From positions 8,366,501 through 8,430,500 of the forward strand of contig NZ_CP104578.1 of NCBI RefSeq assembly GCF_036826855.1: DNA of 64,000 bases. Direction: 5' to 3'. The translations under genes were made by a program, and so were the position numbers. This document shows, one piece after another, positions 1 through 64,000 of this stretch. The notes beneath the pieces are model-generated. The model was given only the letters and a program-made list of their open reading frames with translations, did not search any database and was not told the origin of the DNA. Source of the DNA: Streptomyces sp. SJL17-4. Its GTDB lineage: Bacteria > Actinomycetota > Actinomycetes > Streptomycetales > Streptomycetaceae. The first letter of the stretch is position 1. Each line of letters begins with the position of its first letter.

Positions 1-2709
1 GTAGACGGCCAGAAGCTGCCTGCCCAGAACGCTCTTCGGCGCGTTGCTGTTGCTGAACCCTGCCGCGGCCTCACTGATCGACAAGGCCCCGTTCCGGTCG
101 GTGTCGTATCGCTGGTCGGTTGCCTGGATGCGCGCCAGGAACTCGGCGGTCCACAGTTCCTGATGGTTCTTCCAGAACCCTTGGGACAGCGGGTCGCGGG
201 TGGGCGGTACGACGGTGATGGTGGTGCTGGCCGAGTCCGTGACCGGCGCGAACGAGCATGCTCCTCCGGCGTTCCCGTAGGTGACGGACACGGTGTCGGT
301 GTACGTCGTACCGGCCAGCGCCAGAAGCGTCGGCCGCGCCGTGAAGACGATCCTCTGTTCGCCGGACGTGGCCAGTACCGTACCCACGTTCCAGACGAGC
401 GTGCGGGTCCCATCACCGTTCAGCGTCACCGAACTGGGCCTGGGGCCTGTGCCGAGGTCGAGCTCCTGGCTGTAGTAGACGCCGGCCGGCAGGGTATCGG
501 TGACGGTGACACCCGAGGCGTCACCACTGCCCGTGTTCGCGTAGGTGATCGTGTACGTGATGGCCTGGCCCGCATTGACGGTGGCCGTGGCCGACTTGTC
601 CACCGTCAGCACCGGCGCGTGCACCGTGGTGGTGGCCTGCGCCGTGTTGTCGTCCGTGTACGGGTCGGGCACGCCGTCCGTGTCGGTTCCGGTGACGGTG
701 ACACGGTTGGTGAGCACTGTGCCGTCGGTCGTGTCGCACGGCACCGGGTACGTGAAGCCCGGCGTGACGGTGGTGACGGCTCCGTTGTTCAGGTCCGGCA
801 GGGAGCGCTGCTGCGTCGTGCCGTCGGGCAGGGTGTCGGTGACGCGGATGTTGGTGGCGGTGCCGGGTCCGAGGTCGGTCACGTCGGTGGTGTAGCGCAC
901 GGTGTCCCCGCCGACCGCGTCGGGGCGGTCGGCCGATTTGGTGATCGCCAGATCGGCCTTCTGGAACATGGCGAGCACTGTTTCCTCGGTGAGCTCCGGC
1001 GGCAGGTCCGGTCGTGCGCCATCGGCGAAGAACGTGGCGTTGAGCCGGGGGTTGTACTGGATGTTGGCCCAGTCGTCGTAACCGCGCAGGGACTCGCCGG
1101 GGCTGGTGGCGGTGCATGCGGTGATGGACGTGATCCGGTTGATGTCGGCGGTGACGCCGGCCTCCGTGTTGCCGTTCGTCCCGTTCCAGTCGGTGGGGCC
1201 GTTCGTGGCGGGCGCGACCGTGAGTTTGCCGCCGATCCCGTAGATGATGTTGCGAGCGGGGTCGGAGGGAGTCCCGTACACGCCGTTGTTCTCGTCGAGG
1301 CCGGCCTCGTTGAGCGCTGTGGCCGGTGTCGTCCCGAGGGCGGTGCCCTTGGCCGTGCTGCTGTAGTCGAGGGGTCTCGAGGGGTCCCTGCCCGCGAATT
1401 GGAGCGGGTAGTTCATCACGCTGAGGTAGTTGGGCTTGCAGTTGGTCGCATCGTCGCCGCCGTGGCCCAGGCTGAGCGTGTGTCCGAGCTCGTGCATGAA
1501 CGTGGCAGTCTCGGCGTTCTTCCGTCCGCCCAGGTTGCTGAACGACGTGGGCGCCCAAGAGCCGAGCGTCACGATGAAGTCGTTGCCACCCCGGGGAGGA
1601 CCGGCGGGGTCCCACTCCGAGCTGCCTGACGAGCTGGGGTTCTCGACGAAGCTGTTGCCGAAGATCATGTAGCGGTACACCTGGCGCTTCGCCTGCAGGA
1701 TGTTCGCGCAGTTCGGGCTGGACCGGTCGGCCGGGGTACCGAAGAACCCGGTGCAGGGGCCGACCGGGTTCCCGCTCTTGAGGTCATTGAAGTCGTCCAG
1801 CGCTCCGGGGCCGGGGGTCCGGAATCTGATCGACGCCACATCCGGCAGGGATTCGCCTTCGGCGGCGTGGAGGTTGATGCCCCGGTACTTCTTCTTCGCC
1901 GGATCGGACGGGTCGGGGTACTCGTCGACCGGCGCTTTGGCGAACGCGTTCACGACGTCGGTAAGAGCACCCGGCTGCGGCTTGTCCGCGGCCATGTAGT
2001 CCGCTTCGACGAACAGGTCCTTGCGGTAGGGGACAGCGCCGTACTGCGCGTCCCCGAGGGGCAGGTCGACGGTCCCGTCGCCGTCGAAGTCCAGCCCCCT
2101 GCCCGCGACTTCCCAGGTGTTCATGAGGCCGTCGCCATCGCTGTCGGCGCCGTTCGCCAGGGCGACGCAGGACGAGGTGGTGATCGTGAAGTACCCGCGG
2201 GCCGAATCCGCGCCGCTGCCTTCGCTCTCCCCCGACAGGGTCGGCAGGTCCGCCCCCTGTTGGGGAGTGAGTCCACCGCCGGTGAACGTGCAGGTGTTCA
2301 GGTCGAACCGGAGGTTCAGGTCGGCACTCCCGGACTGAGTCCAGTTGATGGGCCCGTCCTGGGTCAGGTCGTCCTGGTCCCACAGCTGCATTTGGATGTC
2401 GACGGGGTTGTGGCTGGTGTCCACCGTGGCTGTGTAGACCCAGTTGGTTCGGAAGTCGGACCCGTGGCCGCAGCAGTAGGTGTCCCTGCCGTCGAACAGG
2501 CCTTGGTGGTCGATCTCGAATTTCGGATAGTAGTCATTGCCGCAGGCCTCTCCGGCGCCTTCGTCGCAATGGAGCTCGACGACTCGGTAGAGGCTGACGG
2601 TGATGTCCTGCGTTGCGGCCTGAGCCGGCGTGGTGCCGGTGGCTGCCACCCCCGCCAGCACCAGCAGGAGCACGGCAAGTAGGCGGACGTACGAACTGAC
2701 CCTTGGCAT
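1..2709 (-). CDS. Secreted zinc metalloprotease with DUF11 repeats, 3' end beyond window
   Basis: The frame is open for 903 codons from ATG at 2709 to the left edge, so the C-terminus is missing. The first 32 residues form a signal peptide ending in AQA. Two Ca-binding type DxDxDG stretches lie near residues 187-212. HELGHTLSLGH (residues 406-416) is the metzincin zinc motif: His406, Glu407, His410, His416. SVMNY with Met432 is a plausible Met-turn. Two DUF11-type repeats follow (about 585-690 and 697-800). Then come GFWKNH (844-849) and an EF-hand loop, DTDRNGALSISE, at 869-880. The likely role is an exported peptidase with Ig-like stalk repeats; the substrate is unknown. The zinc site and signal peptide are seen directly; peptidase activity is inferred from the family. 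The 256 bp upstream show no gene. Confidence 0.88.
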   Translation of the reverse strand, partial: MPRVSSYVRLLAVLLLVLAGVAATGTTPAQAATQDITVSLYRVVELHCDEGAGEACGNDYYPKFEIDHQGLFDGRDTYCCGHGSDFRTNWVYTATVDTSHNPVDIQMQLWDQDDLTQDGPINWTQSGSADLNLRFDLNTCTFTGGGLTPQQGADLPTLSGESEGSGADSARGYFTITTSSCVALANGADSDGDGLMNTWEVAGRGLDFDGDGTVDLPLGDAQYGAVPYRKDLFVEADYMAADKPQPGALTDVVNAFAKAPVDEYPDPSDPAKKKYRGINLHAAEGESLPDVASIRFRTPGPGALDDFNDLKSGNPVGPCTGFFGTPADRSSPNCANILQAKRQVYRYMIFGNSFVENPSSSGSSEWDPAGPPRGGNDFIVTLGSWAPTSFSNLGGRKNAETATFMHELGHTLSLGHGGDDATNCKPNYLSVMNYPLQFAGRDPSRPLDYSSTAKGTALGTTPATALNEAGLDENNGVYGTPSDPARNIIYGIGGKLTVAPATNGPTDWNGTNGNTEAGVTADINRITSITACTATSPGESLRGYDDWANIQYNPRLNATFFADGARPDLPPELTEETVLAMFQKADLAITKSADRPDAVGGDTVRYTTDVTDLGPGTATNIRVTDTLPDGTTQQRSLPDLNNGAVTTVTPGFTYPVPCDTTDGTVLTNRVTVTGTDTDGVPDPYTDDNTAQATTTVHAPVLTVDKSATATVNAGQAITYTITYANTGSGDASGVTVTDTLPAGVYYSQELDLGTGPRPSSVTLNGDGTRTLVWNVGTVLATSGEQRIVFTARPTLLALAGTTYTDTVSVTYGNAGGACSFAPVTDSASTTITVVPPTRDPLSQGFWKNHQELWTAEFLARIQATDQRYDTDRNGALSISEAAAGFSNSNAPKSVLGRQLLAVY

Positions 2710-2965
2710 CCGGCGGTCTCCCTCAAGGGCGAGCAGCAGTGGAGCGGATCGCTCGCAGGGATGCTCGCACCAGGGGAGCGCCTTGACGGGGCAACACGCT
2801 CTGTAACCGTCCGGGTCTTCGACAGGGGATCGCTGGACCGGCGGCATCTGGGGATGGTCTGATCGTCAGCTGCATGGTGCTCCCCATCAGCCCGAAGAGC
2901 GTTGCGGTACTACTGAGCTTGAATGCGTGATGTCGGGCAGTTGTCCGCGGTCGGACCAGGTGCCG

Positions 2966-3844
2966 TCATCCTGCCTGGGATCGAGCCGGTGCGGCCCGTG
3001 GACGGGTGACCTGGGCGCGGTTGCGGGCACGGATGGCCCGGCGCTCCCCGGCCTCGGCGAGCACCGCGGCTCTGGCTTCCCCTCCGGCGTCGAACGCCGC
3101 CGGAGAGAAGCGGTCGCTGGCTCTGACGTGCCGTTCCCAGTCGTCCTGCCAGAACTCAACCGTCCAGCCCGGCCACAACTCCGGTACTTGGTAAGCCTGT
3201 GGTGAGGAGTAGAGGGACCACCAGCCCAGGTGGCGGCGTTCCGAATCGAGGTGGATGCCGGAGTTGACATGAAGCCGGCAGCCTCCGTGCCCGGGGGCGT
3301 CTGCCAGGCGGTTGAGCAGGGCGGCGCCCTCGCGGACAGGGTGGTCGAAGGCGTCAGAGGCGACGTGGCAGTGGCTGGTGTTGACCGTGATCACCACACC
3401 GCCTGGGTCGGGCCCGGCCAAGTCCTCGTCGTCGGGGGAGAGGAGCGGGGCCAAATAGGGGTCCGAATCGCGGCAGCGGACGTACTCCGGGTCCAGCCCG
3501 ACGTACTCACGCAGTTCGGCCGAGCCGTCGTACAGCCAGCGGACCTCCCAGCCAGGCCACGCGGCTCGGATGAGCTCGAACACGGCCGCGCGGTGTCGGA
3601 GCTCAGTGCTGGGTCCTTCCCAGGCGAAGAACAGGAGCACCTTCCGGCCGAGGTCGAGCAGTATCCCGCCCTGGGCCCTGGTGTCGTCCAACCACCACCC
3701 GTCTTGGCGGAGTTCGGGAAGCATGGCGAGAACCGGCGTCGGCCCTTCCAGCAGGTCGAGGTCGATTCCGACCGCCCAGCCGGTTCGGTACAGCTCATGT
3801 GTGCCGTTCTCGCGGACCACGATGACGTTGGCTCTGTCTCCCAT
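2966..3844 (-). CDS. Conserved hypothetical protein (MGDRANV start)
   Basis: This is a 292-residue soluble protein of unknown function. I chose the ATG at 3844 because the protein then begins MGDRANVIVVREN, a start I recall from related actinobacterial proteins; an in-frame ATG lies 12 codons upstream. There is no signal peptide or membrane segment. The sequence is rich in Trp and acidic residues (WWLDDTRAQGG, WEVRWLYDGSAELREYVG, GWTVEFWQDDWERHVR), compatible with a globular alpha/beta fold. The last 25 residues are basic and probably disordered. It stands alone between the protease and a gene-poor stretch. GC3 bias supports coding. I cannot assign a function. Confidence 0.72.
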   Translation of the reverse strand: MGDRANVIVVRENGTHELYRTGWAVGIDLDLLEGPTPVLAMLPELRQDGWWLDDTRAQGGILLDLGRKVLLFFAWEGPSTELRHRAAVFELIRAAWPGWEVRWLYDGSAELREYVGLDPEYVRCRDSDPYLAPLLSPDDEDLAGPDPGGVVITVNTSHCHVASDAFDHPVREGAALLNRLADAPGHGGCRLHVNSGIHLDSERRHLGWWSLYSSPQAYQVPELWPGWTVEFWQDDWERHVRASDRFSPAAFDAGGEARAAVLAEAGERRAIRARNRAQVTRPRAAPARSQAG

Positions 3845-3880
3845 TGGGTCAGGATGACCGGGCGGGAGGCCGGCGGCCAT

Positions 3881-4374
3881 CCGTTTTCGGCGGCTTCGAG
3901 ACTCTGGTGTCCAGAGAGTGAAGGCGCGCCGACAAGGTGGGGGTCGTGGTCATGGGGTGGCCCCCGGCAGGTAACCGGCGCAACGTCCTGCCGCCCGTAA
4001 CAAGGGGTTCACCTCCAGACGTTCTCACAGCGGGTGCAGCGGGTGCAGCGGGTGCAGCGGGTGCAGCGGGTGAAACCGAGCAGCGGCGGTATCGAGGGCG
4101 GTTATGCGGGGCCCCGGAAGGGGGTCGGGAAGTAGAAGGCGTTGACAGTAACGATGCGCCAGGGGCAGGTCAGCTTGCGGCGGCCTCGCGGCGACGTCCT
4201 TCCAGCCGCCAAGTCGCGGGTGACGACGTAGCTGACGTCGACGGAGGCCTCGGCCGCGACGAGCGGCGCGTGGCCAGGCACCTCGGCCCGGGCGATGGTC
4301 AGGCGCGGCCCGGGCATGGCCGTGTCGACGGTGACGTACCCGCCACTGGCTGATGAGCGACCACCCCAGCCCCC
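3881..4374. other. Gene-poor stretch with four 9-bp tandem repeats
   Basis: No convincing gene is present. At 4031-4071 a 9-bp unit (gcagcgggt) is repeated four times in tandem. A 71-codon minus-strand frame (4102-4317) has no ribosome binding site and no recognisable domain, so I do not call it. Confidence 0.5.
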
Positions 4375-5259
4375 TCAGTCCACCGACCGGGGCTGCGTGC
4401 CGGGGGTCAGCGCGATCCAGATGGCCTCGCTCTCCCGAATCACGTAGATCTCGTCCACCTGCGCGTCCCAGTCACGTGTCACCACGAAGTAGCGGCCGTC
4501 ATGTTCGGCGAGCAGCCGCAGATCTGAGTACCGGTAAGGGTGCAGGCGGTCGGTCGAGAGCTTCTGCTCTGTCACCGAATCCGTCGGCAGGCTCAGTGGT
4601 TTGGTGCTGAGCACGAGCACTCCCGTCCAGCTGGTGACGGCCGCAGCTCGTGCCTGAGCGTCCTGCCTGCCCTGCTGCCAGGCTACGTTGGTCACCGTCC
4701 AGAAGAGGAAGACGCCGACGGCGAAGACCGGCACAGCCTGGCGGCGGAACCCTTGAGGACGCTGTCCCTCGGCATCCCGGCACTGGCTCAGAAGAAGCCC
4801 GACGGCGATGGTCAGCGGTCCAGCCCAGCCGTACGGCTGGATCTCATGCCACAGCGCGAGCAGCACGATCCCAGTGGCCACGAAGAGCGGGTACCAGCGC
4901 GCCGCGGCGGCCTCGATCCGCGTCACACGACGGGGCCGACGGCTCCACGGGACACAGACAAGCAGGAACACGCACCCGGCCGCCACCATGATGTCCAGGT
5001 TCAGCAGATTCAGGCTTTCCAGAGCGACCTGGCTGAACCCCAGGTTCATCGATCCCCAGTGGAGATTGAAGTAGTCGTAGTACGTGCTGGTGTAGATGGC
5101 GCCGATGTAGAACATCAGCGCGGCGATGAACGTCCCCTGGGCGACGACGATCTTGACGAGGGCGGACGGCCCTTCGGGATCGCCCCCGGCCTGACGCCGG
5201 GGTTTCCCGGCGTCGGGCGGGTGCTGCTGCTCAGTCCCGTGTGCGAAAGGCTCGCTCAC
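4375..5259 (-). CDS. Integral membrane protein, unknown function
   Basis: The protein has 294 residues. A short polar N-terminus is followed by about five hydrophobic helices: VKIVVAQGTFIAALMFYIG, IMVAAGCVFLLVCVPW, LFVATGIVLLALWHEI, GPLTIAVGLLLSQC and VFAVGVFLFWTVTNVAW. The C-terminal third is hydrophilic (about residues 205-294) and ends in a beta-rich YFVVTRDWDAQVDEIYVIRE segment. The ATG at 5259 overlaps the TGA of the upstream lipoprotein gene (ATGA), so the two are probably co-transcribed and translationally coupled. A shared role at the cell envelope is plausible but unproven. No known family is recognised. Confidence 0.8.
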   Translation of the reverse strand: MSEPFAHGTEQQHPPDAGKPRRQAGGDPEGPSALVKIVVAQGTFIAALMFYIGAIYTSTYYDYFNLHWGSMNLGFSQVALESLNLLNLDIMVAAGCVFLLVCVPWSRRPRRVTRIEAAAARWYPLFVATGIVLLALWHEIQPYGWAGPLTIAVGLLLSQCRDAEGQRPQGFRRQAVPVFAVGVFLFWTVTNVAWQQGRQDAQARAAAVTSWTGVLVLSTKPLSLPTDSVTEQKLSTDRLHPYRYSDLRLLAEHDGRYFVVTRDWDAQVDEIYVIRESEAIWIALTPGTQPRSVD

Positions 5260-5657
5260 GGGGTCTCGGGAGCCGGCTGTGAGGGAACCCGGGAGTTCCC
5301 CGGCGCGTTCTCCTCGGGCGCCAGCGTGGCGGTCGGAGTGGGCGGGTCGAAGGGCGGGTCAGTCGTTTCGTCCTCGGTCGCCGTCGGCGGGGGAGGCGGG
5401 GGAGGGACGTAGCCCCCGGTCGGCGTGTTTGTCGGATCCCGTGTCTCGTCCGTCGAAGGACCGTCCGTGTCCTCCGTCGGAGGGGCATCCGTGTCCTCGG
5501 TCGGAGGAGCGTCGGTGTCCTCGGTCGGCGCGGTCGGCGCGGTCGTGGGGGCCGGTTCCGGTTCATCGGGATCACAGGCGGCAAGCCCTGTCATACCCAC
5601 CAGCATCAGCAAAGCAAGCACCGCGGCGCGCGCGCCACGGACGATCCGGTATCGCAT
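5256..5657 (-). CDS. Small Thr/Pro-rich lipoprotein
   Basis: The protein has 133 residues and starts at ATG 5657, preceded by a strong Shine-Dalgarno sequence (AAGGAGGT, seven bases upstream). The N-terminus MRYRIVRGARAAVLALLM leads to a lipobox, TGLAAC, so Cys at about residue 27 should be lipidated. The rest is low-complexity: three APPTEDTD-type units, a run of seven prolines, and Thr/Pro/Glu-rich sequence, presumably an extended extracellular stalk. It is the first gene of a two-gene operon with the membrane protein that follows at 4375-5259. The enzyme or partner it might serve is not encoded nearby. Confidence 0.8.
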   Translation of the reverse strand: MRYRIVRGARAAVLALLMLVGMTGLAACDPDEPEPAPTTAPTAPTEDTDAPPTEDTDAPPTEDTDGPSTDETRDPTNTPTGGYVPPPPPPPTATEDETTDPPFDPPTPTATLAPEENAPGNSRVPSQPAPETP

Positions 5658-5754
5658 CCGACCTCCTTGATCGTCAGCGAGCGTATGGGCCCATGGGGCG
5701 GAGGGCTGCGACGCACACCTGCGTGTCCCAGCCCTCCGCCCGATCGGACGCCCC

Positions 5755-6145
5755 GGCGGAGACTGTGGGCTGCTCGGGTGTGACGGCCTTGCGCCGTCTG
5801 TCGGTACTGGACCGAAGCCGGCGTCTGGCCACGGCTGCACGCCGACCTGCTGTCCGAGCTGTGCCGTGCCGACCTGCTGGACCTGGACGACTGCTCCGTG
5901 GACGGGTCGCATGTCGAGGCCCTCAAAGAGGGGGATCATGTCGGCCCCTCGCCCGTCGACCGCGCTCGTTCCGGATCCAAGCACAGGACCGCCGTCCGCT
6001 GTGGAAGCGCGGCATCAAGCTGCTGATCGCGCGACGCGGCGTCACCCACGGCTCCGGACTGGGCAAGGTGCGCTGGGTGGACGAGCGCGCCATCGCCTGG
6101 CTGCACCAGTTCAAGCGGCGCCAGACCCGCTACGAACGACGCGCA
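5755..6145 (+). pseudogene. IS5-family transposase remnant with internal deletion
   Basis: The reading frames give TVGCSGVTALRRL, then LDLDDCSVDGSHVEALKEG (first catalytic Asp region), DHVGPSPVDRARSGSKH, and after a gap LWKRGIKLLIARRGVTHGSG and VDERAIAWLHQFKRR (catalytic Glu region). The block holding the second Asp (present as YADRGYD in the copy near 11.2 kb) is deleted. The N-terminus and both ends are missing, so this copy cannot move. It belongs to the same subfamily as the remnant at 10.8-11.4 kb and the intact element at 49-50.3 kb. Confidence 0.8.
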
Positions 6146-6171
6146 GCCTCGCCAGGAACTCCTGGCGAGGC
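6146..6171. repeat. Perfect 12-bp-arm hairpin
   Basis: Gcctcgccagga and its exact reverse complement are separated by two bases. The hairpin sits at the junction between the IS5 remnant and the IS256 fragment. No T-run follows, so it may be a deletion scar or a weak terminator. Confidence 0.6.
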
Positions 6172-6262
6172 TGGCGAAGTCGCCGGTGAACAGGCCGTGC
6201 AGGTAGAGCAGCGGCAACACCCCGGCGATCCTCGGGGACTGCGGCACCACGGCGACAGGACC
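6152..6262 (-). pseudogene. IS256-family transposase fragment
   Basis: The minus frame reads VPQSPRIAGVLPLLYLHGL followed by FTGDFASLARSSW. This matches the conserved IS256-family stretch that I know as VLPLLYLHGLSSGDF. Only about 33 codons survive. The flanking minus-strand sequence up to about 6400 may hold more of the same gene in other frames, but I cannot align it with confidence. Confidence 0.6.
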
Positions 6263-6410
6263 GCCGAGGAGAACCGCTACCCGCTCCCCGGTGGCCGCCT
6301 CGGCCCGCTTGTCGCTGGCCCGCGGGGCCCTGACCGGGATCGACCCCGCGGCGGTGGCGACCCTCCGCGGCTGGTGGTGATCGTTGCGGTCTCGAGTCTG
6401 CCCTGAGCGA

Positions 6411-7196
6411 CTACGCGCGAGGTGTCGGCCCCTCGGCCGGCTTCACCGCGTGGAGCACCCGCATGCCCCGGGGGCCCGCGGCGGCCTGCCGGACCTCGAG
6501 GCCGGCGCGCAGGGCTTCGGCGGTCAGCCAGTCCGAGGCCAGTCGCAGTTTGGGGTAGCTGCCGACCTGGAGGTGCCATTCCCCCTCCACGCGGGTGTGG
6601 AGCAGGTCGTGGACCATGACGGTGTCGTCGTCCACGTACTCCAGGAAGCAGGTGAGCAGCCGGTCCTCGGTGGAGCGTACGGGGAGGAACCTGTCTTCGC
6701 CGCGGAGCTCCCCGGTGAGGTCGCGGTAGGTCACGACGACGTGTCCGCCGGGGCGTAGGGCGTGGGTTATGCCTTTCAGCAGGGCGCGGACGTCCGCGGG
6801 GCCGGGCAGGTGGGTCAGGGTGTCGCCCATGCACACGATGGCGGCCGCGGTGGCGGGTCCGGCCACGCGGGGGAGGGCATCGAGGAGGTCCGCGTGCATG
6901 GTGCGTACGGCGTCCGCGACGCCCGCGGTCTCGGCGTGCCCGGCGAGTTCGTCGAGCAGGGCCCGGTTGGTGTCCACGGCGGTGACGGAGGAGAAACCGA
7001 GCTGCGCCAGGGCCAGGGTCTGTGGGCCCGGTCCGGATCCGAGGTCGATGGCCGCGTCCCCGTCGGCCTCGGGCCGTACCCCCAGTCCTTGGAGGAGTTC
7101 GGCCTGGTCCCGGGCGTTGGCGTGGATGTCGCTGCCGAGCATCCAGGTGTAGTGCGCGGCGAGTAGCCGGTCGTAGTGCTCAGGGGGTGTGGTCAC
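6411..7196 (-). CDS. Class I SAM-dependent methyltransferase
   Basis: The protein has 261 residues and starts at GTG 7196 (VTTPPEHYDRL). Motif I is AAIDLGSGPGPQTLALAQLG (about residues 48-67), the glycine-rich SAM loop, followed by VTAVDTNRALLDELAGHA with the acidic residue that binds the ribose. AAIVCMGDTLTHL is the motif IV region and LRPGGHVVVTYRDL is the post-IV strand. It probably methylates a small molecule in the cytoplasm; the substrate cannot be told. It lies next to decayed genes (GDSL hydrolase, DoxX, MFS) and is the only apparently whole gene of this cluster. Confidence 0.85.
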   Translation of the reverse strand: MTTPPEHYDRLLAAHYTWMLGSDIHANARDQAELLQGLGVRPEADGDAAIDLGSGPGPQTLALAQLGFSSVTAVDTNRALLDELAGHAETAGVADAVRTMHADLLDALPRVAGPATAAAIVCMGDTLTHLPGPADVRALLKGITHALRPGGHVVVTYRDLTGELRGEDRFLPVRSTEDRLLTCFLEYVDDDTVMVHDLLHTRVEGEWHLQVGSYPKLRLASDWLTAEALRAGLEVRQAAAGPRGMRVLHAVKPAEGPTPRA

Positions 7197-7270
7197 GGGT
7201 GCCGTGTCCTTTGGTCGATGGGCCGGTGGCCCGGTGGCGGGCGGCGAGTGCCGCGACTGGGTGAGGGGGT

Positions 7271-7690
7271 CTACAGGGAGTCCAGGTCCACGGCATCCGC
7301 CATAGCCCGGGACCCGGCGTCGTTGAGGTGGAGCCCGTCCCTGCCGGCGTACGCGCCGCTGGTGCGGACCGAGGGGAGGCAGATCCGCCGAAGGTCAGCG
7401 CGCGGACGGTTCCGGGCTGGACGGCGGCGCCCCCGGCTGACAGGCCCACGGTGGCGCCGGTCAGCTGGAGCGGGGTCGTGCCGAAGGCGTGGGACAGGTG
7501 TACGCGCAGGTCGGAGCCGTCCGCGCCGAGCGTTCGGTGTGCCGTACGGTCTGGTCGTCGAAGTTCGCCTCCGCCCAGGTCGCGTACCAGCTCTGGGATG
7601 GAGTTGTACGGCCGTGGTCCAGCCGACGGTCCAGCGGTGCGCTCAAGAGGGGGCGGTGGCCGTGTGCGCCGCGGGGGCTTGGCGGCAATC
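7271..7690 (-). pseudogene. SGNH/GDSL hydrolase remnant
   Basis: Three minus frames together give parts of a secreted SGNH esterase. TWAEANFDDQTVRHTER comes first; in the next frame come SDLRVHLSHAFGTTPLQL and GTVRALTFGG. After a large deletion a third frame gives SGAYAGRDGLHLNDAG and RAMADAVDLDSL, ending in TAG at 7271. DGLHLND carries the catalytic Asp and His of block V. The block with the nucleophilic Ser is gone, so the enzyme is dead. At least two frameshifts and one deletion are visible. Confidence 0.7.
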
Positions 7691-7931
7691 AGGAGGGTCG
7701 CGGTGCGGCGGCAGTGGCTGCGGACAGCAGCCCGATCACATGTACCGCCGGCCCGATCAGCAGGCCGGCCGCGCCAGCGACCTTGGCCACCCCGAGCGGG
7801 GTCCACCAGGGTCTGGGCACCCCGTACTGGGCGAGGGGTTCCACGACGAACTGGGCCCTGCGCAGCAGGGAATGGCCGGAGAAGCCGACCCAGCCGGCGG
7901 TCAGGACGGTGACGACGACGACGGCGGACAT
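7689..7931 (-). pseudogene. Truncated DoxX-like membrane protein
   Basis: The frame has 80 residues. VVTVLTAGWVGFSGHSLL forms the first membrane helix. The stretch VVEPLAQYGVPRPWWTPLG and VAKVAGAAGLLIGPAVHVIG fits DoxX-like proteins, which are usually 115-130 residues with four helices. The sequence stops after helix 2-3 in a non-homologous tail (SAATAAAPRPS). The stop overlaps the start of the GDSL remnant, so a deletion probably fused the two. A GGAG ribosome binding site precedes the ATG. Confidence 0.6.
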
Positions 7932-7999
7932 GCGGGTACTCCAGAGCTGTCGGTGGGTGCGAGGGGTGTACGAGCGGTGTGCGAGGCGTCAGGCCGATA

Positions 8000-8256
8000 C
8001 CGGCGTGTTCCACCGGTGGAGGGCCGCGTAAGCGGGCTGCCAGTGGTGCGGTGATGGACGCGCCGAGCGCACCCGCGAGCGTTCCCGACCCGCCCGATGA
8101 GCTGACGAGGAGGACGACTGCGACGATCGCTCCCCCGTCAGTTGTACGGGCAAGGGCCGCGGCTATGTCGTAGCGCGCCAGGCGCCCCTTGGAGCCGGAG
8201 GACCCTGAGGGCTTGCTCACGGCATTCGTCACGGTCGCGATGGGCTGGTGATTCAT
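8000..8256 (-). pseudogene. N-terminal fragment of an MFS transporter
   Basis: Translation from ATG 8256 gives MNHQPIATVTNAVSKPSG, RLARYDIAAALARTTDGGA and IVAVVLLVSSSGGSGTLAG. This resembles the first transmembrane helix and loop of major-facilitator exporters of Streptomyces. After about 80 residues the sequence turns into Arg/Pro-rich read-through with no similarity. The start lies 11 bp after the stop of the dapA-like gene, so the intact transporter was probably the last gene of that operon. Confidence 0.5.
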
Positions 8257-8267
8257 GGCGACAGGGC

Positions 8268-9161
8268 TCAGCCGGCGAGTCCGAGTGCGTCCAGCGCTTC
8301 GGCCACGTCCTGACGTGCGGCCTCGTCCAGCCCGCGCAGCGGGCGCGGCAGGTTCGGCTCGCCCGTCAGCCCGAGGTGAGAGGCGGCGGCGGACATGACC
8401 CGCAGGCTGCCGTGGCGGCGGAACAGGGCCCACAGCGGCTCGAGGGAGTCGGACAGCTCCGTGGCGGAAGCGGCGTCACCGGCCTGAGCAGCGCGGGTCA
8501 GGGCGAGCGTGGTCAGCGGGAAGGTACCGCCGAGCACCGAGTACCAGACATCGCACCCGGCGTTGAGGCCATGGGCGGCCATCCAGTCGCCGCTGACACC
8601 GATGGTGACCGTGTCGGGGATCAGCGCCCGCAACGCGTCGATCCGGTCCTTGGCCTGCGCCGGATCGTCAGGGACACCCGGGATCTTGATCGAGCCGACG
8701 TTCGGCAACTGAGCGATCCGGCCGTGCAGTTCGTCGCTGAACTGCACACGTGTCGTGCCCGGGTTGTCGTACACGCACAACGGCACCGACAGCTCGCGGG
8801 TGACGTCCTCGTACAGGCCGAACACCTCGTCCTCGGTGAGCGGCTGATACGTCATCGGGGCGAGCAGCACGGCGGAGGCTCCGGCCTTCTGGGCGTCCTC
8901 GGCCAGGGTGAGGACGTGCGAGGTGCGCAGCGCGCCGATGCCCGCCATGACAGGGGTCCCGTCGGCGGCGTCGACCGCGATCTTCAGGGCGTGGGCGCGC
9001 TCCTCGCGGGTGAGGTAGGCGTAGCCGCCGGTGGAGCCCAGCGCACCGACGGAGTCCACGCCGGCGGTGGCGAGGCGGGCGACGAGCGCGGCGTACGCCG
9101 TGGTGTCGATGCCGTCCTCGTCGGTGGGCGTGAGCGGGAAGGCGCTGAGGCCGTGGAACAT
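8268..9161 (-). CDS. Dihydrodipicolinate synthase family enzyme (class I aldolase/lyase)
   Basis: The protein has 297 residues and begins MFHGLSAFPLTPTDEDG at ATG 9161, with AAGGAG seven bases upstream. It is a TIM-barrel enzyme of the DapA/NanA family. GSTGGYAYLT is the substrate-loop region, VYDNPGTT holds the catalytic Tyr, and VGSIKIPG holds the Schiff-base Lys (about residue 162). The usual GTTGE is changed to GSTGG, which suggests a substrate other than aspartate semialdehyde. Clustering with a MocR-type regulator (37 bp upstream) and an exporter fragment points to a small catabolic or export operon rather than lysine biosynthesis. Confidence 0.88.
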   Translation of the reverse strand: MFHGLSAFPLTPTDEDGIDTTAYAALVARLATAGVDSVGALGSTGGYAYLTREERAHALKIAVDAADGTPVMAGIGALRTSHVLTLAEDAQKAGASAVLLAPMTYQPLTEDEVFGLYEDVTRELSVPLCVYDNPGTTRVQFSDELHGRIAQLPNVGSIKIPGVPDDPAQAKDRIDALRALIPDTVTIGVSGDWMAAHGLNAGCDVWYSVLGGTFPLTTLALTRAAQAGDAASATELSDSLEPLWALFRRHGSLRVMSAAASHLGLTGEPNLPRPLRGLDEAARQDVAEALDALGLAG

Positions 9162-9198
9162 GGTGACTCCTTGAAGGGGGAGAGCGCGCGTCGGTCTC

Positions 9199-10515
9199 TT
9201 AGGGAACTGGGCGCAAGTCGGCGATGACAGCGGCGAGTTCGGAGGCGAATGCCTCGGCCTTCGGCTCGGTGATGGTGGAGCTGGTGATCCGGATCGCGCC
9301 TTGATGGGCGGAGGGATCACGGACGAAGAGGTGGCCGGGTCGTACGGCCCAGCCCCGCTCGGCCAGGGCTTGGACCACTGATCGGCTGTCGACGTCGAGT
9401 TCGACCCAGATGTTCAGCCCGTCGGGCCGGTCGGGCACCTCGATGCCATGGGTGTGCAGACGCTGGATGAGCAGGCTGCTGCGGTGCGCGTAGGCCGCGC
9501 GGGCTCTTTCGTGGAGTTCCTGCACGCCGGGATCGACGAGCAGTTCGTGGGCCGCGTGTTGCAGGAGGCGGCTGACCCAGGTGGTGCCGACACTCAAGCG
9601 CGCCTCCAGGCGTGTGGCACTTTCCGCGTCGGCGGCGATCAGGGCAAGACGCAGGTCCGGGCCGAGGAACTTGGACACGGACCGCACGAGCGCCCAGCGC
9701 GCCGTGGTCGCAGGGGTGATCCGGTGGTACGGCCGCGCGGAGACGGCCGAGAAATGGTCGTCCTCGATCACCAGGACCTGGGGGTGGTCGGCGAGGACCG
9801 TGCGCAGCTCGGCGGCCCGTTCCTCGGTCAGGCTCGCACCCGTCGGGTTATGGGCGCGCGGCGTGCAGACGACGGCGCGGGCGCCGCCTTCGAGGGCGGC
9901 CCGCAGGGCGTCAGGACGCATGCCGGCGCCGTCGACCTGGACCGGTGCGGACTTGTAGCCGTTCAGCCGTAGCGTGCCGATGCTCGCCAGGAAGCAGGGG
10001 TCCTCGACCGCCACCATGTCGCCGCGGGTGAGGTGGGCGTTCAGGAGCCGTTCGGTGGCGTCGACCGCTCCGTGCGCGACCAGCGTCCGGAACGGCTGCT
10101 CGATGTCCTCGGCGAAGTCGGCCGAAGCCCATGCGGCCAGCTCCTCGTCGACGGCGGGCATGCCGTACAGGGGCTGGCGGTAGTGTCCGCTGCGGGCTGC
10201 GGCCAGGATGTCCGGCAGCAGTTCCGGGTCAGGGTTGCCGCTGGCCAGGTCGACGGACCCGCCGCCGACGCCGACGCCCTCACGGGCGAGCTGCGGCACC
10301 GCGGAGATCACCGTGCCGCCGCGTCCCCGCGTCTCGGCCACCCCGGCCTCCACCAATCGCCGGTATGCCAGGGCGACGGTGTTCCGGTTCACTCCCAGCT
10401 CGGCGGCGAGCGCCCGCACCGGCGGCAGCATCGCCCGCGGCGCGAGCGCGCCCGACGCGACCTGGTCCCGCACACTGCCGGCGATCTCCGCCGCGGTCGT
10501 ACCCGCGATCGCCAC
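9199..10515 (-). CDS. MocR-family transcriptional regulator (GntR HTH + aminotransferase-like domain)
   Basis: The protein has 438 residues. I chose GTG 10515 because GGGAGGTGA lies just upstream. The N-terminal winged helix is GntR type (LPPVRALAAELGVNRNTVA and YRRLVEAGVAETRGRGGT, about residues 33-75). The rest is a fold-type I aminotransferase domain: DLASGNPDPELLP, NPTGASLT, VIEDDHFS and the PLP lysine in RSVSKFLGPDLRLA. Such regulators sense PLP or an amino compound and usually control a neighbouring gene. Here the dapA-like gene follows 37 bp downstream on the same strand, so it is the likely target. Confidence 0.9.
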   Translation of the reverse strand: MAIAGTTAAEIAGSVRDQVASGALAPRAMLPPVRALAAELGVNRNTVALAYRRLVEAGVAETRGRGGTVISAVPQLAREGVGVGGGSVDLASGNPDPELLPDILAAARSGHYRQPLYGMPAVDEELAAWASADFAEDIEQPFRTLVAHGAVDATERLLNAHLTRGDMVAVEDPCFLASIGTLRLNGYKSAPVQVDGAGMRPDALRAALEGGARAVVCTPRAHNPTGASLTEERAAELRTVLADHPQVLVIEDDHFSAVSARPYHRITPATTARWALVRSVSKFLGPDLRLALIAADAESATRLEARLSVGTTWVSRLLQHAAHELLVDPGVQELHERARAAYAHRSSLLIQRLHTHGIEVPDRPDGLNIWVELDVDSRSVVQALAERGWAVRPGHLFVRDPSAHQGAIRITSSTITEPKAEAFASELAAVIADLRPVP

Positions 10516-10580
10516 GTGATCACCTCCCCGACCGACTCTAACACTTTGTCCTATGCCAAACATCGGTGACATCATTGCAA
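10516..10580 (-). promoter_or_regulatory. Probable promoter/operator of the MocR operon
   Basis: The 65 bp upstream of the GTG are A/T-richer than their surroundings. On the minus strand they contain TTTGGCATAGGACAAA, whose ends (TTTG/CAAA) are inverted. MocR proteins often bind paired repeats close to their own start. This is a candidate only; no clear -35/-10 pair was found. Confidence 0.35.
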
Positions 10581-10789
10581 AGGTGAGTCCGGCTCCTCCC
10601 CGTGCCGGACTCACGTGCCGGGGACGACGATGCGTTCGTGGGCGTGGACCCGGAGCACCTGGCACTCGACGGCGAAGAATCGGCCTGCTCCGCCCGGGGT
10701 CATGAGCAGACCACCGGGGTACCGAAGTAGAGGATGCTCGGACGTATCACTCGACGCGTGTCGGTCGTCATGCGGAATGCGCCAACTGG

Positions 10790-11386
10790 GCGTTTCAGAA
10801 TGCGGACTGGTGTGGCCTGGCGTGATGTTCCGGCCAAGACAGTGGGCTGCTCTGGGGTGACGGCCTGGCGCCGGCTGCGGGACTGGACCGAGGCAGGCGT
10901 CTGGCCTCGCCTGCACGCCACCCTGTTGACCGAGCTTCGCCAAGCCGGCCTGCTGGACCTTGACGACTGCTCCGTGGACGGGTCGCACGTCCGGGCCCTC
11001 GAAGGGGGGATCATGTCGGCCCCTCGCCCGTGGACCGGGCCCGTCCAGGCTCGCAGCACCACCTGATCGTCGACCGCCACGGAACTCCGCTCGCCGTCAT
11101 GCTCACCGGTGGCAACCGGCACGTTGTCACCCAGCTCCTGCCACTACTGGACGCCATACCGCCGATCAGTGGACTTCGCGGACGCCCCCGCCGCAAGCCG
11201 CGGCGCCCGTATGCCGATCGTGGTTACGACTTCGACAAGTACCGCCGCGTGCTGTGGAAACGCGGCATCAAACCCGTGATCGCCCGACGCGGCGTCGCTC
11301 ACGGTTCCGGACTGGGCAAGGTGCGGTGGGTGGTCGAGCGCACCTTCGCCTGGCTCCACCGGTTCAAACGGCTCCGCACCCGCTAG
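10790..11386 (+). pseudogene. IS5-family transposase remnant, frameshifted
   Basis: One frame gives MRTGVAWRDVPAKTVGCSG, DWTEAGVWPRLHATLLTEL and DDCSVDGSHVRALEGG. After a one-base shift at a run of six G (about 11005-11010) the next frame gives DHVGPSPVDRARPGSQHHLI, RRPYADRGYDFDKY and WVVERTFAWLHRFKRLRTR. The DDE residues are Asp in VDGSH, Asp in YADRGYD and Glu in VVERTF. The N-terminal quarter is missing. The shift sits where the related intact element (49-50.3 kb) has its overlapping ORFs, so it may be natural. The 3' end runs into an ArsR-like gene. Confidence 0.8.
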
Positions 11387-11424
11387 CGACGCGCCGACCT
11401 TCACGATGGCCTGCTCAAGCTCGC

Positions 11425-11850
11425 TTGCACAATCAGGCCGACGGCCTGCTGGCCGAGGAACGAAAGGGCCGCAACCGCTACGTCCGGCTCGCGGCCCCGG
11501 ATGTGGCCGAGATGATCGAAGCACTCGCCGCCCGGGCCCCAGAGTGCCCGGTGCCGGTACGCTCCCTCAACGCAGCCCGCGGCCACCGAGATCCGGCCTT
11601 CGCCCGCATCTGCCACGACCACCCGGCCGGCTCCCTGGCTGTCGCGATCACCGACGCGATGACGACCGAAGGGCTCCTGTCCTGGGACTACGGCCCGACG
11701 CTCACCACTTCGGGAGCCCACTGGCTCAGAGACTGGGCATCGTCGACGAACCTCCCGGATCGTCTCCGCGACCGCATGTGCGCACCTGCCTCGACTGGAC
11801 CGAACGGCTCACGCATGGGGACGATCCGATCCCGGGCAGGATTGTTGTAA
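11425..11850 (+). pseudogene. ArsR-family regulator, 5' end lost to an IS
   Basis: The frame reads ADGLLAEERKGRNRYVRLAA, DVAEMIEALAARAPECPVPV and RSLNAARGHRDPAFARICHD. This is the wing and C-terminal half of ArsR-type helix-turn-helix repressors that carry the RSLxAA and CYDH-like motifs. The recognition helix is missing because the IS5 remnant ends just upstream. A frameshift near 11770-11790 moves the end (VRTCLDWTERLTHG) to another frame. It cannot encode a functional repressor. Confidence 0.65.
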
Positions 11851-12365
11851 CACGCGGTTGCTCTTTCGGGCTTGGCTGCTCCCTCTGCCGTGAGTTACCA
11901 GTGGGACCTGCACCGAAACGGCGACATCCTCTATTCCTCACCTGACCTTGCCACTGCCTTCCACCCGGAGGACCCTCGACGAGTCCCTGGTGGTGAAGGG
12001 CTCCCCGGCCCCGACGCGGCGATGCCGAACAGCCGGCACGCCGCGTGTAAGGAAACGACCCAGACGACCCCAGCCCGGTCCGGAACCGGGCTCCATCGAC
12101 GCCGAGCCGACAGGCGGCCCGCTCGACGGTCTCCTCCTCGACATCACCGACCGGGCCCCCGCAGAACATCCTTGCCGCCGTCCTCATCTCCTGGACCAGC
12201 CGCTTGGCCCGGGCGGCCGCCTTTCTGTACGCCCCTGCCCTGGCGACCCCCGCCGGTGGGAGGGGGAAGGCAACTGCCTGACCAGGCCAGGCGCTCCGGG
12301 GTGGTCCGTACGTTGCGTCCACCTTCCCAGGGGGCCCTGGATAGGTGGGCGCCGCGCCGATCACC
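11851..12365. other. Intergenic stretch, no supported gene
   Basis: Both strands have open frames but none shows a ribosome binding site, a domain or a convincing GC3 pattern. The minus frame contains RLVQEMRTAARMFCGG, which I cannot relate to a family. It is probably decayed sequence next to the ArsR remnant. Confidence 0.4.
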
Positions 12366-12575
12366 ATGCACCGTCCCTCTACCTACGGGGGCTCGCGGGT
12401 GACCGTGGACCCGGCCGGGCACGACGAGATCCTCGGCCTGGCCCACTCCGACCATGCCCTGATCGTTTTCCTTGAGGCCACGGGCGTTCTCGACCCGGAG
12501 ACGGTGGTCGACGACCCCGCCTGAGTCGAGTGGCGCGGCGGCCGCACCCATGAACACCGCCTGAACCCGCTCAGA
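12366..12575 (+). pseudogene. Small conserved-looking protein broken by an in-frame TGA
   Basis: ATG 12366 opens MHRPSTYGGSRVTVDPAGHD, then EILGLAHSDHALIVFLEATG and VLDPETVVDDPA, ending in TGA at 12522-12524. The same frame continues directly as VEWRGGRTHEHRLNPL. A TGG-to-TGA change (Trp to stop) would explain this, since DDPxWVEWR reads naturally. If so, the gene encoded about 70 residues and is now truncated to 53. The function is unknown. Confidence 0.5.
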
Positions 12576-12926
12576 CCTCGGCTCCGGACTGGAGCCCAGC
12601 TGCGGAGAAGGTTCCTGGGCGCAGCCGCATGGGGTGCGCTGCCGCGTCGACGGCCCCTCCGCCATGCTCAGGGCCCTCTCCAGATCCGCAACCGGCTCCC
12701 TGGCAAGGGCTTCCTCGCAGTCCTGGGCGTGCATGACGGCCCCGCCGGCCGCAGCCGCGACGGAGCACCGGTAGTCGGGGGCGGTGCTGCGGCAGGCGGC
12801 GGGGATATTGGGCACGCGGCAGGCGGGACGTGCGCCCAGGACCACGAGCTTGCCCGCGAGAAGGCATATTCGTCGGGTGGCTAGGATCATGACTGGCGCG
12901 GTACGGATCATGAGGGGGAGTTCGTT
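12576..12926. other. Intergenic stretch, no supported gene
   Basis: No domain-bearing frame was found on either strand. A minus frame with MHAQDCEEALAREPVADLER has coding-like composition but no start site or identifiable family. Confidence 0.35.
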
Positions 12927-12992
12927 GTGACGTCTGTGATCGTGTGTACGTCGGCCGGCGCGTTCGCCGAAGGGCTGAAGAGCCGTGGCTGA
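12927..12992 (+). CDS. 21-codon leader ORF before the DUF2867 gene
   Basis: GTG 12927 is preceded by GGGGGAG at good spacing. It encodes a short peptide (MTSVIVCTSAGAFAEG...) that ends in TGA at 12990-12992, overlapping the GTG of the next gene by 8 bases. It could be a translational-coupling leader or the 5' relic of a lost gene. Confidence 0.35.
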   Translation: MTSVIVCTSAGAFAEGLKSRG

Positions 12993-13491
12993 TACGCGAG
13001 TCCGCAGGAACGCGAGGCCCGTTATGGAGAGGGCTGTGGCGAGTCTCGGCGGCTACGACCACGTGGACGCGGTGGCCGTGGACATCCCCGCGGGCACCAG
13101 CGCCGCCGAGTTCGCCCGCAGCGTCCTCGCCGCAACCCCGGAGTGGGTACACCGGCTCCTGGACCTGCGCGACAAGATCACGGCGCCCTTAGGGCTCCAC
13201 TCCCAGGAGCGCGTCGCCGTACCGGACATCCGGATCGAGTCCGGCCGGAAGCTGGGGCCCATCCTGGTGCGGTCGGTCAGCGAGGAAGAGGTTCTGGGCG
13301 GAGAGGACGACAAGCACCTCGACTTCCGTGCCTCTTTCGCGGTGCGCCCGTCTGCATCCGGCGGGCTGGAAGGCGTGTTCACCACGGTCATCCGGTTCCA
13401 CAATCTGGCCGGACGCCTGTACTTCAAGGCGATCCAGCCCTTCCACAATCTGATCATCCCCCGCCTTGTCGCCGGTGGCATCCGTAAGTGA
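12985..13491 (+). CDS. DUF2867 family protein
   Basis: The protein has 168 residues from GTG 12985 (MADTRVRRNARPVMERAVAS). Features typical of DUF2867 are DHVDAVAVDIP near residue 25, WVHRLLDLRDKITAPLGL near residue 55, and the C-terminal TVIRFHNLAGRLYFKAIQPF with FHNLIIPRLV. Members occur alone or fused to NAD-binding domains; the biochemical role is not established. No signal peptide or helix bundle is present. It has no obvious operon partner apart from the overlapping short leader frame. Confidence 0.8.
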   Translation: MADTRVRRNARPVMERAVASLGGYDHVDAVAVDIPAGTSAAEFARSVLAATPEWVHRLLDLRDKITAPLGLHSQERVAVPDIRIESGRKLGPILVRSVSEEEVLGGEDDKHLDFRASFAVRPSASGGLEGVFTTVIRFHNLAGRLYFKAIQPFHNLIIPRLVAGGIRK

Positions 13492-13639
13492 CGGGGGATG
13501 GGTGTGGGGCAGGGGGCGTTGCGCGATCGGGTTCTGTCCGGGTTGATCATGTGAGGCCGAGGGTGGACAGCGGTCGGGGTAGTCGCGGCTGGTGAGGCGG
13601 AGGACGGCGGCGAAGTTGGTCTTGCCGTTCTGGCGGAAG

Positions 13640-13900
13640 GTGCTGATCGTGAGGGCTGACGCCGGCTACCAGGGCCTCGGCGCCCAATCCGGCGCCCAGT
13701 CCGGCGGACGCGTGGTGACACCACCACACCACAAGTTCAAGAAGAACGCCCCGGACTGGCACGAGGAGATCCACGAGCGACAGCGCAAGGCACACTCCTC
13801 ACGCCGTATCCGGGTCGAGCCGGGCATCGCTCACCCGAAGAACTGGCGGGCCCTGGCCCGGCACCTCGGCCGCCACGAACGCATGAGCGACACCGTTTAA
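13640..13900 (+). pseudogene. IS5-family (IS112-like) transposase C-terminal fragment
   Basis: The frame gives VRADAGYQGLGAQSGAQSGG, VVTPPHHKFKKNAPDWHEEI, ERQRKAHSSRRIRVEPGIAH and PKNWRALARHLGRHE. This is the last third of a DDE transposase, with the second Asp in DAGYQG and the Glu region at RVEPGIAH. A 12-bp tandem duplication produces GAQSGAQSG. The N-terminal two thirds are missing, and an IS630 fragment follows directly. Confidence 0.75.
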
Positions 13901-13919
13901 GGCGTCGCCGCCCTCAAGG

Positions 13920-14340
13920 TCGCCTTCGGTAAGGTGATCGGCTCCCTGCTCCGCCGCCACCGGGCGGCGGAGTCAAGAAGTTTCACGCGAAGCTCGACAA
14001 AGAGGTCCCGGATGACCTGCAGGTCCATCTGATCCTGGACAACTACGCGACCCTCAAGACAACCGACATCAAGCGTTGGCTGCTGGCCGCATCCCTTCCA
14101 TCTGCACTTCACACCGACCAGCGCGTCCTGGTTGAACCTGGTCGAGCGGTGGTTCGCCGAGCTGACCCAGAAGAAGCTCGAGCGCGGCGTCCACCGCTCC
14201 GTCCAAGCCTCGAACACGAGGTCCGAGTCTGGCTCGCCGGCTGGAACAAGCACCCACGACCGTTCGTCTGGACGAAAACCGCCGACGAGAGCCCTCGACA
14301 AAGTCGCCGCCTACTGCCAGCGGATCTCCGACTCAGGTCA
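13920..14340 (+). pseudogene. IS630-family transposase C-terminal fragment
   Basis: Joined frames give KVIGSLLRRHRAAE, KKFHAKLDKEVPDDLQVHLI, LDNYATLKTTDIKRWL, then after a shift FHLHFTPTSASWLNLVERWF and AELTQKKLERGVHRSVQ. The second Asp is in LILDNYAT and the Glu is in LVERWF. Two frameshifts and the missing N-terminus make it inactive. Confidence 0.75.
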
Positions 14341-14394
14341 CCAGGTCCTGTGCTTCAGATCAGGCAGGTATCGCCTGGCACCGTGCTGCGGGTG

Positions 14395-14928
14395 TCAGCT
14401 GGGGAAGGAGAAGTAGAGCGCCTCGCTGTAGAACGACGCGAAGTGCCTCTGCCAGTCGGCTCGGACCGAGGCCAGCCAGTCGTCGTTCTGGCCGGCGATT
14501 GCCGCTTGGGCCTTGGCGACGGCGTCGGGGATGTCCTCGCACGCCAGACGCTGCACGCTCGCTGCAGGATCGTCACCCGACATCGAGACGATCTCCCCGG
14601 TCTCGAGGATGAAGTACTTCGCCTGCTGTTTCTCGAGGTGGGCGGTGGTCCTGGCAAGGCATTCGGCGAACTCGGCGTCGTCTTCCAGGCCCTTGCCGAC
14701 CGCGTGCAGGAGGTCGCGGAGCAGGGCAGCCCCGTCGGCGTAGTCCGCGGCGATGCCGATCGGAGGGTTCCAGATCATGGACGGGACGATCGTCGTTCCG
14801 CGCCCCACCATGAGCTTGTGCGCAAGCGGGATGTCCCAGTTGTGCTCGGATATGCATCGGACCTGCTTGGGGATCTCCGCCTCGTTCGGCATCGAGTCCG
14901 CGGAGTAGAGATATGAACGGTTCGCCAT
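14395..14928 (-). CDS. Conserved hypothetical protein (MANRSYLYS start)
   Basis: The protein has 177 residues from ATG 14928: MANRSYLYSADSMPNEAEIP, HKLMVGRGTTIVPSMIWNPP, then a mostly helical region (GAALLRDLLHAVGKGLEDDA, AEFAECLARTTAHLEKQQ) and a C-terminal DWLASVRADWQRHFASFYSE. It is soluble with no signal peptide. Stand-alone proteins with this N-terminus are found in actinobacterial accessory regions, sometimes near toxin-immunity loci, but I cannot assign a role. It appears intact although it is flanked by a transposase fragment. Confidence 0.75.
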   Translation of the reverse strand: MANRSYLYSADSMPNEAEIPKQVRCISEHNWDIPLAHKLMVGRGTTIVPSMIWNPPIGIAADYADGAALLRDLLHAVGKGLEDDAEFAECLARTTAHLEKQQAKYFILETGEIVSMSGDDPAASVQRLACEDIPDAVAKAQAAIAGQNDDWLASVRADWQRHFASFYSEALYFSFPS

Positions 14929-15329
14929 GGTGGCGACGCTAACACCGGGGACCGACAACGCCGACGCTGTCGGACTCCTGGCGCGCGGTCAGAACGCGCG
15001 GTAGAGCAGCGGGCCGAGTGGAGTGGGCGTCGGCCCGTTCCCGGCTCTGCAACTGGTGAGCGGCGAGGGGAACGGTCCGATGATCTGAAGGGAACGGCTC
15101 AGGGATCGCGCGGGTAGGGATCGGCGTTGGCGAGCGTGGCATCCGTGGGATGACTTGCAAGGCGCGGGCGCGAAGTCATGCTGGGCGCACGTCGAGCGCT
15201 CCGTAACGCAGTCTCGTGGGGTGTACTGGCGAGGCGATGGGTTTCCTCGTTACCCCACAGCGCGCGGCCGATGAGTTTGTGGCTCCCGGCCGGTCATAGC
15301 TCGTGACACCCCAGGAAAGGACACCGCCA
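14929..15329. other. Intergenic stretch upstream of the reductase gene
   Basis: Four hundred bases without a supported gene. GGAAAGGA before ATG 15330 is the only site I can point to; no clear promoter boxes were found. Confidence 0.4.
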
Positions 15330-15935
15330 ATGTCGGAGCTTCTCGTCGACTTCATCACCTCCCTCGACGGCTACGCATCGGGAGAGGGATGGCCCGGATT
15401 CTGGGGTCTCGAGGGCCCGGAGTACCTTGCATGGCTCGGCGGTCAGCCCGAGGTCACCTACCTGATGGGAGCGAACACCTACCGCCTGATGTCGGGCTTC
15501 GCCGCCGGCGAGGTCCAGAACGGCCAAGACGAATTCAGGCCCGAAGAAGAGGCGTCCGTCGACGAGCTCACGCAGGCGTCCAAGGTGGTGTTCTCCTCCT
15601 CACTCGAGGAGCCACTGACGTGGGCCAACTCCACGCTCGTCCGCGACGACGCCGTCGAGGCCGTCCGCGCCATGAAGGCGAGTGGCTCGGGGCTCCTCAG
15701 CACGATCGGCAGTCTCAGCCTGTGTCGGTCCCTGCTACGAGCCGGACTCGTCGACCGCTTCCGGGTCGTGATGTTCCCGGTGATCACCGGGGCCACGGGC
15801 GAAGAACGCATCTACGACGGCTACCCGGACGTCGCCCTCGAGATGATCGAGCACCGCACCTTCGACGGCCGCATTCAGCTGGTCGAGTACAAGCCCCGCG
15901 TGCTCGAGCACCCGCCACTCGGCGCCCCCGCGTGA
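15330..15935 (+). CDS. RibD C-terminal / dihydrofolate reductase-like protein
   Basis: The protein has 201 residues from ATG 15330, preceded by GGAAAGGA. It starts MSELLVDFITSLDGYASGEG, the usual first strand of RibD-C/DHFR-like reductases. YLMGANTYRLMSGFA is the second core region, KVVFSSSLEEPLTWANSTLV the third, and LLSTIGSLSLCRSLLRAGLV the GS-containing NADPH loop. VDRFRVVMFPVITGATGEER is near the C-terminus. It probably reduces a small substrate with NADPH; these stand-alone proteins have no settled function. The TGA overlaps the GTG of the next gene. Confidence 0.85.
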   Translation: MSELLVDFITSLDGYASGEGWPGFWGLEGPEYLAWLGGQPEVTYLMGANTYRLMSGFAAGEVQNGQDEFRPEEEASVDELTQASKVVFSSSLEEPLTWANSTLVRDDAVEAVRAMKASGSGLLSTIGSLSLCRSLLRAGLVDRFRVVMFPVITGATGEERIYDGYPDVALEMIEHRTFDGRIQLVEYKPRVLEHPPLGAPA

Positions 15936-16282
15936 CGTCGCCCCGTCCGCCGGAACCCGAGCACAACGGCCCGGCCGGGCCCGTGCCGCCCATGCGCACG
16001 CTTGCCGAGCTCCGCGAAGCCCTCACCGCGTACGGTTTCGCGGGCGACCGGCAGGAGTTAGACCTCGAGCTTGGCGCCGTAGGCCTGGACGACCTCACCA
16101 AAGTCCGTGAGATCGTCCAGTCCTATCGGCACCGCGTCCTGCTTGCTCGCGACCCTCACGCCACAGCCGCCATCGGACGCAGCAACGAGGATGTCGCCGC
16201 CGAACTCCGCCGAACTCCGCCGAAAGCTGTCCGAGGCCGGCGCCCGGTGACCCACGCGTTCTACCCCGGCGCCGGCCGCTGA
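15932..16282 (+). CDS. Small helical protein with a frameshifted C-terminus
   Basis: The GTG overlaps the reductase stop (GTGA), so the two are coupled. The first 90 residues look intact: MRTLAELREALTAYGFAGDR, LELGAVGLDDLTKVREIVQS, YRHRVLLARDPHATAAIGRS and NEDVAAELRR. Directly after this, the 10-bp unit cgaactccgc occurs twice in tandem (16201-16220). Removing one copy restores AELRRKLSEAGAR ending at a TGA near 16250, which fits the helical pattern better than the present tail (TPPKAVRGRRPVTHAFYPGA). The function is unknown. Confidence 0.6.
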   Translation: MTSPRPPEPEHNGPAGPVPPMRTLAELREALTAYGFAGDRQELDLELGAVGLDDLTKVREIVQSYRHRVLLARDPHATAAIGRSNEDVAAELRRTPPKAVRGRRPVTHAFYPGAGR

Positions 16283-16493
16283 GAAGATCCTCGCCGAACC
16301 CACCACCTGGGAGCAGGCCGCTGTCAACACGGTTCGCCGAGTCCTCGGGGCGGCCCCCAGGCAGAGCGGTCGGGCGCTGCCCGGCACCGACACCCGCGTC
16401 GTCGAGAGTGCCTGATGCGACCAGCGTCCGCGGCCTGTCCGTCGTCTACCGCCACGATGCCGACCTGGACGCCGCCGGAGGGGTGAACCCGCA

Positions 16494-17099
16494 TCATTGG
16501 GAGAGGAGCCGGTTGAAGAAGGACCGGTACTGGCGAAGGGCCATCCGCAGGCTCTCTGTGTTGACGTGGTCGTCCTCGCCCCACTGTCCTTCGAGGTTCC
16601 TCTTGTGGTCGGCGAAGGTCGTGGCGAGCTGTCGCATCACATCGGCGACCAAGGCGTCGGCCGCCTGGACGGCCTGGCGGGGGTCGTCGACGAACATGCT
16701 CTGGATGTCGCTCCAGCGCGTACGGAACGATGCTTCGTCGTCACTGTCCAGCAGTCGCGCCGAGTCGTCGGCCTGCTCTTCCGCGGCAGTCTCTTCCGCA
16801 GCAGCCTTGTCTGCGGCCGGCTCCGCAGCCGCCTGTGCCCGCGTCTCCGCCTCGGGAGCGCTGCTTTCCTGCTTCTCACCGGCGTCGGCGGTGTCACCGA
16901 TCGCAGTGCTCTCTCCGGGGTACACGGGCGCATTGCGCGCGTTACCGTCGCGCTCGCGGTCCTGCCCCCGGTCCTGGTTCTGGCGATCGTCTTCCCTGCC
17001 GCGGCCGGTCTCCTCTGCCGTGCCGCGACCGGTCTGCTGGGCGATGTCCTCGGTCGACAGGCCGTTCCCGGCCTGCGACGGTGTCTCACGCTCGCGCAT
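16494..17099 (-). CDS. Hypothetical protein: disordered N-half, conserved helical C-domain
   Basis: The protein has 201 residues from ATG 17099, with GGGAAGG upstream. Residues 1-110 are low-complexity (Gln/Glu/Arg, then Ala/Glu-rich) and probably disordered. Residues 120-201 form a helical domain: FRTRWSDIQSMFVDDPRQAV, AADALVADVMRQLATTF and LRMALRQYRSFFNRLL. The same domain pattern is present in the next gene upstream (17115-17675), 15 bp away in the same operon. No signal peptide. The function is unknown; a paralogous pair is inferred. Confidence 0.75.
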   Translation of the reverse strand: MRERETPSQAGNGLSTEDIAQQTGRGTAEETGRGREDDRQNQDRGQDRERDGNARNAPVYPGESTAIGDTADAGEKQESSAPEAETRAQAAAEPAADKAAAEETAAEEQADDSARLLDSDDEASFRTRWSDIQSMFVDDPRQAVQAADALVADVMRQLATTFADHKRNLEGQWGEDDHVNTESLRMALRQYRSFFNRLLSQ

Positions 17100-17114
17100 G
17101 ACGCACCTTCCCTC

Positions 17115-17675
17115 TCAGCTCCGGCCGGGATCGGCCGAGCTTCCGTTGGTGAGGAGTTCGTCGAAGAGAGCCCGGTAGTGCACCATGGCTCCCCGCAGCT
17201 GCTCGGTGGTGGCCCGCTGAGCAGTACTGAGTGTGTTGATCTCGTGGGCCGCCCAGTAGTGCTCCAGCGTGCGCCCGTGTTCGACGGAGAGATCCCGCGC
17301 CTGCTGCTCGAAGCCCTCGGTGGGATAGCCCCGCTCGTGCATGAGGGAGGTGACGAGCCGGTCCGCGTCGTGCACCGCGCCCTCGGGCCGGTCCACGAAC
17401 TCCTCCTGGACTCCGCGCCACTCCTGGGCGTACCTCTCCCTCTGCCGACTCGACAGCGGTTTGATGTCCAAGGCTTCATGGCGCTCCTCGCGGGCGCCCA
17501 GCTCCTGCTCGGCGGCTCGTCTGCTCCCGGCGTCCTCGACCGTGCGGTCGTACTCCGGCCCGAACTGCTCCCGAAGACGACGTCGACGACGCATGCTGAG
17601 CGTCACCGCCACGGCGACCAGCGCGATGACCACTACAACGGGTATGACGATGGCCAGGATCGTTCCTGTTGACAT
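17115..17675 (-). CDS. Single-pass membrane protein sharing a domain with its neighbour
   Basis: The protein has 186 residues from ATG 17675, with GAGGGGAG upstream. An N-terminal helix (TILAIVIPVVVVIALVAVAV) is followed by a basic stop-transfer (MRRRRRLREQFG), so the body should be cytoplasmic. FGPEYDRTVEDAGSRRAAEQ and LDIKPLSSRQRERYAQEW form a charged helical region. EWRGVQEEFVDRPEGAVHDA, DRLVTSLMHERGYPTEGF and LRGAMVHYRALFDELL match the domain of the downstream gene. Gene order and spacing indicate one operon; a shared envelope function is inferred. Confidence 0.8.
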   Translation of the reverse strand: MSTGTILAIVIPVVVVIALVAVAVTLSMRRRRRLREQFGPEYDRTVEDAGSRRAAEQELGAREERHEALDIKPLSSRQRERYAQEWRGVQEEFVDRPEGAVHDADRLVTSLMHERGYPTEGFEQQARDLSVEHGRTLEHYWAAHEINTLSTAQRATTEQLRGAMVHYRALFDELLTNGSSADPGRS

Positions 17676-17924
17676 CGGCTTCGCTCCCCTCGGGAAGTCG
17701 TCCGTTGTCACGGCGGCTTCCCGAGCTGACGGTGCTGAAACACGACGGGCATCCGTGCCAGCACCGGACATCCGGGAGGTGACGGGAGGCGGGGGCACCC
17801 GGCCGGGCACACGCGACAGCAGACATGACGCCGGGTAGCTGATGGGTTCCGCCGCTTCGTGAGGTTGCGCCCCTTCGGGAGCAAGGCGACGCGGACGCCG
17901 TGCGATGCCTGCGCGCCGTGCGAT
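17676..17924. other. Intergenic stretch with 18-bp direct repeat
   Basis: No supported gene. Around 17901-17935 the sequence tgcgatgcctgcgcg is repeated almost exactly, just before the DUF3253 remnant. Confidence 0.4.
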
Positions 17925-18224
17925 GCCTGCGCGACGTCCGCGTCGCCTGCGCGCTGGGTGACGCCGCTGGTCTTCACCGTCACGCGGCTGAGCCGACCGG
18001 AGCAGGCCTGGACGGTCTCCCGGTACCGGGTGAACCACCGGTCGGCACTCGATACCGTGAAGGGCCAGGGGGTCCAGCGGTACGAGGCGCGCGCTCTGAT
18101 GGAGCCTGCCCGAGTCGCGGCCCGCCACCTGGTCGACGAGGGCGAGGTGGAGATCACTCAGCGCGGCCACCCCGTCGCACCGGGCAAGGCTCGGGGCCCG
18201 ATCCGCATCCGACGGGCCCGATGA
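17925..18224 (+). pseudogene. DUF3253 domain fragment
   Basis: The last 45 codons (RALMEPARVAARHLVDEGEV, EITQRGHPVAPGKARGPIRI) match the C-terminal half of the DUF3253 winged-helix-like domain. The upstream part (WVTPLVFTVTRLSRPEQAWT, VSRYRVNHRSALDTVKGQ) has another character. I see no ribosome binding site or proper start, so I take this as a fused or truncated relic. Confidence 0.5.
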
Positions 18225-18468
18225 CCCAGCCCCACCAGACCGACCTGCTCCCGAGCGCCCGTAAGCCGCCCCCGGCCACCTGAACCACCCGGCGCGCCCC
18301 CCGCGCCCGTCACAGCGGCACCGCCGTACTTCCAGCCCGGCCTACGCCTGCCAACTCGCGGCGGCGCTGGCGCCGTCTGCCCTGGGAGAGGACTCACGCC
18401 ACCCCGTTAGCTGCACCATGATCAAAGCACCGCCAGGGCTGGCACGACGATCTGATGAGGAGCAGGGC

Positions 18469-18972
18469 GTGGGAAGTCTGTTGAAGGGCGTTTCCGGGGT
18501 CCGCTGGGGAGAACTACGCGACGCGACGGGCGCCGCGGCCGGCGGTGTCCCCCCTCTGCTGTCCCGGATCGCATACGGGGATGAGGACACGGCCCGCATC
18601 GCCATCGATGACCTGGGCGATGCCATCTGTGCTCTGGGGTTCGTCGTTGGCGAGGCGACAGCTCCCACGGTGCCGTTCCTTCTAGAACTGCTCGGGTCCC
18701 CGCACGTGGCTTGCAAGGCCGAGTTGCTAGACCTGCTGGGAAGCATCTGCCGGGCCGACCAGTGGCATTCTGCCGCTGCGGCAGCGCAGGACCGCAAGCA
18801 CGACGCGAACTACCAGCAGCAACCCGGCTGGGAGGCGGCAGCAAGGACAGCTGTGTACGCAGGCCGGTCAGTCATCGAGGGCGTCGCCTCCTCCGTACGG
18901 CCAGAGGAAGCGACGCCTGCTCGGAAGTTGTTGCAGGAGATGGACTGCATCCCGCCGTTCCCGGAGCTATGA
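18469..18972 (+). CDS. HEAT-repeat-like hypothetical protein
   Basis: I chose GTG 18469 because GAGGAG lies seven bases before it; an ATG 17 codons upstream is possible. The 167 residues are helical with short repeats: VRWGELRDATGAAAGGVPPL, LSRIAYGDEDTARIAIDDLG, EATAPTVPFLLELLGSPHV and CKAELLDLLGSICRAD. This resembles HEAT/armadillo-type proteins common near Streptomyces contact-toxin loci, and the longer protein at 36.7 kb. The C-terminal YAGRSVIEGVASSVRPE may be partly replaced. An immunity role is conceivable but not shown. An IS5 remnant starts a few bases downstream. Confidence 0.65.
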   Translation: MGSLLKGVSGVRWGELRDATGAAAGGVPPLLSRIAYGDEDTARIAIDDLGDAICALGFVVGEATAPTVPFLLELLGSPHVACKAELLDLLGSICRADQWHSAAAAAQDRKHDANYQQQPGWEAAARTAVYAGRSVIEGVASSVRPEEATPARKLLQEMDCIPPFPEL

Positions 18973-18984
18973 GCAGCTATTGCG

Positions 18985-19561
18985 GGACAACCCTTAATGA
19001 AGAGTGGGCGATGCTGGAGTCGTTGCTGCCGACGGGCACGAGAGCGGGTCGGCCGCCCGTCTGGTCGAGGCGGCAGTTGATCGACGGCATACGGTTCCGG
19101 GTGCGGACCGGTGTGCCGTGGCGGGACGTGCCCGTCAAGTACGGGCCATGGGGCCGGGTCTACGACCTGTTCCGCCGGTGGCAGCGGGACGGCACCTGGC
19201 ACCGCCTCCTCACCCGGCTCAGGTCCGCGTGCCCCGCATCGGGGCGGGCCGCCCACGCGTCCGTCCTGATCGGCCGAGCGGACAAGGCGTACGCCTCCCG
19301 CAGGAACCGCGCCTACCTGCGCCGGCGCGGGATCCGCTGCACCATCACGGACAAGGCCGATCAGGCGCGCAACCGCAGAAAGCTTGGCTCCCCGGCGGAC
19401 GGCCGCCGCATTTCGACCTGGCCGACTACCGCGAGCGTCACGCGGTCGAATGAGGGATCAACCGCCTCAAGAGGCATCGGTCCGTGGCAACGCGGTACGA
19501 CAAACTCGCGGTCCGCTACGAGGCGACCGTCCTGGTCGCGGCCATCAACGAGTGGCTGTGA
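18985..19561 (+). pseudogene. IS5-family transposase remnant, central deletion
   Basis: It starts LNEEWAMLESLLPTGTRAGR and [20 protein letters not shown], then [20 protein letters not shown]. After RLLTRLRSACP the sequence jumps to [20 protein letters not shown] and [18 protein letters not shown]. Compared with the intact copy at 40.4-41.2 kb, about 90 residues holding the first catalytic Asp are gone. Further frameshifts follow in the C-terminal part. No terminal repeats were found. Confidence 0.8.
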
Positions 19562-19613
19562 GCAGCGCAGTTGATACGACGCTGGCAAGGAGTCCGCAAG
19601 CATGGAACTGCGG

Positions 19614-20312
19614 TCACGCCTCGGCTATGCCGATGAGGATCCGCGCCAGTTCGCGTGGCTGGGAGAACATCGGCCAGTGGCCGGTGTCCATCTCGATCAG
19701 CCGCCAGCGCCCGTCGGTCAGCAGCTTGGCCACATCGTCGCTCGGCTCGGGGTCACCGAGCGTGCACTTGATGTAAATCGCCGGGAGGTCGCCGAGCGGC
19801 CTTTCCAGCACAGCGGCTTCGGTCAGCGTGGCGCCCGGGTGTGGCGTCGAACCGCCCACGATCCGTGCGATCTGGTCATCGGTGAGACCGTGGCCCTCGA
19901 AGTGAGCCGCGGGCGCGACCGGCCAGAATCCGCCGTTCGCGGCGATCGATGCCCTCATCATCGCCCCGCCGTCCGGCCAAGCGGAGACGAACGGTTCACC
20001 ATCGGCTGGAACACTGGAGTCAAGGAAGACCACTTGCACCAGCCGGTCGCCGATCCGCCCGGCGGCCTGACCGCTTGGAATACCCGAGTAGCTGTGACCT
20101 ACCAGGACGACGTCGTGCAGATCCTGGCGTTCGACCTCATCAACAATGTCTTGGACGTGGGTCTGCTGCCCGGCCGGCGCGCCCTGCTTCTCAGCGAGGC
20201 CGGACAGCGTCAGCGGGTACACGCCATGGCCGGCCGCACGCAGGTGCGGCACCACATCGTCCCACGCCCACGATCCGAGTCGCGCACCGGCAATCAGCAC
20301 AAAGTTCGCCAT
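19614..20312 (-). CDS. Alpha/beta hydrolase
   Basis: The protein has 232 residues from ATG 20312 (MANFVLIAGARLGSWAWDDV). It has the alpha/beta-hydrolase fold: VVLVGHSYSG with the nucleophilic Ser (about residue 94), VVFLDSSVPADGE after strand 6, and RLIEMDTGHWPMFSQP with the catalytic His. The usual HGAWHG oxyanion loop near the N-terminus is replaced by IAGARLGS. It is probably a cytoplasmic esterase of the small salicylate-esterase-like group; the substrate is unknown. It stands alone between two IS remnants, and its reading frame is fully intact. Confidence 0.85.
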   Translation of the reverse strand: MANFVLIAGARLGSWAWDDVVPHLRAAGHGVYPLTLSGLAEKQGAPAGQQTHVQDIVDEVERQDLHDVVLVGHSYSGIPSGQAAGRIGDRLVQVVFLDSSVPADGEPFVSAWPDGGAMMRASIAANGGFWPVAPAAHFEGHGLTDDQIARIVGGSTPHPGATLTEAAVLERPLGDLPAIYIKCTLGDPEPSDDVAKLLTDGRWRLIEMDTGHWPMFSQPRELARILIGIAEA

Positions 20313-20375
20313 GGCTGCACCGTAGCGGAGCGGCCCGACGACCGCTCCGGAAATACTCTCGATACGCGCCCTGAA

Positions 20376-20988
20376 GCGTGTTGCAGAAGGTTGCGTCCGG
20401 GCAGGTCGGGGCCGGTTTCGGTGCCGGTCTCGTCATGCGGCGAGGGCGAGGTTGTGCATGTGGGCGACGGCCTGGACCGCGTGGTGGAGGCCGTCGCCGC
20501 GCTGTCGGCAGTCGCGGAGGATCTTGTGGTGCCTCATGCGGACGAAGGCGTGCTCGACACGGGCCCGCACCCGTCGGTGCTCGGCGTTGTCCTCCTCCTC
20601 CTCCTCCTCCTCGCCCGGCAGCAGGGCCCGTCCGGGGCGTTTGCGGTGCGGGACGACGAGGCCGGTGTTGATGTAGGCGCCGTCGGCCGGCACGGTCACG
20701 CCTTCGCAGGCGGTGGCCAGGCCGGAGTCCCGCCAGGCCTTCGCGTCCGCGGTGTTGCCCGGCACCGGCCGGGCCGCCGCGAGCCACCACCGGGGCCCGG
20801 TCGGTCAGCGGCAGGCACCACGGCCGGCCACCACCGGGACCGTTCCCGCCCCGCTCCTTCACCACTTTCACCAGCTTCGCGAACCGGTCGATTCGCAAGC
20901 CCGTGAACGTCACGACCCACACCGGCTCAGCCCGCAATACCCCACCCATGCAGGAGAAATGCCCGGACTGAGCCTTCTGCAGCACCCT
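20376..20988 (-). mobile_element. Degraded IS5-family element with terminal inverted repeats
   Basis: The two ends (20376-20400 and 20963-20988) are inverted repeats of about 22/26 identity around ttgcagaagg and ccttctgcag. Inside, the minus frames give VWVVTFTGLRIDRFAKLVKV and ERGGNGPGGGRPWCLPLTDR. After a deletion come MPGNTADAKAWRDSGLATAC, GDGLHHAVQAVAHMHNLALA and others. About half of the transposase is missing. A (CTC)n run at about 20592-20612 lengthens the usual EEE to seven Glu. Confidence 0.75.
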
Positions 20989-21112
20989 TTAGGTATCCCA
21001 CAGCCCGCGAACGGGCTGCCTGCGGCAGGCGCTGGCGAGCGTAGTCACTGGCGAGTGGTGGTGGGCCGCTTTGGGTGCGGAGGCTGTCGCCACGGCCTTG
21101 GGCGTGGGGAAC

Positions 21113-21154
21113 ACCGGCGACGCTTGAACGCCCTCGTGGGCGTCGCCGGTTTTT
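21113..21154 (+). terminator. Rho-independent-type terminator
   Basis: Eleven-bp arms accggcgacgc and gcgtcgccggt enclose a 16-base loop and are followed by TTTT on the plus strand. No intact plus-strand gene lies directly upstream, so it may be left from a lost gene. Confidence 0.6.
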
Positions 21155-21593
21155 GCCGCAGTGTGGACGGCAACTGACACGAGGCACAACGGGGTGCGCG
21201 GACGCATCCTGGCGGAGTGCAAACGTGCTGCTGACGTTTCGTCAGGAAGATTGAGGTGCCGCAAACTTGTGGTCTTCGTGTACGTCTCCGCTGCTCTGAG
21301 TCGTTTCGAAGAATCACGGAACATCTCCCACGGGTCCGTGCCTCGAAGGGGGTGTGAGCACATACGGCGCGCACGTCGGGGAGTGGTGGTATCCACTCCT
21401 GCGGGTTCTGATCGGCCTTCGACCTCTTCGGCCCGGCGGTCACCGCGACGAGGTAGGTCGCGGCGTCCTGGTCAGTTCCGCGCGATCGCCACCCGCTGGA
21501 CGAACTTGCCGCCCGTTGCAGGGCCGGAGTCCACCTTGCCGTACTCACCCTCTTGCTCCGCGAACCCGTCCAAGATCCTTTGTCGGACAAGAC
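21155..21593 (-). other. Decayed stretch with coding-like minus frames
   Basis: Two minus frames show coding-like sequence, LDGFAEQEGEYGKVDSGPA with GGKFVQRVAIARN, then DQDAATYLVAVTAGPKRSKA and DQNPQEWIPPLPDVRA in another frame. I take this as the 3' part of a broken gene but do not recognise the family. Confidence 0.35.
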
Positions 21594-23063
21594 CTAGCGA
21601 CGCCACACCCTTCGCGCCCCTCGGTCCGGCTCGCTCGGGTCAGCCGGATCGAGGGTGAGTTCCCACTGGTGCCTGCTCTTGTCGATGGTGACCAGGATGG
21701 GCCCGCTGGGCAGGGCGACCTTCTCCCGGACCCGGCGGCCGTTCCACTCGTACACGAGCCGCTTGGCGGGGCGCCTCAGGTCACTGGGGGAGTCACCCCA
21801 GTGGTAGTGCATCTGGAACCAGCCCTTGTGCGGGTCCTCCGCCCGCACCTTCAACTCGGCCGCGGGGCCGGTGCGGACGAAGACTTCCCGGCCGCTGCCC
21901 GTGATGGTTCCGAAGTCCAGCGGCCGGGCCGCCGACAGGGGCAGGACGGTGAGCTGCCACGCCCCAGAGTTGCGCACCTTCAGCGTGAGCGGTCCGCCCT
22001 TGCGGTTGGGCACCATCAGGGTTCGGCCGTAGTGATCGGGCAGGTCGGACAGGAAGACGTCGTCCTCGCGGCCGGGAATCTTGACGGAGATGAAGTTGTA
22101 CTCCTCCGTCCGTGCCTCCAGGATCACCGGCTCCCCGTTGGGCGGAAACGGCAGGTCCACAGTGACCGTCTTCGCGCCCTTGCCGCGGTAGACGCACGGC
22201 TCGAACGCGAAGAAGTCGGATGCCCAGGACGGGGGCTCGAAGGGTGTGCCGACCGCGGGCGTCCCGGCGCCGTGCGCGGACACGAACCCGGCGGGCGCAG
22301 AATCAGGCGAAAGGGGTGAGGTCGGGTACGTCGCGGAATCACTCACTGGGCTGGGCCCGGCCGACACCCGGTCCGCCCTGTGCACATCCGGCCCTGGCCC
22401 CGACGGCGCCCCGGGAGCCACCACGCCGGAGCCGGTTTTGCCCACCCCGGCGAGCGGCACTGGGCCGGACACGGAGGGCACAGCCGGCGACGCCGAGGGG
22501 ACCGCCGGCGCCGTTGGTGATACCGCCGTCACCGCCGTCACCGCCCCCGCGCCCCCTACGTCCTGCGCCAGGCCCGCGAGCCCGTGCTCGTAGCCCTGCC
22601 CCACCGCGCGGAACCGCCATCTCCCATCGCGCCGGTACAGCTCGCCCAGCACGAACGCGGTCTCGGCGGTGGCGTCCGTGACCGCGTACTGCGCGACGAT
22701 GGTTCCGTCGAACGTGCTCAACTGGGTGTAGAGGCCCTGGACCTGTCCGAAGGTCCCGGCCGCGCAGGATCCGACTATCAGTACCCGCTGGATGTCGGGT
22801 TCGACGCGGAGCAGGTCCACCTCAAGCCATTCGGCGAGCTGTCCGGCGCCCTGTCCCGTCCCGACGTGCCGAACGGCGCCCGAGGGGTGGGCGGGCCGGT
22901 CGTGGAAGACGATGTCGGTCGCGCCGCGCACCGCTCCGGCCGCGTCGAGCAGAAGGGCCGCGGCTGACACGGTCGGCGCGCCTGGCACCGACTGTCGGCC
23001 CACGGCAACACGCAGAGGGGCAGCGGGGACGGGCGCGTTCGCCCCCTTGATCATGTGCGTCAT
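21594..23063 (-). CDS. TerD-family protein with C-terminal extension
   Basis: From ATG 23063 the protein has 489 residues (MTHMIKGANAPVPAAPLRVA). ATG 23054 is equally possible; neither has a clear ribosome binding site. Residues 1-165 are a TerD domain: LLLDAAGAVRGATDIVFHDR, HPSGAVRHVGTGQGAGQLAE, CAAGTFGQVQGLYTQLSTFD and TAETAFVLGELYRRDGRWRF. TerD domains bind calcium and are linked to tellurite and stress resistance. A Pro/Ala/Ser linker follows (about 175-285). The C-terminal 200 residues (FFAFEPCVYRGKGAKTVTVD, FISVKIPGREDDVFLSDLPD) form a beta-rich domain I cannot name. Confidence 0.85.
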   Translation of the reverse strand: MTHMIKGANAPVPAAPLRVAVGRQSVPGAPTVSAAALLLDAAGAVRGATDIVFHDRPAHPSGAVRHVGTGQGAGQLAEWLEVDLLRVEPDIQRVLIVGSCAAGTFGQVQGLYTQLSTFDGTIVAQYAVTDATAETAFVLGELYRRDGRWRFRAVGQGYEHGLAGLAQDVGGAGAVTAVTAVSPTAPAVPSASPAVPSVSGPVPLAGVGKTGSGVVAPGAPSGPGPDVHRADRVSAGPSPVSDSATYPTSPLSPDSAPAGFVSAHGAGTPAVGTPFEPPSWASDFFAFEPCVYRGKGAKTVTVDLPFPPNGEPVILEARTEEYNFISVKIPGREDDVFLSDLPDHYGRTLMVPNRKGGPLTLKVRNSGAWQLTVLPLSAARPLDFGTITGSGREVFVRTGPAAELKVRAEDPHKGWFQMHYHWGDSPSDLRRPAKRLVYEWNGRRVREKVALPSGPILVTIDKSRHQWELTLDPADPSEPDRGARRVWRR

Positions 23064-23154
23064 ACGGCACATGGTGACAGCGGAGCAGGCACCCGGAGAA
23101 GATCTCTGGCGCGGAACATGCCATTCCAGCAAGGATCTTCGTCAACGCCGGCCG

Positions 23155-23490
23155 GATCGCAACGCTCCTGCCACTCGCCGCAGTTCGAACCGGTGCTGGA
23201 CGAGGCTCGCGTGCCCCGCATGGGCCGGGCCGGCGGCACGTCGCCCCCGATCGAGTGCGTGCCGACAAGGCGTACGCCTCCCGCAGGAATCGCGCCTACC
23301 CGCGCCGCCGGGGGGCCGCTGCCCCATCCCGGACAAGGCCGACCAGACGCGTAGCCGCCAGAAGCTCGGCTCGCGCGGCGGCCGGCCGCCGCGTTTCGAC
23401 CCGGTCGACTACCGCGAGCGTTATGAGGTCGCGTGCGGGATCAGCCGCCTCAAGAGGCACCGCGCTGTCGCCACCCGGTCCGACAGATTC
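23155..23490 (+). pseudogene. IS5-family transposase C-terminal remnant
   Basis: Frames give [36 protein letters not shown], then [40 protein letters not shown] and [17 protein letters not shown]. This is the second half of the same transposase as at 40.4 kb. At least two frameshifts are visible. It ends just before the promoter region of the LLM operon. Confidence 0.8.
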
Positions 23491-23553
23491 GCCGCCGGCG
23501 GTCGCTCGGCGAGTTGCCGTGCGGAGGACGGCCCATCCGGCTTCGCAACTTCT

Positions 23554-23645
23554 TGATTTGGAAGTAGGTACTTCAAAAACAGGAAGTTCACGTTAAAGTC
23601 GACGGGTCGGCCCACGTCGACGACCCACGACCTCGGGGAGGGGAG
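23554..23645 (+). promoter_or_regulatory. Probable HxlR operator and promoter of the LLM operon
   Basis: gaagtaggtacttc (23561-23574) is a perfect palindrome with GTAC at its centre. A further half-site, ggaagttc, lies at 23582-23589. HxlR-family regulators bind such GTAC-centred or ACTT/AAGT palindromes, and an HxlR gene is the third gene of this operon, so autoregulation is likely. GGGGAGGGGAG directly precedes ATG 23646. Confidence 0.6.
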
Positions 23646-24614
23646 ATGTCAGGGCTGCAGGTCGGCTACTTACTGCCGACGCGCGACCAGGCGGTCCGGG
23701 GAGAACACGAGCCGGGGCGGCTCGTCGCGCAGGCGCGACGGGCGGAGCGGCTCGGGTTCGACTCGGTGTGGGCGGGGGACAGCCCCGTGACCAGGCCGCG
23801 GGCGGATCCGCTGCTGTTGCTGGCAGCCGTGGCCGAGGCCACCGAACGGGTCGCGCTCGGCACGGCGGTGCTGCTGCCCGCGCTGCGCCACCCGATCCTG
23901 CTCGCGCACCAACTCTCCACACTCGACCGGCTGTCCGACGGACGACTGATCGCCGGAATGGGCGGAGGCTTCCCGAACCCGAACACCCGGGCCCAGTTCA
24001 CGGCGGTGGGCGTCCCGTTCGGCAGCCGGATCAGCCGCCTCGAGGAGTCCGTCGACGCCATGCGACTGCTCTGGTCGGGAGAGACGGTGTCGTACCGAGG
24101 AGAGCACTTCGCCTTCTCGGACGTACGGATCGCGCCCCCGCCGTCCAGGCCCGGCGGCCCGGCCGTCTGGCTCGCCGGAAGCGGCGGCCCGGCGTTGCGG
24201 CGCGTGGCCCGCCTAGCGGACGGCTGGCTGCCGTACCCGCCGACGACGGCGACGTACGCGGAGGAACTCCGCACGGTCGCGGCCGAACGCCGCCGCATCG
24301 AGGAGGACTCGCCGCCCCGAGGCCCCGTCACCCCCGCCCTGTACGCGACGCTCTGTCTGGACCGAGACCCGGAGAAGGCGGCCGTGCGGCTGAGGGCGAG
24401 CGTCGAGACCTACTATGACGCGCCGCTGGAGAAGGTCGCGTCGGTCCAGGCCCTGTTCGCCGGGACCCCCCGCCAGGCCCTCGACCGGCTCGCCGGGTAC
24501 ATCGCGGCCGGAGCCCGTCACCTGGTGGTCCGCCTGGCCACCGACGACCACGAGGCGGACCTGGAGCTGTTCGCCGACCACGTCCTGCCCGTTCTGCGCG
24601 AGGAGCACCCATGA
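23646..24614 (+). CDS. LLM class flavin-dependent oxidoreductase
   Basis: The protein has 322 residues, within the normal range for luciferase-like monooxygenases. MSGLQVGYLLPTRDQAVRG is the first strand. RLGFDSVWAGDSPVTRPRAD and VALGTAVLLPALRHPILLAH, with STLDRLSDGRLIAGMGGGFP, are the barrel core of F420/FMN-dependent enzymes. VWLAGSGGPALRRVARLADG is the late phosphate-binding region. It probably oxidises or reduces a small organic compound in the cytoplasm. Its TGA overlaps the ATG of the hydrolase gene, so the two act together. Confidence 0.9.
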   Translation: MSGLQVGYLLPTRDQAVRGEHEPGRLVAQARRAERLGFDSVWAGDSPVTRPRADPLLLLAAVAEATERVALGTAVLLPALRHPILLAHQLSTLDRLSDGRLIAGMGGGFPNPNTRAQFTAVGVPFGSRISRLEESVDAMRLLWSGETVSYRGEHFAFSDVRIAPPPSRPGGPAVWLAGSGGPALRRVARLADGWLPYPPTTATYAEELRTVAAERRRIEEDSPPRGPVTPALYATLCLDRDPEKAAVRLRASVETYYDAPLEKVASVQALFAGTPRQALDRLAGYIAAGARHLVVRLATDDHEADLELFADHVLPVLREEHP

Positions 24615-25321
24615 CCACGTACGTACTCGTCCACGGCGCCTGGCACGGACCCTGGGCCTGGGACCGGGTCGTGCCCCTGCTGCACGCCTCCGGGGCCCGT
24701 ACGCTCACCCCCGACCTCGGCGCGCCCGGCGACCACGGACTCCACGACGACGCCTGTACGGTCGCCACCGCCCTGGACACCGTCCCGGAAGGGGAGGAGC
24801 TCATCCTTGTCGGCCACAGTTATGCCGGCCTCGTCGTCCGGGAGGCGGCGGACCTGCGGCCCGGCGCCGTCGACCACCTCGTCCTCGTGGACGGCTGGGC
24901 CGGACCCGACGGGGCGAGCATGTTCGGACTGGCGCCCGATGCCTTCGTCACCGCGATCCGCGCGGCAGCGGCGACATCCGGGGACGGGCAACGGATCCCG
25001 GCCCCGCCGCCGGCCGCCTTCGGCGTCGTCGACGCCGACGACACGGCCTGGCTCGCCGGCCGCCTCGTCCCGCAGGCGCTGCGCACGTTCACCGAGGCGA
25101 CGCGGCTGAACGGCGCCGTCGACCGGGTCCCCGGCACGGCCATCCACTGCCGGCCCGCGACCTACCCGTTCGACCGCTTCGCCTCCGCCCTCGGTTATCG
25201 GACGCTCGCGCTCGACGGCCCGCACGACGTGATGCTGACCGATCCCGAGCCGCTCGCCAGGCTGCTCCTTGACATGCCAGGACGTCCGGTGCGCTTCGAG
25301 AACCGGAAGGGCGAAGTCTAG
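24611..25321 (+). CDS. Alpha/beta hydrolase (salicylate esterase-like)
   Basis: The protein has 236 residues, with ATG overlapping the preceding stop (ATGA). YVLVHGAWHGPWAWDRV carries the HGAWHG oxyanion loop. LILVGHSYAGLVVREAAD has the nucleophilic Ser at about residue 80. HLVLVDGWAGPDG follows strand 6, and TLALDGPHDVMLTDPEPLA carries the catalytic His. It is probably a small-molecule esterase that works on the product or substrate of the LLM oxidoreductase. The HxlR gene begins 10 bp downstream. Confidence 0.9.
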   Translation: MTTYVLVHGAWHGPWAWDRVVPLLHASGARTLTPDLGAPGDHGLHDDACTVATALDTVPEGEELILVGHSYAGLVVREAADLRPGAVDHLVLVDGWAGPDGASMFGLAPDAFVTAIRAAAATSGDGQRIPAPPPAAFGVVDADDTAWLAGRLVPQALRTFTEATRLNGAVDRVPGTAIHCRPATYPFDRFASALGYRTLALDGPHDVMLTDPEPLARLLLDMPGRPVRFENRKGEV

Positions 25322-25330
25322 AGTGAGGGA

Positions 25331-26005
25331 GTGGAGCAGCGAACGTACAACCAATACTGCGCGACCGCGCGGACCCTCGACCTGGTCGGCGAGCGCTGGA
25401 CCCTGCTGCTCATCCGCGAACTGCTCACCGGCCCCAAGCGGTTCGGCGATCTCCAGGCCAGTCTGCGGGGACTCGGCACCGGACTGCTCGCATCCCGGCT
25501 GAAGCACCTGGAACGCGAGGGGCTCGCCCGCAAGGTCACGCTGCCGCCGCCCGCCCGCACCCCCGCCTACGCGCTCACCGAGGCGGGCGAGGAACTCGGC
25601 CCCGCCGTCCTGGCGTTGGCCCGGTGGGGCCTGACGTGGGCCATGGGTGAGCGCCGCGCGGGCGAGACCTTCCACGCCGGCTGGACCGTGCTGGGTCTGA
25701 GGGCCTGCTTCGCACCGGAGGCCGCCGTGGGGCTGCGCGCGGTGTACGAGTTCCACGTCGGCGACGAGGTCCTCCACGCCCGCGTCGACGACGGTACCGT
25801 CGAGACGATCCACGGACCGGCGCAGTACCCGGACGCGACGATCACCATCACGGAGGAGGCGTTCGCCGCCGTCACCGCCCGCAGGCTGACCTTGTCCGGC
25901 GCGATCGAGGCGGGCGCCGCGGCAGCGAAGGGCGACGAAGAGGCCCTGCGCAGACTGCCGGGCCTCTTCCGGCTGCCCGCCCCGCGTTCCCGCGAGACGG
26001 ACTGA
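25331..26005 (+). CDS. HxlR-family transcriptional regulator
   Basis: The protein has 224 residues from GTG 25331, with GAGTGAGGGA upstream. Residues 5-95 are the HxlR/MarR-like winged helix: YCATARTLDLVGERWTLLLI, RELLTGPKRFGDLQASLRGL and LLASRLKHLEREGLARKVTL with ALTEAGEELGPAVLALARWG. The C-terminal 110 residues (HVGDEVLHARVDDGTVETIH) look like an SCP2-type or ligand-binding domain. As the last gene of the operon it most likely represses it through the palindrome at 23561; the effector is unknown. Confidence 0.9.
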   Translation: MEQRTYNQYCATARTLDLVGERWTLLLIRELLTGPKRFGDLQASLRGLGTGLLASRLKHLEREGLARKVTLPPPARTPAYALTEAGEELGPAVLALARWGLTWAMGERRAGETFHAGWTVLGLRACFAPEAAVGLRAVYEFHVGDEVLHARVDDGTVETIHGPAQYPDATITITEEAFAAVTARRLTLSGAIEAGAAAAKGDEEALRRLPGLFRLPAPRSRETD

Positions 26006-26399
26006 ACCGATCCGGAGAGCTGGTGCTGCCGGAGACCGGCGGCGAGGCTCAGCCGCGTCCGTACCTGGCCGCATCGTGTGGAAGGCCTCTTTCGGTTCCC
26101 AGCGCCTCTTGTCAAGCATCCGCACGGGAACACCGCCATCCGCTCACACTTCACAATCACATCGAACAGCCACTGACCAGAGTGCCTCCCGAAGTGGGCT
26201 TCTGGCTCAACTTCCGTACTGAGTGACGCTCCGTTTTGGCTGGAGGTCGAAGACAGCGACGGACGGTGGCGACGGGACAAGTACTGCGCGGATACGGCTT
26301 CCAGTCCTCTGGGGGCGACCCAGTACGAGGCTGGCCCAGCCTCGCCGCCGACGACGCGGGCGTGGGCGTGCTGCGACTCTCGCCCGCTCTACCGGGCCG
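26006..26399. other. Intergenic stretch downstream of the HxlR operon
   Basis: No gene is supported. The right part may contain the last, scrambled codons of the decayed hydrolase that follows on the minus strand. Confidence 0.4.
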
Positions 26400-26950
26400 C
26401 ACCCGGTCGGCCGGGGCCGGGATGCCGTCCGTGTCGATGGGCAGTTCGTGGGAGCCGCGCGCGTGGGTGCCGTTCTCGGCGTCGGTTCATCGCCGCCGGC
26501 TGAGGTAGCCGACGACTCCTTGGCGCCGCTCGGGGTGTAGCTGTCGTGGTAGTTGCGCGACATGTCGTTCATCGAGGAGGTGGCGACGGCCCTGATGCGA
26601 CTGTCGGCGGCCGCGGCGGTGAGCGCCATGCCGCTCAGGCCGCAGATGGCGTGCAGGCCGATTCGCTCGCGGTAGACGATGTCCTGCAGGCCGAGGAAGT
26701 CAACAGCAGCGCTGAAGTCCTCGGTACAGATGTCGGGTGAGGCGACGTCGGGGACCTCGCCGTCGCTCTGGCCTGCGAAGGAGGGGGCGAACGCGAGGGC
26801 GGCGTACCCGCGGCGGGCGTACTCGTGGGCGTAGAGGCCCGAGGACTGTTGCCCGAGCCGGCCGACGTGCTCCGAGCGATCACCGAGCCCCGACCGTGCT
26901 CGCCTCCTTCGTACAAGGGCGTACTGGCACGACCGGTACTTCGAGTACAT
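26400..26950 (-). pseudogene. Alpha/beta hydrolase (dienelactone-hydrolase-like) remnant
   Basis: The minus frame gives QQSSGLYAHEYARRGYAALA, FAPSFAGQSDGEVPDVASPD, TEDFSAAVDFLGLQDIVYRE and RIGLHAICGLSGMALTAAAA, where CGLSGM is the nucleophile elbow. It continues DSRIRAVATSSMNDMSRNYH. After this the frame shifts (about 26530) and only scattered matches remain. The N-terminus and the catalytic Asp/His region are missing. Such enzymes are normally 300-340 residues. Confidence 0.65.
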
Positions 26951-27390
26951 GTGAGATATCTGCGACTCGATCAGTCGCCGGCGATGTTGCTGTGGCGTGA
27001 AGCGCCCCCCGCCGGTCCACGGGATGGGGTCGCTAGATTTGTCTCTGTGGCCTGAGCGCGAATGTCGACCCTTGGGTACACCTGTTGGCCCCTGGCCTCC
27101 TTGACTCTGCGTGGCGCGGGCGGGGGAAGTCCCAACGCGGTCGAGCAGCGGCGCAGGGGGCAGGGAACGTCCAGAGCGGTCCTTCGGCCAGCGAGCTTGT
27201 ACGCGTACGTGAGACCTTCCCACGCCCGGTCAACGAGCCGTTCCTGGGCAAGGGAATCCGAAGCTGACGGGGCGTCCCTCCAGGTGATTGCCCGCGGATG
27301 GTCCGCCCGGTGCAACGTGCGACGGCTTCCCGGGCGGGCTCTTTTCCTTCTCGTCCCGGCAATCCGGCGGGGGCGTCCTGCGCAGGTCGG
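26951..27390. other. Intergenic stretch, no supported gene
   Basis: I see no domain, ribosome binding site or repeat of note in either strand. Confidence 0.35.
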
Positions 27391-27894
27391 TCAGGTCTCG
27401 GCCCACGTTGCTTCCAGGAGGGCCGCGTACTCGGCGATCGGCTGAAGCCCCACGGACCGGCGGCGGTCGTCGACTCCGTCGGGGTCTTCGATCGGCCGGG
27501 GCTGGAGTCCGTCGGGTGTCCGCGCGAACTGGCTGCCGTAGACCTGTGGGCGGCCGTCTGCCAGGCGGCATCGGTCGGTCAGGAGGGCGAGATGATCCGG
27601 GGCGGCATCCCCCGCTTCCACGGCCGCGGCAAGGAGTATGAGCACCTGGTGCTGGAAGGCGGGATCCAGGTCGGCATGCTGGGCGATGAGCCAGGCGGCG
27701 GAGGAGGCCTCCTCGCCGACGAGGCGGTACCCGGGCCATCCGTGTGCCTCGATGACGCTCTTCAGGAAGGCCGTGTTGCCGGTGTCCACCGCCATCATCT
27801 CGCGCGCGTCCATGGGCTGTCGGAGGCGTGGGGCCTGGTCGAGTTCGCGGCGGCGTAGTAACTCGGCGGCGAGGTCTGGGTGGTTGGGGTGCAT
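27391..27894 (-). CDS. DUF6624 family protein
   Basis: The protein has 167 residues from ATG 27894 (MHPNHPDLAAELLRRRELDQ). Hallmarks of DUF6624 are MMAVDTGNTAFLKSVIEAHG, WPGYRLVGEEASSAAWLIAQ, HADLDPAFQHQVLILLAAAV, LALLTDRCRLADGRPQVYGS and PDGVDDRRRSVGLQPIAEY. The function of the family is not known. The methyltransferase gene lies 79 bp upstream on the same strand, so the two may be co-transcribed. Confidence 0.85.
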   Translation of the reverse strand: MHPNHPDLAAELLRRRELDQAPRLRQPMDAREMMAVDTGNTAFLKSVIEAHGWPGYRLVGEEASSAAWLIAQHADLDPAFQHQVLILLAAAVEAGDAAPDHLALLTDRCRLADGRPQVYGSQFARTPDGLQPRPIEDPDGVDDRRRSVGLQPIAEYAALLEATWAET

Positions 27895-27973
27895 GGGGGT
27901 CCCTTCGTGGGATGGGGTGTCCTTGTCTGCTGGTGGATGGGGGGCGCGGTGGGCGGTGTAGGGCGGTGGCTGG

Positions 27974-28543
27974 TCACGGGGACCGGAGGATGAGGTGGTC
28001 GAGCCAGCCGAGTTCCCACCGGTCGACGTCCCAGCCCTGGCAGAGGCCGGTGATCTCGGCGGCCGGGAGGGCGCTGGAGCGGCGACCGGCGGCGAGGGTC
28101 TCGCGTTCCAGGACGGGGAGGACGAGGTAGACCAGGCCGCCGGGCCGCAGCAGGCTGCGGGCCATGCCGAGCAGCTCTGGTTTGCGGTCGAGGAACTGGA
28201 AGGAGAGCCGGAACGAGACGACGTCCATGCTCGCCGGCGTGACGCCTGGAGGCGGCCCGGTCTCGATGTCGTGCTGGATCCAGCGGGGGCCGAGGGTGGA
28301 GGAGCGGGCGCGGGCCTTGAGGAGAGCTGCGGCGGAGATCTCTACGCCGGTCACGTCGTAACCCAGGGAGTGCAGGCAGCGGGCCAACTGGCCGGTGCCG
28401 CATCCGATGTCCAGGGCTTTCTGTCCAGGCTGAGGGGCGGCATGGCGGGTGAACATGGATATCTCGGCGTCGCAGACCTGCCGCCAGTCGCGGCCGTCGT
28501 CGTAGACGGGGTTCCAGTACTCGGCGGTGTTCCTGGCGCTCAC
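27974..28543 (-). CDS. Class I SAM-dependent methyltransferase
   Basis: The protein has 189 residues from GTG 28543 (MSARNTAEYWNPVYDDGRDW), with GGAAGGG upstream. QKALDIGCGTGQLARCLHSL is motif I and YDVTGVEISAAALLKARA motif II. MDVVSFRLSFQFLDRKPELL is motif IV, and LLRPGGLVYLVLPVLER the following strand. It is shorter than many in the family (220-250) but contains the whole Rossmann core. The substrate is unknown. It precedes the DUF6624 gene. Confidence 0.87.
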   Translation of the reverse strand: MSARNTAEYWNPVYDDGRDWRQVCDAEISMFTRHAAPQPGQKALDIGCGTGQLARCLHSLGYDVTGVEISAAALLKARARSSTLGPRWIQHDIETGPPPGVTPASMDVVSFRLSFQFLDRKPELLGMARSLLRPGGLVYLVLPVLERETLAAGRRSSALPAAEITGLCQGWDVDRWELGWLDHLILRSP

Positions 28544-28840
28544 ATCGGTCCCTTCCGTGCGTGTGCGGAGGTTGCGTCAGCGGCTTCGGTCGACGGGGAT
28601 GTCTGCCCGATGGGCCTACGTTTCCCTCCTTGGTGGGGTGATACCCGTCAGGTGCTCGGCGTGTGTGGTCCAGGCGTCAGCGAGTTCGGGGGGCCTCGGG
28701 AGGCGACTTGGAGGAGTTGCCCGAGGGCGATGAGTTCGCCGGTGCGGCCCGCGTCAGTGTCGAAGACGTCGTCGAACTCGGCCCGAACGCGGGGGCCCCT
28801 ATGTCTTTGGTCAAGGTGGTCAGGTGGCACTCTGTCTGCC
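28544..28840 (-). other. Short stretch with decayed minus-strand frames
   Basis: A minus frame contains RVRAEFDDVFDTDAGRTGEL and IALGQLLQVAS, then shifts to ELADAWTTHAEHLTGITPP. This looks like the 3' end of a broken gene of unknown family. Confidence 0.3.
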
Positions 28841-29002
28841 ATGAGCGATGAAGTGTATGGGGGACACCAGTTCGACGAGGGCATGCGGCCGTGCGTCTTT
28901 TGCAATCACCCTGTCGTGATCGACTCGCTCGACGAATGGGACTGCCCCGTGTGCGGCGTGACTGATGAGGGGCAGCCTGAGGTGGCGACCCGGGATTCAT
29001 AG
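28841..29002 (+). CDS. Small zinc-ribbon-like protein
   Basis: A 53-residue frame starting MSDEVYGGHQFDEGMRPCVF. Two CxxC pairs (CVFC, CPVC) 16 residues apart would form a zinc ribbon. It was probably a DNA-binding or metal-storage mini-protein. Its last codons overlap the end of the IS110 remnant (VATRDS), so the natural C-terminus may have been cut off by that insertion. Confidence 0.45.
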   Translation: MSDEVYGGHQFDEGMRPCVFCNHPVVIDSLDEWDCPVCGVTDEGQPEVATRDS

Positions 29003-30170
29003 AAGGTTCCGTCGCGGAGCATGGCGAAGAGGACGTCGGCTCGTTGTCTGGCGAGGCAGAGCAGGGCCTGGGTGTGGTGCTTACCCTGGGCGATCTTCTT
29101 GTCGTAGTAGGTCCGCGACGCCGGGTCGCCCAGGGCGGCGAACGCGGAGAGGAGGAAAGCCCGTTTGAGCTGCTTGTTCCCTCTCCGAGACGGCTGTTCA
29201 CCCCAGATCGATGAGCCTGAGCTCCGGGTAGCCGGGGCGAAACCGGCGTAGGCGGCGAGGTGGCCGACGGTTGGGAAGGGGCTGCCGTCGCCGACCTCGA
29301 TCAGGATGCGGGCTCCTGTCCTGACGCCGACTCCCGGCATCGACGTCAGGACCTTCGAAAGAGGGTGAGCCTCCAGCAGTTCCTCGATCCGCCCGGCCAA
29401 CAGCTTGCGTTGATCGAGCACAGCCGTCAGCGAGGCAGCCAGGCTCGGGACGATCAGCGCGGCCGCATCGGTCCCCGGAACGGGAACGGCCTGCTCGTCC
29501 AGGGCGTCGCAGATCTCTTCGACCAGCCGCTCGGCCATCCTCGGCGCCTCCGGCCGCGTCAGCAGCGTGACCAGGCGCCGACGCCCGCCTTGCGTATCTG
29601 GGCCGGGGATCCGAACCGTTCCAGCAGCGTGAGGACGGCTGGGTGCTGCAACCGCGGCCCCAGGACCCGTTCCAGCGAGGCGTGGATCTGGGTGTGGCCG
29701 TGCAGGCGGTTCGCGACCCGGGTGGCCTCGCCGGCCAGGTTGTCATCGAAGCCGACGATCATCTCCAGTTCGGCGATCGTCTGGTCCTCGCCGTCGATCG
29801 TCCGAAGCGTGTGGGCATCGCGCGGCGGCATCGGCGATGATGAACGTGTCCTTCGCGTCCGTCTTCGCTTCCCCCGGATAGAGGTCGGCGATCCGCCGCA
29901 TCGTCAGCCCGGGCAGGTAGGCGACCGGGCAGCCCTGTCCCGGGCCACGGCCAGCGGCAGGGCACCGGTCTAGGCCGGCTGGTCGACCACGACCAGCACC
30001 GTTCCGTGCTTGGCCTGGAGTTTCGCGAAGAGATCGCGGAGCTTGGGTTCGGTGTTGGGTAGGCGCTCGTCGCACGCCTTCTCGCCGGCCGGTGTGACGG
30101 CGGTGGCATGGTGTTCGCCCTTGCCGACGTCCAGGCCGAGGAAGACGTCGATGTCGCCGGTGTCGATCAC
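28999..30170 (-). pseudogene. IS110-family transposase, multiply frameshifted
   Basis: It starts MIDTGDIDVFLGLDVGKGEH (first Asp of the RuvC-like DEDD domain). It continues in other frames: LTMRRIADLYPGEAKTDAKD, DDNLAGEATRVANRLHGHTQ and LLEAHPLSKVLTSMPGVGVR. The Tnp20 part follows as TVGHLAAYAGFAPATRSSGS, RGNKQLKRAFLLSAFAAL and YYDKKIAQGKHHTQALLCLA. At least four frameshifts separate these pieces, so the gene is dead, but both domains are nearly full length. IS110 elements insert without conspicuous terminal repeats, and I found none. Confidence 0.85.
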
Positions 30171-30354
30171 GTGCAGGCCCCTCCATCACGCTTCCGTCCG
30201 GCCTTGCCAGGGCACCGAGCTGCCACATCCACGTTACGGAGAGCTCTTCCGGCTCGGGTGAAGCCAGTGCTCAAGCCCCTCATCAGCGGTCCGTCGATGC
30301 CTCCGGGCCCGGTGACACCACCCCCCCCGGATCATGAACAACAAGAGGGGGAAG

Positions 30355-30745
30355 CCATGCCGGACCCGAATACCGGAGGCCCCATTGCGGAGCCATGAAG
30401 ACGGTAACGGGGGGCGCTGTCGAAGATGAAGTGGCAGGGCAGTGTGGCCGGCGTGTACGGCGAGCTGGTGTCGGCGGCGTCGATCGCCCGGACCGACCAC
30501 GAGTACATGGTGTTGTTGACCAGGCCGTTGGTGGAGAAGCCTGGGGTCGTGCGCGTGGCCGCGCTGGTGTCGCCGCCCACGGACACCGTTCCGGTCGACT
30601 GGAGCATGGCGCCGGTGATGTGCCACTTGTTGGTGGGCCACATGGTGAAGTCGAGGTTGCCGTCCTTGTCGGTGGACTTGGCTGTGAAGTTGATGGTCTC
30701 GGCGCGGCAGCCCTGAGCTGGTCCACCTGTGAGGTGTCCCCGGAA
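30355..30745 (-). pseudogene. Fragment of a secreted Ig/LamG-type surface protein
   Basis: The minus frame gives QGCRAETINFTAKSTDKDGN, DFTMWPTNKWHITGAMLQST, GTVSVGGDTSAATRTTPGF and STNGLVNNTMYSWSVRAIDA with ADTSSPYTPATLPCHFIFDS. This repeat type precedes LamG or jelly-roll domains in large secreted Streptomyces proteins. Both ends are missing and no start or signal peptide is present. Confidence 0.5.
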
Positions 30746-30906
30746 CAGCGAATGCTCACCGTCGCAGCAGCAAGGTCCGTACCCCCTCCTGGCTCAATCG
30801 AGCAGTTGTGGCTCTGGTCCACTTTCCGTGGAGGCTCACGGATCGTGATGTCAGCGGTGTGTGGTGGGATGGCCGGACTCTGCCGTTGATCCACTGGGAG
30901 ACCATC

Positions 30907-31185
30907 GTGACGTCTTCGTACCCGTCCCTGACTCGTGCCTTGGCCGAGGCTTTGGTCGACGTCCTGTGGTTCATCGAGGGCAGTGAAGACGAGCAGATGG
31001 ATCAGGATGATGCGGTCAAGGTCATAGAGGGAGTCGCCCACGTGGTCAGCACGCTGTCGAGTAATCAGCAGCAGGAGCTGATCGCCCTGCTCGGGGCGAT
31101 GGCAGCCGCTGAGACCAACCCCGCTCGCCGTGAGTTCCTGGAGGAGTTCCCGGCGGGATTCGGGCTCATCGACGATCTGCCCTGA
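30907..31185 (+). CDS. Small conserved hypothetical protein
   Basis: The protein has 92 residues from GTG 30907, with GGGAGA upstream: MTSSYPSLTRALAEALVDVL, WFIEGSEDEQMDQDDAVKVI, EGVAHVVSTLSSNQQQELIA and REFLEEFPAGFGLIDDLP. It is helical, acidic and soluble. The length and the conserved-looking FPxGFGLxDDxP end suggest an intact gene. Proteins of this type are often found beside toxin or SMI1-like genes, but none is adjacent. The function is unknown. Confidence 0.6.
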   Translation: MTSSYPSLTRALAEALVDVLWFIEGSEDEQMDQDDAVKVIEGVAHVVSTLSSNQQQELIALLGAMAAAETNPARREFLEEFPAGFGLIDDLP

Positions 31186-31627
31186 AGGACTTCAGCTTGC
31201 CATGCAAGGCCGGCACCAAACCGTGCTGCGGCGGTTGATCCTCCACCCAGACTCATCACCATGAACTCGACGATGTTGGAGAACGGCATGGTGAGACGCA
31301 AGAAGGAGAAGAGGGAGCGGCCCGCCTGGAGCGTTCCGAGGGGATCGTTCTGTTGGCGACGCCGGAGGGCTGGCGCACCGGTGTCCTCACCGAAAGCGGA
31401 ATACTCTGCGGGCGGCTGGACGTGCCGATCAACACCGACCGCAAGACGCGCGCGCGAGCATGCGGGCGAAGGAGCGCACGTGCCCGGCGAGTGCGTCCAG
31501 TTCGGGGCAGTTTGCCAGCACAGCGGAGGCTGCCTTGAGCTGCACATCTCTCGCGGAATCAAGTGCCCTGCGTATCGTGAAGCCGGGAGCCGAAAGCTCT
31601 TCCGCAGGGCACCGCCTGCGCGCGGCA

Positions 31628-32142
31628 GTGGATGAGGACGGCACAGTCGAGGTCCGCACAGACGACTTCGTCATCGTGGACAGGACCGCGGTGCTCAGCC
31701 AGCTGACCTCATTCATCCCCACGGAGACCTTGGCCGTCTGGCTGGCTGTGCTGACGGCGCTGGGAGAACCCAAGCGTTTGCCAGGGCAGTCCGTCTGCAA
31801 GGCGGAGTGGGCCGCGCACTGGCGGTTTGCGCTAGGGATCTTCATTGCGACTCTGGGTCTCACCACCGCGCTTCTGCAGGGGCGTGTTGGGCAGAGAGAG
31901 CCCAGACCGCGAAAGCCGCCCCAGCCGCTGAGGCCTCGGGCCACGGAATCTCGAACTTGAAGCGTCTGCGCCGCCCTGACCTGAGGGTCGCTTCCTTCTG
32001 CTTGTTGTAGCTCACCTTCTGCAACTTCCCCACCGACAGATGGAGCCCCGCGGTCATCCTGGTGGGAACAGGCGTCATCGCCATCGTCATGGCGGTGACC
32101 GGCACCAGCGTGAACTGGGCCAAGGTGCTCAAGACCATGTAG
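31628..32142 (+). pseudogene. Two-helix membrane protein, frameshifted
   Basis: GTG 31628 opens VDEDGTVEVRTDDFVIVDRT, SQLTSFIPTETLAVWLAVLT and WRFALGIFIATLGLTTALLQ (a membrane helix). The frame then drifts into Pro/Arg-rich sequence. Near 32041 another plus frame continues as WSPAVILVGTGVIAIVMAVT and VNWAKVLKTM before TAG at 32140-32142. The two parts would together make a small two-pass membrane protein. One or two frameshifts now separate them. Confidence 0.5.
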
Positions 32143-32495
32143 CCCCAGTCTCCCTGCCTCTCCGCACCCACCCCAGCCCGGGCCACGGATGCGAACGTCG
32201 CAGTAGTGCTTGTTGATGTGCGGGCATGGCCGGGCAGGTGCCTCGTGCCCGGAGCGGAGCGTGGTCCGCTCAGGTTCACGGCTCCTGCATGCGGATTCCC
32301 CATTGACATTCCTATTGCGATACGAGCGTCGCACTCCAGCTGCGGGTCCGCCGGTTCAAGGGGTCGTGTACGGCCACCTCACCAAGCTTGCGTGCCATCT
32401 GCTCGCGGCCGCAGGTCCGCTGCGCCAGTGTGGTGGTCAGGTCCAGCAGTGCTGCGCGTACAAGGAAGGGTCGCATTCGTCGCGGTTGATCTAAT
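32143..32495. other. Intergenic stretch, no supported gene
   Basis: Open frames here are short and lack coding character. It ends at the left inverted repeat of the Imm21 cassette. Confidence 0.4.
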
Positions 32496-32515
32496 GTCCT
32501 GTGCCATCGAACCTT
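32496..32515 (+). repeat. Left terminal inverted repeat of the Imm21 cassette
   Basis: These 20 bases match the reverse complement of 33267-33286 at 19 of 20 positions. A partly inverted second copy of the core (tcgaaggttgat) follows inside, so the end can fold into a hairpin. Confidence 0.7.
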
Positions 32516-32587
32516 GATCGTTGCCGTCGAAGGTTGATGATCATTAGGTTCGTGTCACCGAAGTTGAGTGGCACGGGGCGCTGGGTG

Positions 32588-33175
32588 TCAGGGGTGGACG
32601 TCCTCGGCAACGAGCTGCACCACACCCACCCACGGGAACTCGCCCGTCTGATGGACCGCACGTACCCTCCACTGACCTGCCGGGAGCTCCATTGGAGCCT
32701 GGTCCGGCTGGCCCCCATCGGGATACGCCACTCCCAGATCGGCGCCAGCTTCGGCCGAATCCATCAACACCGCTGGGCCATCGGTGACCCACAGCCCGGC
32801 GTCCTCCCACGCGGTGTCTGGATCGGTCAGGATCGCCTCGGCGGCCGCGAACAATTCGGCCTCGGAGTCCGCAGCCAGCCACCGCACGAACAGCAGCTTC
32901 TCTGGCAGGAAGCACGTCTTTGCAGGTTCGTCGGCCAGAACAAGCGCGGTGGCGGCGCCCGCGGCCACAGCGATCACACCGGCCCAGTTCTCCACCTCAC
33001 AGGCGCGGTCATAGTCATCACGGCCATCGGTACTGCCAAGGACGGAACTGTCCTCCGCGCATCCACCCCAGTCGTTCACAGAGGACCCCGGAATGACGAT
33101 CAAGGGGCCGCCCATCGACCGTACCCACACCAGCCCAGCACGGTCACAGCGATCGGCGTCGTGAGAAGCATCCAC
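32588..33175 (-). CDS. Immunity protein 21 (Imm21)-like protein
   Basis: Up to 195 residues from GTG 33175; a start nearer the WVRSMGGPLIVIPGSSV segment is possible. Family features are a leading VRSMGGPLIVIP strand, DYDRACEVENWAGVIAVAAG, ALVLADEPAKTCFLPEKLLF, VRWLAADSEAELFAAAEAIL and the C-terminal GQWRVRAVHQTGEFPWVGVV. Imm21 proteins neutralise toxins of bacterial polymorphic (contact-delivered) systems. No toxin gene is adjacent, so this is an orphan immunity gene. It is enclosed by short inverted repeats, which suggests it moved as a cassette. Confidence 0.75.
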   Translation of the reverse strand: MDASHDADRCDRAGLVWVRSMGGPLIVIPGSSVNDWGGCAEDSSVLGSTDGRDDYDRACEVENWAGVIAVAAGAATALVLADEPAKTCFLPEKLLFVRWLAADSEAELFAAAEAILTDPDTAWEDAGLWVTDGPAVLMDSAEAGADLGVAYPDGGQPDQAPMELPAGQWRVRAVHQTGEFPWVGVVQLVAEDVHP

Positions 33176-33266
33176 GCGCGCAGTCTGCCGCCCCCTACTG
33201 ACACCGCCCGGAGGCCGGGAACCTGGTCGGCCGACCCAGTCACTCACCATTCGACGTTACGCGCTG

Positions 33267-33286
33267 AAGGTTCGATGTCACAGGAC
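33267..33286 (-). repeat. Right terminal inverted repeat of the Imm21 cassette
   Basis: This is the inverted partner of 32496-32515. The IS630-type element begins only five bases further right. Confidence 0.7.
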
Positions 33287-33290
33287 ACCT

Positions 33291-34453
33291 ACTGAGGTTG
33301 AACTTGTGGTCTCGTCGGGGCTGACGGCTCCTCGTCCGTGCGGTATCACCCGTGCATGCGGTATCCACATGGGGGCGGGCCGACCCCCGAACGGCAGCAG
33401 TTCCGTGAGGATTTGCGGCTCAAAGCAGCGAAGCAGTTCGCCCGGGGTGAGGCGAGTTCGGTGATCGCCAAGGGCTTGCGGGTCAGTGTCCGCTCGGTGC
33501 AGCGGTGGCGGCGGATGTGGAACGAGGGAGGTCCGCGGGCTCTGCGATCGCAGGGGCCGGCGTCGCTCCCGAGGCTGAGCGAGAAGCAGTTCGCGCAGCT
33601 GGAGGCGGAGCTGACCAAGGGGCCAGCTGCCCACGGCTGGGAGGTCCAGCGATGGACGCTCGCGCGGATCAAGACGCCGATCGGCCGACGCTTCCACATG
33701 AGCTACACCATCCAGGGCGTGCGGAAACTGTTGGTGCGTAACGGCTGGTCCTGCCAGGTCCCGGCCCGACGCGCGAACGAGCGGGACGACCGCGCGGTGG
33801 CCGGGTGGGTCATGGAGGTGTGGCCCTGCGCGGAAGACTCGCGGCGGCGAGTGGAGCCTGGCTGGTCTTCGAGGACGAGGCCGGATTCCCCATGACGCCG
33901 CCGCAGGCCAGGACCTGGTCACAGCGCGGAGGGGCCCCGGTGGTGAGGGTCCGCGGCCGGTCCCGCAGACGGGTCTCCATCGCCGCGCTGACCTGCTGCA
34001 AACCCGGCCACCGGTCTCGGCTGATCTACCGGCCGCGCCGGGACGACGGCCAACGCGACGGACGCAAAAGCTTCTCCTGGCGCGACTACCGGGACCTGCT
34101 GATCGCCGCCCACCAGCAACTCGACGGCCCGATCGTCCTCGCCTGGGACAACCTCAACGCCCACAAGGCAGCCGGCGTGCGGCAGTGGGCGGCAGCCCGG
34201 GAGTGGCTGACCATCTACCACCTTCCGCCCTACGCACCCGACCTCAACTCCGTCGAAGGGATCTGGTCGCTGCTGTGACGCGGCTGTCTCCAACGTCGCC
34301 TTCAGCACACCCGAACACCTGGTCCAGCGCATCCGACGCGGCCTACGGCACATCCAGTACCGCAGCTACCTCATAGACGGCTGTCTCGCCGAGACCGGCC
34401 TGACCATGAGACCCACCTGAGTAGCCCAGCAACACCACGAGTTCAATCCCAGT
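33291..34453 (+). mobile_element. IS630-family insertion sequence, transposase frameshifted
   Basis: The ends are inverted repeats: 33291-33310 (actgaggttgaacttgtggt) and 34434-34453, identical at about 17 of 20 positions. Together with the transposase this defines an element of about 1.16 kb. A third copy of the right-hand repeat lies at 35111-35131 beyond an unrelated gene. Confidence 0.75.
33356..34420 (+). pseudogene. IS630-family transposase
   Basis: From ATG 33356 the first part is a helix-turn-helix region (EASSVIAKGLRVSVRSVQRW and GWEVQRWTLARIKTPIG). Near 33840 the frame changes to AWLVFEDEAGFPMTPPQART, with the first Asp in FEDEAG. It continues IVLAWDNLNAHKAAGVRQW (second Asp) and YHLPPYAPDLNSVEGIWSL (Glu). 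A TGA at 34276 is bypassed in a third frame that ends in FSTPEHLVQRIRRGLRHIQY to TGA 34420. The first shift could be programmed, as in some IS630-type elements; the second looks like damage. Confidence 0.8.
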
Positions 34454-34557
34454 CGCCCTGTGAACGGTCATGGTCGGTGATGGCCGCCACTTTCCCGGCC
34501 ATCCGTCTGCCACCCCTGGATGCACGGGACGTGAACCAGGTAGGCGATCATCGTGTG

Positions 34558-35103
34558 ATGCATACAGCTATGTGGCCGACGCTCCCGGACGCGGAACGGG
34601 ATCAGTGGGTTTACCTCCCAGGGCAGGCCCTGGGGCCGCTGCGCATGGATATGCATCGCGAGGAGGTCATCGCGGCTCTGGCCGCGCATGGGTTTGCTAC
34701 GCAGTCCGACGGGCGTATCGAGGGGTGTGGTTTTGTACATTTCGCCAAGGAAGGCAGCCCGGTAATCAAGGCGGCGGTGGAGTGCTACTTCCACGACGAC
34801 GGGGAACTGGCCTACGTCCTCATCGACGGCCGGTTTGGCCCACAGGTGGCCTGTCAGGGGATTCGGCTCATCGGCCGTGTGCCGTCGCAGCTCGCGCGGG
34901 AGATGGAGGACTACGCAAGCGAACACGACACCGGCATCTGGTTCAGTTACGGCGGCGACTGCTTCTGCGACGGCTTCCAGCTCGAAATCGGCGCGCAGCG
35001 TGCCGGCGACCACGTCGTGTCATGGGCCTTGTTCTTCATTGCTGGAGAAGATCCCTCCATCACGCGTGACGCCGCGCCCGCTGCGATCTGGCACCGCTGG
35101 TAG
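34558..35103 (+). CDS. Orphan hypothetical protein next to the IS630 element
   Basis: The protein has 181 residues from ATG 34558 (MHTAMWPTLPDAERDQWVYL); GTG three bases upstream or an ATG at 34477 are alternatives. It is soluble and mixed alpha/beta: PGQALGPLRMDMHREEVIAA, ECYFHDDGELAYVLIDGRFG, PSQLAREMEDYASEHDTGIW and AGDHVVSWALFFIAGEDPSI. The general shape resembles small immunity-type proteins, but I do not recognise the family. It lies between the right repeat of the IS630 element and a further copy of that repeat. Confidence 0.6.
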   Translation: MHTAMWPTLPDAERDQWVYLPGQALGPLRMDMHREEVIAALAAHGFATQSDGRIEGCGFVHFAKEGSPVIKAAVECYFHDDGELAYVLIDGRFGPQVACQGIRLIGRVPSQLAREMEDYASEHDTGIWFSYGGDCFCDGFQLEIGAQRAGDHVVSWALFFIAGEDPSITRDAAPAAIWHRW

Positions 35104-35110
35104 ACGACAT

Positions 35111-35131
35111 CACGAGTTCAACCTCAGTAGG
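35111..35131 (-). repeat. Third copy of the IS630 terminal repeat
   Basis: cacgagttcaacctcagtag is the inverted form of the left end at 33291 and matches it slightly better than the element's own right end. It encloses the orphan gene at 34558-35103. Confidence 0.7.
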
Positions 35132-35292
35132 AGTTCTTGGAAGCCGTTGCTGTACCGGTCATGGAGTCTGTCGATCGAACGGGAGTCTCGATCGTGTGAT
35201 CGCGGGCCTTGCCCGGCATGAGAGCAGAGCCTGGCGGTATGCGGGGAAAATCCAGGGGAGCGGACGGCCACGCGCTGCTACGGTCGGGCGCC

Positions 35293-35796
35293 ATGAGCTG
35301 GCTTCCCGATGACTTCGTCCACCCCGTCCTGGTACCGCTGCCGGGCGGTGGTCACCACCTGCGGCCGATCCGGGAGGCGGACACCCCGCTCGACTACCCG
35401 GCTGTGATGGGTTCGCGCGAGCGGCTGTGGACCATTTTCGGTCCGGCCTGGGGCTGGCCCGCGGACACCATGACCTACGAGGCCGACCAGGCCGACCTTT
35501 TGCGGCACGAGAAGGAGATCGCCGCGCACCAGTCCTTCAACTACGCGCTGTTCGACGCGGCGGAGACAGTTCTGCTCGGCTGTGTCTACATCGACCCGCC
35601 GACGAGGGCCGGCGCGGACGGCGAGATCTCCTGGTGGGTGGTGGACGAGCTGGTGGGCAGCAAGGTCGAGCAGGCCCTCGACGCGTTGGTGCCGCAGTGG
35701 ATCGCCGCCGACTGGCCGTTCGAACAGCCGCGCTTCCTCGGCCGTGAGATCTCCTGGTCGGACTGGCTCGCCCTGCCGCAGCATCCCGACACGTAA
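35293..35796 (+). CDS. GNAT-family N-acetyltransferase
   Basis: The protein has 167 residues from ATG 35293 (MSWLPDDFVHPVLVPLPGGG). HHLRPIREADTPLDYPAVMG is the first strand-helix unit of GNAT folds. QSFNYALFDAAETVLLGCVY is the central strand pair, YIDPPTRAGADGEISWWVVD the substrate strand, and VEQALDALVPQWIAADWPFE the helix after the acetyl-CoA loop. The usual QxxGxG/A loop is not well conserved, so cofactor binding is uncertain. It may be a diverged member. It stands between IS630 and IS5 debris. Confidence 0.65.
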   Translation: MSWLPDDFVHPVLVPLPGGGHHLRPIREADTPLDYPAVMGSRERLWTIFGPAWGWPADTMTYEADQADLLRHEKEIAAHQSFNYALFDAAETVLLGCVYIDPPTRAGADGEISWWVVDELVGSKVEQALDALVPQWIAADWPFEQPRFLGREISWSDWLALPQHPDT

Positions 35797-35828
35797 GTGG
35801 TTGTCACCCGTACCGATCTCGAAGGCTG

Positions 35829-35945
35829 TCGGTCGAACGGGATGGCAGTTGTTGGACGCGATCAGCTACCTGGTCTCGGGCGGGATCTCGTGGCGGGCGA
35901 TGCCCGCGGACGTCCCCGATTGGGGCCGGGTATGCGCCAGTGAAG
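35829..35945 (+). pseudogene. IS5-family transposase N-terminal fragment
   Basis: The frame reads RTGWQLLDAISYLVSGGISW, RAMPADVPDWGRV. This matches the N-terminal region of IS5-type transposases of another subfamily (DAIRYLVxGGISWRAMPADFP). Nothing else of the element remains. Confidence 0.6.
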
Positions 35946-35966
35946 CGATGATCCGGTGGTCGATGG

Positions 35967-36489
35967 TCACGCGGATGAGCCGGCGTCTGGCGCGGCCTCG
36001 GGCCACTGACCGGCACTGAATGCCTCCGACGCTTCCAGGAGGAGCCACCCGCCCTCCCCCAGGCGCCGGGCTTTCGACCGCAGCCCCTCGACCTTCGCCG
36101 ACGTCACGTCAAGGCCCAGCTCCACCGCGATCTCCTTGGCCCGAAGCGGTCTGTGACCCGTGGTTCGCTGCTGTTCCAGCACACCCAGAATGCGCTGATA
36201 GTCCGACGCCAGAACCGTCACCGGCAGCCCTTCCCGCCAGGGCGGCACCGTCGAGCCCGGCACCGGCGCGAGCGACAGCACCGCTTTCTCCTCGGCCTCG
36301 GTCCCGGCGGTGGTCTCGGCAGCCGAGCCTGCCAGGCCTCGACCAGCTCTTCCCGTGCGATCGCCCGTCCAGCTCGATCTCGGCGGCCTCCAACAACCGA
36401 GCCAACCGGGCGACTTCCTCCTGTAGTCCTTCCACCCGCACACGCGCCGCTGTCTCCCGCTCCTCCAGCCTTCCCAGCACCGACGCCAT
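35967..36489 (-). pseudogene. Coiled-coil/winged-helix protein, frameshifted
   Basis: ATG 36489 opens MASVLGRLEERETAARVRVE and GLQEEVARLARLLEAAEIEL, a coiled coil. After a shift near 36350 another frame gives VPPWREGLPVTVLASDYQRI, RAKEIAVELGLDVTSAKVEG and LRSKARRLGEGGWLLLE, a winged-helix-like C-terminal domain. I recall proteins of this design as accessory genes near Streptomyces transposases, but their role is unknown. The frameshift makes it a likely pseudogene. Confidence 0.5.
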
Positions 36490-36701
36490 CGCGTTTCGGC
36501 GTCTTGATTCCGCTCCGTGAGCGAGGGGTGCCCTCTCTCATTCCGCGCTACCATGCCTGACCAGCAGAAATCAGCGGATCACGTTCGGTTGAAATACGGT
36601 TTCTGAGGACAAGCCGGCAGGGCATCAGTCAGTGCCTGAGCCACGGCCTCCGGAACCTGAGTATCAGCATCGGTGTCAGTGCCTGCTGTCATCCTTCGTC
36701 G
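36490..36701. other. Intergenic stretch before the HEAT-repeat protein
   Basis: No gene or repeat is evident; it presumably contains the promoter of the gene starting at 36702. Confidence 0.35.
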
Positions 36702-37952
36702 GTGATCAACGAGTACGAGAAGCTACTGGCAGGGTTGGACGATGTGGACTGGGCCGGCCTGTCGCATGCCTACAGGTCGGCGCATGACGTTCCAGGGCAT
36801 CTACGTGCCCTGTGCGGGAGTGACGATGAGGCGCGGGAGCAGGCGTTCATCAGCCTGTTCAGCAGCATTTTTCATCAGGGCTCGCGGTATTCGGCCTCTC
36901 CGGTCACCGTGCCGTTTCTCGCGAGGATCGCCATTGCGGGGCCTGCGGCCGCCCGCGAGGACACGATGCTGCTGCTCACCCGCCTGGCTGTGGATTGGCA
37001 CGACGAGTACGACGTGACCACCGGTATCAACGTGGCCGGATGGCGTGCGGCCGCGGCGGAGTGCGGGCCGGCGGAGCTTCTGCCGTGGTACGAGGAGCAG
37101 CTGGCCGTCGAGACGGATCCCGACAAGCGCGCACAGCTGCAGGAGGCGCGGGACTGGGTGGCGGCCGGCAACTCGCCCGACTCCCGGTGGTCGGCGCTGC
37201 AGGCATACGACGCGGTCCTCGCTGAACTTCCCGGCCTTCTCGTCCTGCTTGACGACGATGACGCCTGTCTGCGGACCCGGATCGCCTACCTCCTGGCCTG
37301 GTTCCCCGAATTCTCCGCTACCGCCTTGCCCCGCCTCATGATCCTTGCCGCACACGACAAGAACCCGGTCACTGCAGCCACTGCGTTGCTCGCCGCCGGC
37401 CTCGTCGGCCCCCCTTCCACGGTCGAGGACATCACCCCGTACCTGGATGCCGCAGACCCGCTGATGCGGTGGGCCGCGGCCACCGCCCTCGTCCGCCTCG
37501 CGGGCCTCGACGAAGCGCCCGTCGACCCCGACCTGCTCGGCAGGGCCGTCACGGAACTCACCGCCGCAGCCCACAGCACGTTCGATCAGGTGACCGACTA
37601 CTCCGAAGGCGATCTTCACGGCCATATCGAACGCACCCTCCACGATCTCCCGCCCACCTCAGACCCGGCCGCCGCGCGCGAGGCGCTCGACGCGTGCCTG
37701 CCCCGCATCGCCCGGGACCGCTCCGGATCCCGCACCCGCAAGGCCATCGAGCAACTCTTCCCCGCTCCGCAACCCCATCCCGCCCCTCGCTACGCCGACC
37801 TGACAGTGGCGCAGCAGCAACTGCTGGACGGTCTCGCCGGCCATCAGCACGCCTGGGTCATCCGCTCGTCCGCCGACCGGCTGGGTGAACTCGGCCTTCC
37901 GTGCTCGCAGGCAGCCCTGCAGTCCTTCGTCGGCGCGCACCGCACAGCCTGA
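36702..37952 (+). CDS. HEAT-repeat-like protein, possible immunity type
   Basis: The protein has 416 residues from GTG 36702 (MINEYEKLLAGLDDVDWAGL). It is almost wholly helical with repeated helix pairs: VPGHLRALCGSDDEAREQAF, ASPVTVPFLARIAIAGPAAA, LLPWYEEQLAVETDPDKRAQ, ATALPRLMILAAHDKNPVTA, TALLAAGLVGPPSTVEDITP and DPLMRWAAATALVRLAG. It resembles the shorter protein at 18.5 kb in its DxxxWxxLxxAYG-type N-terminus. Such proteins are frequent beside Streptomyces toxin-immunity loci, but no toxin is nearby. It appears intact and is one of the longest genes in the IS-rich part. Confidence 0.75.
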   Translation: MINEYEKLLAGLDDVDWAGLSHAYRSAHDVPGHLRALCGSDDEAREQAFISLFSSIFHQGSRYSASPVTVPFLARIAIAGPAAAREDTMLLLTRLAVDWHDEYDVTTGINVAGWRAAAAECGPAELLPWYEEQLAVETDPDKRAQLQEARDWVAAGNSPDSRWSALQAYDAVLAELPGLLVLLDDDDACLRTRIAYLLAWFPEFSATALPRLMILAAHDKNPVTAATALLAAGLVGPPSTVEDITPYLDAADPLMRWAAATALVRLAGLDEAPVDPDLLGRAVTELTAAAHSTFDQVTDYSEGDLHGHIERTLHDLPPTSDPAAAREALDACLPRIARDRSGSRTRKAIEQLFPAPQPHPAPRYADLTVAQQQLLDGLAGHQHAWVIRSSADRLGELGLPCSQAALQSFVGAHRTA

Positions 37953-37974
37953 AGCCCCGCAGCCGGGTGTTTTT

Positions 37975-38225
37975 CTCGAAGATCTGCTCGGCTCGGCGGT
38001 AGGGGAGTCGGGTGCGGGCGGTCTCCGGGTACGCGTTGTGCGTCGGTGTGTTCGGGCCGGGGCCTTGGGGTCGGTGAGGATCAGTGGGCCGCGGGTGCGG
38101 TGGGCGATGAGGCGGGGGAGTGGGTGGGCAGTGCCGGACTGCCAGTGAATCCACTCGGTCGCCCCGCCGTTGGCGGTGATCCTGCCGCGCTTGTCCTGCG
38201 GGTAGAGGTCTTCCGTCTTTCACGT
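37975..38225 (-). pseudogene. Tyrosine-recombinase-type integrase fragment
   Basis: The minus frame gives EDLYPQDKRGRITANGGATE, WIHWQSGTAHPLPRLIAHRT and RGPLILTDPKAPARTH, then in another frame YPETARTRLPYRRAEQIFEK. This order (K-R strand, GGATEWIHW, RTRGPLFLT, RRAEEIFxE) is known to me from integrase-like proteins of Streptomyces mobile DNA. The catalytic HxxR and Tyr part is missing. Confidence 0.5.
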
Positions 38226-38711
38226 TGAGGCACAGTTCCTCGGCGGCCCGTGCGGCGGACGGCGAGGCTGGTGGCGCTTGTCGCGCGATCCTCCCACCGG
38301 GCGGCGGGTCAGGGCGAGGCCGTCGGCGCGGTCGAGCCAGGCCGGGATTCCTCCGGGTCGGGCACGGACACGTTCGTACTCCGAGCCGGCCTGGTCAGGG
38401 CCGCGGATCCTGACCCCGTGGAGCAGGCCGTGCCTCTCGCACATCGGGCATTACCTCCACGCAGGGGTGGCCCGCCTTATCTGACCTGCGTTTCTAGTGG
38501 TGGGTCACTGTCTGGGTCGCTGTTCCGGCGATTGCCCGTGGCTGGCGTCTCCGGGGGGTGGGCACCGGAAGGGCAGGGTGAGGACATGGACCCGTTTGCG
38601 GGTGGGGGCGTGGCGGCTGTTGCCACGAGCCCGCGAAGTACTCCGGAGCTGGTCGGGATCGAGAGGGGGTGGGGCCATCGGCTTGGCGGTCCCGCCGGCC
38701 TTGGCGGCGGG
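38226..38711. other. Decayed stretch without a supported gene
   Basis: Open frames are Arg/Gly/Pro-rich shadows. It is likely scrap of the same integrase and its neighbours. Confidence 0.35.
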
Positions 38712-38846
38712 TCAGTGGCGGGTGACTTGCACCATGCGGATGGTGTGGGAGGTTTCTTCTTCCAGGGCCCATCCGTGGTCTACGAGGAGCGTCTCAAGCC
38801 GCTGTATGGCTTCCTCGAGTCCGTCGTGGTCGCCCAGGAGGGCTAG
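38712..38846 (-). pseudogene. 3' fragment of a gene cut by an IS5-family element
   Basis: Forty-four codons (LALLGDHDGLEEAIQRLETL, LVDHGWALEEETSHTIRMVQ) end in TGA at 38712. They run straight into the left end of the IS at about 38847. The family is not recognised. Confidence 0.45.
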
Positions 38847-38849
38847 GGT

Positions 38850-39764
38850 CTGTTGCGAAAGTAGATCTTGGTCGTGAATGATCACTTCTTGTGGGGCGCG
38901 GTGATCTGACGAATGGCCAGTGGGCCCGGCTGGAGCCGTTGTTGCCGAAGGGCGTCAAGCCGGGCCGTCCACGGGTGTGGACGCGGCGGCAGCTGATAGA
39001 CGGCATACGGTGGCGGACCCGTACTGGTGCTCCGTGGCGTGATGTGCCCGAGCGCTACGGCCCGTGGGACCGGGTCTATGACCTGTTCCGGCGCTGGCAG
39101 CGCAATGGTACCTGGGCCCTGATCGTCACCCAGCGCCAGGCCGAGGCGGACGCGAAGGGCCTGATCCCCTGGGAGGTGAACGTCGACTCCACGGTCTGCC
39201 GGGCCCACCAGCACGCCGCCGGGCGGCGAAAAGGGGGATCTCCAGAAGGAGCCGCCCGGCGGCATTGCCGTCGAGCCGGCCGACCACGGTCTCGGTCGGT
39301 CCGGCGGCGGGCTGACCAGCAAAATCCACCTGGCAGTCGAGCAGGGGCAGAAGCCGCTGGCGGTGATGATCACGGCCGGTCAGCGGGGTGATTCCCCGCA
39401 GTTCGAGTCGGTCCTGGAAGCGATCCGGGTCCCCCGGCTGGGCCTCGGGCGGCCGTGCAAGCGCCCGGACCGAGTGCGTGCCGATAAGGCGTACGACTCC
39501 CGTAGCAACCGGGCCTACCTGCGCCGACGCGGGATCAAGGCGACGATCCCAGTGCCCTCGGACCGGGTCCGAAACCGCCAGAAGCTCGGCTCCCGGGGCG
39601 GCCGGCCGCCGAAGTTCGACAAGACCGACTACAAGCAGCGGCATGCCGTCGAGTGCGGGATCAACCGTCTCAAGCGCCAACGTGCCGTGGCGACAAGGTA
39701 CGACAAACTTGCCGTCCGCGACGAGGCGACTGTATTGGTCGCAGTCCTCAACGAGTGGCTGTGA
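38850..39764 (+). mobile_element. IS5-family element, transposase with single frame change
   Basis: From 38891: MGRGDLTNGQWARLEPLLPK, RQLIDGIRWRTRTGAPWRDV and [20 protein letters not shown]. The frame then changes by one base at CGAAAAGGGGGA (39230-39241) and continues as [60 protein letters not shown] and [20 protein letters not shown] with stop 39764. Asp (VDSTV), Asp (ADKAY) and Glu (VECGIN) are all present. The left end resembles the left end of the copy at 40.3 kb (gcgaaagtagatcttgg), but I see no matching right end before the next gene. Confidence 0.8.
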
Positions 39765-39785
39765 CCAGCGGATTTGCAGTCGGTC

Positions 39786-40235
39786 TCAGTGTGTCGGCGC
39801 GGACCCGGCGCAGGCGTCGGCGATAGCCTGAGTGTCCCAGTAGAACGGACGGACCTCGGTGATCTGCCCGTCCTTGACCGTGATCGTTTGCAGGATTGGG
39901 AAGCTGAGTTCACGGCCGGTCGCACGAGCGCGAGCACGGACCTGAGTGAGCACGACCGCAGTCTCACCGGTGGCAAGAAACTCCTGCTCCACCATGTCGA
40001 ATGTCTCCCACACTTGTCCCATCGTGAGGAAGAACTGCGTCATTCCTTTGTGCCCACGCCAAGTACCTCCGTATGGCAGAGCATCCGCCTGGTGCAGCTC
40101 GACATTCAACGCGAAGAAGGGGGCGAGCACGTTGAACGAAGCCTCGCCAGGGCCTCCGGCCGCCAGGTACTCGGCCTCAGCCGCATACATGCCGGTGAGG
40201 ACTGTCACTGAGTCTGTAGTGGATGACATCGTCAT
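39786..40235 (-). CDS. SnoaL/NTF2-like protein
   Basis: The protein has 149 residues from ATG 40235 (MTMSSTTDSVTVLTGMYAAE). The NTF2-like fold is indicated by EYLAAGGPGEASFNVLAPFF and ALNVELHQADALPYGGTWRG, then GMTQFFLTMGQVWETFDMVE, TAVVLTQVRARARATGRELS and ILQTITVKDGQITEVRPFYW with DTQAIADAC. This matches ketosteroid-isomerase/SnoaL-type polyketide cyclases or their non-enzymatic relatives. The gene is intact though squeezed between two IS5 copies, which could move it together. Confidence 0.85.
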   Translation of the reverse strand: MTMSSTTDSVTVLTGMYAAEAEYLAAGGPGEASFNVLAPFFALNVELHQADALPYGGTWRGHKGMTQFFLTMGQVWETFDMVEQEFLATGETAVVLTQVRARARATGRELSFPILQTITVKDGQITEVRPFYWDTQAIADACAGSAPTH

Positions 40236-40370
40236 GGCGCCAGCATGATCAGCAAAGGCGCATCTCGCTCGCGGAAATCAGACATCGTTGTGCGACACGG
40301 TCAGCGCTTTGGCAACACCCTTGAGGCCGTGTGTCGAAAGTGGATCTTGGATTGTGCATGATCACGGTTC

Positions 40371-41246
40371 ATGGGTCGGGGAGATCTCACGGACGAGCAG
40401 TGGGCGGTGCTGGAGCCGTTGTTGCCGAAGGGCACCAAGGTGGGCCGGCTGCCCGTCTGGTCTCGGCGGCGGTTGATCGATGGCATATGGTTTCGGGTCC
40501 GGACTGGTGTTCCGTGGCGTGACGTACCTGTCGAGTATGGGCCGTGGGGCCGGGTCTACGACTTGTTTCGCCGGTGGCAGTGGAAGGGCATCTGGCACTG
40601 GGTCCTGACTCGGCTGCAGTCTTTGGCCGATGCGAAGGGGGCGATCACGTGGGACCTGAGCGTCGATTCCACTGTCTGTCGTGCTCATCAGCATGCGGCC
40701 GGGGCCCGCAAGCAGGCTGACCTGCAGAAGGAAGCGCCGGGCGGCGTGTTCACCGAGCCCGATGATCACGGACTGGGTCGCTCACGCGGCGGGTTCACCA
40801 CCAAGCTGCACCTGGCTGTTGAGCAGGGCCAGAAGCCCATGGCGATCGTGATCACGGCCGGGCAGCGCGGCGACTCGCCGCAATTCGAACGGATGCTGGA
40901 GAAGGCCCGGGTGCCCCGCATCGGTCCAGGCCGGCCACGTGTCCGCCCCGATCGGGTGCGGGCGGACAAGGCGTACGCCTCCCGCAGGAACCGGTCCTAC
41001 CTGCGCCGCCGCGGGATCCGCTGCACCATCCCGGACAAGGCCGACCAGGCGCGCAACCGCCGAAAGCTCGGCGCCCGCGGCGGAAGGCCGCCGCGCTTCG
41101 ACCGGGTCGACTACCGCGAACGCCATGCGGTCGAGTGCGGGATCAACCGCCCCAAAAGGCACCGGGCGGTCGCCACCCGATTCGGCAAACTCGCCGTCCG
41201 CTTCGAAGCCACCGTCGTTGTCGCCGCGATCGGAGAATGGCTGTGA
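40371..41246 (+). CDS. IS5-family DDE transposase, apparently intact
   Basis: The protein has 291 residues from ATG 40371 ([20 protein letters not shown]). The N-terminal DUF4096-type region ([38 protein letters not shown]) is followed by the catalytic core. [20 protein letters not shown] has the first Asp, [20 protein letters not shown] the second, and [20 protein letters not shown] the Glu. Only GINRPK (usually GINRLK) looks changed. Remnants of the same transposase occur at 19 kb and 23 kb, so this element could have been the source. Confidence 0.9.
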
Positions 41247-41299
41247 CCGACGGAGCTGCCGATGCTGCCTACTCGCGTCGGCCATACCCTCGCCGACGA

Positions 41300-41608
41300 T
41301 CACAGCCAGCCGGCCCAGCCGAAAGTTAAGAGGTAAGCGCGCTTGACCGCGGCCCACCTGCGGCGACCGCCACCGACAACCGCGATAAGGGCGACGGTGA
41401 ACCAGAACGCAACCGCTCCGCCAGCGATCAGAGCCCATACGTTGCAGCCAATCGCAGCGAATAAGACCACGATGAAGAGCGTAATGGCGAGCCCGGCATG
41501 GGCACCGCCGATGCTCACGCGGAACATCGCGCGCATGGCGCGGCGGTCCTCCGCGTAGACCTTCTCGTAAGCGTTCAGCTCTCGCCCTGGACCGTCCTGC
41601 TTCCCCAT
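41300..41608 (-). CDS. Two-helix membrane protein, passenger of the IS5 element
   Basis: The protein has 102 residues from ATG 41608, with GTGGAGCGGGGT upstream. The N-terminus is polar (MGKQDGPGRELNAYEKVYAE, DRRAMRAMFRVSIGGAHAG). Two membrane helices follow (LAITLFIVVLFAAIGCNVWA, AGGAVAFWFTVALIAVVGGG), then a short basic tail. It lies inside the inverted repeats, convergent with the transposase, with intact frame and its own ribosome binding site. The function is unknown. It could also be a host-gene relic trapped by the IS. Confidence 0.65.
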   Translation of the reverse strand: MGKQDGPGRELNAYEKVYAEDRRAMRAMFRVSIGGAHAGLAITLFIVVLFAAIGCNVWALIAGGAVAFWFTVALIAVVGGGRRRWAAVKRAYLLTFGWAGWL

Positions 41609-41718
41609 ACCCCGCTCCACGAGCCCCCTCAACACCCTGGCCAAGCCGAGTCCGGCAATCCCATGGACGCTCTGGCCCGCCACAACGTTGCCTCTCAGCG
41701 ACTCTCGACACACGGCCT

Positions 41719-44070
41719 AGTGCGCGGAAGCGGTGGCGCCAGAGTTCTTCGCGTTCCCGGGCGACTTCGAGGCCGCGCCGGGCGGCCCAGAGTGCGCCTG
41801 GGCCGTCTCCGGTTTCGAGGTACCAGTTCGCCAGCAGGCTGGAGCTGTTGACGACCTTGTCGTTGACGTCTTCGATGATTGGTTCGGCCCAACTGTAGTA
41901 GGTGGTGTTGACGCCGGTGAAGGGGCTGCCGCGTACCAACTCGAGTGCGCGGCGGAGCAGGGCCTGGCCTTGGTTGCGGGGAACTTGGAGAGCGATGTCG
42001 TGGAGGAGCTGGAACTGGATCCAGTCGCATTCCGCTCCTACGAGGCGGTGGCCTTCGGCGTGTTTGGTCATGCGGCGGAAGTAGGGCTGGCCTTCATCGT
42101 CGAGGCCGAGCCACCGTCGTACATCGCGCAGGCGGGTGTTGCGGGCTTTGGGGTTGGCCAGCCCGCCGTGGGGTGAGAGGACTTCGTCGATCGGGGGGGT
42201 GTCGCGCCGGGGTGCAGGACGAGGAACGCGGAGAGTTCCGTGGCCCGGGTGTGGCGGTTGGAGTCGACGGTGCCGCGGGCCCCGGTGACGTCAACCGCGC
42301 CCAGGATGCTGACCACTGGCCGGTGCTGGGGGAAGACGACGTCCGCTTGCTCTGTCCCGGGTGAGCCGGCGGGCCCAGGGGTGGTGCCGGGGGCTGGGGT
42401 GGGGGAGTGGGCGGGACGGGACTGGGCAGCCGGACACTGATCTGTGGCAGGGCCCGCGAGGAGGGCAGGACAACCTGCCCTGGCGCCGTGGAGGCAGGCA
42501 GCACCGGCACTACAGGAACAACGCCGGCGCTGCGAACCGTGGCGACGGCAGCGGACGAGGAAGGACTGACGGTCACCGATGCCTCGGGAACCGTTTCGCC
42601 GCCGCCCTCGGTCCCCTCCTCTTCCTCTTCCTCCTCTTCTTCACCCGCGTCTTCAGGGTCCTCATCGAGATCAGCGAGGAGTGACAGCAGATTCGGCGTC
42701 GCCCCGCCTGTATCGGAGCCTGGCACTGGTGAGGGGGGCGGAGGCGGTGGTGGGTTCGAGGCCGGGGAGGAGTTTGGCCAGGGGGACTCGTTCTGCGGCG
42801 GGTACGCCGGTGGGGGAGCCCGCTGTCACCGCGAGTGTGAGGATGTCGGCGTATTCGTCGTCGCTGCACATCGACAGCACAAAGTGCAGCGTGGTGTTCG
42901 GCACCGCGAGGACGGGGGCGTCGGTGTCGATCTTTCACACCTCGTTGGCTGCCGCACGGGCGGGCTGGGCACCGCTGGTGATCACCGCGGTGGACGACAG
43001 CGGCTCGGCGTCCAGGATGTCGTCGAGCCGGCTGACGGCTCCGGGAGCCGGGCAGGTGTCGAGATCGGAGAGCACCACCAGGGGCGGGAACTCCTCGGCG
43101 TTATCCGACACACGGGCGTGAAACAGATCCGGCAGATCCACATCAGCCATCAGCCGCTGCTGGTCGGCATGGTGCGCACCCGCTGCAGTCGCAGCTGATG
43201 CGAGGTCTGGATGCGGCTGGACCCGCTGGGCGTCGAGAAGAGACAGACCCGGGGCCGTGTCCCCACCCGCGACCACGGCATCGACCTGCCCGAGCGCAGA
43301 CAAAGCCGGCGAGATACCCAGGGTGCGCAGCATCTGCAGGCGGCGGCTTCCCGTCAGGTGCAGCGCACCGAACTCCTCCACGTCGACGAGGAGGACGCTG
43401 CCGCCTGTGTCTTCCCCCAGCGGTACGAGCCCCGGGTACGGAGCGGCGACCTCGGCAACATCGTCGCTGCCCAGGAGCTCGGTGGAGCCGGCCGGGCGCC
43501 ACCACACCCCTGACCGGACCTGGACGGTAGTGAACGGAGCCACCGCGTCCAGCGGGCTCATCCCTTCACTGCTGACCGCGGTCTCGGACAGGTGCAGCAG
43601 CACGCCCCCGGCACCCAGCTGAACCGCGGCCAGAGGCGGCAGCGCCCGTTCCTCAGCAGCAAGGTGGCAGGCGAGCCTACGCAACGCCGTGTCCAACAGC
43701 AGCAGTTCCGCAGTCGAGTTCACGCTGCGCAGCGCCTGCTCGGTGACCGCTGCATGACCAGCGGGCATCGCGATGGCTGTGCCGTTGTCGCGTCGGCGCC
43801 GCTGCAGGGTGCGCCGCCGCCGGAGCATCAGCACGACGCCACTGGCGACCAGAGTGCCCCCTGCCGAGGACAGGAGGGTGCTCATGGCGGAGTCGTTGGC
43901 TTTGTGATCGACGGCGGGCGCTGGGGTGCTCGTGGTGCTGGGGTGGGGACGGGGCTGCTCGGGGCCTGGGTGGTGGGGGAGGGAGACGGGGGCCGACGAG
44001 GGTCCTTCCTGAGGCCGCTGTTCGCGTCCATCCGTCCCGAAATCGCGAGGAAGGTGGGGGCCGGCCGATG
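41719..44070 (-). pseudogene. Large BTAD-domain regulator, broken by frameshifts and an IS
   Basis: Reading from about 44070: a linker, a membrane helix (STLLSSAGGTLVASGVVLML) with basic stop, and RSVNSTAELLLLDTALRRLA. Then follow GGSVLLVDVEEFGALHLTGS, MLRTLGISPALSALGQVDAV, VVLSDLDTCPAPGAVSRLDD and LHFVLSMCSDDEYADILTLA. An acidic linker (nine Glu) precedes the winged helix (ILGAVDVTGARGTVDSN, RATELSAFLVLHPG) and the BTAD domain (GQALLRRALELVRGSPFTGV, SLLANWYLETGDGPGALWAA). Frameshifts lie near 42935, 42700, 42300 and 42170. The IS5 element cuts the gene after LWRHRFRAL. The N-terminal LysM-like part is missing. Confidence 0.7.
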
Positions 44071-44249
44071 TCAGTAGCGGTTGTCCTGGTCGGCCGTATG
44101 TCCTGCGAGTCAGCTCGGTTGTCCCTCGTTTCACGAACTGGACCGGCAGCTGAAGCTGCTGTGCCCGCTCGGATGGCCGGCGGGGACAACGTGCGTCGAT
44201 CGCCCTCGAACCAGCGGGTGCGCGAGCCCCGTCCCTCGACGACCCAGGT

Positions 44250-44600
44250 CGCTTGGGCAGCAAGCTGCATGATCCGAAAGTTGCGCGGGGGCTGCCTGTG
44301 GTCGTCGGGGTGTCCGCCGCGGACGTCAACGATGTCCGGGTGCTCCGCCCGCTCCCTCGGGATGAGGGTTGTCCGCTCACGCCGCGTCCCCCGTCGGCGA
44401 CACCTCAGCAAGGTCCGGGTACGCCCGCGTACGACTCGGCAGGCAACCTGGCGTGGCTGCCCGCGGGCGCAGCATTCCTCCACGGATCGCCCTTTGCCGG
44501 GCGTGGAGTCCTTCGAACGTCTCGGAAGACACCGGTCGAAGACCGAGAGGCCGGTCTGGCTCTTCGGATGTCACTGGCCGGCCGTCAGCCGTGAATGCAA
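44250..44600 (+). pseudogene. IS5-family transposase fragment (third subfamily)
   Basis: Frames give LGSKLHDPKVARGLPVVVGV and SAADVNDVRVLRPL, then PAYDSAGNLAWLPAGAAFL and, in another frame, FERLGRHRSKTERPVWLFG. This corresponds to SKLHVxSDxxGLPLVVGVSA, ADKAYDSADNLAWLRxRGI and ERLGRHRWKIERTIAWLFGY of IS5-type transposases. Three frames are needed, so it is dead. Confidence 0.65.
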
Positions 44601-45124
44601 GGGCCATTCCTCGTCTCATCTCTCCCCGGGTGGACGCAATGAGAGAGGGGGCACCATCTTTCTCCTGCTCGAGGCGTGGGGGAGGGCTGAGAGGAGGAGC
44701 GGGGTTTCAATGGTCCGTCCTGCTTCGTGTCTTGGCCCTGTAACGGTAGGAAAGCTCGAGGATTCATTTGCAGGGTGGAGGTCGGGGCTGGCTCGGGCAA
44801 TGCACTGTGAGTGCCGTGTGGGCAGGGCTAAGTCTTCGATGAGGCACTGCGTCAGAAAGCCCGGTTCGTAAGGGTTCTGGCCATCCACAGGTTGATCATC
44901 CAATGATGGCGTTCGCAAAGTACCGGTTGAGGTAATGGCCCGGCGCGGCCCGGCGCTTTCGGCCTCGGGTTCCACTCGCAGTTCCCGGCGGCCTCGGGTG
45001 AGGTCACCGCCGTACGCGATCGTGCGCCGGGTCCCGCGGATTGCGTGGACATGGGGTGACTGAAGGGCGAGTCTGGTTCTGGTGTGAACTCGTCAACGGA
45101 TCGCGGGCGGTGAGGGGAACGGCA
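44601..45124. other. Start of the gene-poor tract
   Basis: No supported gene. Frames are short and without ribosome binding sites. Confidence 0.4.
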
Positions 45125-45163
45125 GCGGCCCCCGCTCCGGTCAGGAAGAGGGGGCCGCCTTTG
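45125..45163. terminator. Hairpin resembling a terminator
   Basis: gcggccccc and gggggccgc form a 9-bp stem with a 16-base loop, followed by CCTTTGTG on the plus strand. The minus-strand gene at 45232 reads toward it, so it may also end that transcript. Confidence 0.5.
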
Positions 45164-45225
45164 TGCACTCGATGGGACTCGTCCCGTGAACCTGCCGTTC
45201 TGGCGTTGGCGCGCCAGGGGGCAGA
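45164..45225 (+). repeat. 62-bp inverted repeat, left copy
   Basis: It begins tgcactcgatgggactcg and ends ggcgcgccagggggcaga. Its reverse complement recurs at 47051-47112 with about four mismatches. The pair encloses 1.8 kb with one small gene and microsatellites. Confidence 0.8.
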
Positions 45226-45231
45226 AAGCTG

Positions 45232-45429
45232 CTACATGCCGCTCACATACTCGAGCAGCTGCTTCCCGGTATGGATGATCCAGTCCGAGATGTCGTCGGC
45301 GAACAGCATCGTGATGATGTCGAGCGCCTTGGACCGCTTCTCACGGTTCTTGCCCCGGCTCTCCGCCGGCTTCTCCTCCTCCCCTTCCGGGGTGGGGGGC
45401 TCGCCGTCGTAGTCGCCGGTACCGCTCAT
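45232..45429 (-). CDS. Small acidic/basic hypothetical protein
   Basis: The protein has 65 residues from ATG 45429, with AAGGA seven bases upstream: MSGTGDYDGEPPTPEGEEEK, PAESRGKNREKRSKALDIIT and MLFADDISDWIIHTGKQLLE. The N-half is charged and disordered, and the C-half forms one amphipathic helix. It is the only plausible gene in the tract from 44.6 to 48.7 kb. No family is recognised. Confidence 0.6.
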   Translation of the reverse strand: MSGTGDYDGEPPTPEGEEEKPAESRGKNREKRSKALDIITMLFADDISDWIIHTGKQLLEYVSGM

Positions 45430-47050
45430 TCAGTTGTCCTTCCGGACCCCGTGTCCCACCAGGAAAGCCGGGCCACGGGTGAACCACGGCCCTCCCGGAT
45501 CGACGCGGAGCGTAGTCACACTCTACAGGCGGTGGGCAGCTCGATCGTTCCCGCGACGTCAACTGCGCTCCAGGGGTGAATCCTTCGAGGTCTGACCAGG
45601 CAATTCCTCACCTGTGAGGCTGGGATGGAGCTCCAGATCGCGTACGGAAGCAGTGCTTCCGTGCCGTTGGTGGTGCGCGTGTCGAGTTGAAGGGGCCGCC
45701 GCGTGAGGCGTATCGGCGCGAAAGGGCGCCGCGCCGGCCCCCCTCGCGCGGCGGCTCCGCTCTTTCGCGGTGACGGCGCCGAGGTGCCGCCACCCGGGCG
45801 AGATCGAACTTCTATACGAATCGGCTTTGATCTCGTCCGCCGGGCGGTCAGGCGGGCCGCGCACGCGGGGCGCCCCGGCGATGTGGGACCGGGCATGCGA
45901 AAGGCCCCACCTGACCCGGCCTCATGCCGCATAGGCCCATTTGCTTTGGTTAATCGTTGCGGGTTGGGTAAGCGGTCTCCCGTTCGCGAGTCGATCCGGA
46001 TTCTGCTGGCCGCGCCTCTGGAGGGGACTCGATGGCGAAGTATTGTTCGCCGACGTGTGCCTGGCGCTCCGTCACATGACTGTGGGCGGTATGAGATGGG
46101 CCGAAGCTGTTTCCCGTCCGCGGTGGAAGCGAAGAGCGCCGGCGGATTGCCACGGACCGGTGCCGGTGATTCTCGGCCCGTTGCCCAGAGGAAGGTCTGT
46201 TCCGCTTCGGCCCGGGAATGTGCCAGAGTAAGAGCGAGGTAGGGGCGTCATCTTGTCCACGCATTTATCCGGGGGCTGTTCTCCGCGTGACGATCCATCG
46301 TGGAAGTTCTTTGACGCTGCATCACGAGAGTCGCCTTCGAGTCGCTGGGGACAGGCGATGACGGGCATCCGAGCCGGCACAGCTCCAGCTCCAGCTCCAG
46401 CTCCAGTTCCAGCTGCAGCTCTCGCTGCGCCCTGGCCGAAGCCGCAGTCGGCGTACCAGTGTCCGTGTGCGCCGCTCGTAGCGTGCTCACCAGAGGGTGG
46501 CCCCCGGACCGGAGAGGTGCCTGGGTGGGTTCGTGACCTCTGCCGCCTACCGCTGGCGGCAGAGGTGAGGGTGTGCTTGAGGCCTGCTGCCCGCGTTCGT
46601 CCCGGCCGGTGACAGGCAGCCCGGAGTGTCCAGGCGCCGGTGAAAGGGACCTGCCGCGCGACGCTTGCCGCAGGCCGGCTCGAGCAGTCAAGCCGTCCTC
46701 AGCTGTGATGGCCATTTGCCTCGTGCCACTGCCGTCAGACGTCGCACTCGACGGTGAAAGTCTCTGCGACTGTCCTGCGCCCGGCGCATCACCGGTTGGC
46801 AGATGCCCGCTGTACGGCTGCGGATGCCGTGGAGTGCGAAGCGCTGGTTCTGGCCGCGGCAACACACAGGGGCGGTGCGCTGGGAACGACATCCAGAAGG
46901 CTGCTGCCTCGGTAACGGCCCGTACCGCTGACGCAGCGTTCGCAGGGCGAAACCGTGTACGTCGATGCGACAGCAACACAGCAACACACCAACGCAGCAA
47001 CCTGAGCGCAGAAGCGCTCTGCGTAACGCTCTGACCAGCCCAGAAACGCA
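45430..47050. other. Gene-free tract with hexamer microsatellite
   Basis: No frame has a ribosome binding site, domain or sustained GC3 bias. At 46380-46413 a tandem AGCTCC repeat (four perfect units, then degenerate ones) is present. Many short inverted repeats occur near 46980-47040, for example gagcgcagaagcgctc. Confidence 0.55.
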
Positions 47051-47112
47051 CTCTGCCCCCTGGCGCGCCAACGCCAAGAGGGCAGGTTAACGGGACGAGT
47101 CCCATCGAGTGC
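47051..47112 (-). repeat. 62-bp inverted repeat, right copy
   Basis: This is the inverted partner of 45164-45225. Confidence 0.8.
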
Positions 47113-47968
47113 AGCGGCTCCTTCTTCTTTGACCGGAGCAGGAGCCGTTGTCGTTGCTTACCACTGTAGGCGAGCCTGCAGAGGTAGATACACCGTAACG
47201 CACTGGGCGATGCCCTCTCCACTTCCTCTGCCTTGCTCTCAGTCCTTCCTCCAGTGGTTACTCTTCACGCCACTCACTGCAGAAGGTGCGGGGACCTCCG
47301 GGGAAGCATGTTGTGATCCTCGTTCCATACAGGGATCACAGGGATGTGGACTCATCCACGTGTGTCTTGACCTGCGCAGACACACCAGACAGTCATGGCC
47401 TGCTGGAGTGGGATCCCTGTACTGGGTTTTGTTCCACGGTGCCCCCAGGCAGGAACCGAGCCCCTCCCAAGAGGGTGGCTGCCTTCCGCGAGCGCACCTC
47501 TGCAGTTGCCTGACAGGCCCGTGTGAAGCAGCCTTCGGCGGGACGCCGGCTATTTGCGGCGCGCGCACTGTGACGGATCCGCAGGTCAGCCGATGTGTAG
47601 GCCTGAGTGTGCCTTCAGCCGCGGGCGGTGACCCCGGCCCGTGGCCAAGACAGTTTGTCTTCCCAGAAGTGATGCACAGGGAGCGCAAGCACCGCCTATA
47701 CCGTGCGGCACAGAGATGGGAACAGGAAAGGGTCCTTGCTCATAGCTCTGTCTGAGCTCACCAGGGTTGTCGATGACAAGACCAGGCCGTTCGATGTGGA
47801 CCCGCCCTGCCCACACGTGCCTGCCGGGCGACACCAGCGAACCATGAACGGGCCTTTCGTGCCGTCCCGGGTACATGGGGCCCCATGCGGGAGAGCCTGT
47901 TTGGGGGTGGCACGCCCAGAGATCGGGGAAAGGAAGCTGATGCCGCACAAGAGGTCGCGGCGTTGGTC
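47113..47968. other. Gene-free tract of lower GC
   Basis: The base composition is visibly less G+C-rich than the rest of the window and lacks codon periodicity. No gene is supported. Confidence 0.5.
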
Positions 47969-48755
<787 letters not shown>

Positions 48756-48910
48756 GTGGCCTGGTCGAGTCCGGATCGATGAGCCTGACCGAGGTCGCCA
48801 AGGAGACGGGCCTGAACTGGCGGACGGTCAGCAAGGAAGTGGCAGTCGACGGACCCGCCTCGCCTCCGCGGCCGGTCGCCGAACGGCAGGTCGAGGGCAG
48901 GGGTGATTGA
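48756..48910 (+). pseudogene. Transposase helix-turn-helix fragment (IS21-like)
   Basis: The frame reads GSMSLTEVAKETGLNWRTVS, KEVAVDGPASPPRPVAERQ and ends in TGA. This resembles the N-terminal HTH of IS21-type transposases (LSLTEVAKxLGLNWRTVxKYL). Nothing more of the element is present. Confidence 0.45.
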
Positions 48911-49090
48911 TGAGTCGGCAGACCGAACGCGTACTTGCTCCGGCTGGTGCGCCCGCGGCCTTTGATGGCGTTCATCTGGTGGCGGTGTCTGTATCTGCGG
49001 TTTCGGGGCTTTGAGGAGTGTGAAGGCGGACCACAGCGATGTCTCGGACGGTGGACATCGTCTTAGAGGTCCTAACACAATGAGCTGTCG

Positions 49091-49417
49091 TCACCAGCAG
49101 GCGACGCACTGGGTGAGGTCTTCCGACAGGACAAGGATGAAGCGTCTCTGCGGTGCAGTGACGGTCGCCATGTAGACCTGAGCGGTTCCTGCGGCTTGAA
49201 GTCTGGTGACGGCTTCGGCGAGTCCGGGCCGAGGTGTGACGCCCGTGTCGAGCATGACTTCGTGCCGCCAGGACCAGGTGGCCCAGAGCTGTTCTGCGGA
49301 AGCCGTTTGGTTCAGGAAGACCTCGAAGTCCGCGCCTGCCTCCAGCTCGACCCGGGCTGCGCGGGCAGATGCGCTGCTGTCTTGGGACAGTGCTGATTGC
49401 AGGGCGTATCGGTTCAT
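49091..49417 (-). CDS. Passenger protein of the IS5-family element
   Basis: The protein has 108 residues; its ATG overlaps the TGA of transposase ORF B (ATGA at 49417-49414), so it is translationally coupled to it. The sequence is MNRYALQSALSQDSSASARA, ARVELEAGADFEVFLNQTAS, EQLWATWSWRHEVMLDTGVT and AQVYMATVTAPQRRFILVLS with EDLTQCVACW at the end. It looks like a compact alpha/beta protein without signal or membrane helix. I do not recognise the family. It ends only 7 bp from the left inverted repeat, so it travels with the element and may modulate transposition or host fitness. Confidence 0.75.
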   Translation of the reverse strand: MNRYALQSALSQDSSASARAARVELEAGADFEVFLNQTASAEQLWATWSWRHEVMLDTGVTPRPGLAEAVTRLQAAGTAQVYMATVTAPQRRFILVLSEDLTQCVACW

Positions 49418-49884
49418 GCGATCAGTTTGCCGGGCCGGCCAAGGGACACCACCTGGCGGTGGGTGATCAGGCAACAGGCGAGCTTGAGGAAGGCTTCGTG
49501 GATGTCGGCTCGGCGTTCCCAGCGGACGCGGAGTCGTCTGAAGCCGTGGAGCCAGGCGAAGGTGCGCTCGACCACCCATCGGTAGGCGCCCAGGCCGCTG
49601 CCATGGGCTGTGCCGCGGCGGGCGATGACAGGGAGGATCCGGCGGGCCCGGACCTGGTCGCGGTAGATGTCGTGGTCGTAGCCTCGGTCGGCGAAGACCG
49701 ACTCGGGCTTGCGGCGGGGCCGTCCAGGCCTGCCTCGGACTGGTGGGACGGCATCGAGCAGGGGCATGAGCTGGGTGACGTCGTTGCGGTTGCCGCCGGT
49801 GAGGATGACCGTGAGCGGGGTGCCGTGGCCGTCGGTGATCAGGTGGTGTTTGGAGCCGGCCCGTCCCCGGTCGACTGGCGACAA
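49414..49884 (-). CDS. IS5-family transposase ORF B (catalytic C-terminal half)
   Basis: The frame has 156 codons: LSPVDRGRAGSKHHLITDGH, TVILTGGNRNDVTQLMPLLD, ESVFADRGYDHDIYRDQVRA and WVVERTFAWLHGFRRLRVRW. It holds the second Asp (ADRGYD) and the Glu (VVERTF). It overlaps ORF A by 46 bases. The overlap contains TTAAAAGGGGGC (minus strand, 49894-49905 vicinity), a slippery site at which a -1 shift would fuse A and B into one DDE transposase. Confidence 0.85.
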   Translation of the reverse strand: MSPVDRGRAGSKHHLITDGHGTPLTVILTGGNRNDVTQLMPLLDAVPPVRGRPGRPRRKPESVFADRGYDHDIYRDQVRARRILPVIARRGTAHGSGLGAYRWVVERTFAWLHGFRRLRVRWERRADIHEAFLKLACCLITHRQVVSLGRPGKLIA

Positions 49885-50246
49885 ACCGGTCTGGAGCCCC
49901 CTTTTAACGCTCTGACGTGGCTGGAGTCGACGACCGCCCGCGACCAGTCGAGACGGGCCGCTGCGTTCAACTCGGCCAGCAGCACCTCATGCAGCTGCTG
50001 CCAAACTCCGGCCTCGTTCCAGCCCCGCAGCCGGCGCCAACACGTCATACCGGACCCGAAGCCGAACTCCTGTGGCAGGTGCTCCCACTGGACGCCGGTA
50101 TGCAGCACGAACAGGATCCCGCACAGCACCTGCCGGTCCGGGACCGGCTTGCGACCCGGGTATCTGAACCGCCTCTCCCGCTTCGGCAGGAGCGGCTCGA
50201 TCCGCTCCCCCAGGTCATCCGGCACGATCCACGGTGAAGCCCCCAT
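49839..50246 (-). CDS. IS5-family transposase ORF A (N-terminal half)
   Basis: The frame is open from 50300; I take ATG 50246 (MGASPWIVPDDLGERIEPLL) as start, since IS5-type transposases begin close to this. PDRQVLCGILFVLHTGVQWE, HLPQEFGFGSGMTCWRRLRG and WSRAVVDSSHVRALKGG follow, with the first catalytic Asp in VDSSH. Translation in this frame ends 22 codons after the slippery site, so only the frameshifted product would be a full transposase. Confidence 0.82.
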   Translation of the reverse strand: MGASPWIVPDDLGERIEPLLPKRERRFRYPGRKPVPDRQVLCGILFVLHTGVQWEHLPQEFGFGSGMTCWRRLRGWNEAGVWQQLHEVLLAELNAAARLDWSRAVVDSSHVRALKGGSRPVCRQSTGDGPAPNTT

Positions 50247-50323
50247 AGCCCCGACAATGCCGAACCCGCCGACCGGACACGGCCACCAGGATCGATCCAC
50301 CTCATTGTGTTAGGCGTTCTTAG

Positions 50324-50584
50324 GGGGGAGCTGGGCCAGGACTGGTTCGCCTGGTGCCAGCCGGCAGTGGTCAGGACGTGTGGGAGGAGCTTGATGGCTG
50401 TCTCGGTGGCAGGGGGTGCAGCCGGGGTGGTCTTCAGGGCCAGGTGCTGGATGGCGCGGTGGATACCCGTTCTGTTTGGGCGGGGGCAGGGAAGGATGGA
50501 TCGGGATGGGATGGGGGTGGGGTGTGATGCCACCGCAGTCACCCTGGCTTCCCGTTCGCGTGGGGCTGTTCCCCGCTCACTCAT
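50324..50584 (-). pseudogene. Hypothetical gene truncated by the IS5-family element
   Basis: ATG 50584 opens MSERGTAPREREARVTAVAS; it goes on with IQHLALKTTPAAPPATETAI and KLLPHVLTTAGWHQANQSWP, then enters the IS. The last 40 codons have strong GC3 bias. The start overlaps the preceding frame by 8 bases. The family is unknown. Confidence 0.4.
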
Positions 50585-50945
50585 CGCGGAAATCTCGTCC
50601 GAGGCCCTTGGCGGCGCGTGTGCGGTTGGTGGCGTTGAACTCGGCCGGTGTGGAGATGGGGGTTCGGTGTTGAGGGCGGTGGGTGTGTATCCGGCGGCCG
50701 GCCGTCATGTTCCGGGGGTGGCGGACGTCGCCGGCCTCCTCGGCGTTGGCCGAGGAGAGGGGGGCGGCGTCGGCGACCGGGTGTCCGAACTGTGGCCGGT
50801 TGGCCTTGTCCGGGGAGGCCGGAGTGTGATCGGTGGCTGTTCCTGTGCGTTTCACTGGCTGTGCGGACGCTGCGGGGCCTGCGGCTGCGGCGTTTGGGGG
50901 TTGGGGCCCCGGAAGCGGGCGAGTGTCTTCGTGAGGGTCTTCCAC
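50577..50945 (-). CDS. Hypothetical protein, Ala/Pro/Thr-rich
   Basis: A 122-codon frame that overlaps the end of the preceding gene by 94 bases. Its second half has strong GC3 bias (HPVADAAPLSSANAEEAGDV, TPAEFNATNRTRAAKGLGRD). It might be a separate small gene or the shifted continuation of the 395-residue protein upstream. No domain is recognised. Confidence 0.35.
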   Translation of the reverse strand: MEDPHEDTRPLPGPQPPNAAAAGPAASAQPVKRTGTATDHTPASPDKANRPQFGHPVADAAPLSSANAEEAGDVRHPRNMTAGRRIHTHRPQHRTPISTPAEFNATNRTRAAKGLGRDFRDE

Positions 50946-52039
50946 GGTGAAGGGTCGTGCTTGGCTGTTGCCGGGGATGCTGTCCGGGGGGCGTTGCTGT
51001 TGGTGGTCTCGGCGAGGGCGTCGAGGGCTGACTCGGCGGCTTCCCGGTACAGGTCGCAGGATGCTGTCATGGCTTCGAGCGCCTTGGCGTACCTGGTGAC
51101 CATGGCCCGTGCGTGGGCCAGTTCTTCGGTGGGGGTGAGCAGGTGCCAGCCTTGGCGCAGCCGTGTCAGCGCCTGTTCCGCGCCGGCGGGCAGTGGCCGG
51201 GGCAGTGAGGCGAACTCCTTGATTTTGTCGAGGAGTTGGGTGGGTTCCGTGCCGTCCAGGATGACATTGCGGATGGTGAAGTAATCCGCGTCGTAGCCGG
51301 GGGCCTGTGGTGTCGGGGGCAGGATGACGGCGCCGCCGCGCGGTATCCCCACACCCAGCTCACGTTTGATCACGAAGTCGGCAATCAGTGCCTGTTCGGG
51401 TGTGGCCCGGTGTTCGACCACCCGGTGGCGCAGGCTCGGTGGCAAGAACGCCGTGACCGGCCGGCTTCCCAGGGCGTTCGGCGTCATCGCCTCGTGTACC
51501 ACGACATGGATGAACCAGCTCTGCCGCGTGCAGGCCCGCAGCAGGCGGCGCAGGTCGTCGTCGTCTTTGGGCAGGTGGTTCGTCGTTCGCAGGCGTACGT
51601 TGTCCGTCTCGTGGTCCCAGGCGATCTGGTCGCTGTCGGGCCAGAACATGGTGGCTGGTGAGGGCCAGCTCGCTTCCCACGCCTGCTCGGCCTCGGCGGC
51701 GAGAACCCAGGTGACACCTTCGCTCTTCGTACGGCGCGACTCGGGCTCGTAGGTGGTCAGTTGCGCGCGTACGGCGACGTCGTCGGCGACGTGCCAGCGG
51801 GCTTCGAAGAGGCGGCGGGCCAACGGGCCGGGGTCGGCGGACTCGTCCCGGGGGTACAGGTCGGTGGAACGTGCCGCCTCGACGGGGTCGAGGTCCAGGA
51901 AGTCGTCGATCACCCGGGCCGCCTTGAGAGCGAGCAGGTTGCGCCGGACGTCCCGCTCGGGTTCGGGCCCGAGGTGACGCCCCCGCCCGAGCCAGGCGGT
52001 GTCGTGGACGGTGGTCGGTGAGGTGCTGTTGTTGTCCAT
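50852..52039 (-). CDS. Hypothetical protein, 395 residues
   Basis: It starts at ATG 52039 (MDNNSTSPTTVHDTAWLGRG). A mostly alpha/beta region (RRNLLALKAARVIDDFLDLD, RRLFEARWHVADDVAVRAQL, TMFWPDSDQIAWDHETDNVR, SWFIHVVVHEAMTPNALGSR) is followed by a helical C-terminal third (EELAHARAMVTRYAKALEAM, LYREAAESALDALAETTNS) and a Pro/Gln-rich tail. No signal or membrane segment is present. I do not recognise the family. The gene looks intact and is the largest in this part of the window. Confidence 0.65.
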   Translation of the reverse strand: MDNNSTSPTTVHDTAWLGRGRHLGPEPERDVRRNLLALKAARVIDDFLDLDPVEAARSTDLYPRDESADPGPLARRLFEARWHVADDVAVRAQLTTYEPESRRTKSEGVTWVLAAEAEQAWEASWPSPATMFWPDSDQIAWDHETDNVRLRTTNHLPKDDDDLRRLLRACTRQSWFIHVVVHEAMTPNALGSRPVTAFLPPSLRHRVVEHRATPEQALIADFVIKRELGVGIPRGGAVILPPTPQAPGYDADYFTIRNVILDGTEPTQLLDKIKEFASLPRPLPAGAEQALTRLRQGWHLLTPTEELAHARAMVTRYAKALEAMTASCDLYREAAESALDALAETTNSNAPRTASPATAKHDPSPWKTLTKTLARFRGPNPQTPQPQAPQRPHSQ

Positions 52040-52261
52040 GGAACCGTTCGGTGGGCGATGTGGGGCCCGACCAGTATGGTCCGCAGCCCGAGCGAGCCAA
52101 GCGGCACGCCGTATGCGCCGTCCGGCGAGGAGTCGGGGAGTGCCAGTGCCCGGCTGATGCCGTACCGGCGCGACGAGGCCCTCCTGGGGTGGTCCTCGTA
52201 GGGTGATTCCGAAGCGCTGATGACGCTGATCGATGGGCGGCCGCCGGCTCGTAGAGGAGCC

Positions 52262-52470
52262 GGGGATCGATACGGACGGCGCCATCGATGACGACGGCCT
52301 CGCCATCTCCCCGGACGGCAGGACCGCCGTGGTGCAGTACGGCACGTGTCGCAGTACGGCAACGGTGCGGTCGCCTGGAACACGGAGACCGGCGAGGAGC
52401 TGTGGCACCAGGCCGCCAACGAGGTGAGCATCATGCCGCACGCCGTTCCGTACGCCTGTCTGGACGGCGC
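52262..52470 (+). pseudogene. Fragment of a WD40/PQQ-repeat protein
   Basis: Two plus frames give IDDDGLAISPDGRTAVVQYG and GNGAVAWNTETGEELWHQA, single blades of a beta-propeller. A frameshift lies between them and both ends are missing. Confidence 0.45.
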
Positions 52471-52479
52471 CGGAGCCGC

Positions 52480-52640
52480 GCTCGCGCTGGGGTCAAGGAC
52501 GAGGAATGTGGCCAATTCGATGGCATGGGTGCGCCGGTTGGAGTCGACGGTGCCGAGGGGCCCCGGTGGCTTCCGCCGTGCCCAGGGTGCTGATCACTGG
52601 CCGGTCCTGGGGAATTCGATGGTCGGTAGCTCCGCGCCGG
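52480..52640 (-). pseudogene. Winged-helix fragment of a second BTAD-type regulator
   Basis: The minus frames give VISTLGTAEATGPLGTVDSN, RRTHAIELATFLVLDPSAS. This corresponds closely to ILGAVDVTGARGTVDSN and RATELSAFLVLHPG of the broken regulator at 42.2 kb. So a second, independent member of that family has been lost here. Confidence 0.5.
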
Positions 52641-53102
52641 GTGAGTCGGCGGGCCCCCGGGATGGTGGCGGGACTCTGGGACGGGGGAGTGGACGGGGCG
52701 GCCGGACACCTCCGAGCTCGTCGCCGACCCCGGCGGCGGCAGTGCTCTGCTCCGGCCGGCGGTCACCCGCATGAGCAGCACGGACGGAGCTCGCGATGCC
52801 TTCGAGTTCCCCCTTTTTCCTGCGTAGGGGCGGCCCCGTGGAGCCGGCGGGAGGGGATCGCTCCACTCGGCGGTTCCCTCGCCCTGACCCTCCTCACCCA
52901 CGACCAGGACCTGGCAGCCCGCTGCGCCGCCGACCCCACCATCCGCGCCTTGCACGTCGGCCCCTGCCCACCTCCCGCACAACGGCTACCTGAGCGCCTT
53001 CCTCATGGACGCCAGGACCTCCGCCGACCAACTGGGCCGCCCACACCGGCGAACGGCCCGCAGACCTCCCCTGACGCGAGCCTTCGCCCCGTCGCATCCG
53101 GG
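52641..53102. other. Decayed stretch without a supported gene
   Basis: A plus frame with ALTLLTHDQDLAARCAADPT and, shifted, NGYLSAFLMDARTSADQLGR could be the end of a broken enzyme gene; I cannot place it. Confidence 0.35.
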
Positions 53103-53372
53103 TCAACTCCGGTTCCCGTCCGCGTCGCACGGCAGGGTGCCGTCGGGGTGGCCGGTGGCGTGGTCCTCGGAGATGTCCTGCGCGGTCTGCGCCATGGTTT
53201 CGTTGGTGATCTTGATCTGGCCGGAGAAAGGCGTGTCGATGTCCTCGATCAGGAGCAGGGAGCCGGTGAACAGCGCGGCGAGCACACACAGGAGGGTGAG
53301 GTGGGAGGGCCCGCGGTCGCGGGGGAGACCGAAGGCGAAGGCTCCGACGGTCGCTCCACGCCTCTGGCCCAT
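53103..53372 (-). CDS. Small single-helix membrane protein, possibly a truncated gene
   Basis: The protein has 89 residues from ATG 53372 (MGQRRGATVGAFAFGLPRDR). One helix, HLTLLCVLAALFTGSLLLIE, is followed by DIDTPFSGQIKITNETMAQT. The helix plus DxPFSG pattern is like the C-terminal end of DUF4239 membrane proteins, so it may be the 3' remnant of such a gene and not a complete small gene. Confidence 0.45.
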   Translation of the reverse strand: MGQRRGATVGAFAFGLPRDRGPSHLTLLCVLAALFTGSLLLIEDIDTPFSGQIKITNETMAQTAQDISEDHATGHPDGTLPCDADGNRS

Positions 53373-53631
53373 GAGCGCTCCCCGATGGCCCGGCCGGCCG
53401 GAGCCGGGCCGGACCAACGAGGGGCGCTTCGTCCGCCAGGCCCTACCTGCCGGCCATGGGGCGAGGGGGCCGTGTCGTCCGGCTCGGTTCCGGCCTGAAG
53501 GTTCCCTGACCAGTACACGTCCCCTTGTGGAGGGGCGGCCGGCTGCCCGCGCTCGGGGGGTAGGGCCGCGCGGACGGTTCCCCCATCCTGGTCCAGGTCC
53601 AGGCGCCGGGCGAGCCCACGCCCAGAAGCAG

Positions 53632-54525
53632 TCACCCTCGATGGGCGGGACGGCCCGGCAGCCCGCCGGCAAAGCCCTGCGGCGCGCTCACGTCGTCCGA
53701 GATGATCCGCAGGACGTCGTCTACGAGCTGCTGCGGGTGCGCGGTCTTCAGGGTCGTGCTCAGGGTTTCATGGGTGCCGTAGACCGTGGAGTCGTCCGAC
53801 AGCTCCCGGCCGTCCGACTCCCTGGTGAGCGACCATTCCGAGTCGCCGCGGTGGAAGTTGTACTCCTTGCCGGCAGCCAGGATTGTCACGTCGCAGCCAC
53901 ACCCGAACCCGCCGTCGGACTCAGGTTCGTACTCGCCGTCCGCGTGGCGGGTGTTCAGTGTCACCGCGTGGTCGTGCTGTTCGGCGAGCAGGGCCGCGAC
54001 GGCCGCCACGGCTTCGTGGGCATCGGCGGGCACCGGAGCCGTGCCCGGGGCCGCGTGCAGCGCGCGCACGGTGGTGGAGGCGTGCCGGGCGACCAAACCG
54101 TGGATCTGTCCGGACACCGCCCGCAGTGTCGCCAGGGCATCACCCAGGTTTGCCGGCTGTCCGGGACCGGCCGCGGCGGGCACCACGGCCTCGCCGCGCT
54201 CGGCGACCCGCCCGACCGCCCGACCGAGCTCCTGGAGTGCGTCGGCGGTGTGTCGGAGCTGGACGAAGAGCGCGGAAGCAACCGTCGCGGCGTCCTGCGG
54301 GGTGTAGAGGGACCACGGACTCGACAGTGCTGTCACGACGGCCTCGGCGGTCTCCGCGCCCGCGCACACCATCTCCACCGAGTCCCGGGGATCACACATG
54401 CCGTACTCGACCGCGGTGCGCACCTCCGAGACGAGGTCGTTGGCGTCGTGGGCGGCCTGCTCGTGCAGGGCGCTGAAGGGGGCGTCGTCGTCGAAGCCGG
54501 CCACCGAGGCCTGGTTTGTGAGCAT
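53632..54525 (-). CDS. Hypothetical protein, helical, 297 residues
   Basis: It starts at ATG 54525 (MLTNQASVAGFDDDAPFSAL). Residues 1-190 are helical: HEQAAHDANDLVSEVRTAVE, TAEAVVTALSSPWSLYTPQD, ASALFVQLRHTADALQELGR and AVSGQIHGLVARHASTTVRA. Residues 200-297 are beta-rich (CGCDVTILAAGKEYNFHRGD, ESDGRELSDDSTVYGTHETL). It is cytoplasmic by prediction. Its start and that of the divergent NmrA gene are 106 bp apart, so both promoters lie in that gap. The family is unknown. Confidence 0.65.
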   Translation of the reverse strand: MLTNQASVAGFDDDAPFSALHEQAAHDANDLVSEVRTAVEYGMCDPRDSVEMVCAGAETAEAVVTALSSPWSLYTPQDAATVASALFVQLRHTADALQELGRAVGRVAERGEAVVPAAAGPGQPANLGDALATLRAVSGQIHGLVARHASTTVRALHAAPGTAPVPADAHEAVAAVAALLAEQHDHAVTLNTRHADGEYEPESDGGFGCGCDVTILAAGKEYNFHRGDSEWSLTRESDGRELSDDSTVYGTHETLSTTLKTAHPQQLVDDVLRIISDDVSAPQGFAGGLPGRPAHRG

Positions 54526-54630
54526 GCCCCGGATCCTCCCAGATGTGATGTCCGACCGGCCGGTGCTTGACCTGAACCTTGGTTGATGTTCGAGAGTTGT
54601 GCCATCGAACGGCGAGACAAGGAGATTCCG

Positions 54631-55482
54631 ATGGAACAGCCCAAGATCCTGGTGACCGGCGCAACGGGAAGGGTCGGCGGCGCGGTGGTCGCCCAACTGC
54701 ACGCGGCGGGGGTGCCCGTACGGGCGCTGGTGCGAGGGGAGGCCTCCTTCCCGCAGGGTGTGCAGGCGATACACGGTGATCTCGCTGATCCCGCGTCGCT
54801 GGGCGCGGCGCTGGAGGGCGTCGATGCGGTCTTCCTGGTGTGGCCGTTCCTGAGCGCCGAGGGCGCATCCGATGTGATCGACGCGATCGGGAAGCGCGCC
54901 CGGCGGGTGGTGTACCTGTCATCCGCCGGAGTCGGGAGCGAGAGGGAGAGGCCGGGCGAGGCGATCACCATGTTCCACACGGAGCTGGAGCGGCTGATCG
55001 AGGCATCGGGCCTGGAGTGGACGGCACTGCGGCCCACCGGGTTCGCGAGCAACACGCTGGGCTGGGCGGAGGAGGTCCGCACCACCGGCGTGGTGCGGGC
55101 GCCGCTGGCACGGCTGGCCCGCCCGCTGATCCACGAGGCGGACATGGCTGCGGTCGCCGTCCAGGCGCTGACGACTGACGCCTTGCTCGGCGCCCGCCCC
55201 CTGATCACCGGCCTCGAACTGATCACCCAGGAACGGCAGGTGGCGCTGATCAGTGAGGCGATCGGGCGACCAGTGCGGTTCGAGGAGGTCGCGCTGGACG
55301 AGGCCATCGAGCAGATGAAGGCCGCAGGCTATCCGGCAGAGCTGGTGGAGGCTGTGTTGCCGGCCCAGGTGGAGATGCTCGGCAATCCGGAACCGGTCAA
55401 CGATGAAGTGGAGCGCATCACGGGCACGCCGGCCAAATCCTTCCGGGAGTGGGCGGTGGACCACGCGGCGGACTTCCGCTGA
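54631..55482 (+). CDS. NmrA-family NAD(P)-binding protein
   Basis: The protein has 283 residues from ATG 54631, with AAGGAGA upstream. MEQPKILVTGATGRVGGAVV carries the GATGxxG dinucleotide loop. RRVVYLSSAGVGSERERPGE, MFHTELERLIEASGLEWTAL and RPTGFASNTLGWAEEVRTTG are typical of NmrA/TMR-like atypical SDRs. RPLIHEADMAAVAVQALTTD and the C-terminal FEEVALDEAIEQMKAAGYPA complete the fold. The SDR Tyr-Lys pair is not obvious, so it may be a redox sensor or a quinone/NAD(P) reductase. It stands alone. Confidence 0.9.
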   Translation: MEQPKILVTGATGRVGGAVVAQLHAAGVPVRALVRGEASFPQGVQAIHGDLADPASLGAALEGVDAVFLVWPFLSAEGASDVIDAIGKRARRVVYLSSAGVGSERERPGEAITMFHTELERLIEASGLEWTALRPTGFASNTLGWAEEVRTTGVVRAPLARLARPLIHEADMAAVAVQALTTDALLGARPLITGLELITQERQVALISEAIGRPVRFEEVALDEAIEQMKAAGYPAELVEAVLPAQVEMLGNPEPVNDEVERITGTPAKSFREWAVDHAADFR

Positions 55483-55995
55483 GAGGGACGTCAGTACGCC
55501 CCTGGCCACCAACGAAGCAAGTCACACCAGACCCCGCCACGGCAGGGGACCGGGGACCGGGGGCCGAGGGGCGGACACTGTCCACAGGCAAGGCCATCGT
55601 CTGCTTGGGACCGGATCCGCAGCCGCGGACAGATCACCCGCGGCCTCACCCTCGCCGTACACCTCGTCGGCGGGCCACCACCCAGCGCGCCAAACGCCTC
55701 CCGCCGCCCTCCGCCCTCCGCCCATCGACAAGTTGAACACCCAGTACGGCCACCGTGTGGTGGAGGGCGGGCACGCGGCAGTGGTGTCAGTTCAGGTGTC
55801 CGCCGAGACCGCCGCCCGGGGCGGTCGGTCTCGGCGGTGGGGACGGAGCCGTGGGCGGTGAGGGTGCGGGTGGGTCGGAAGAGGTCGCCGATCCAGCCGC
55901 GCTGTTCGACGTCGTCGGTCTGGACGGGGGCGAACGGCGTCTTCCACTTTGCCGCGCAGACTCCGAGAGGTTCTGCGCGGCGCTGTCAGGCCCGG
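55483..55995. other. Intergenic stretch with hairpin
   Basis: At about 55803-55834 gccgagaccg and cggtctcggc form a stem, possibly a terminator for the gene to the left. No gene is supported. Confidence 0.4.
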
Positions 55996-56275
55996 CTATT
56001 GACTGCAGTGGATAGTGAAGTCGCCGGCCGTGGTCTCGCGGACGTACTTCTCCGCACCGGCCAGGAGAAGTAGCTGGTCGTTGGTGGCCTGACCGGCGTG
56101 CAGGCCGGGCTGGGCGACGATGGTGTGGAAGCGGGGTTCCAGCATGTGGGCCCGCTCGCGGGTCGCGAACAGCTTTCTGATGTCTCCGACGTCGTACGGC
56201 GAGATTCCGTTGTTGCGCTGGGCGTACTTCCCGGCGCGGTCGTTCAGATGCGCCAGCAGTTGCTGAGCCTTTCCA
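55996..56275 (-). pseudogene. 3' fragment of an unidentified gene
   Basis: An uninterrupted frame without start gives AQQLLAHLNDRAGKYAQRNN, GISPYDVGDIRKLFATRERA, HMLEPRFHTIVAQPGLHAGQ, ATNDQLLLLAGAEKYVRETT and AGDFTIHCSQ, ending in TAG. The 5' part was replaced by the IS5-type fragment that begins at 56285. It has the look of a well-conserved helical protein, but I cannot name it. Confidence 0.5.
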
Positions 56276-56284
56276 ACCTCAGGT

Positions 56285-56700
56285 TGAGGCGTGGTGAAGG
56301 ACGAGGACGGCCTTCACGATGTTGGTGATCCGGTTGGTGCTGCAGCGGAGCTTCTGTTGCAGGCGCCAGCCCTTCAGGGTGGCCATGGCGTGCTCGCCGA
56401 GGCACCGGATCTTGGCCTGAGTGTTGTTGTGACGCCGCCTCCATCCCTTGAGGCGGCGGCTCTGGAAGGGCACTCGCACGAGGTGGCCGGCGCCTTGGTA
56501 CGCCTTGTCCACCCAGCACTTCAGCCCAGCAGCGGCGAGGGCATCGATGATTTCCGTGGGTACGGGCGGCAGTCAGGTCGCGGGTGGCTCCGGGCAGCGC
56601 GGGCGAAGCCCACAACAGACGCCCGAAGGGGTCGGTCAGGACCTGGACGTTCATGCCGTGCCGCTTGTGCTTACGGGAGTAATACGGGCTGTCGGCTGAC
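56285..56700 (-). pseudogene. IS5-family transposase C-terminal remnant (fourth subfamily)
   Basis: The minus frames give KRHGMNVQVLTDPFGRLLWA, SPALPGATRDLTAARTH, then, shifted, CWVDKAYQGAGHLVRVPFQS, LKGWRRRHNNTQAKIRCLGE and HAMATLKGWRLQQKLRCSTN. The second Asp (VDKAY) and the Glu (GEHAMATLK) are present; the N-terminus is missing. Confidence 0.75.
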
Positions 56701-56754
56701 AGCTCGCTGGTGGGGGAGTTCGTGCCGTCGTGGGGTGGCGCGGGAGTGGGTACG

Positions 56755-56767
56755 GTAAATAACGTGA
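56755..56767 (+). repeat. Direct repeat copy A (partial)
   Basis: gtaaataacgtga: first copy of the boundary repeat. Its GTG opens a 13-codon frame (VILRFRHALGYGK) that stops inside copy B. Confidence 0.75.
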
Positions 56768-56797
56768 TCCTGCGCTTCAGGCATGCGCTTGGGTACG

Positions 56798-56817
56798 GTA
56801 AATAACGTGACCCTTGC
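56798..56817 (+). repeat. Direct repeat copy B, at the 5' end of the recombinase-like gene
   Basis: gtaaataacgtgaccctt plus GC, identical to copy C. It contains a TAA stop and, one base later, the GTG start of the gene. Confidence 0.85.
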
Positions 56818-58006
56818 TCATGCGCTTCGGGTGTGGTCGGTGGTGTGTCGGATGGTGTCTGGCTTTGTGGGGGTTGGGTTGTCCGGTGTGACGTGTCGGG
56901 CGGTGCGGGGGCTTGTGGGGGCGGTGGAGCGGGTGGCTCCTCGGGGTGGGGTGTGGGAGGAGCGATTGCCCGTGGTGGGGGTGAAGGTGTCGCGGGTGCG
57001 GGCGCGGCAGTTGTGGATGGTGGTGGGGATGTGGGAGCGGGCGTTGAGTTCGCAACGCCTGCGGGAGATCGGGGCCGGTCCGGTGCAGGGGCTGTTCGAG
57101 CGGCCCGTGTTGCGGGTGTTCTGGGACCTGGCGCGCGCGGGGGAGCTGCGTGCGCTGGAGCCCGGGCAGGGGCGTGAACGAGCCTTGCCAGTGGCGACGT
57201 TGCGGATCGTGCGGGACTGCCTGGGGATCATGGCGGGGCTGGTGGTGCCCGAGGGGGTCACGGTGTCGTTGCCTGTGGTGGAGCAGCCGGAACCCAAGGC
57301 GGTGGTACGGGTGGAGATGCTGGGGGAGGTGTACCGGGGACTGGTGGAGCTGGCCGCGGGGGGCCCTGTGGAGCGGGAGGGCAAGACGTTGTCCTTCCAG
57401 GACCGTACGCGGCTGCTGGCCATGGTGTGTCTCGTACTGGACACCGGCGCGCGATCGGGGGAGCTCGCGGCGCTGCGCCTGGACGATCTGCCGCCCGGCC
57501 GTCAGACCGTCGGGCTGCGGCGCCGGCAGCAGAAAGCGTCGCCGAACCGTGCCGAGGAGATCGCCGAACTCGCCGGAGTCGCACCGTCGTCGGCGCGTGC
57601 GGTGCTGTGGGGCCAGGGCCACCGGCTCTCCGAGTCGCTGCGCCGGCGTGTCGAAGCCGCCCGGGACCAGCTCGAGCCGCTGCCCGACACCGAGTGGTAC
57701 GCGCTGCAGCCCGGCACCCAAGTGGCCCTGCGGCGCTGGTTCGAGGTGCGGGAACGGCTCGTGGAGCCCCTCCAAGGGGGACGTAACGCGCTGTGGGTCA
57801 CGCTGGTCCCCACCAAGGCGGGGCCTCCCGGCATCACCCTGCGGCACCAGGGACTGACCCAGGCCTTCGCCCGCGGCATGACCGCGCTGAACTGGGTCAT
57901 GGCCGGCCAGCCCGGCTGGGAGCCCATGCCGATCCGCATGGAGCAGCTGCGCCGCGCCCTCACCCCCGAACCCCTCCCCGTGCCCTTTACCGGCACCAGT
58001 AAATAA
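56807..58006 (+). CDS. Tyrosine-recombinase-like protein with LacI-type HTH insertion
   Basis: The protein has 399 residues from GTG 56807 (VTLAHALRVWSVVCRMVSGF). Residues about 200-230 (LLAMVCLVLDTGARSGELAA, LRLDDLPPG) match box I of tyrosine recombinases with its catalytic Arg. Residues about 248-280 (EEIAELAGVAPSSARAVLWG, QGHRLSESLRRRVEAARDQL) match the LacI-type helix-turn-helix. Near the C-terminus PIRMEQLRRALTPE sits where box II (HxLRR) is expected, with the His replaced, and no Tyr nucleophile follows before the stop. It is probably a DNA-binding protein derived from a recombinase. It is bounded by direct repeats at both ends. Confidence 0.75.
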   Translation: MTLAHALRVWSVVCRMVSGFVGVGLSGVTCRAVRGLVGAVERVAPRGGVWEERLPVVGVKVSRVRARQLWMVVGMWERALSSQRLREIGAGPVQGLFERPVLRVFWDLARAGELRALEPGQGRERALPVATLRIVRDCLGIMAGLVVPEGVTVSLPVVEQPEPKAVVRVEMLGEVYRGLVELAAGGPVEREGKTLSFQDRTRLLAMVCLVLDTGARSGELAALRLDDLPPGRQTVGLRRRQQKASPNRAEEIAELAGVAPSSARAVLWGQGHRLSESLRRRVEAARDQLEPLPDTEWYALQPGTQVALRRWFEVRERLVEPLQGGRNALWVTLVPTKAGPPGITLRHQGLTQAFARGMTALNWVMAGQPGWEPMPIRMEQLRRALTPEPLPVPFTGTSK

Positions 58007-58018
58007 CGTGACCCTTGC
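57999..58018 (+). repeat. Direct repeat copy C, at the 3' end of the recombinase-like gene
   Basis: Identical over 20 bp to copy B. It contains the gene's TAA and a following GTG that starts VTLARGLLRRL, similar to the gene's own first codons. Confidence 0.85.
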
Positions 58019-58023
58019 GCGCG

Positions 58024-58203
58024 GTCTGCTCCGCAGACTCATCGCGCCGTCGCTACGCGACGGTCGGCGGGTGCTTTCCCCGCCGCTCCGCGGCGAGTCC
58101 TGCACACACGTCTTCGCCGCTCCGCGGCGAAAGGGGGGGAGAAGAAGGGAGACGGAGATCTCTTCTGTTCCGATCGGTTCCGTCCTGGAGCGCTCCGCGC
58201 TCC
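58024..58203. repeat. Cluster of five short hairpins with three-base loops
   Basis: Perfect stems are separated by three-base loops: 58024-58038 (gtctgc/gcagac, loop tcc), 58047-58063 (ccgtcgc/gcgacgg, loop tac), 58081-58095 (cgccgc/gcggcg, tcc), 58113-58131 (ttcgccgc/gcggcgaa, tcc) and 58187-58203 (ggagcgc/gcgctcc, tcc). On the minus strand all loops read GNA (GGA or GTA), the form that gives very stable hairpins in Streptomyces telomeres and some replication origins. Confidence 0.8.
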
Positions 58204-58658
58204 GGGGGGCGCGGAGCGGGTGCCGGACTTTGATGCCGGGTGCGCCATGTTGGTGGGTTCCCCCGTTGGTGGGTTCCCCCTTTCCCCTGTGGGGGTGATG
58301 GGGGTGAGTTGAGGTACTGAGGGGTGAGTGGCCGGCCCTGGGGCGGTCGTGGCCGGTTCCCGGGTGGGCGTTTTGGGGCGGCCGCTCGGACCGTTTCGGT
58401 AGGCGGGTCAGACGGGCAGTGCACGGGCAGTGCCGCGGGCTCCGCGTTGGCGCGCTCGCCGATCAGGGCGGTGACGTGACCGGCGGCAGCCAGGTCGTCG
58501 GCGGGGGTCCTGCCGCAGCTGCGGGGGAGACGGGGCCTCCTGCGCACCGGTGACCGCGAGCAGTCCGCCGCCCGCGCCGTCCGTGGCGCGTACCTGTTGG
58601 GCCCGGACGTGCTCCAGGGCGCCGCGCGGGTGGGCGTACAGTGCCGGTGTGTGGTGTG
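58204..58658. other. Intergenic stretch with G-rich repeats
   Basis: ggtgggttccccc occurs twice near 58250-58280, followed by G-rich runs. A minus frame with ADDLAAAGHVTALIGERANA suggests a small gene relic. No intact gene. Confidence 0.4.
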
Positions 58659-59327
58659 TCAGGGGTGTGGTGAGGGGCCCGCCAGGCCGTTTTCGTACGC
58701 CAGGATCACCAGGTGAACCCTGTCGCGGGCGCCGAGTTTCGCCAGGAGCCGGGTCACGTAGGTCTTGGCCGTCGCGATGCTGATGGTCAGCTCGTGGGCG
58801 ATCTCGGTGTTGGTCAGGCCCGCGCCGATGAGGACGAGGACCTCCTTCTCCCGGTCCGTGATGCCCTGCAGCCGGCCCGTGGGCGCGGCGGCGGTGGTCG
58901 ACGGCGGCTGGGCGGTGAAGTCCTTGATGAGGCGCCGGGTGATTCCCGGCGCGATCAGCGCGTCCCCGGCGGCGACCACCCTGATCGCCCCGAGGATCTC
59001 CTCCAGGGCCATGTCCTTGACCAGGAAACCCGCCGCGCCGGCGCGTAGTGCCCCGTACACGTACTCGTCCTCGTCGAACGTCGTCAGGACGATGACCTGT
59101 GCCGCCGAAGGGCCCGCCGCGATCCGCCGGGTCGCCTCGATGCCGTCCATGCCGGGCATCCGGATGTCCATCACGATGACGTCCGGCGCCGCGTCCTTTG
59201 CGAGCCTGACCGCCTCCGCCCCGTCACCGGCCTCGCCGACGACCTCCATGTCATCGGCCTGGGCGATGACCATCTGCAGCGCGGTCCGCACCAGCGGCTG
59301 GTCGTCCACCAGCCCGACCCTGATCAC
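58659..59327 (-). CDS. NarL/FixJ-type response regulator
   Basis: The protein has 222 residues from GTG 59327 (MIRVGLVDDQPLVRTALQMV). The receiver domain has the Asp pair (VDDQ), the phosphorylated Asp in VIVMDIRMPGMDGIEATRRI, Thr/Thr in VIVLTTFDEDEYVYGALRAG and Lys in GFLVKDMALEEI. The LuxR-type HTH is at the C-terminus: LQGITDREKEVLVLIGAGLT, NTEIAHELTISIATAKTYVT and RLLAKLGARDRVHLVILAYE. It normally follows its kinase gene directly. The C-terminal part of a matching kinase lies on the same strand at 63.6 kb, separated by the replicon. Confidence 0.95.
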   Translation of the reverse strand: MIRVGLVDDQPLVRTALQMVIAQADDMEVVGEAGDGAEAVRLAKDAAPDVIVMDIRMPGMDGIEATRRIAAGPSAAQVIVLTTFDEDEYVYGALRAGAAGFLVKDMALEEILGAIRVVAAGDALIAPGITRRLIKDFTAQPPSTTAAAPTGRLQGITDREKEVLVLIGAGLTNTEIAHELTISIATAKTYVTRLLAKLGARDRVHLVILAYENGLAGPSPHP

Positions 59328-59535
59328 CGGACACCCCGCTCGGCACCCGCGTCCGCGCGTCCCGCGACGGCGCGGGTGCCGGAGGAAGGGAGGAGAGGGT
59401 GGTGGTTCCCGGGGGTGCGGCGGGCGGGCGGTGGCGCGGGTGTGGCGGCGGGCATCCGTCCATCGTAGTGCGACCCGCCCCCGACCACCCTTCCACCCAC
59501 GGCCACCCCTTCCGCCCACTCCCGCAGGCCCACCG

Positions 59536-59682
59536 TCAGCAGTCCGGAAGCATGTTGACGGCGGAGCAGTTCCAGCAGTCCGCTTCCACCGGCAGCAGGT
59601 ACTGCTCCGCCCACAGCCCGGACGGCCTGTCCCACACACTGTTCCTCTCGCCGCAGATCTCGCACCGGTACTCGTCGTCCAT
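59536..59682 (-). CDS. Small zinc-ribbon protein
   Basis: The protein has 48 residues from ATG 59682, with AAGGGAG upstream: MDDEYRCEICGERNSVWDRP, SGLWAEQYLLPVEADCWNCS and AVNMLPDC. Two CxxC pairs (CEIC, CWNC), 30 residues apart, would bind one zinc ion. It lies upstream of the response regulator on the same strand but 209 bp away. It is too short for most gene callers. The role is unknown. Confidence 0.6.
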   Translation of the reverse strand: MDDEYRCEICGERNSVWDRPSGLWAEQYLLPVEADCWNCSAVNMLPDC

Positions 59683-59849
59683 GCCCCGCTCCCTTCTGCA
59701 CAGGGCCGCGAGCCTGACAGCCACACCCGCCGGACGGACAGCGCCCCGGGCGCAGTTGGACAGCCACACGAAGCATCCGCATCTCCCACACCAAAAAGCC
59801 ACTCCTGTCCGGCAGGGGCGGGGCAGCGACTCAAAGAAACCTGCGCCCA

Positions 59850-60180
59850 CGGGGACTTCGGTCGCTGCACTGGAAGTGCATTCTCGCAGGTCACGGGCCT
59901 GTCGGGGCGCGGCGAGCGACCGAAGCGACTCTCATCTTCCATATATGGAAGCCATGAAGGAGTGTGCTGCCGCCTTCATAGACCGGAACTTCGGTCGCTT
60001 CAGTCGCTGTTGAGGGGACGCCGAGCCTCTCCCAGCTGGGGTTTCGCCGCCAGAGCCGCGCAGCGACCGAGCGAAGTCCGGTCGCTGCGCGCGGCGGTGG
60101 CCGCAAAAAATTTGGCTGTGTCCTCGATCGACAAGCTGTTTTAGTCTGTGTTCACCGAAGGGTCGCTTCGGTCGCTCTGG
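59850..60180. other. Predicted iteron-type replication origin
   Basis: TTCGGTCGCT occurs perfectly at 59857-59866, 59990-59999 and 60167-60176, and inverted at 59915-59924; one-mismatch or shortened copies lie at 60077-60086, 60062-60071 (inverted) and 60160-60167. A hairpin tgcact/agtgca with loop gga is at 59866-59880, a perfect palindrome CTTCCATATATGGAAG at 59936-59951, and an inverted repeat GCGCAGCGACCG/CGGTCGCTGCGC at 60058-60090. An A/T tract (aaaaaattt, 60105-60113) is a candidate unwinding element. The replication genes start directly after it. Confidence 0.75.
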
Positions 60181-60184
60181 GGGG

Positions 60185-61300
60185 ATGCGGATGCTTGATG
60201 ACCTGCGACGTCATCACACTGATGCATGGCGCGGCGCCATGCCCGGCAACACACGACTCGCCACCGCGCTGTGGTGCGCCGAGCAGGGCTGGCCGGTTCA
60301 CCCCCTGCTCCCGGGGCGCAAGATCCCCCTGGCCAACTGCACCGCCTGCCGCACCCCGGGACACACACCCGCCGGCTGCCCCTGCCCCGCAGCCCACCGT
60401 TGGTGCCACGGCTTCCACGCCGCCACCCTCGACACCGACCGCATCACCCGCTGGTGGACGGACAACCCCCACCACGGAGTAGGCGTCGCCTGCGGCCCCG
60501 CCCGCCTGGTCGTCATCGACATCGACACCCACCCCGCACCCCCGCCCGCCCGCGACCGGATCTGGCCCGGAATCGAGATCGGCGACACCGTCGACCTCAC
60601 CGGCCTCACCAACGGCTTCGACACCCTCGCCGTCCTCGCCGCCCTGCGCGGCCAGGACAACCCCGCCCACGACACCTCCACCCTGCGCGTACGGACACCC
60701 TCCGGCGGACTGCACCTCTGGTACCGCGCCGACGCCACACGCCACTGGCGCTGCTCCTCGGGCAACAGCCCCCAGCGCGCCCTCGCCTGGCAGGTCGACA
60801 TCCGCGCCCACGGCGGCTACATCGTCGCCCCCACGACCACCACCCCCACCGGCACCTACCAGCCCCTCGACGGCTCCCTGACCCCCGCCCCCCTGCCCGG
60901 CTGGCTCGCCGCCGAACTCGAACGCACCGGCCACCACCGCCCCCACGTCCCGCACCCCCGCAACCCCCGCCGCACCCCCGCACGCGCCCAGCAGGCCGTA
61001 CAGGCCGCAGGCGCGGGTCACCAGCGGATCACCCGGATCATGACCACCGTCCTGCAGGAGATCAACGACTGCGGACGCGTCCACGACGGTGCCGGCTTCA
61101 CCGCCGTCCTCAACCGGGCGGCCTACACCTTAGGAGGACTGGTGGCCGCCGGCCATATCACCCAGGACGCCGCCACCCAGGCCCTGCGGGAAGCGGCCCA
61201 CGCCGCCCGCCCCGGACAGGACCGGCGTTCCATGCAGATCATCGCCGGCGGCATGAGCGCCGGCCTGGCCCGCCCCCTCACCCCCGGCAGGCGCCGGTGA
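60185..61300 (+). CDS. Bifunctional DNA primase/polymerase (Prim-Pol)
   Basis: The protein has 371 residues from ATG 60185 (or ATG 60191). The N-terminal 210 residues are an archaeal-primase-like Prim-Pol domain: AEQGWPVHPLLPGRKIPLAN, VGVACGPARLVVIDIDTHPA (metal-binding DID), TLRVRTPSGGLHLWYRA and AWQVDIRAHGGYIVAPTTT. The C-terminal 130 residues are helical (RITRIMTTVLQEINDCGRVH). It would make primers at a plasmid origin. It directly follows the iterons, and its TGA overlaps the GTG of the helicase gene, so the two are coupled. Confidence 0.9.
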   Translation: MRMLDDLRRHHTDAWRGAMPGNTRLATALWCAEQGWPVHPLLPGRKIPLANCTACRTPGHTPAGCPCPAAHRWCHGFHAATLDTDRITRWWTDNPHHGVGVACGPARLVVIDIDTHPAPPPARDRIWPGIEIGDTVDLTGLTNGFDTLAVLAALRGQDNPAHDTSTLRVRTPSGGLHLWYRADATRHWRCSSGNSPQRALAWQVDIRAHGGYIVAPTTTTPTGTYQPLDGSLTPAPLPGWLAAELERTGHHRPHVPHPRNPRRTPARAQQAVQAAGAGHQRITRIMTTVLQEINDCGRVHDGAGFTAVLNRAAYTLGGLVAAGHITQDAATQALREAAHAARPGQDRRSMQIIAGGMSAGLARPLTPGRRR

Positions 61301-62829
61301 GCACCCCCACCACCCCGCCCCCCACCACCAGACCCGCAGCAGACGTCTTCGACGCACACACCGTCGCCGCCCAGATCCTCGCCCAGTCCGCCACCACCCC
61401 CCACCAGAACCCCAGCCCCCTCGCCGCCCACGGCACCGCCGGAGTCACCGACCAAGGCCTCCTCCCCGACACCCTCACCGACCGCGGCAACGCCAAACTC
61501 TTCGCCCGCCTCTACGCCCGCGACTACCGCTACGTCCCCGGACTCGGCTGGTACCGCTGGGATGGCTCCCGCTGGCAGGCCGACGAAGAAGAAACGGTCC
61601 TGTGGGCCGCGGGCGACCTCGCCGAAACCCTCGCCACCACCGACATCACCGGCCGCCACACCGTCCACACCCTCCTCCAGCACCGCCGCCGCGCCCTGTC
61701 CACCACCGGCATCAACGCCATGCTCGTCCAGGCCCGCAGCGCCCCCGGCATGACCCTCAACGCCGCCCTCCTCGACACCGACAGCTACGCCCTGTGCACC
61801 CCCGGCGGCATCGTCGACCTGCGCACCGGCCGCACCCGCCTGCCCGACCCCGACAAAGACTTCCACTCCCGCTCCACCACCACAGCCGCCAGCCACATGC
61901 CCACACCCCGCTGGCACCGCTTCCTCGCCGACACCTTCGGCGAGGACACCGACGGCCGGCAGATGACGGACTTCCTCCAGCTGTTACTCGGCTACTCCAT
62001 CACCGGAGACGTCGGCGGCCAGGTCATGCCCTTCCTCTTCGGAGCCGGAAAAAACGGCAAATCCGTCCTCCTCGACGTCCTGATGAAACTCCTCGGCGAC
62101 TACGCCGACGCCGCACCACCCGGCTTCCTCATGGCCCGCCCCTACGAAGGACACCCCACCGACCTCGCCGAACTCCACGGCCGCCGCGTCGTCGTCTGCA
62201 ACGAGGTCCGCCCCGGCGACAAATTCGACGAAGCCCGCGTCAAACTCCTCACCGGCGGCGACCGCATCAAAGCCCGCCGGATGCGCCAGGACTTCTTCTC
62301 CTTCCAGCCCACCCACAAACTCTGGCTCCTCGGAAACCACCGCCCCGAAGTCGGCACCGGCGGCTTCGCCTTCTGGCGCCGCATGCGGCTCATCCCCTTC
62401 GAACGCGTCGTCAGAGACGAACGCAAGGTCGACAACCTCGCCGACATCCTCGTCACAGAAGAAGGCCCCGGCATCCTCGGCTGGCTCATCGACGGCGCAC
62501 GCCGCTACCTCTCCGGCGACCGCGACCTCACCGGCCCCGAACAGATCCGCGTCGCCACCACCTCCTACGCCGAGACCGAGGACCACACCGGCCGCTTCTT
62601 CGAAGAACGGTGCACCCTCGGACATCACCACCGCGCCGAACAAGCACGCCTGTACGATGCCTACAAAAAGTGGTGCCAGAGCGAAGGGGCCCCGGCCATC
62701 ACCTCACGCGCCTTCGCGCAACGCGCACGCGAACTGGCCGGCCTGACCTCACCCAAGGAGATGGTCCTGTCGAACTCGCGAAAGTACTATCCGGGCATCG
62801 GTCTGCTCGCCGACGCGGAGGCCCCGTGA
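61297..62829 (+). CDS. D5/P4-type superfamily 3 replication helicase
   Basis: The protein has 510 residues from GTG 61297. After about 100 residues the D5 N-terminal region appears (GLGWYRWDGSRWQADEEETV, LLDTDSYALCTPGGIVDLRT). The helicase core has Walker A in LFGAGKNGKSVLLDVLMKLL (about residues 249-256), Walker B with Glu in RRVVVCNEVRPGDKFDEARV and the sensor Asn in HKLWLLGNHRPEVGTG. RVATTSYAETEDHTGRFFEE is the usual C-terminal winged-helix lead. This domain unwinds phage and plasmid origins as a hexamer. It forms the Rep module together with the Prim-Pol protein. Confidence 0.93.
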   Translation: MSTPTTPPPTTRPAADVFDAHTVAAQILAQSATTPHQNPSPLAAHGTAGVTDQGLLPDTLTDRGNAKLFARLYARDYRYVPGLGWYRWDGSRWQADEEETVLWAAGDLAETLATTDITGRHTVHTLLQHRRRALSTTGINAMLVQARSAPGMTLNAALLDTDSYALCTPGGIVDLRTGRTRLPDPDKDFHSRSTTTAASHMPTPRWHRFLADTFGEDTDGRQMTDFLQLLLGYSITGDVGGQVMPFLFGAGKNGKSVLLDVLMKLLGDYADAAPPGFLMARPYEGHPTDLAELHGRRVVVCNEVRPGDKFDEARVKLLTGGDRIKARRMRQDFFSFQPTHKLWLLGNHRPEVGTGGFAFWRRMRLIPFERVVRDERKVDNLADILVTEEGPGILGWLIDGARRYLSGDRDLTGPEQIRVATTSYAETEDHTGRFFEERCTLGHHHRAEQARLYDAYKKWCQSEGAPAITSRAFAQRARELAGLTSPKEMVLSNSRKYYPGIGLLADAEAP

Positions 62830-63215
62830 GCTCCCTGATCACCAACGACGAACTCACCCACGAGCACGACATCGTCTGGCTCGAACCCGTCGACACCCTC
62901 GACTACGTACGCCAGTCACTCGACCGGCTCCCCACCCGCCGCGGCAGACCGCCCTACCACCGCGACGGCCGCATGATCGGCTACGCCACCCTCACCCCCC
63001 AGGCCAAGCCCTCACGTGCCTCCGGAACCTTCCTGCGCCGCGTCTTCTGGCTCACACCCAACGACCGCGACACCACCCCCGACGGCCTCTACACCAAATG
63101 CACCCCCGCCGAAGCCGTCGACCCCCGCACCGTCAGCGCCCGCGAGAAGGGCCGGAAAACTCCCCGCTCCGAAGGCGACCGGCACGACTGCCCCACACCA
63201 CCACCACCCGCCTAG
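62826..63215 (+). CDS. Third gene of the replication operon, unknown function
   Basis: The protein has 129 residues; its GTG overlaps the helicase TGA (GTGA), so it is translationally coupled. VSSLITNDELTHEHDIVWLE, DYVRQSLDRLPTRRGRPPYH, GRMIGYATLTPQAKPSRASG and TFLRRVFWLTPNDRDTTPDG look like a small basic alpha/beta protein. The tail is Pro/Thr-rich. A DNA-binding accessory role in replication or copy control is a reasonable guess from position only. Confidence 0.7.
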   Translation: MSSLITNDELTHEHDIVWLEPVDTLDYVRQSLDRLPTRRGRPPYHRDGRMIGYATLTPQAKPSRASGTFLRRVFWLTPNDRDTTPDGLYTKCTPAEAVDPRTVSAREKGRKTPRSEGDRHDCPTPPPPA

Positions 63216-63603
63216 TAGTGCTTCGTGAGGTTCTTCGTCTGGTTCTGTTGCGGGGCGGGCGTCGGCCGCAGGTGGTGCAGGTGCCGGTCCAGCAGCCCGA
63301 GAGCCAGATGGGTTTTGGAGACGCGCCGGACGTCGTCGGGGATCCCAGCCCTTCTTCGCCGTCCCTCGTCGTCCGCCCATTCCTCGGGCAGGAACAACGA
63401 CACATCGTCGATCACCCACACCTCAAGGCTGATCGCCTTGCTCAATCGCTCGGCGATCCGCTGCCGCACCGGCAGCGGATCCCAACGCGACTGGTTCACG
63501 AACTGCTGCAGGGCCTGCATGTTCCCGTCCGGCAACCGCCCGGCCATCGGCTGGACCGACTTACGCCGCCCGTCCAGCATCAGGCCCCGCAGATAACACC
63601 CGC
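63212..63603 (-). pseudogene. IS701-family transposase N-terminal fragment
   Basis: The minus frame gives RGLMLDGRRKSVQPMAGRLP, DGNMQALQQFVNQSRWDPLP and RQRIAERLSKAISLEVWVID, with the first Asp of the catalytic set in VIDDVS. It then jumps to LFLPEEWADDEGRRRRAGIP and RRVSKTHLALGLLDRHLHHL. An internal deletion of about 50-60 residues separates the parts, and the C-terminal half is missing. Its 5' end abuts the C-terminus of the histidine kinase gene. Confidence 0.8.
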
Positions 63604-64000
63604 CCCACCGGCAGCGTCGCCGCCACCCGGAACCCCCCCGACGGCACACCACCCGCCGAGAACTCACCACCCAGCAACGCCACCCGCTCACGCATCCCGA
63701 TGAGCCCGTACCCCACTCCCACCCGGTCCGCAGGACCCGACCCGCCGTCCGTGACCTCCACCCCCAGCTCACCGGACCTGAAGGCGATCACCACACGGCA
63801 CGCACCCGTCCCCGCATGCCGGATGACATTCGTGACCGACTCCTGCACGATCCGGAACGCCGCGAAATCCACCTCCTGCGGCAACGGCCGGCGCTCCCCC
63901 TCCCAGCACACCTCCACCCGCACCCCCGCTCCGCCGGCCTCCGCCGCCAGCCGCTCGACCCCACCCAGCCCCTCCAGCGGATCCAACGGCGCCGCCGCGT
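63561..64000 (-). CDS. NarL-family sensor histidine kinase, C-terminal part, 5' end beyond window
   Basis: The frame is open to the right edge. PLPQEVDFAAFRIVQESVTN and VIRHAGTGACRVVIAFRS hold the N-box of a HATPase_c domain of the NarX/DegS type. ELGVEVTDGGSGPADRVGVG with YGLIGMRERVALLGGEFSAG supplies the G boxes. The true C-terminus (ATLPVGRV) runs into IS701 sequence and stops about 14 codons later at 63561. It should phosphorylate a LuxR-type response regulator; the likely partner is the gene at 58659-59327 on the same strand. Confidence 0.9.
   Translation of the reverse strand, partial: AAAPLDPLEGLGGVERLAAEAGGAGVRVEVCWEGERRPLPQEVDFAAFRIVQESVTNVIRHAGTGACRVVIAFRSGELGVEVTDGGSGPADRVGVGYGLIGMRERVALLGGEFSAGGVPSGGFRVAATLPVGRVLSAGPDAGRAA

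Follow-up and report, generated by a model that had tools for sequence, protein, structure and literature searches.

A plasmid-type replicon separates a sensor kinase gene from a response regulator gene in a chromosome arm of Streptomyces sp. SJL17-4

According to the available text of the source, an iteron together with the genes for RepB, a predicted DNA primase/polymerase, and RepA forms the proven replication locus of plasmid pWTY27 (PMC3583192). In S. griseofuscus, a plasmid primase/helicase region, called essential for replication in the accessible sections, was targeted to cure the plasmid (PMC8443760). Linear plasmids and chromosome ends are also known to exchange DNA in Streptomyces, as far as the available parts of the reports go (PMC7205883, PMC8743542). 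The locus described here resembles the repAB locus of pWTY27 in that iterons lie beside a predicted primase/polymerase gene and a second replication gene; the likeness is one of description, pWTY27 being a 14-kb plasmid whose RepA is a hypothetical protein. As in the linear plasmid cases, plasmid-type DNA is found here in a subtelomeric arm. The locus has no name to search by and was not recognised in the literature searched, and no mention of DUF6009, the product of its third coupled gene, was found there. Rather than a new kind of system, it appears to be a well-preserved instance of plasmid-chromosome shuffling of the sort already known.

The window, that is, the whole 64,000-nucleotide stretch that was analysed, covers positions 8366501-8430500 of an 8,543,434-bp single-contig genome (G000:C1), which places the locus ~112-118 kb from the right chromosome end. 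Reading was extended beyond the window edge via stretch L009 (window coordinate = L009 coordinate + 53499). An initial annotation had placed a regulator and a kinase, both on the minus strand, about 4.2 kb apart, with iterons, Prim-Pol, a D5-type helicase, a third coupled gene and an IS701 fragment between them. The coordinates are right, the gap from regulator start to kinase stop measuring 4233 bp, and Pfam searches, word counts and alignments agree on its contents, which also include a 48-aa ORF (Table 1). The two proteins have the domains of a NarX/NarL-type pair, yet 4233 bp separate genes that in such a pair are adjacent or overlapping. The kinase, P0001, has 410 aa from the chosen ATG at window position 64793 (L009:10062-11294); an alternative upstream ATG would give 451 aa. 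Beyond it, divergently oriented, lie genes for an ABC ATPase and then an ABC-2 permease.

Table 1 Features of the split locus, in window coordinates.
Feature	Position	Strand	Basis
NarL/LuxR-type response regulator P0002, 222 aa, GTG start	58659-59327	-	Response_reg + GerE (Pfam)
Possible relic of kinase 3' end, frame ...AERGVR*	59324-59344	-	TGA overlaps regulator GTG; read from sequence
48-aa ORF P0006, two CxxC pairs, possibly plasmid-derived	59536-59682	-	Plasmid relatives
Iteron region, seven GGTCGCT/AGCGACC in both orientations, upstream of Prim-Pol	59860-60176		Word count
Prim-Pol bifunctional DNA primase/polymerase P0003	60185-61300	+	PF09250, E 8e-37
D5/P4-family primase-helicase	61297-62829	+	PF08706, PF19263, PF03288; TIGR01613 above its cut-off
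DUF6009 protein P0004, third coupled gene	62826-63215	+	PF19472, E 1e-57
Decayed IS701-type remnant	63212-63610	-	Alignment to copies in other genomes
NarX/DegS-type sensor kinase P0001, C-terminal part in window	63561-64000, gene to ~64793	-	HisKA_3 + HATPase_c

The inserted module belongs to a type that is common among Streptomyces plasmids. Its Prim-Pol, D5 and DUF6009 genes, each with a Pfam match above the cut-off, follow one another with 4-bp GTGA overlaps at both junctions, and the iterons stand upstream of Prim-Pol. The iteron word reached a count of at most two in 2000 first-order Markov shuffles, and the commonest 7-mer of any kind reached at least seven in 5 of them; seven copies are also present in Streptomyces sp. 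CG 926 and in the plasmid pSglau1 (NZ_CP009439). We compared 81 replicon loci, namely the 80 best of 263 helicase relatives in the genome collection plus pSglau1. DUF6009 follows D5 in all 81, Prim-Pol precedes it in 72, and the three genes stand in this order in 72. Three or more copies of the iteron word stand within 500 bp upstream of Prim-Pol in 58 of the 68 loci that could be tested, against none in a control stretch inside Prim-Pol. Matches to some part of the insert query, IS piece included, come from 359 plasmid records, and each of the 30 plasmid matches listed covers 67-73% of the query. The best is pSglau1 (73% of the query at 75.9% DNA identity), which also has the same gene order and start/stop overlaps. 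Unlike in pSglau1, the module lies here in a chromosome arm, between kinase and regulator genes, and no other recognised plasmid maintenance gene accompanies it there. A search of 199 genomes of the genus found DUF6009 relatives in 57 of them, with one copy in this genome. The small ORF P0006 has no match in NCBIfam; relatives at below 60% identity are present in 25 Streptomyces plasmid records, a 95.7% identical one in CG 926 and another in L215, on a chromosome-sized contig. By its kind, the module likely supports replication, and the proteins that it encodes are probably still functional.

At E <= 1e-60, the kinase is matched in 54 of 150 genomes of the genus; at E <= 1e-70, the regulator is matched in 66 of the 150. 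Among 88 loci examined (86 from other genomes or plasmids and two own-genome paralogues), 82 hold both genes (tblastn, E <= 1e-25); three have the kinase alone (L023, L027, L052) and three the regulator alone (L061, L079, L002), some of these six being cut by contig ends. Once redundancy had been removed by kinase sequence, 62 distinct pairs were left; in every one, both genes share a strand and their matched ends are separated by -6 to 132 bp. The protein search that the initial annotation had proposed thus finds the two genes to be neighbours in nearly all relatives examined. The regulators that adjoin a kinase share ~59-76% amino acid identity with P0002. The comparison with an empty site, also proposed there, yielded nothing: no close relative with such a site was found, the best contiguous kinases being only ~45-63% identical to P0001. 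These comparisons support the view that a replicon of plasmid type sits between genes that almost all of the relatives examined have side by side. The possibility that the regulator-replicon-kinase architecture is widely conserved was considered and rejected, since among the 80 best of 263 helicase relatives (flanks of up to 6 kb, some shorter) only that of CG 926 has this kinase and regulator nearby; the same spacing in unrelated genomes, which would have spoken against an insertion, was not seen among these loci.

Contiguous versions of the cluster are found on plasmids. Eight plasmid records that match the ABC gene were examined. In seven of them the kinase and regulator genes have a 4-bp overlap and lie next to the same ABC genes; in the eighth (L243) the start of the record truncates the regulator. 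The seven, from NBC_01108, 01240, 01238, 01321, 01591, 01431 and 01224, agree with the window in the order and orientations of the four genes, and the DNA matches run in its gene order. Their kinases are only 44-50% identical to P0001, and where they overlap the regulator the window has its 4233-bp gap. Four of the clusters (L238, L239, L240 and L244) are near-identical to each other, so the records amount to about four independent plasmid cases. Such ABC/kinase/regulator clusters therefore travel on plasmids. NBC_01224 (L245) has both the cluster and a Prim-Pol/D5/DUF6009 module on one plasmid, ~8-10 kb apart and not interleaved. A relative of P0005, the gene at 56783-58006 on the far side of the regulator, also occurs in four of the fetched plasmid stretches, and the record of L243 has one elsewhere.

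It could be argued that this kinase and this regulator were never partners, and that separate rearrangements of plasmid DNA put two two-component fragments around a replicon. The locus is indeed a mosaic, as P0005 matches plasmid genes and synteny with CG 926 breaks off immediately to its left. The tree test gives no more than a moderate result: the distances of the window pair correlate with a rho of 0.58, against a median of 0.57 and a minimum of -0.17 for the other pairs, which ranks it 28 of 63, and the nearest kinase (L014) and nearest regulator (L206) belong to different genomes. Set against the kinase tree, P0002 has a rho of 0.62, a left-arm regulator, L002, 0.63, a third, L003, -0.54 and five other own-genome regulators -0.32, so the test does not choose between P0002 and L002. 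The initial annotation had named a better-fitting regulator elsewhere as a finding that would count against it; no clearly better partner turned up in this genome, although L002 fits equally well. The L002 regulator (in the stretch G000:C1:188441 to ~190584, which includes the kinase sequence beside it) is 69% identical to P0002 in amino acid sequence, and its nearest relatives, L040 and L035, pair with kinases ranking 37 and 35 of 62 from P0001. Beside it lies kinase sequence whose sole match to P0001 is one stretch of 87 residues, with a kinase-like end in a broken frame; this kinase is apparently damaged, either frameshifted or cut. Next to the other close regulator paralogue, at 4.00 Mb, lies a kinase gene whose frame is open. 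Against the idea of unrelated fragments stand the kinase sequences beside these two closest paralogues of P0002, the subfamily, strand and order of the window genes, which are those of contiguous pairs, and the plasmid clusters, in which ABC genes, kinase and regulator come in the same order. On balance we find the idea improbable.

The reading that we prefer, and hold to be very probable, is that a plasmid-type replicon was inserted into a once contiguous ABC-transporter/kinase/regulator cluster before the split from CG 926, and that the IS and a deletion came later. The relevant contig of CG 926 (L121, NZ_QGGZ01000019.1) is ~92-97% identical over 56688-69048 in window coordinates. There, the same genes flank the same replicon, no IS is present, and the CTAG that ends DUF6009 is uninterrupted. 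The split is therefore shared by the two strains, and the IS is later than the replicon. In CG 926, the 380 bp at 63216-63595 are replaced by 172 bp without IS sequence, of which ~29 bp are the tail and stop of its own kinase; no convincing match to this 172-bp stretch was found among the fetched loci. The left boundary of the replicon can be placed only within 59345-59856 (~500 bp). The two CG 926 junction stretches (300 and 230 bp) share no exact word of 9 bp or longer, so no insertion mechanism is marked there.

The IS remnant aligns to copies elsewhere in three blocks (63610-63396, 63398-63283 and 63294-63210). It has kept one end, at the CTAG, and has lost ~140 bp of the other, along with two internal deletions. 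Its homology to IS701-family copies, their end sequence and the CTAG target assign it to that family, and annotations of plasmid genes that match it read IS701 family transposase; as only one of its ends is left, it is not a complete element. The target CTAG is at 63212-63215, and the DUF6009 stop TAG forms part of it. Of six left ends compared in copies elsewhere, five start with TAGTGCTTCG or a close variant after CTAG; the right end could be read in three copies, all of which finish with CGAAGCACTA before CTAG, and it is that end which the remnant retains at the DUF6009 CTAG. The remnant is fused to the kinase at CGGTGGGGCGG (63600-63610), a sequence that is also present in the CG 926 kinase tail; the length that it shares with the IS varies from copy to copy (8-11 bp).

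From these observations the following course can be proposed. A module of iterons, Prim-Pol, D5 and DUF6009 would have entered the 3' end of the kinase gene, or the junction between kinase and regulator, in a contiguous cluster, before the copy of the locus in this strain parted from that of CG 926. Later, on the side of this strain only, an IS701-type element would have inserted into the CTAG that includes the DUF6009 stop, and the present junction would probably have arisen when a deletion, via 8-11 bp of microhomology, joined the IS to the kinase tail. Replicon first, IS second and deletion third is the simplest reading of the two sequences. We infer that the route was recombination of plasmid DNA, and that the deletion step and a continued replication function belong to this history.

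The initial annotation had offered replicon capture or IS-mediated insertion as the cause of the gap. Insertion of a replicon stands, whereas delivery by the visible IS does not. An IS701-type remnant does lie at one junction, and at least one plasmid (L245) has an annotated IS701-family transposase next to DUF6009, as would suit an IS that brought the replicon into the operon. The replicon of CG 926, with no IS and an intact CTAG, leads us to reject the visible fragment as its carrier; moreover, no other copy of the remnant was found in this genome at E <= 0.001, nor any on the regulator side, and its end words are absent from L245 and from all 80 of the best of 263 helicase loci. We regard an IS701-type carrier as very improbable; an older element, since lost, could still have been the vehicle. 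The IS beside DUF6009 on L245 was also considered as the same insertion and rejected, as L245 lacks the end words of the window IS. Slimmest of all is the chance that the replicon belongs to an AICE- or phage-like element that integrates site-specifically at this junction: Prim-Pol/D5 genes do occur in actinophages (82 phage records match) and the weakly tyrosine recombinase-like P0005 lies across the regulator, but the Pfam scan found no integrase among the three genes between regulator and kinase, the junction stretches have no common word of at least 9 bp that could serve as att-type direct repeats, no second case besides CG 926 exists among the 80 best of 263 helicase loci, and P0005 is outside the element and below the Phage_integrase cut-off.

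The frames of both flanking genes are open, so the kinase-regulator pair probably still functions. The initial annotation had the IS701 fragment exactly at the kinase end; a fragment is there, but the final ~14 codons of the kinase frame as it now stands come from it. P0001 diverges from the CG 926 kinase right after ...AATLPVGR, at the start of the IS match. The exchange of these ~14 C-terminal residues should be tolerated, as the IS-coded tail lies past the ATPase-domain match, which ends at residue 397. At the other end of the gap, the ...AERGVR* frame is present in both strains, and the kinases of several relatives end in ...LPVPAGVR* or ...AR* with the stop overlapping the regulator start; it is suggestive that ...AERGVR* looks like the last codons of a kinase. 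Cut off from read-through from the kinase, the regulator would need another promoter; a scan of 59200-60300, of a kind that covers Streptomyces promoters poorly, returned no sigma-70-type promoter-like and no terminator-like site. Just upstream of the regulator, CG 926 has 75 extra bp in in-frame repeat units (window ~59340-59385 vs L121 ~3980-4056), which look like a variable-number repeat.

We computed dN/dS against CG 926 for nine genes, with one-sided p values against neutrality. The ratio is 0.25 for D5 (p 0.002), 0.32 for the kinase (p 0.0006), 0.28 for DUF6009 (p 0.04), 0.44 for Prim-Pol (p 0.045) and 0.41 for the regulator (p 0.06); those of the ABC ATPase (0.56), permease (0.75), YbaK-like gene (0.44) and P0005 (0.78) are not significantly below or above 1. 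With small counts (11-38 changes per gene) and nine genes tested, only the kinase and D5 survive correction. Purifying selection has acted on these two since the split from the CG 926 copy. The locus is an example, ordered in time by comparison of two strains, of a plasmid replication module arriving in a Streptomyces chromosome arm and interrupting a conserved operon, with the genes to either side remaining open. If still active, the module would serve as a natural second origin close to one end of the chromosome.

Synteny with CG 926 ends just left of 56.69 kb, at P0005, and runs rightwards to at least G000 8,459,998, ~37 kb in all. Identity is 97-98% in the L010 pieces, except that no match of this level covers L010 5629-9828, the stretch in which both CG 926 contigs run out. 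For two 20-kb pieces that lie beyond the shared block on the CG 926 contig, this genome has no syntenic counterpart. The shared block may be a captured plasmid arm. A bolder version, which we think rather unlikely, is that everything from ~56.7 kb rightwards is a captured linear plasmid whose replicon still fires, giving a second plasmid-type origin ~0.12 Mb from the end, and that the regulator is expressed with the replicon, coupling the ABC transporter system to replication.

Several minor observations concern the flanking DNA. P0005 has relatives on many Streptomyces plasmids of ~88-177 kb and is weakly like tyrosine recombinases and LacI (Phage_integrase 16.6 bits vs a cut-off of 27.1). 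In L009:16112-19593 and on into L010, a VOC/HPPD-type dioxygenase, identified by a protein scan, is followed by frames resembling an alpha-hydroxyacid oxidase and an aminotransferase and then by repetitive modular DNA with many paralogous matches. The VOC/HPPD-type protein and the modular DNA suggest a peptide-antibiotic cluster; together with the oxidase- and aminotransferase-like genes, we take this to be probably of the hydroxyphenylglycine type. Finally, at ~10.5-11.5 kb of L250 (G000:C1:8523500-8543434) there is a 78-84% match to helix-turn-helix genes on plasmids, and several of these plasmid matches lie close to the end of the plasmid, as expected for terminal-region exchange.
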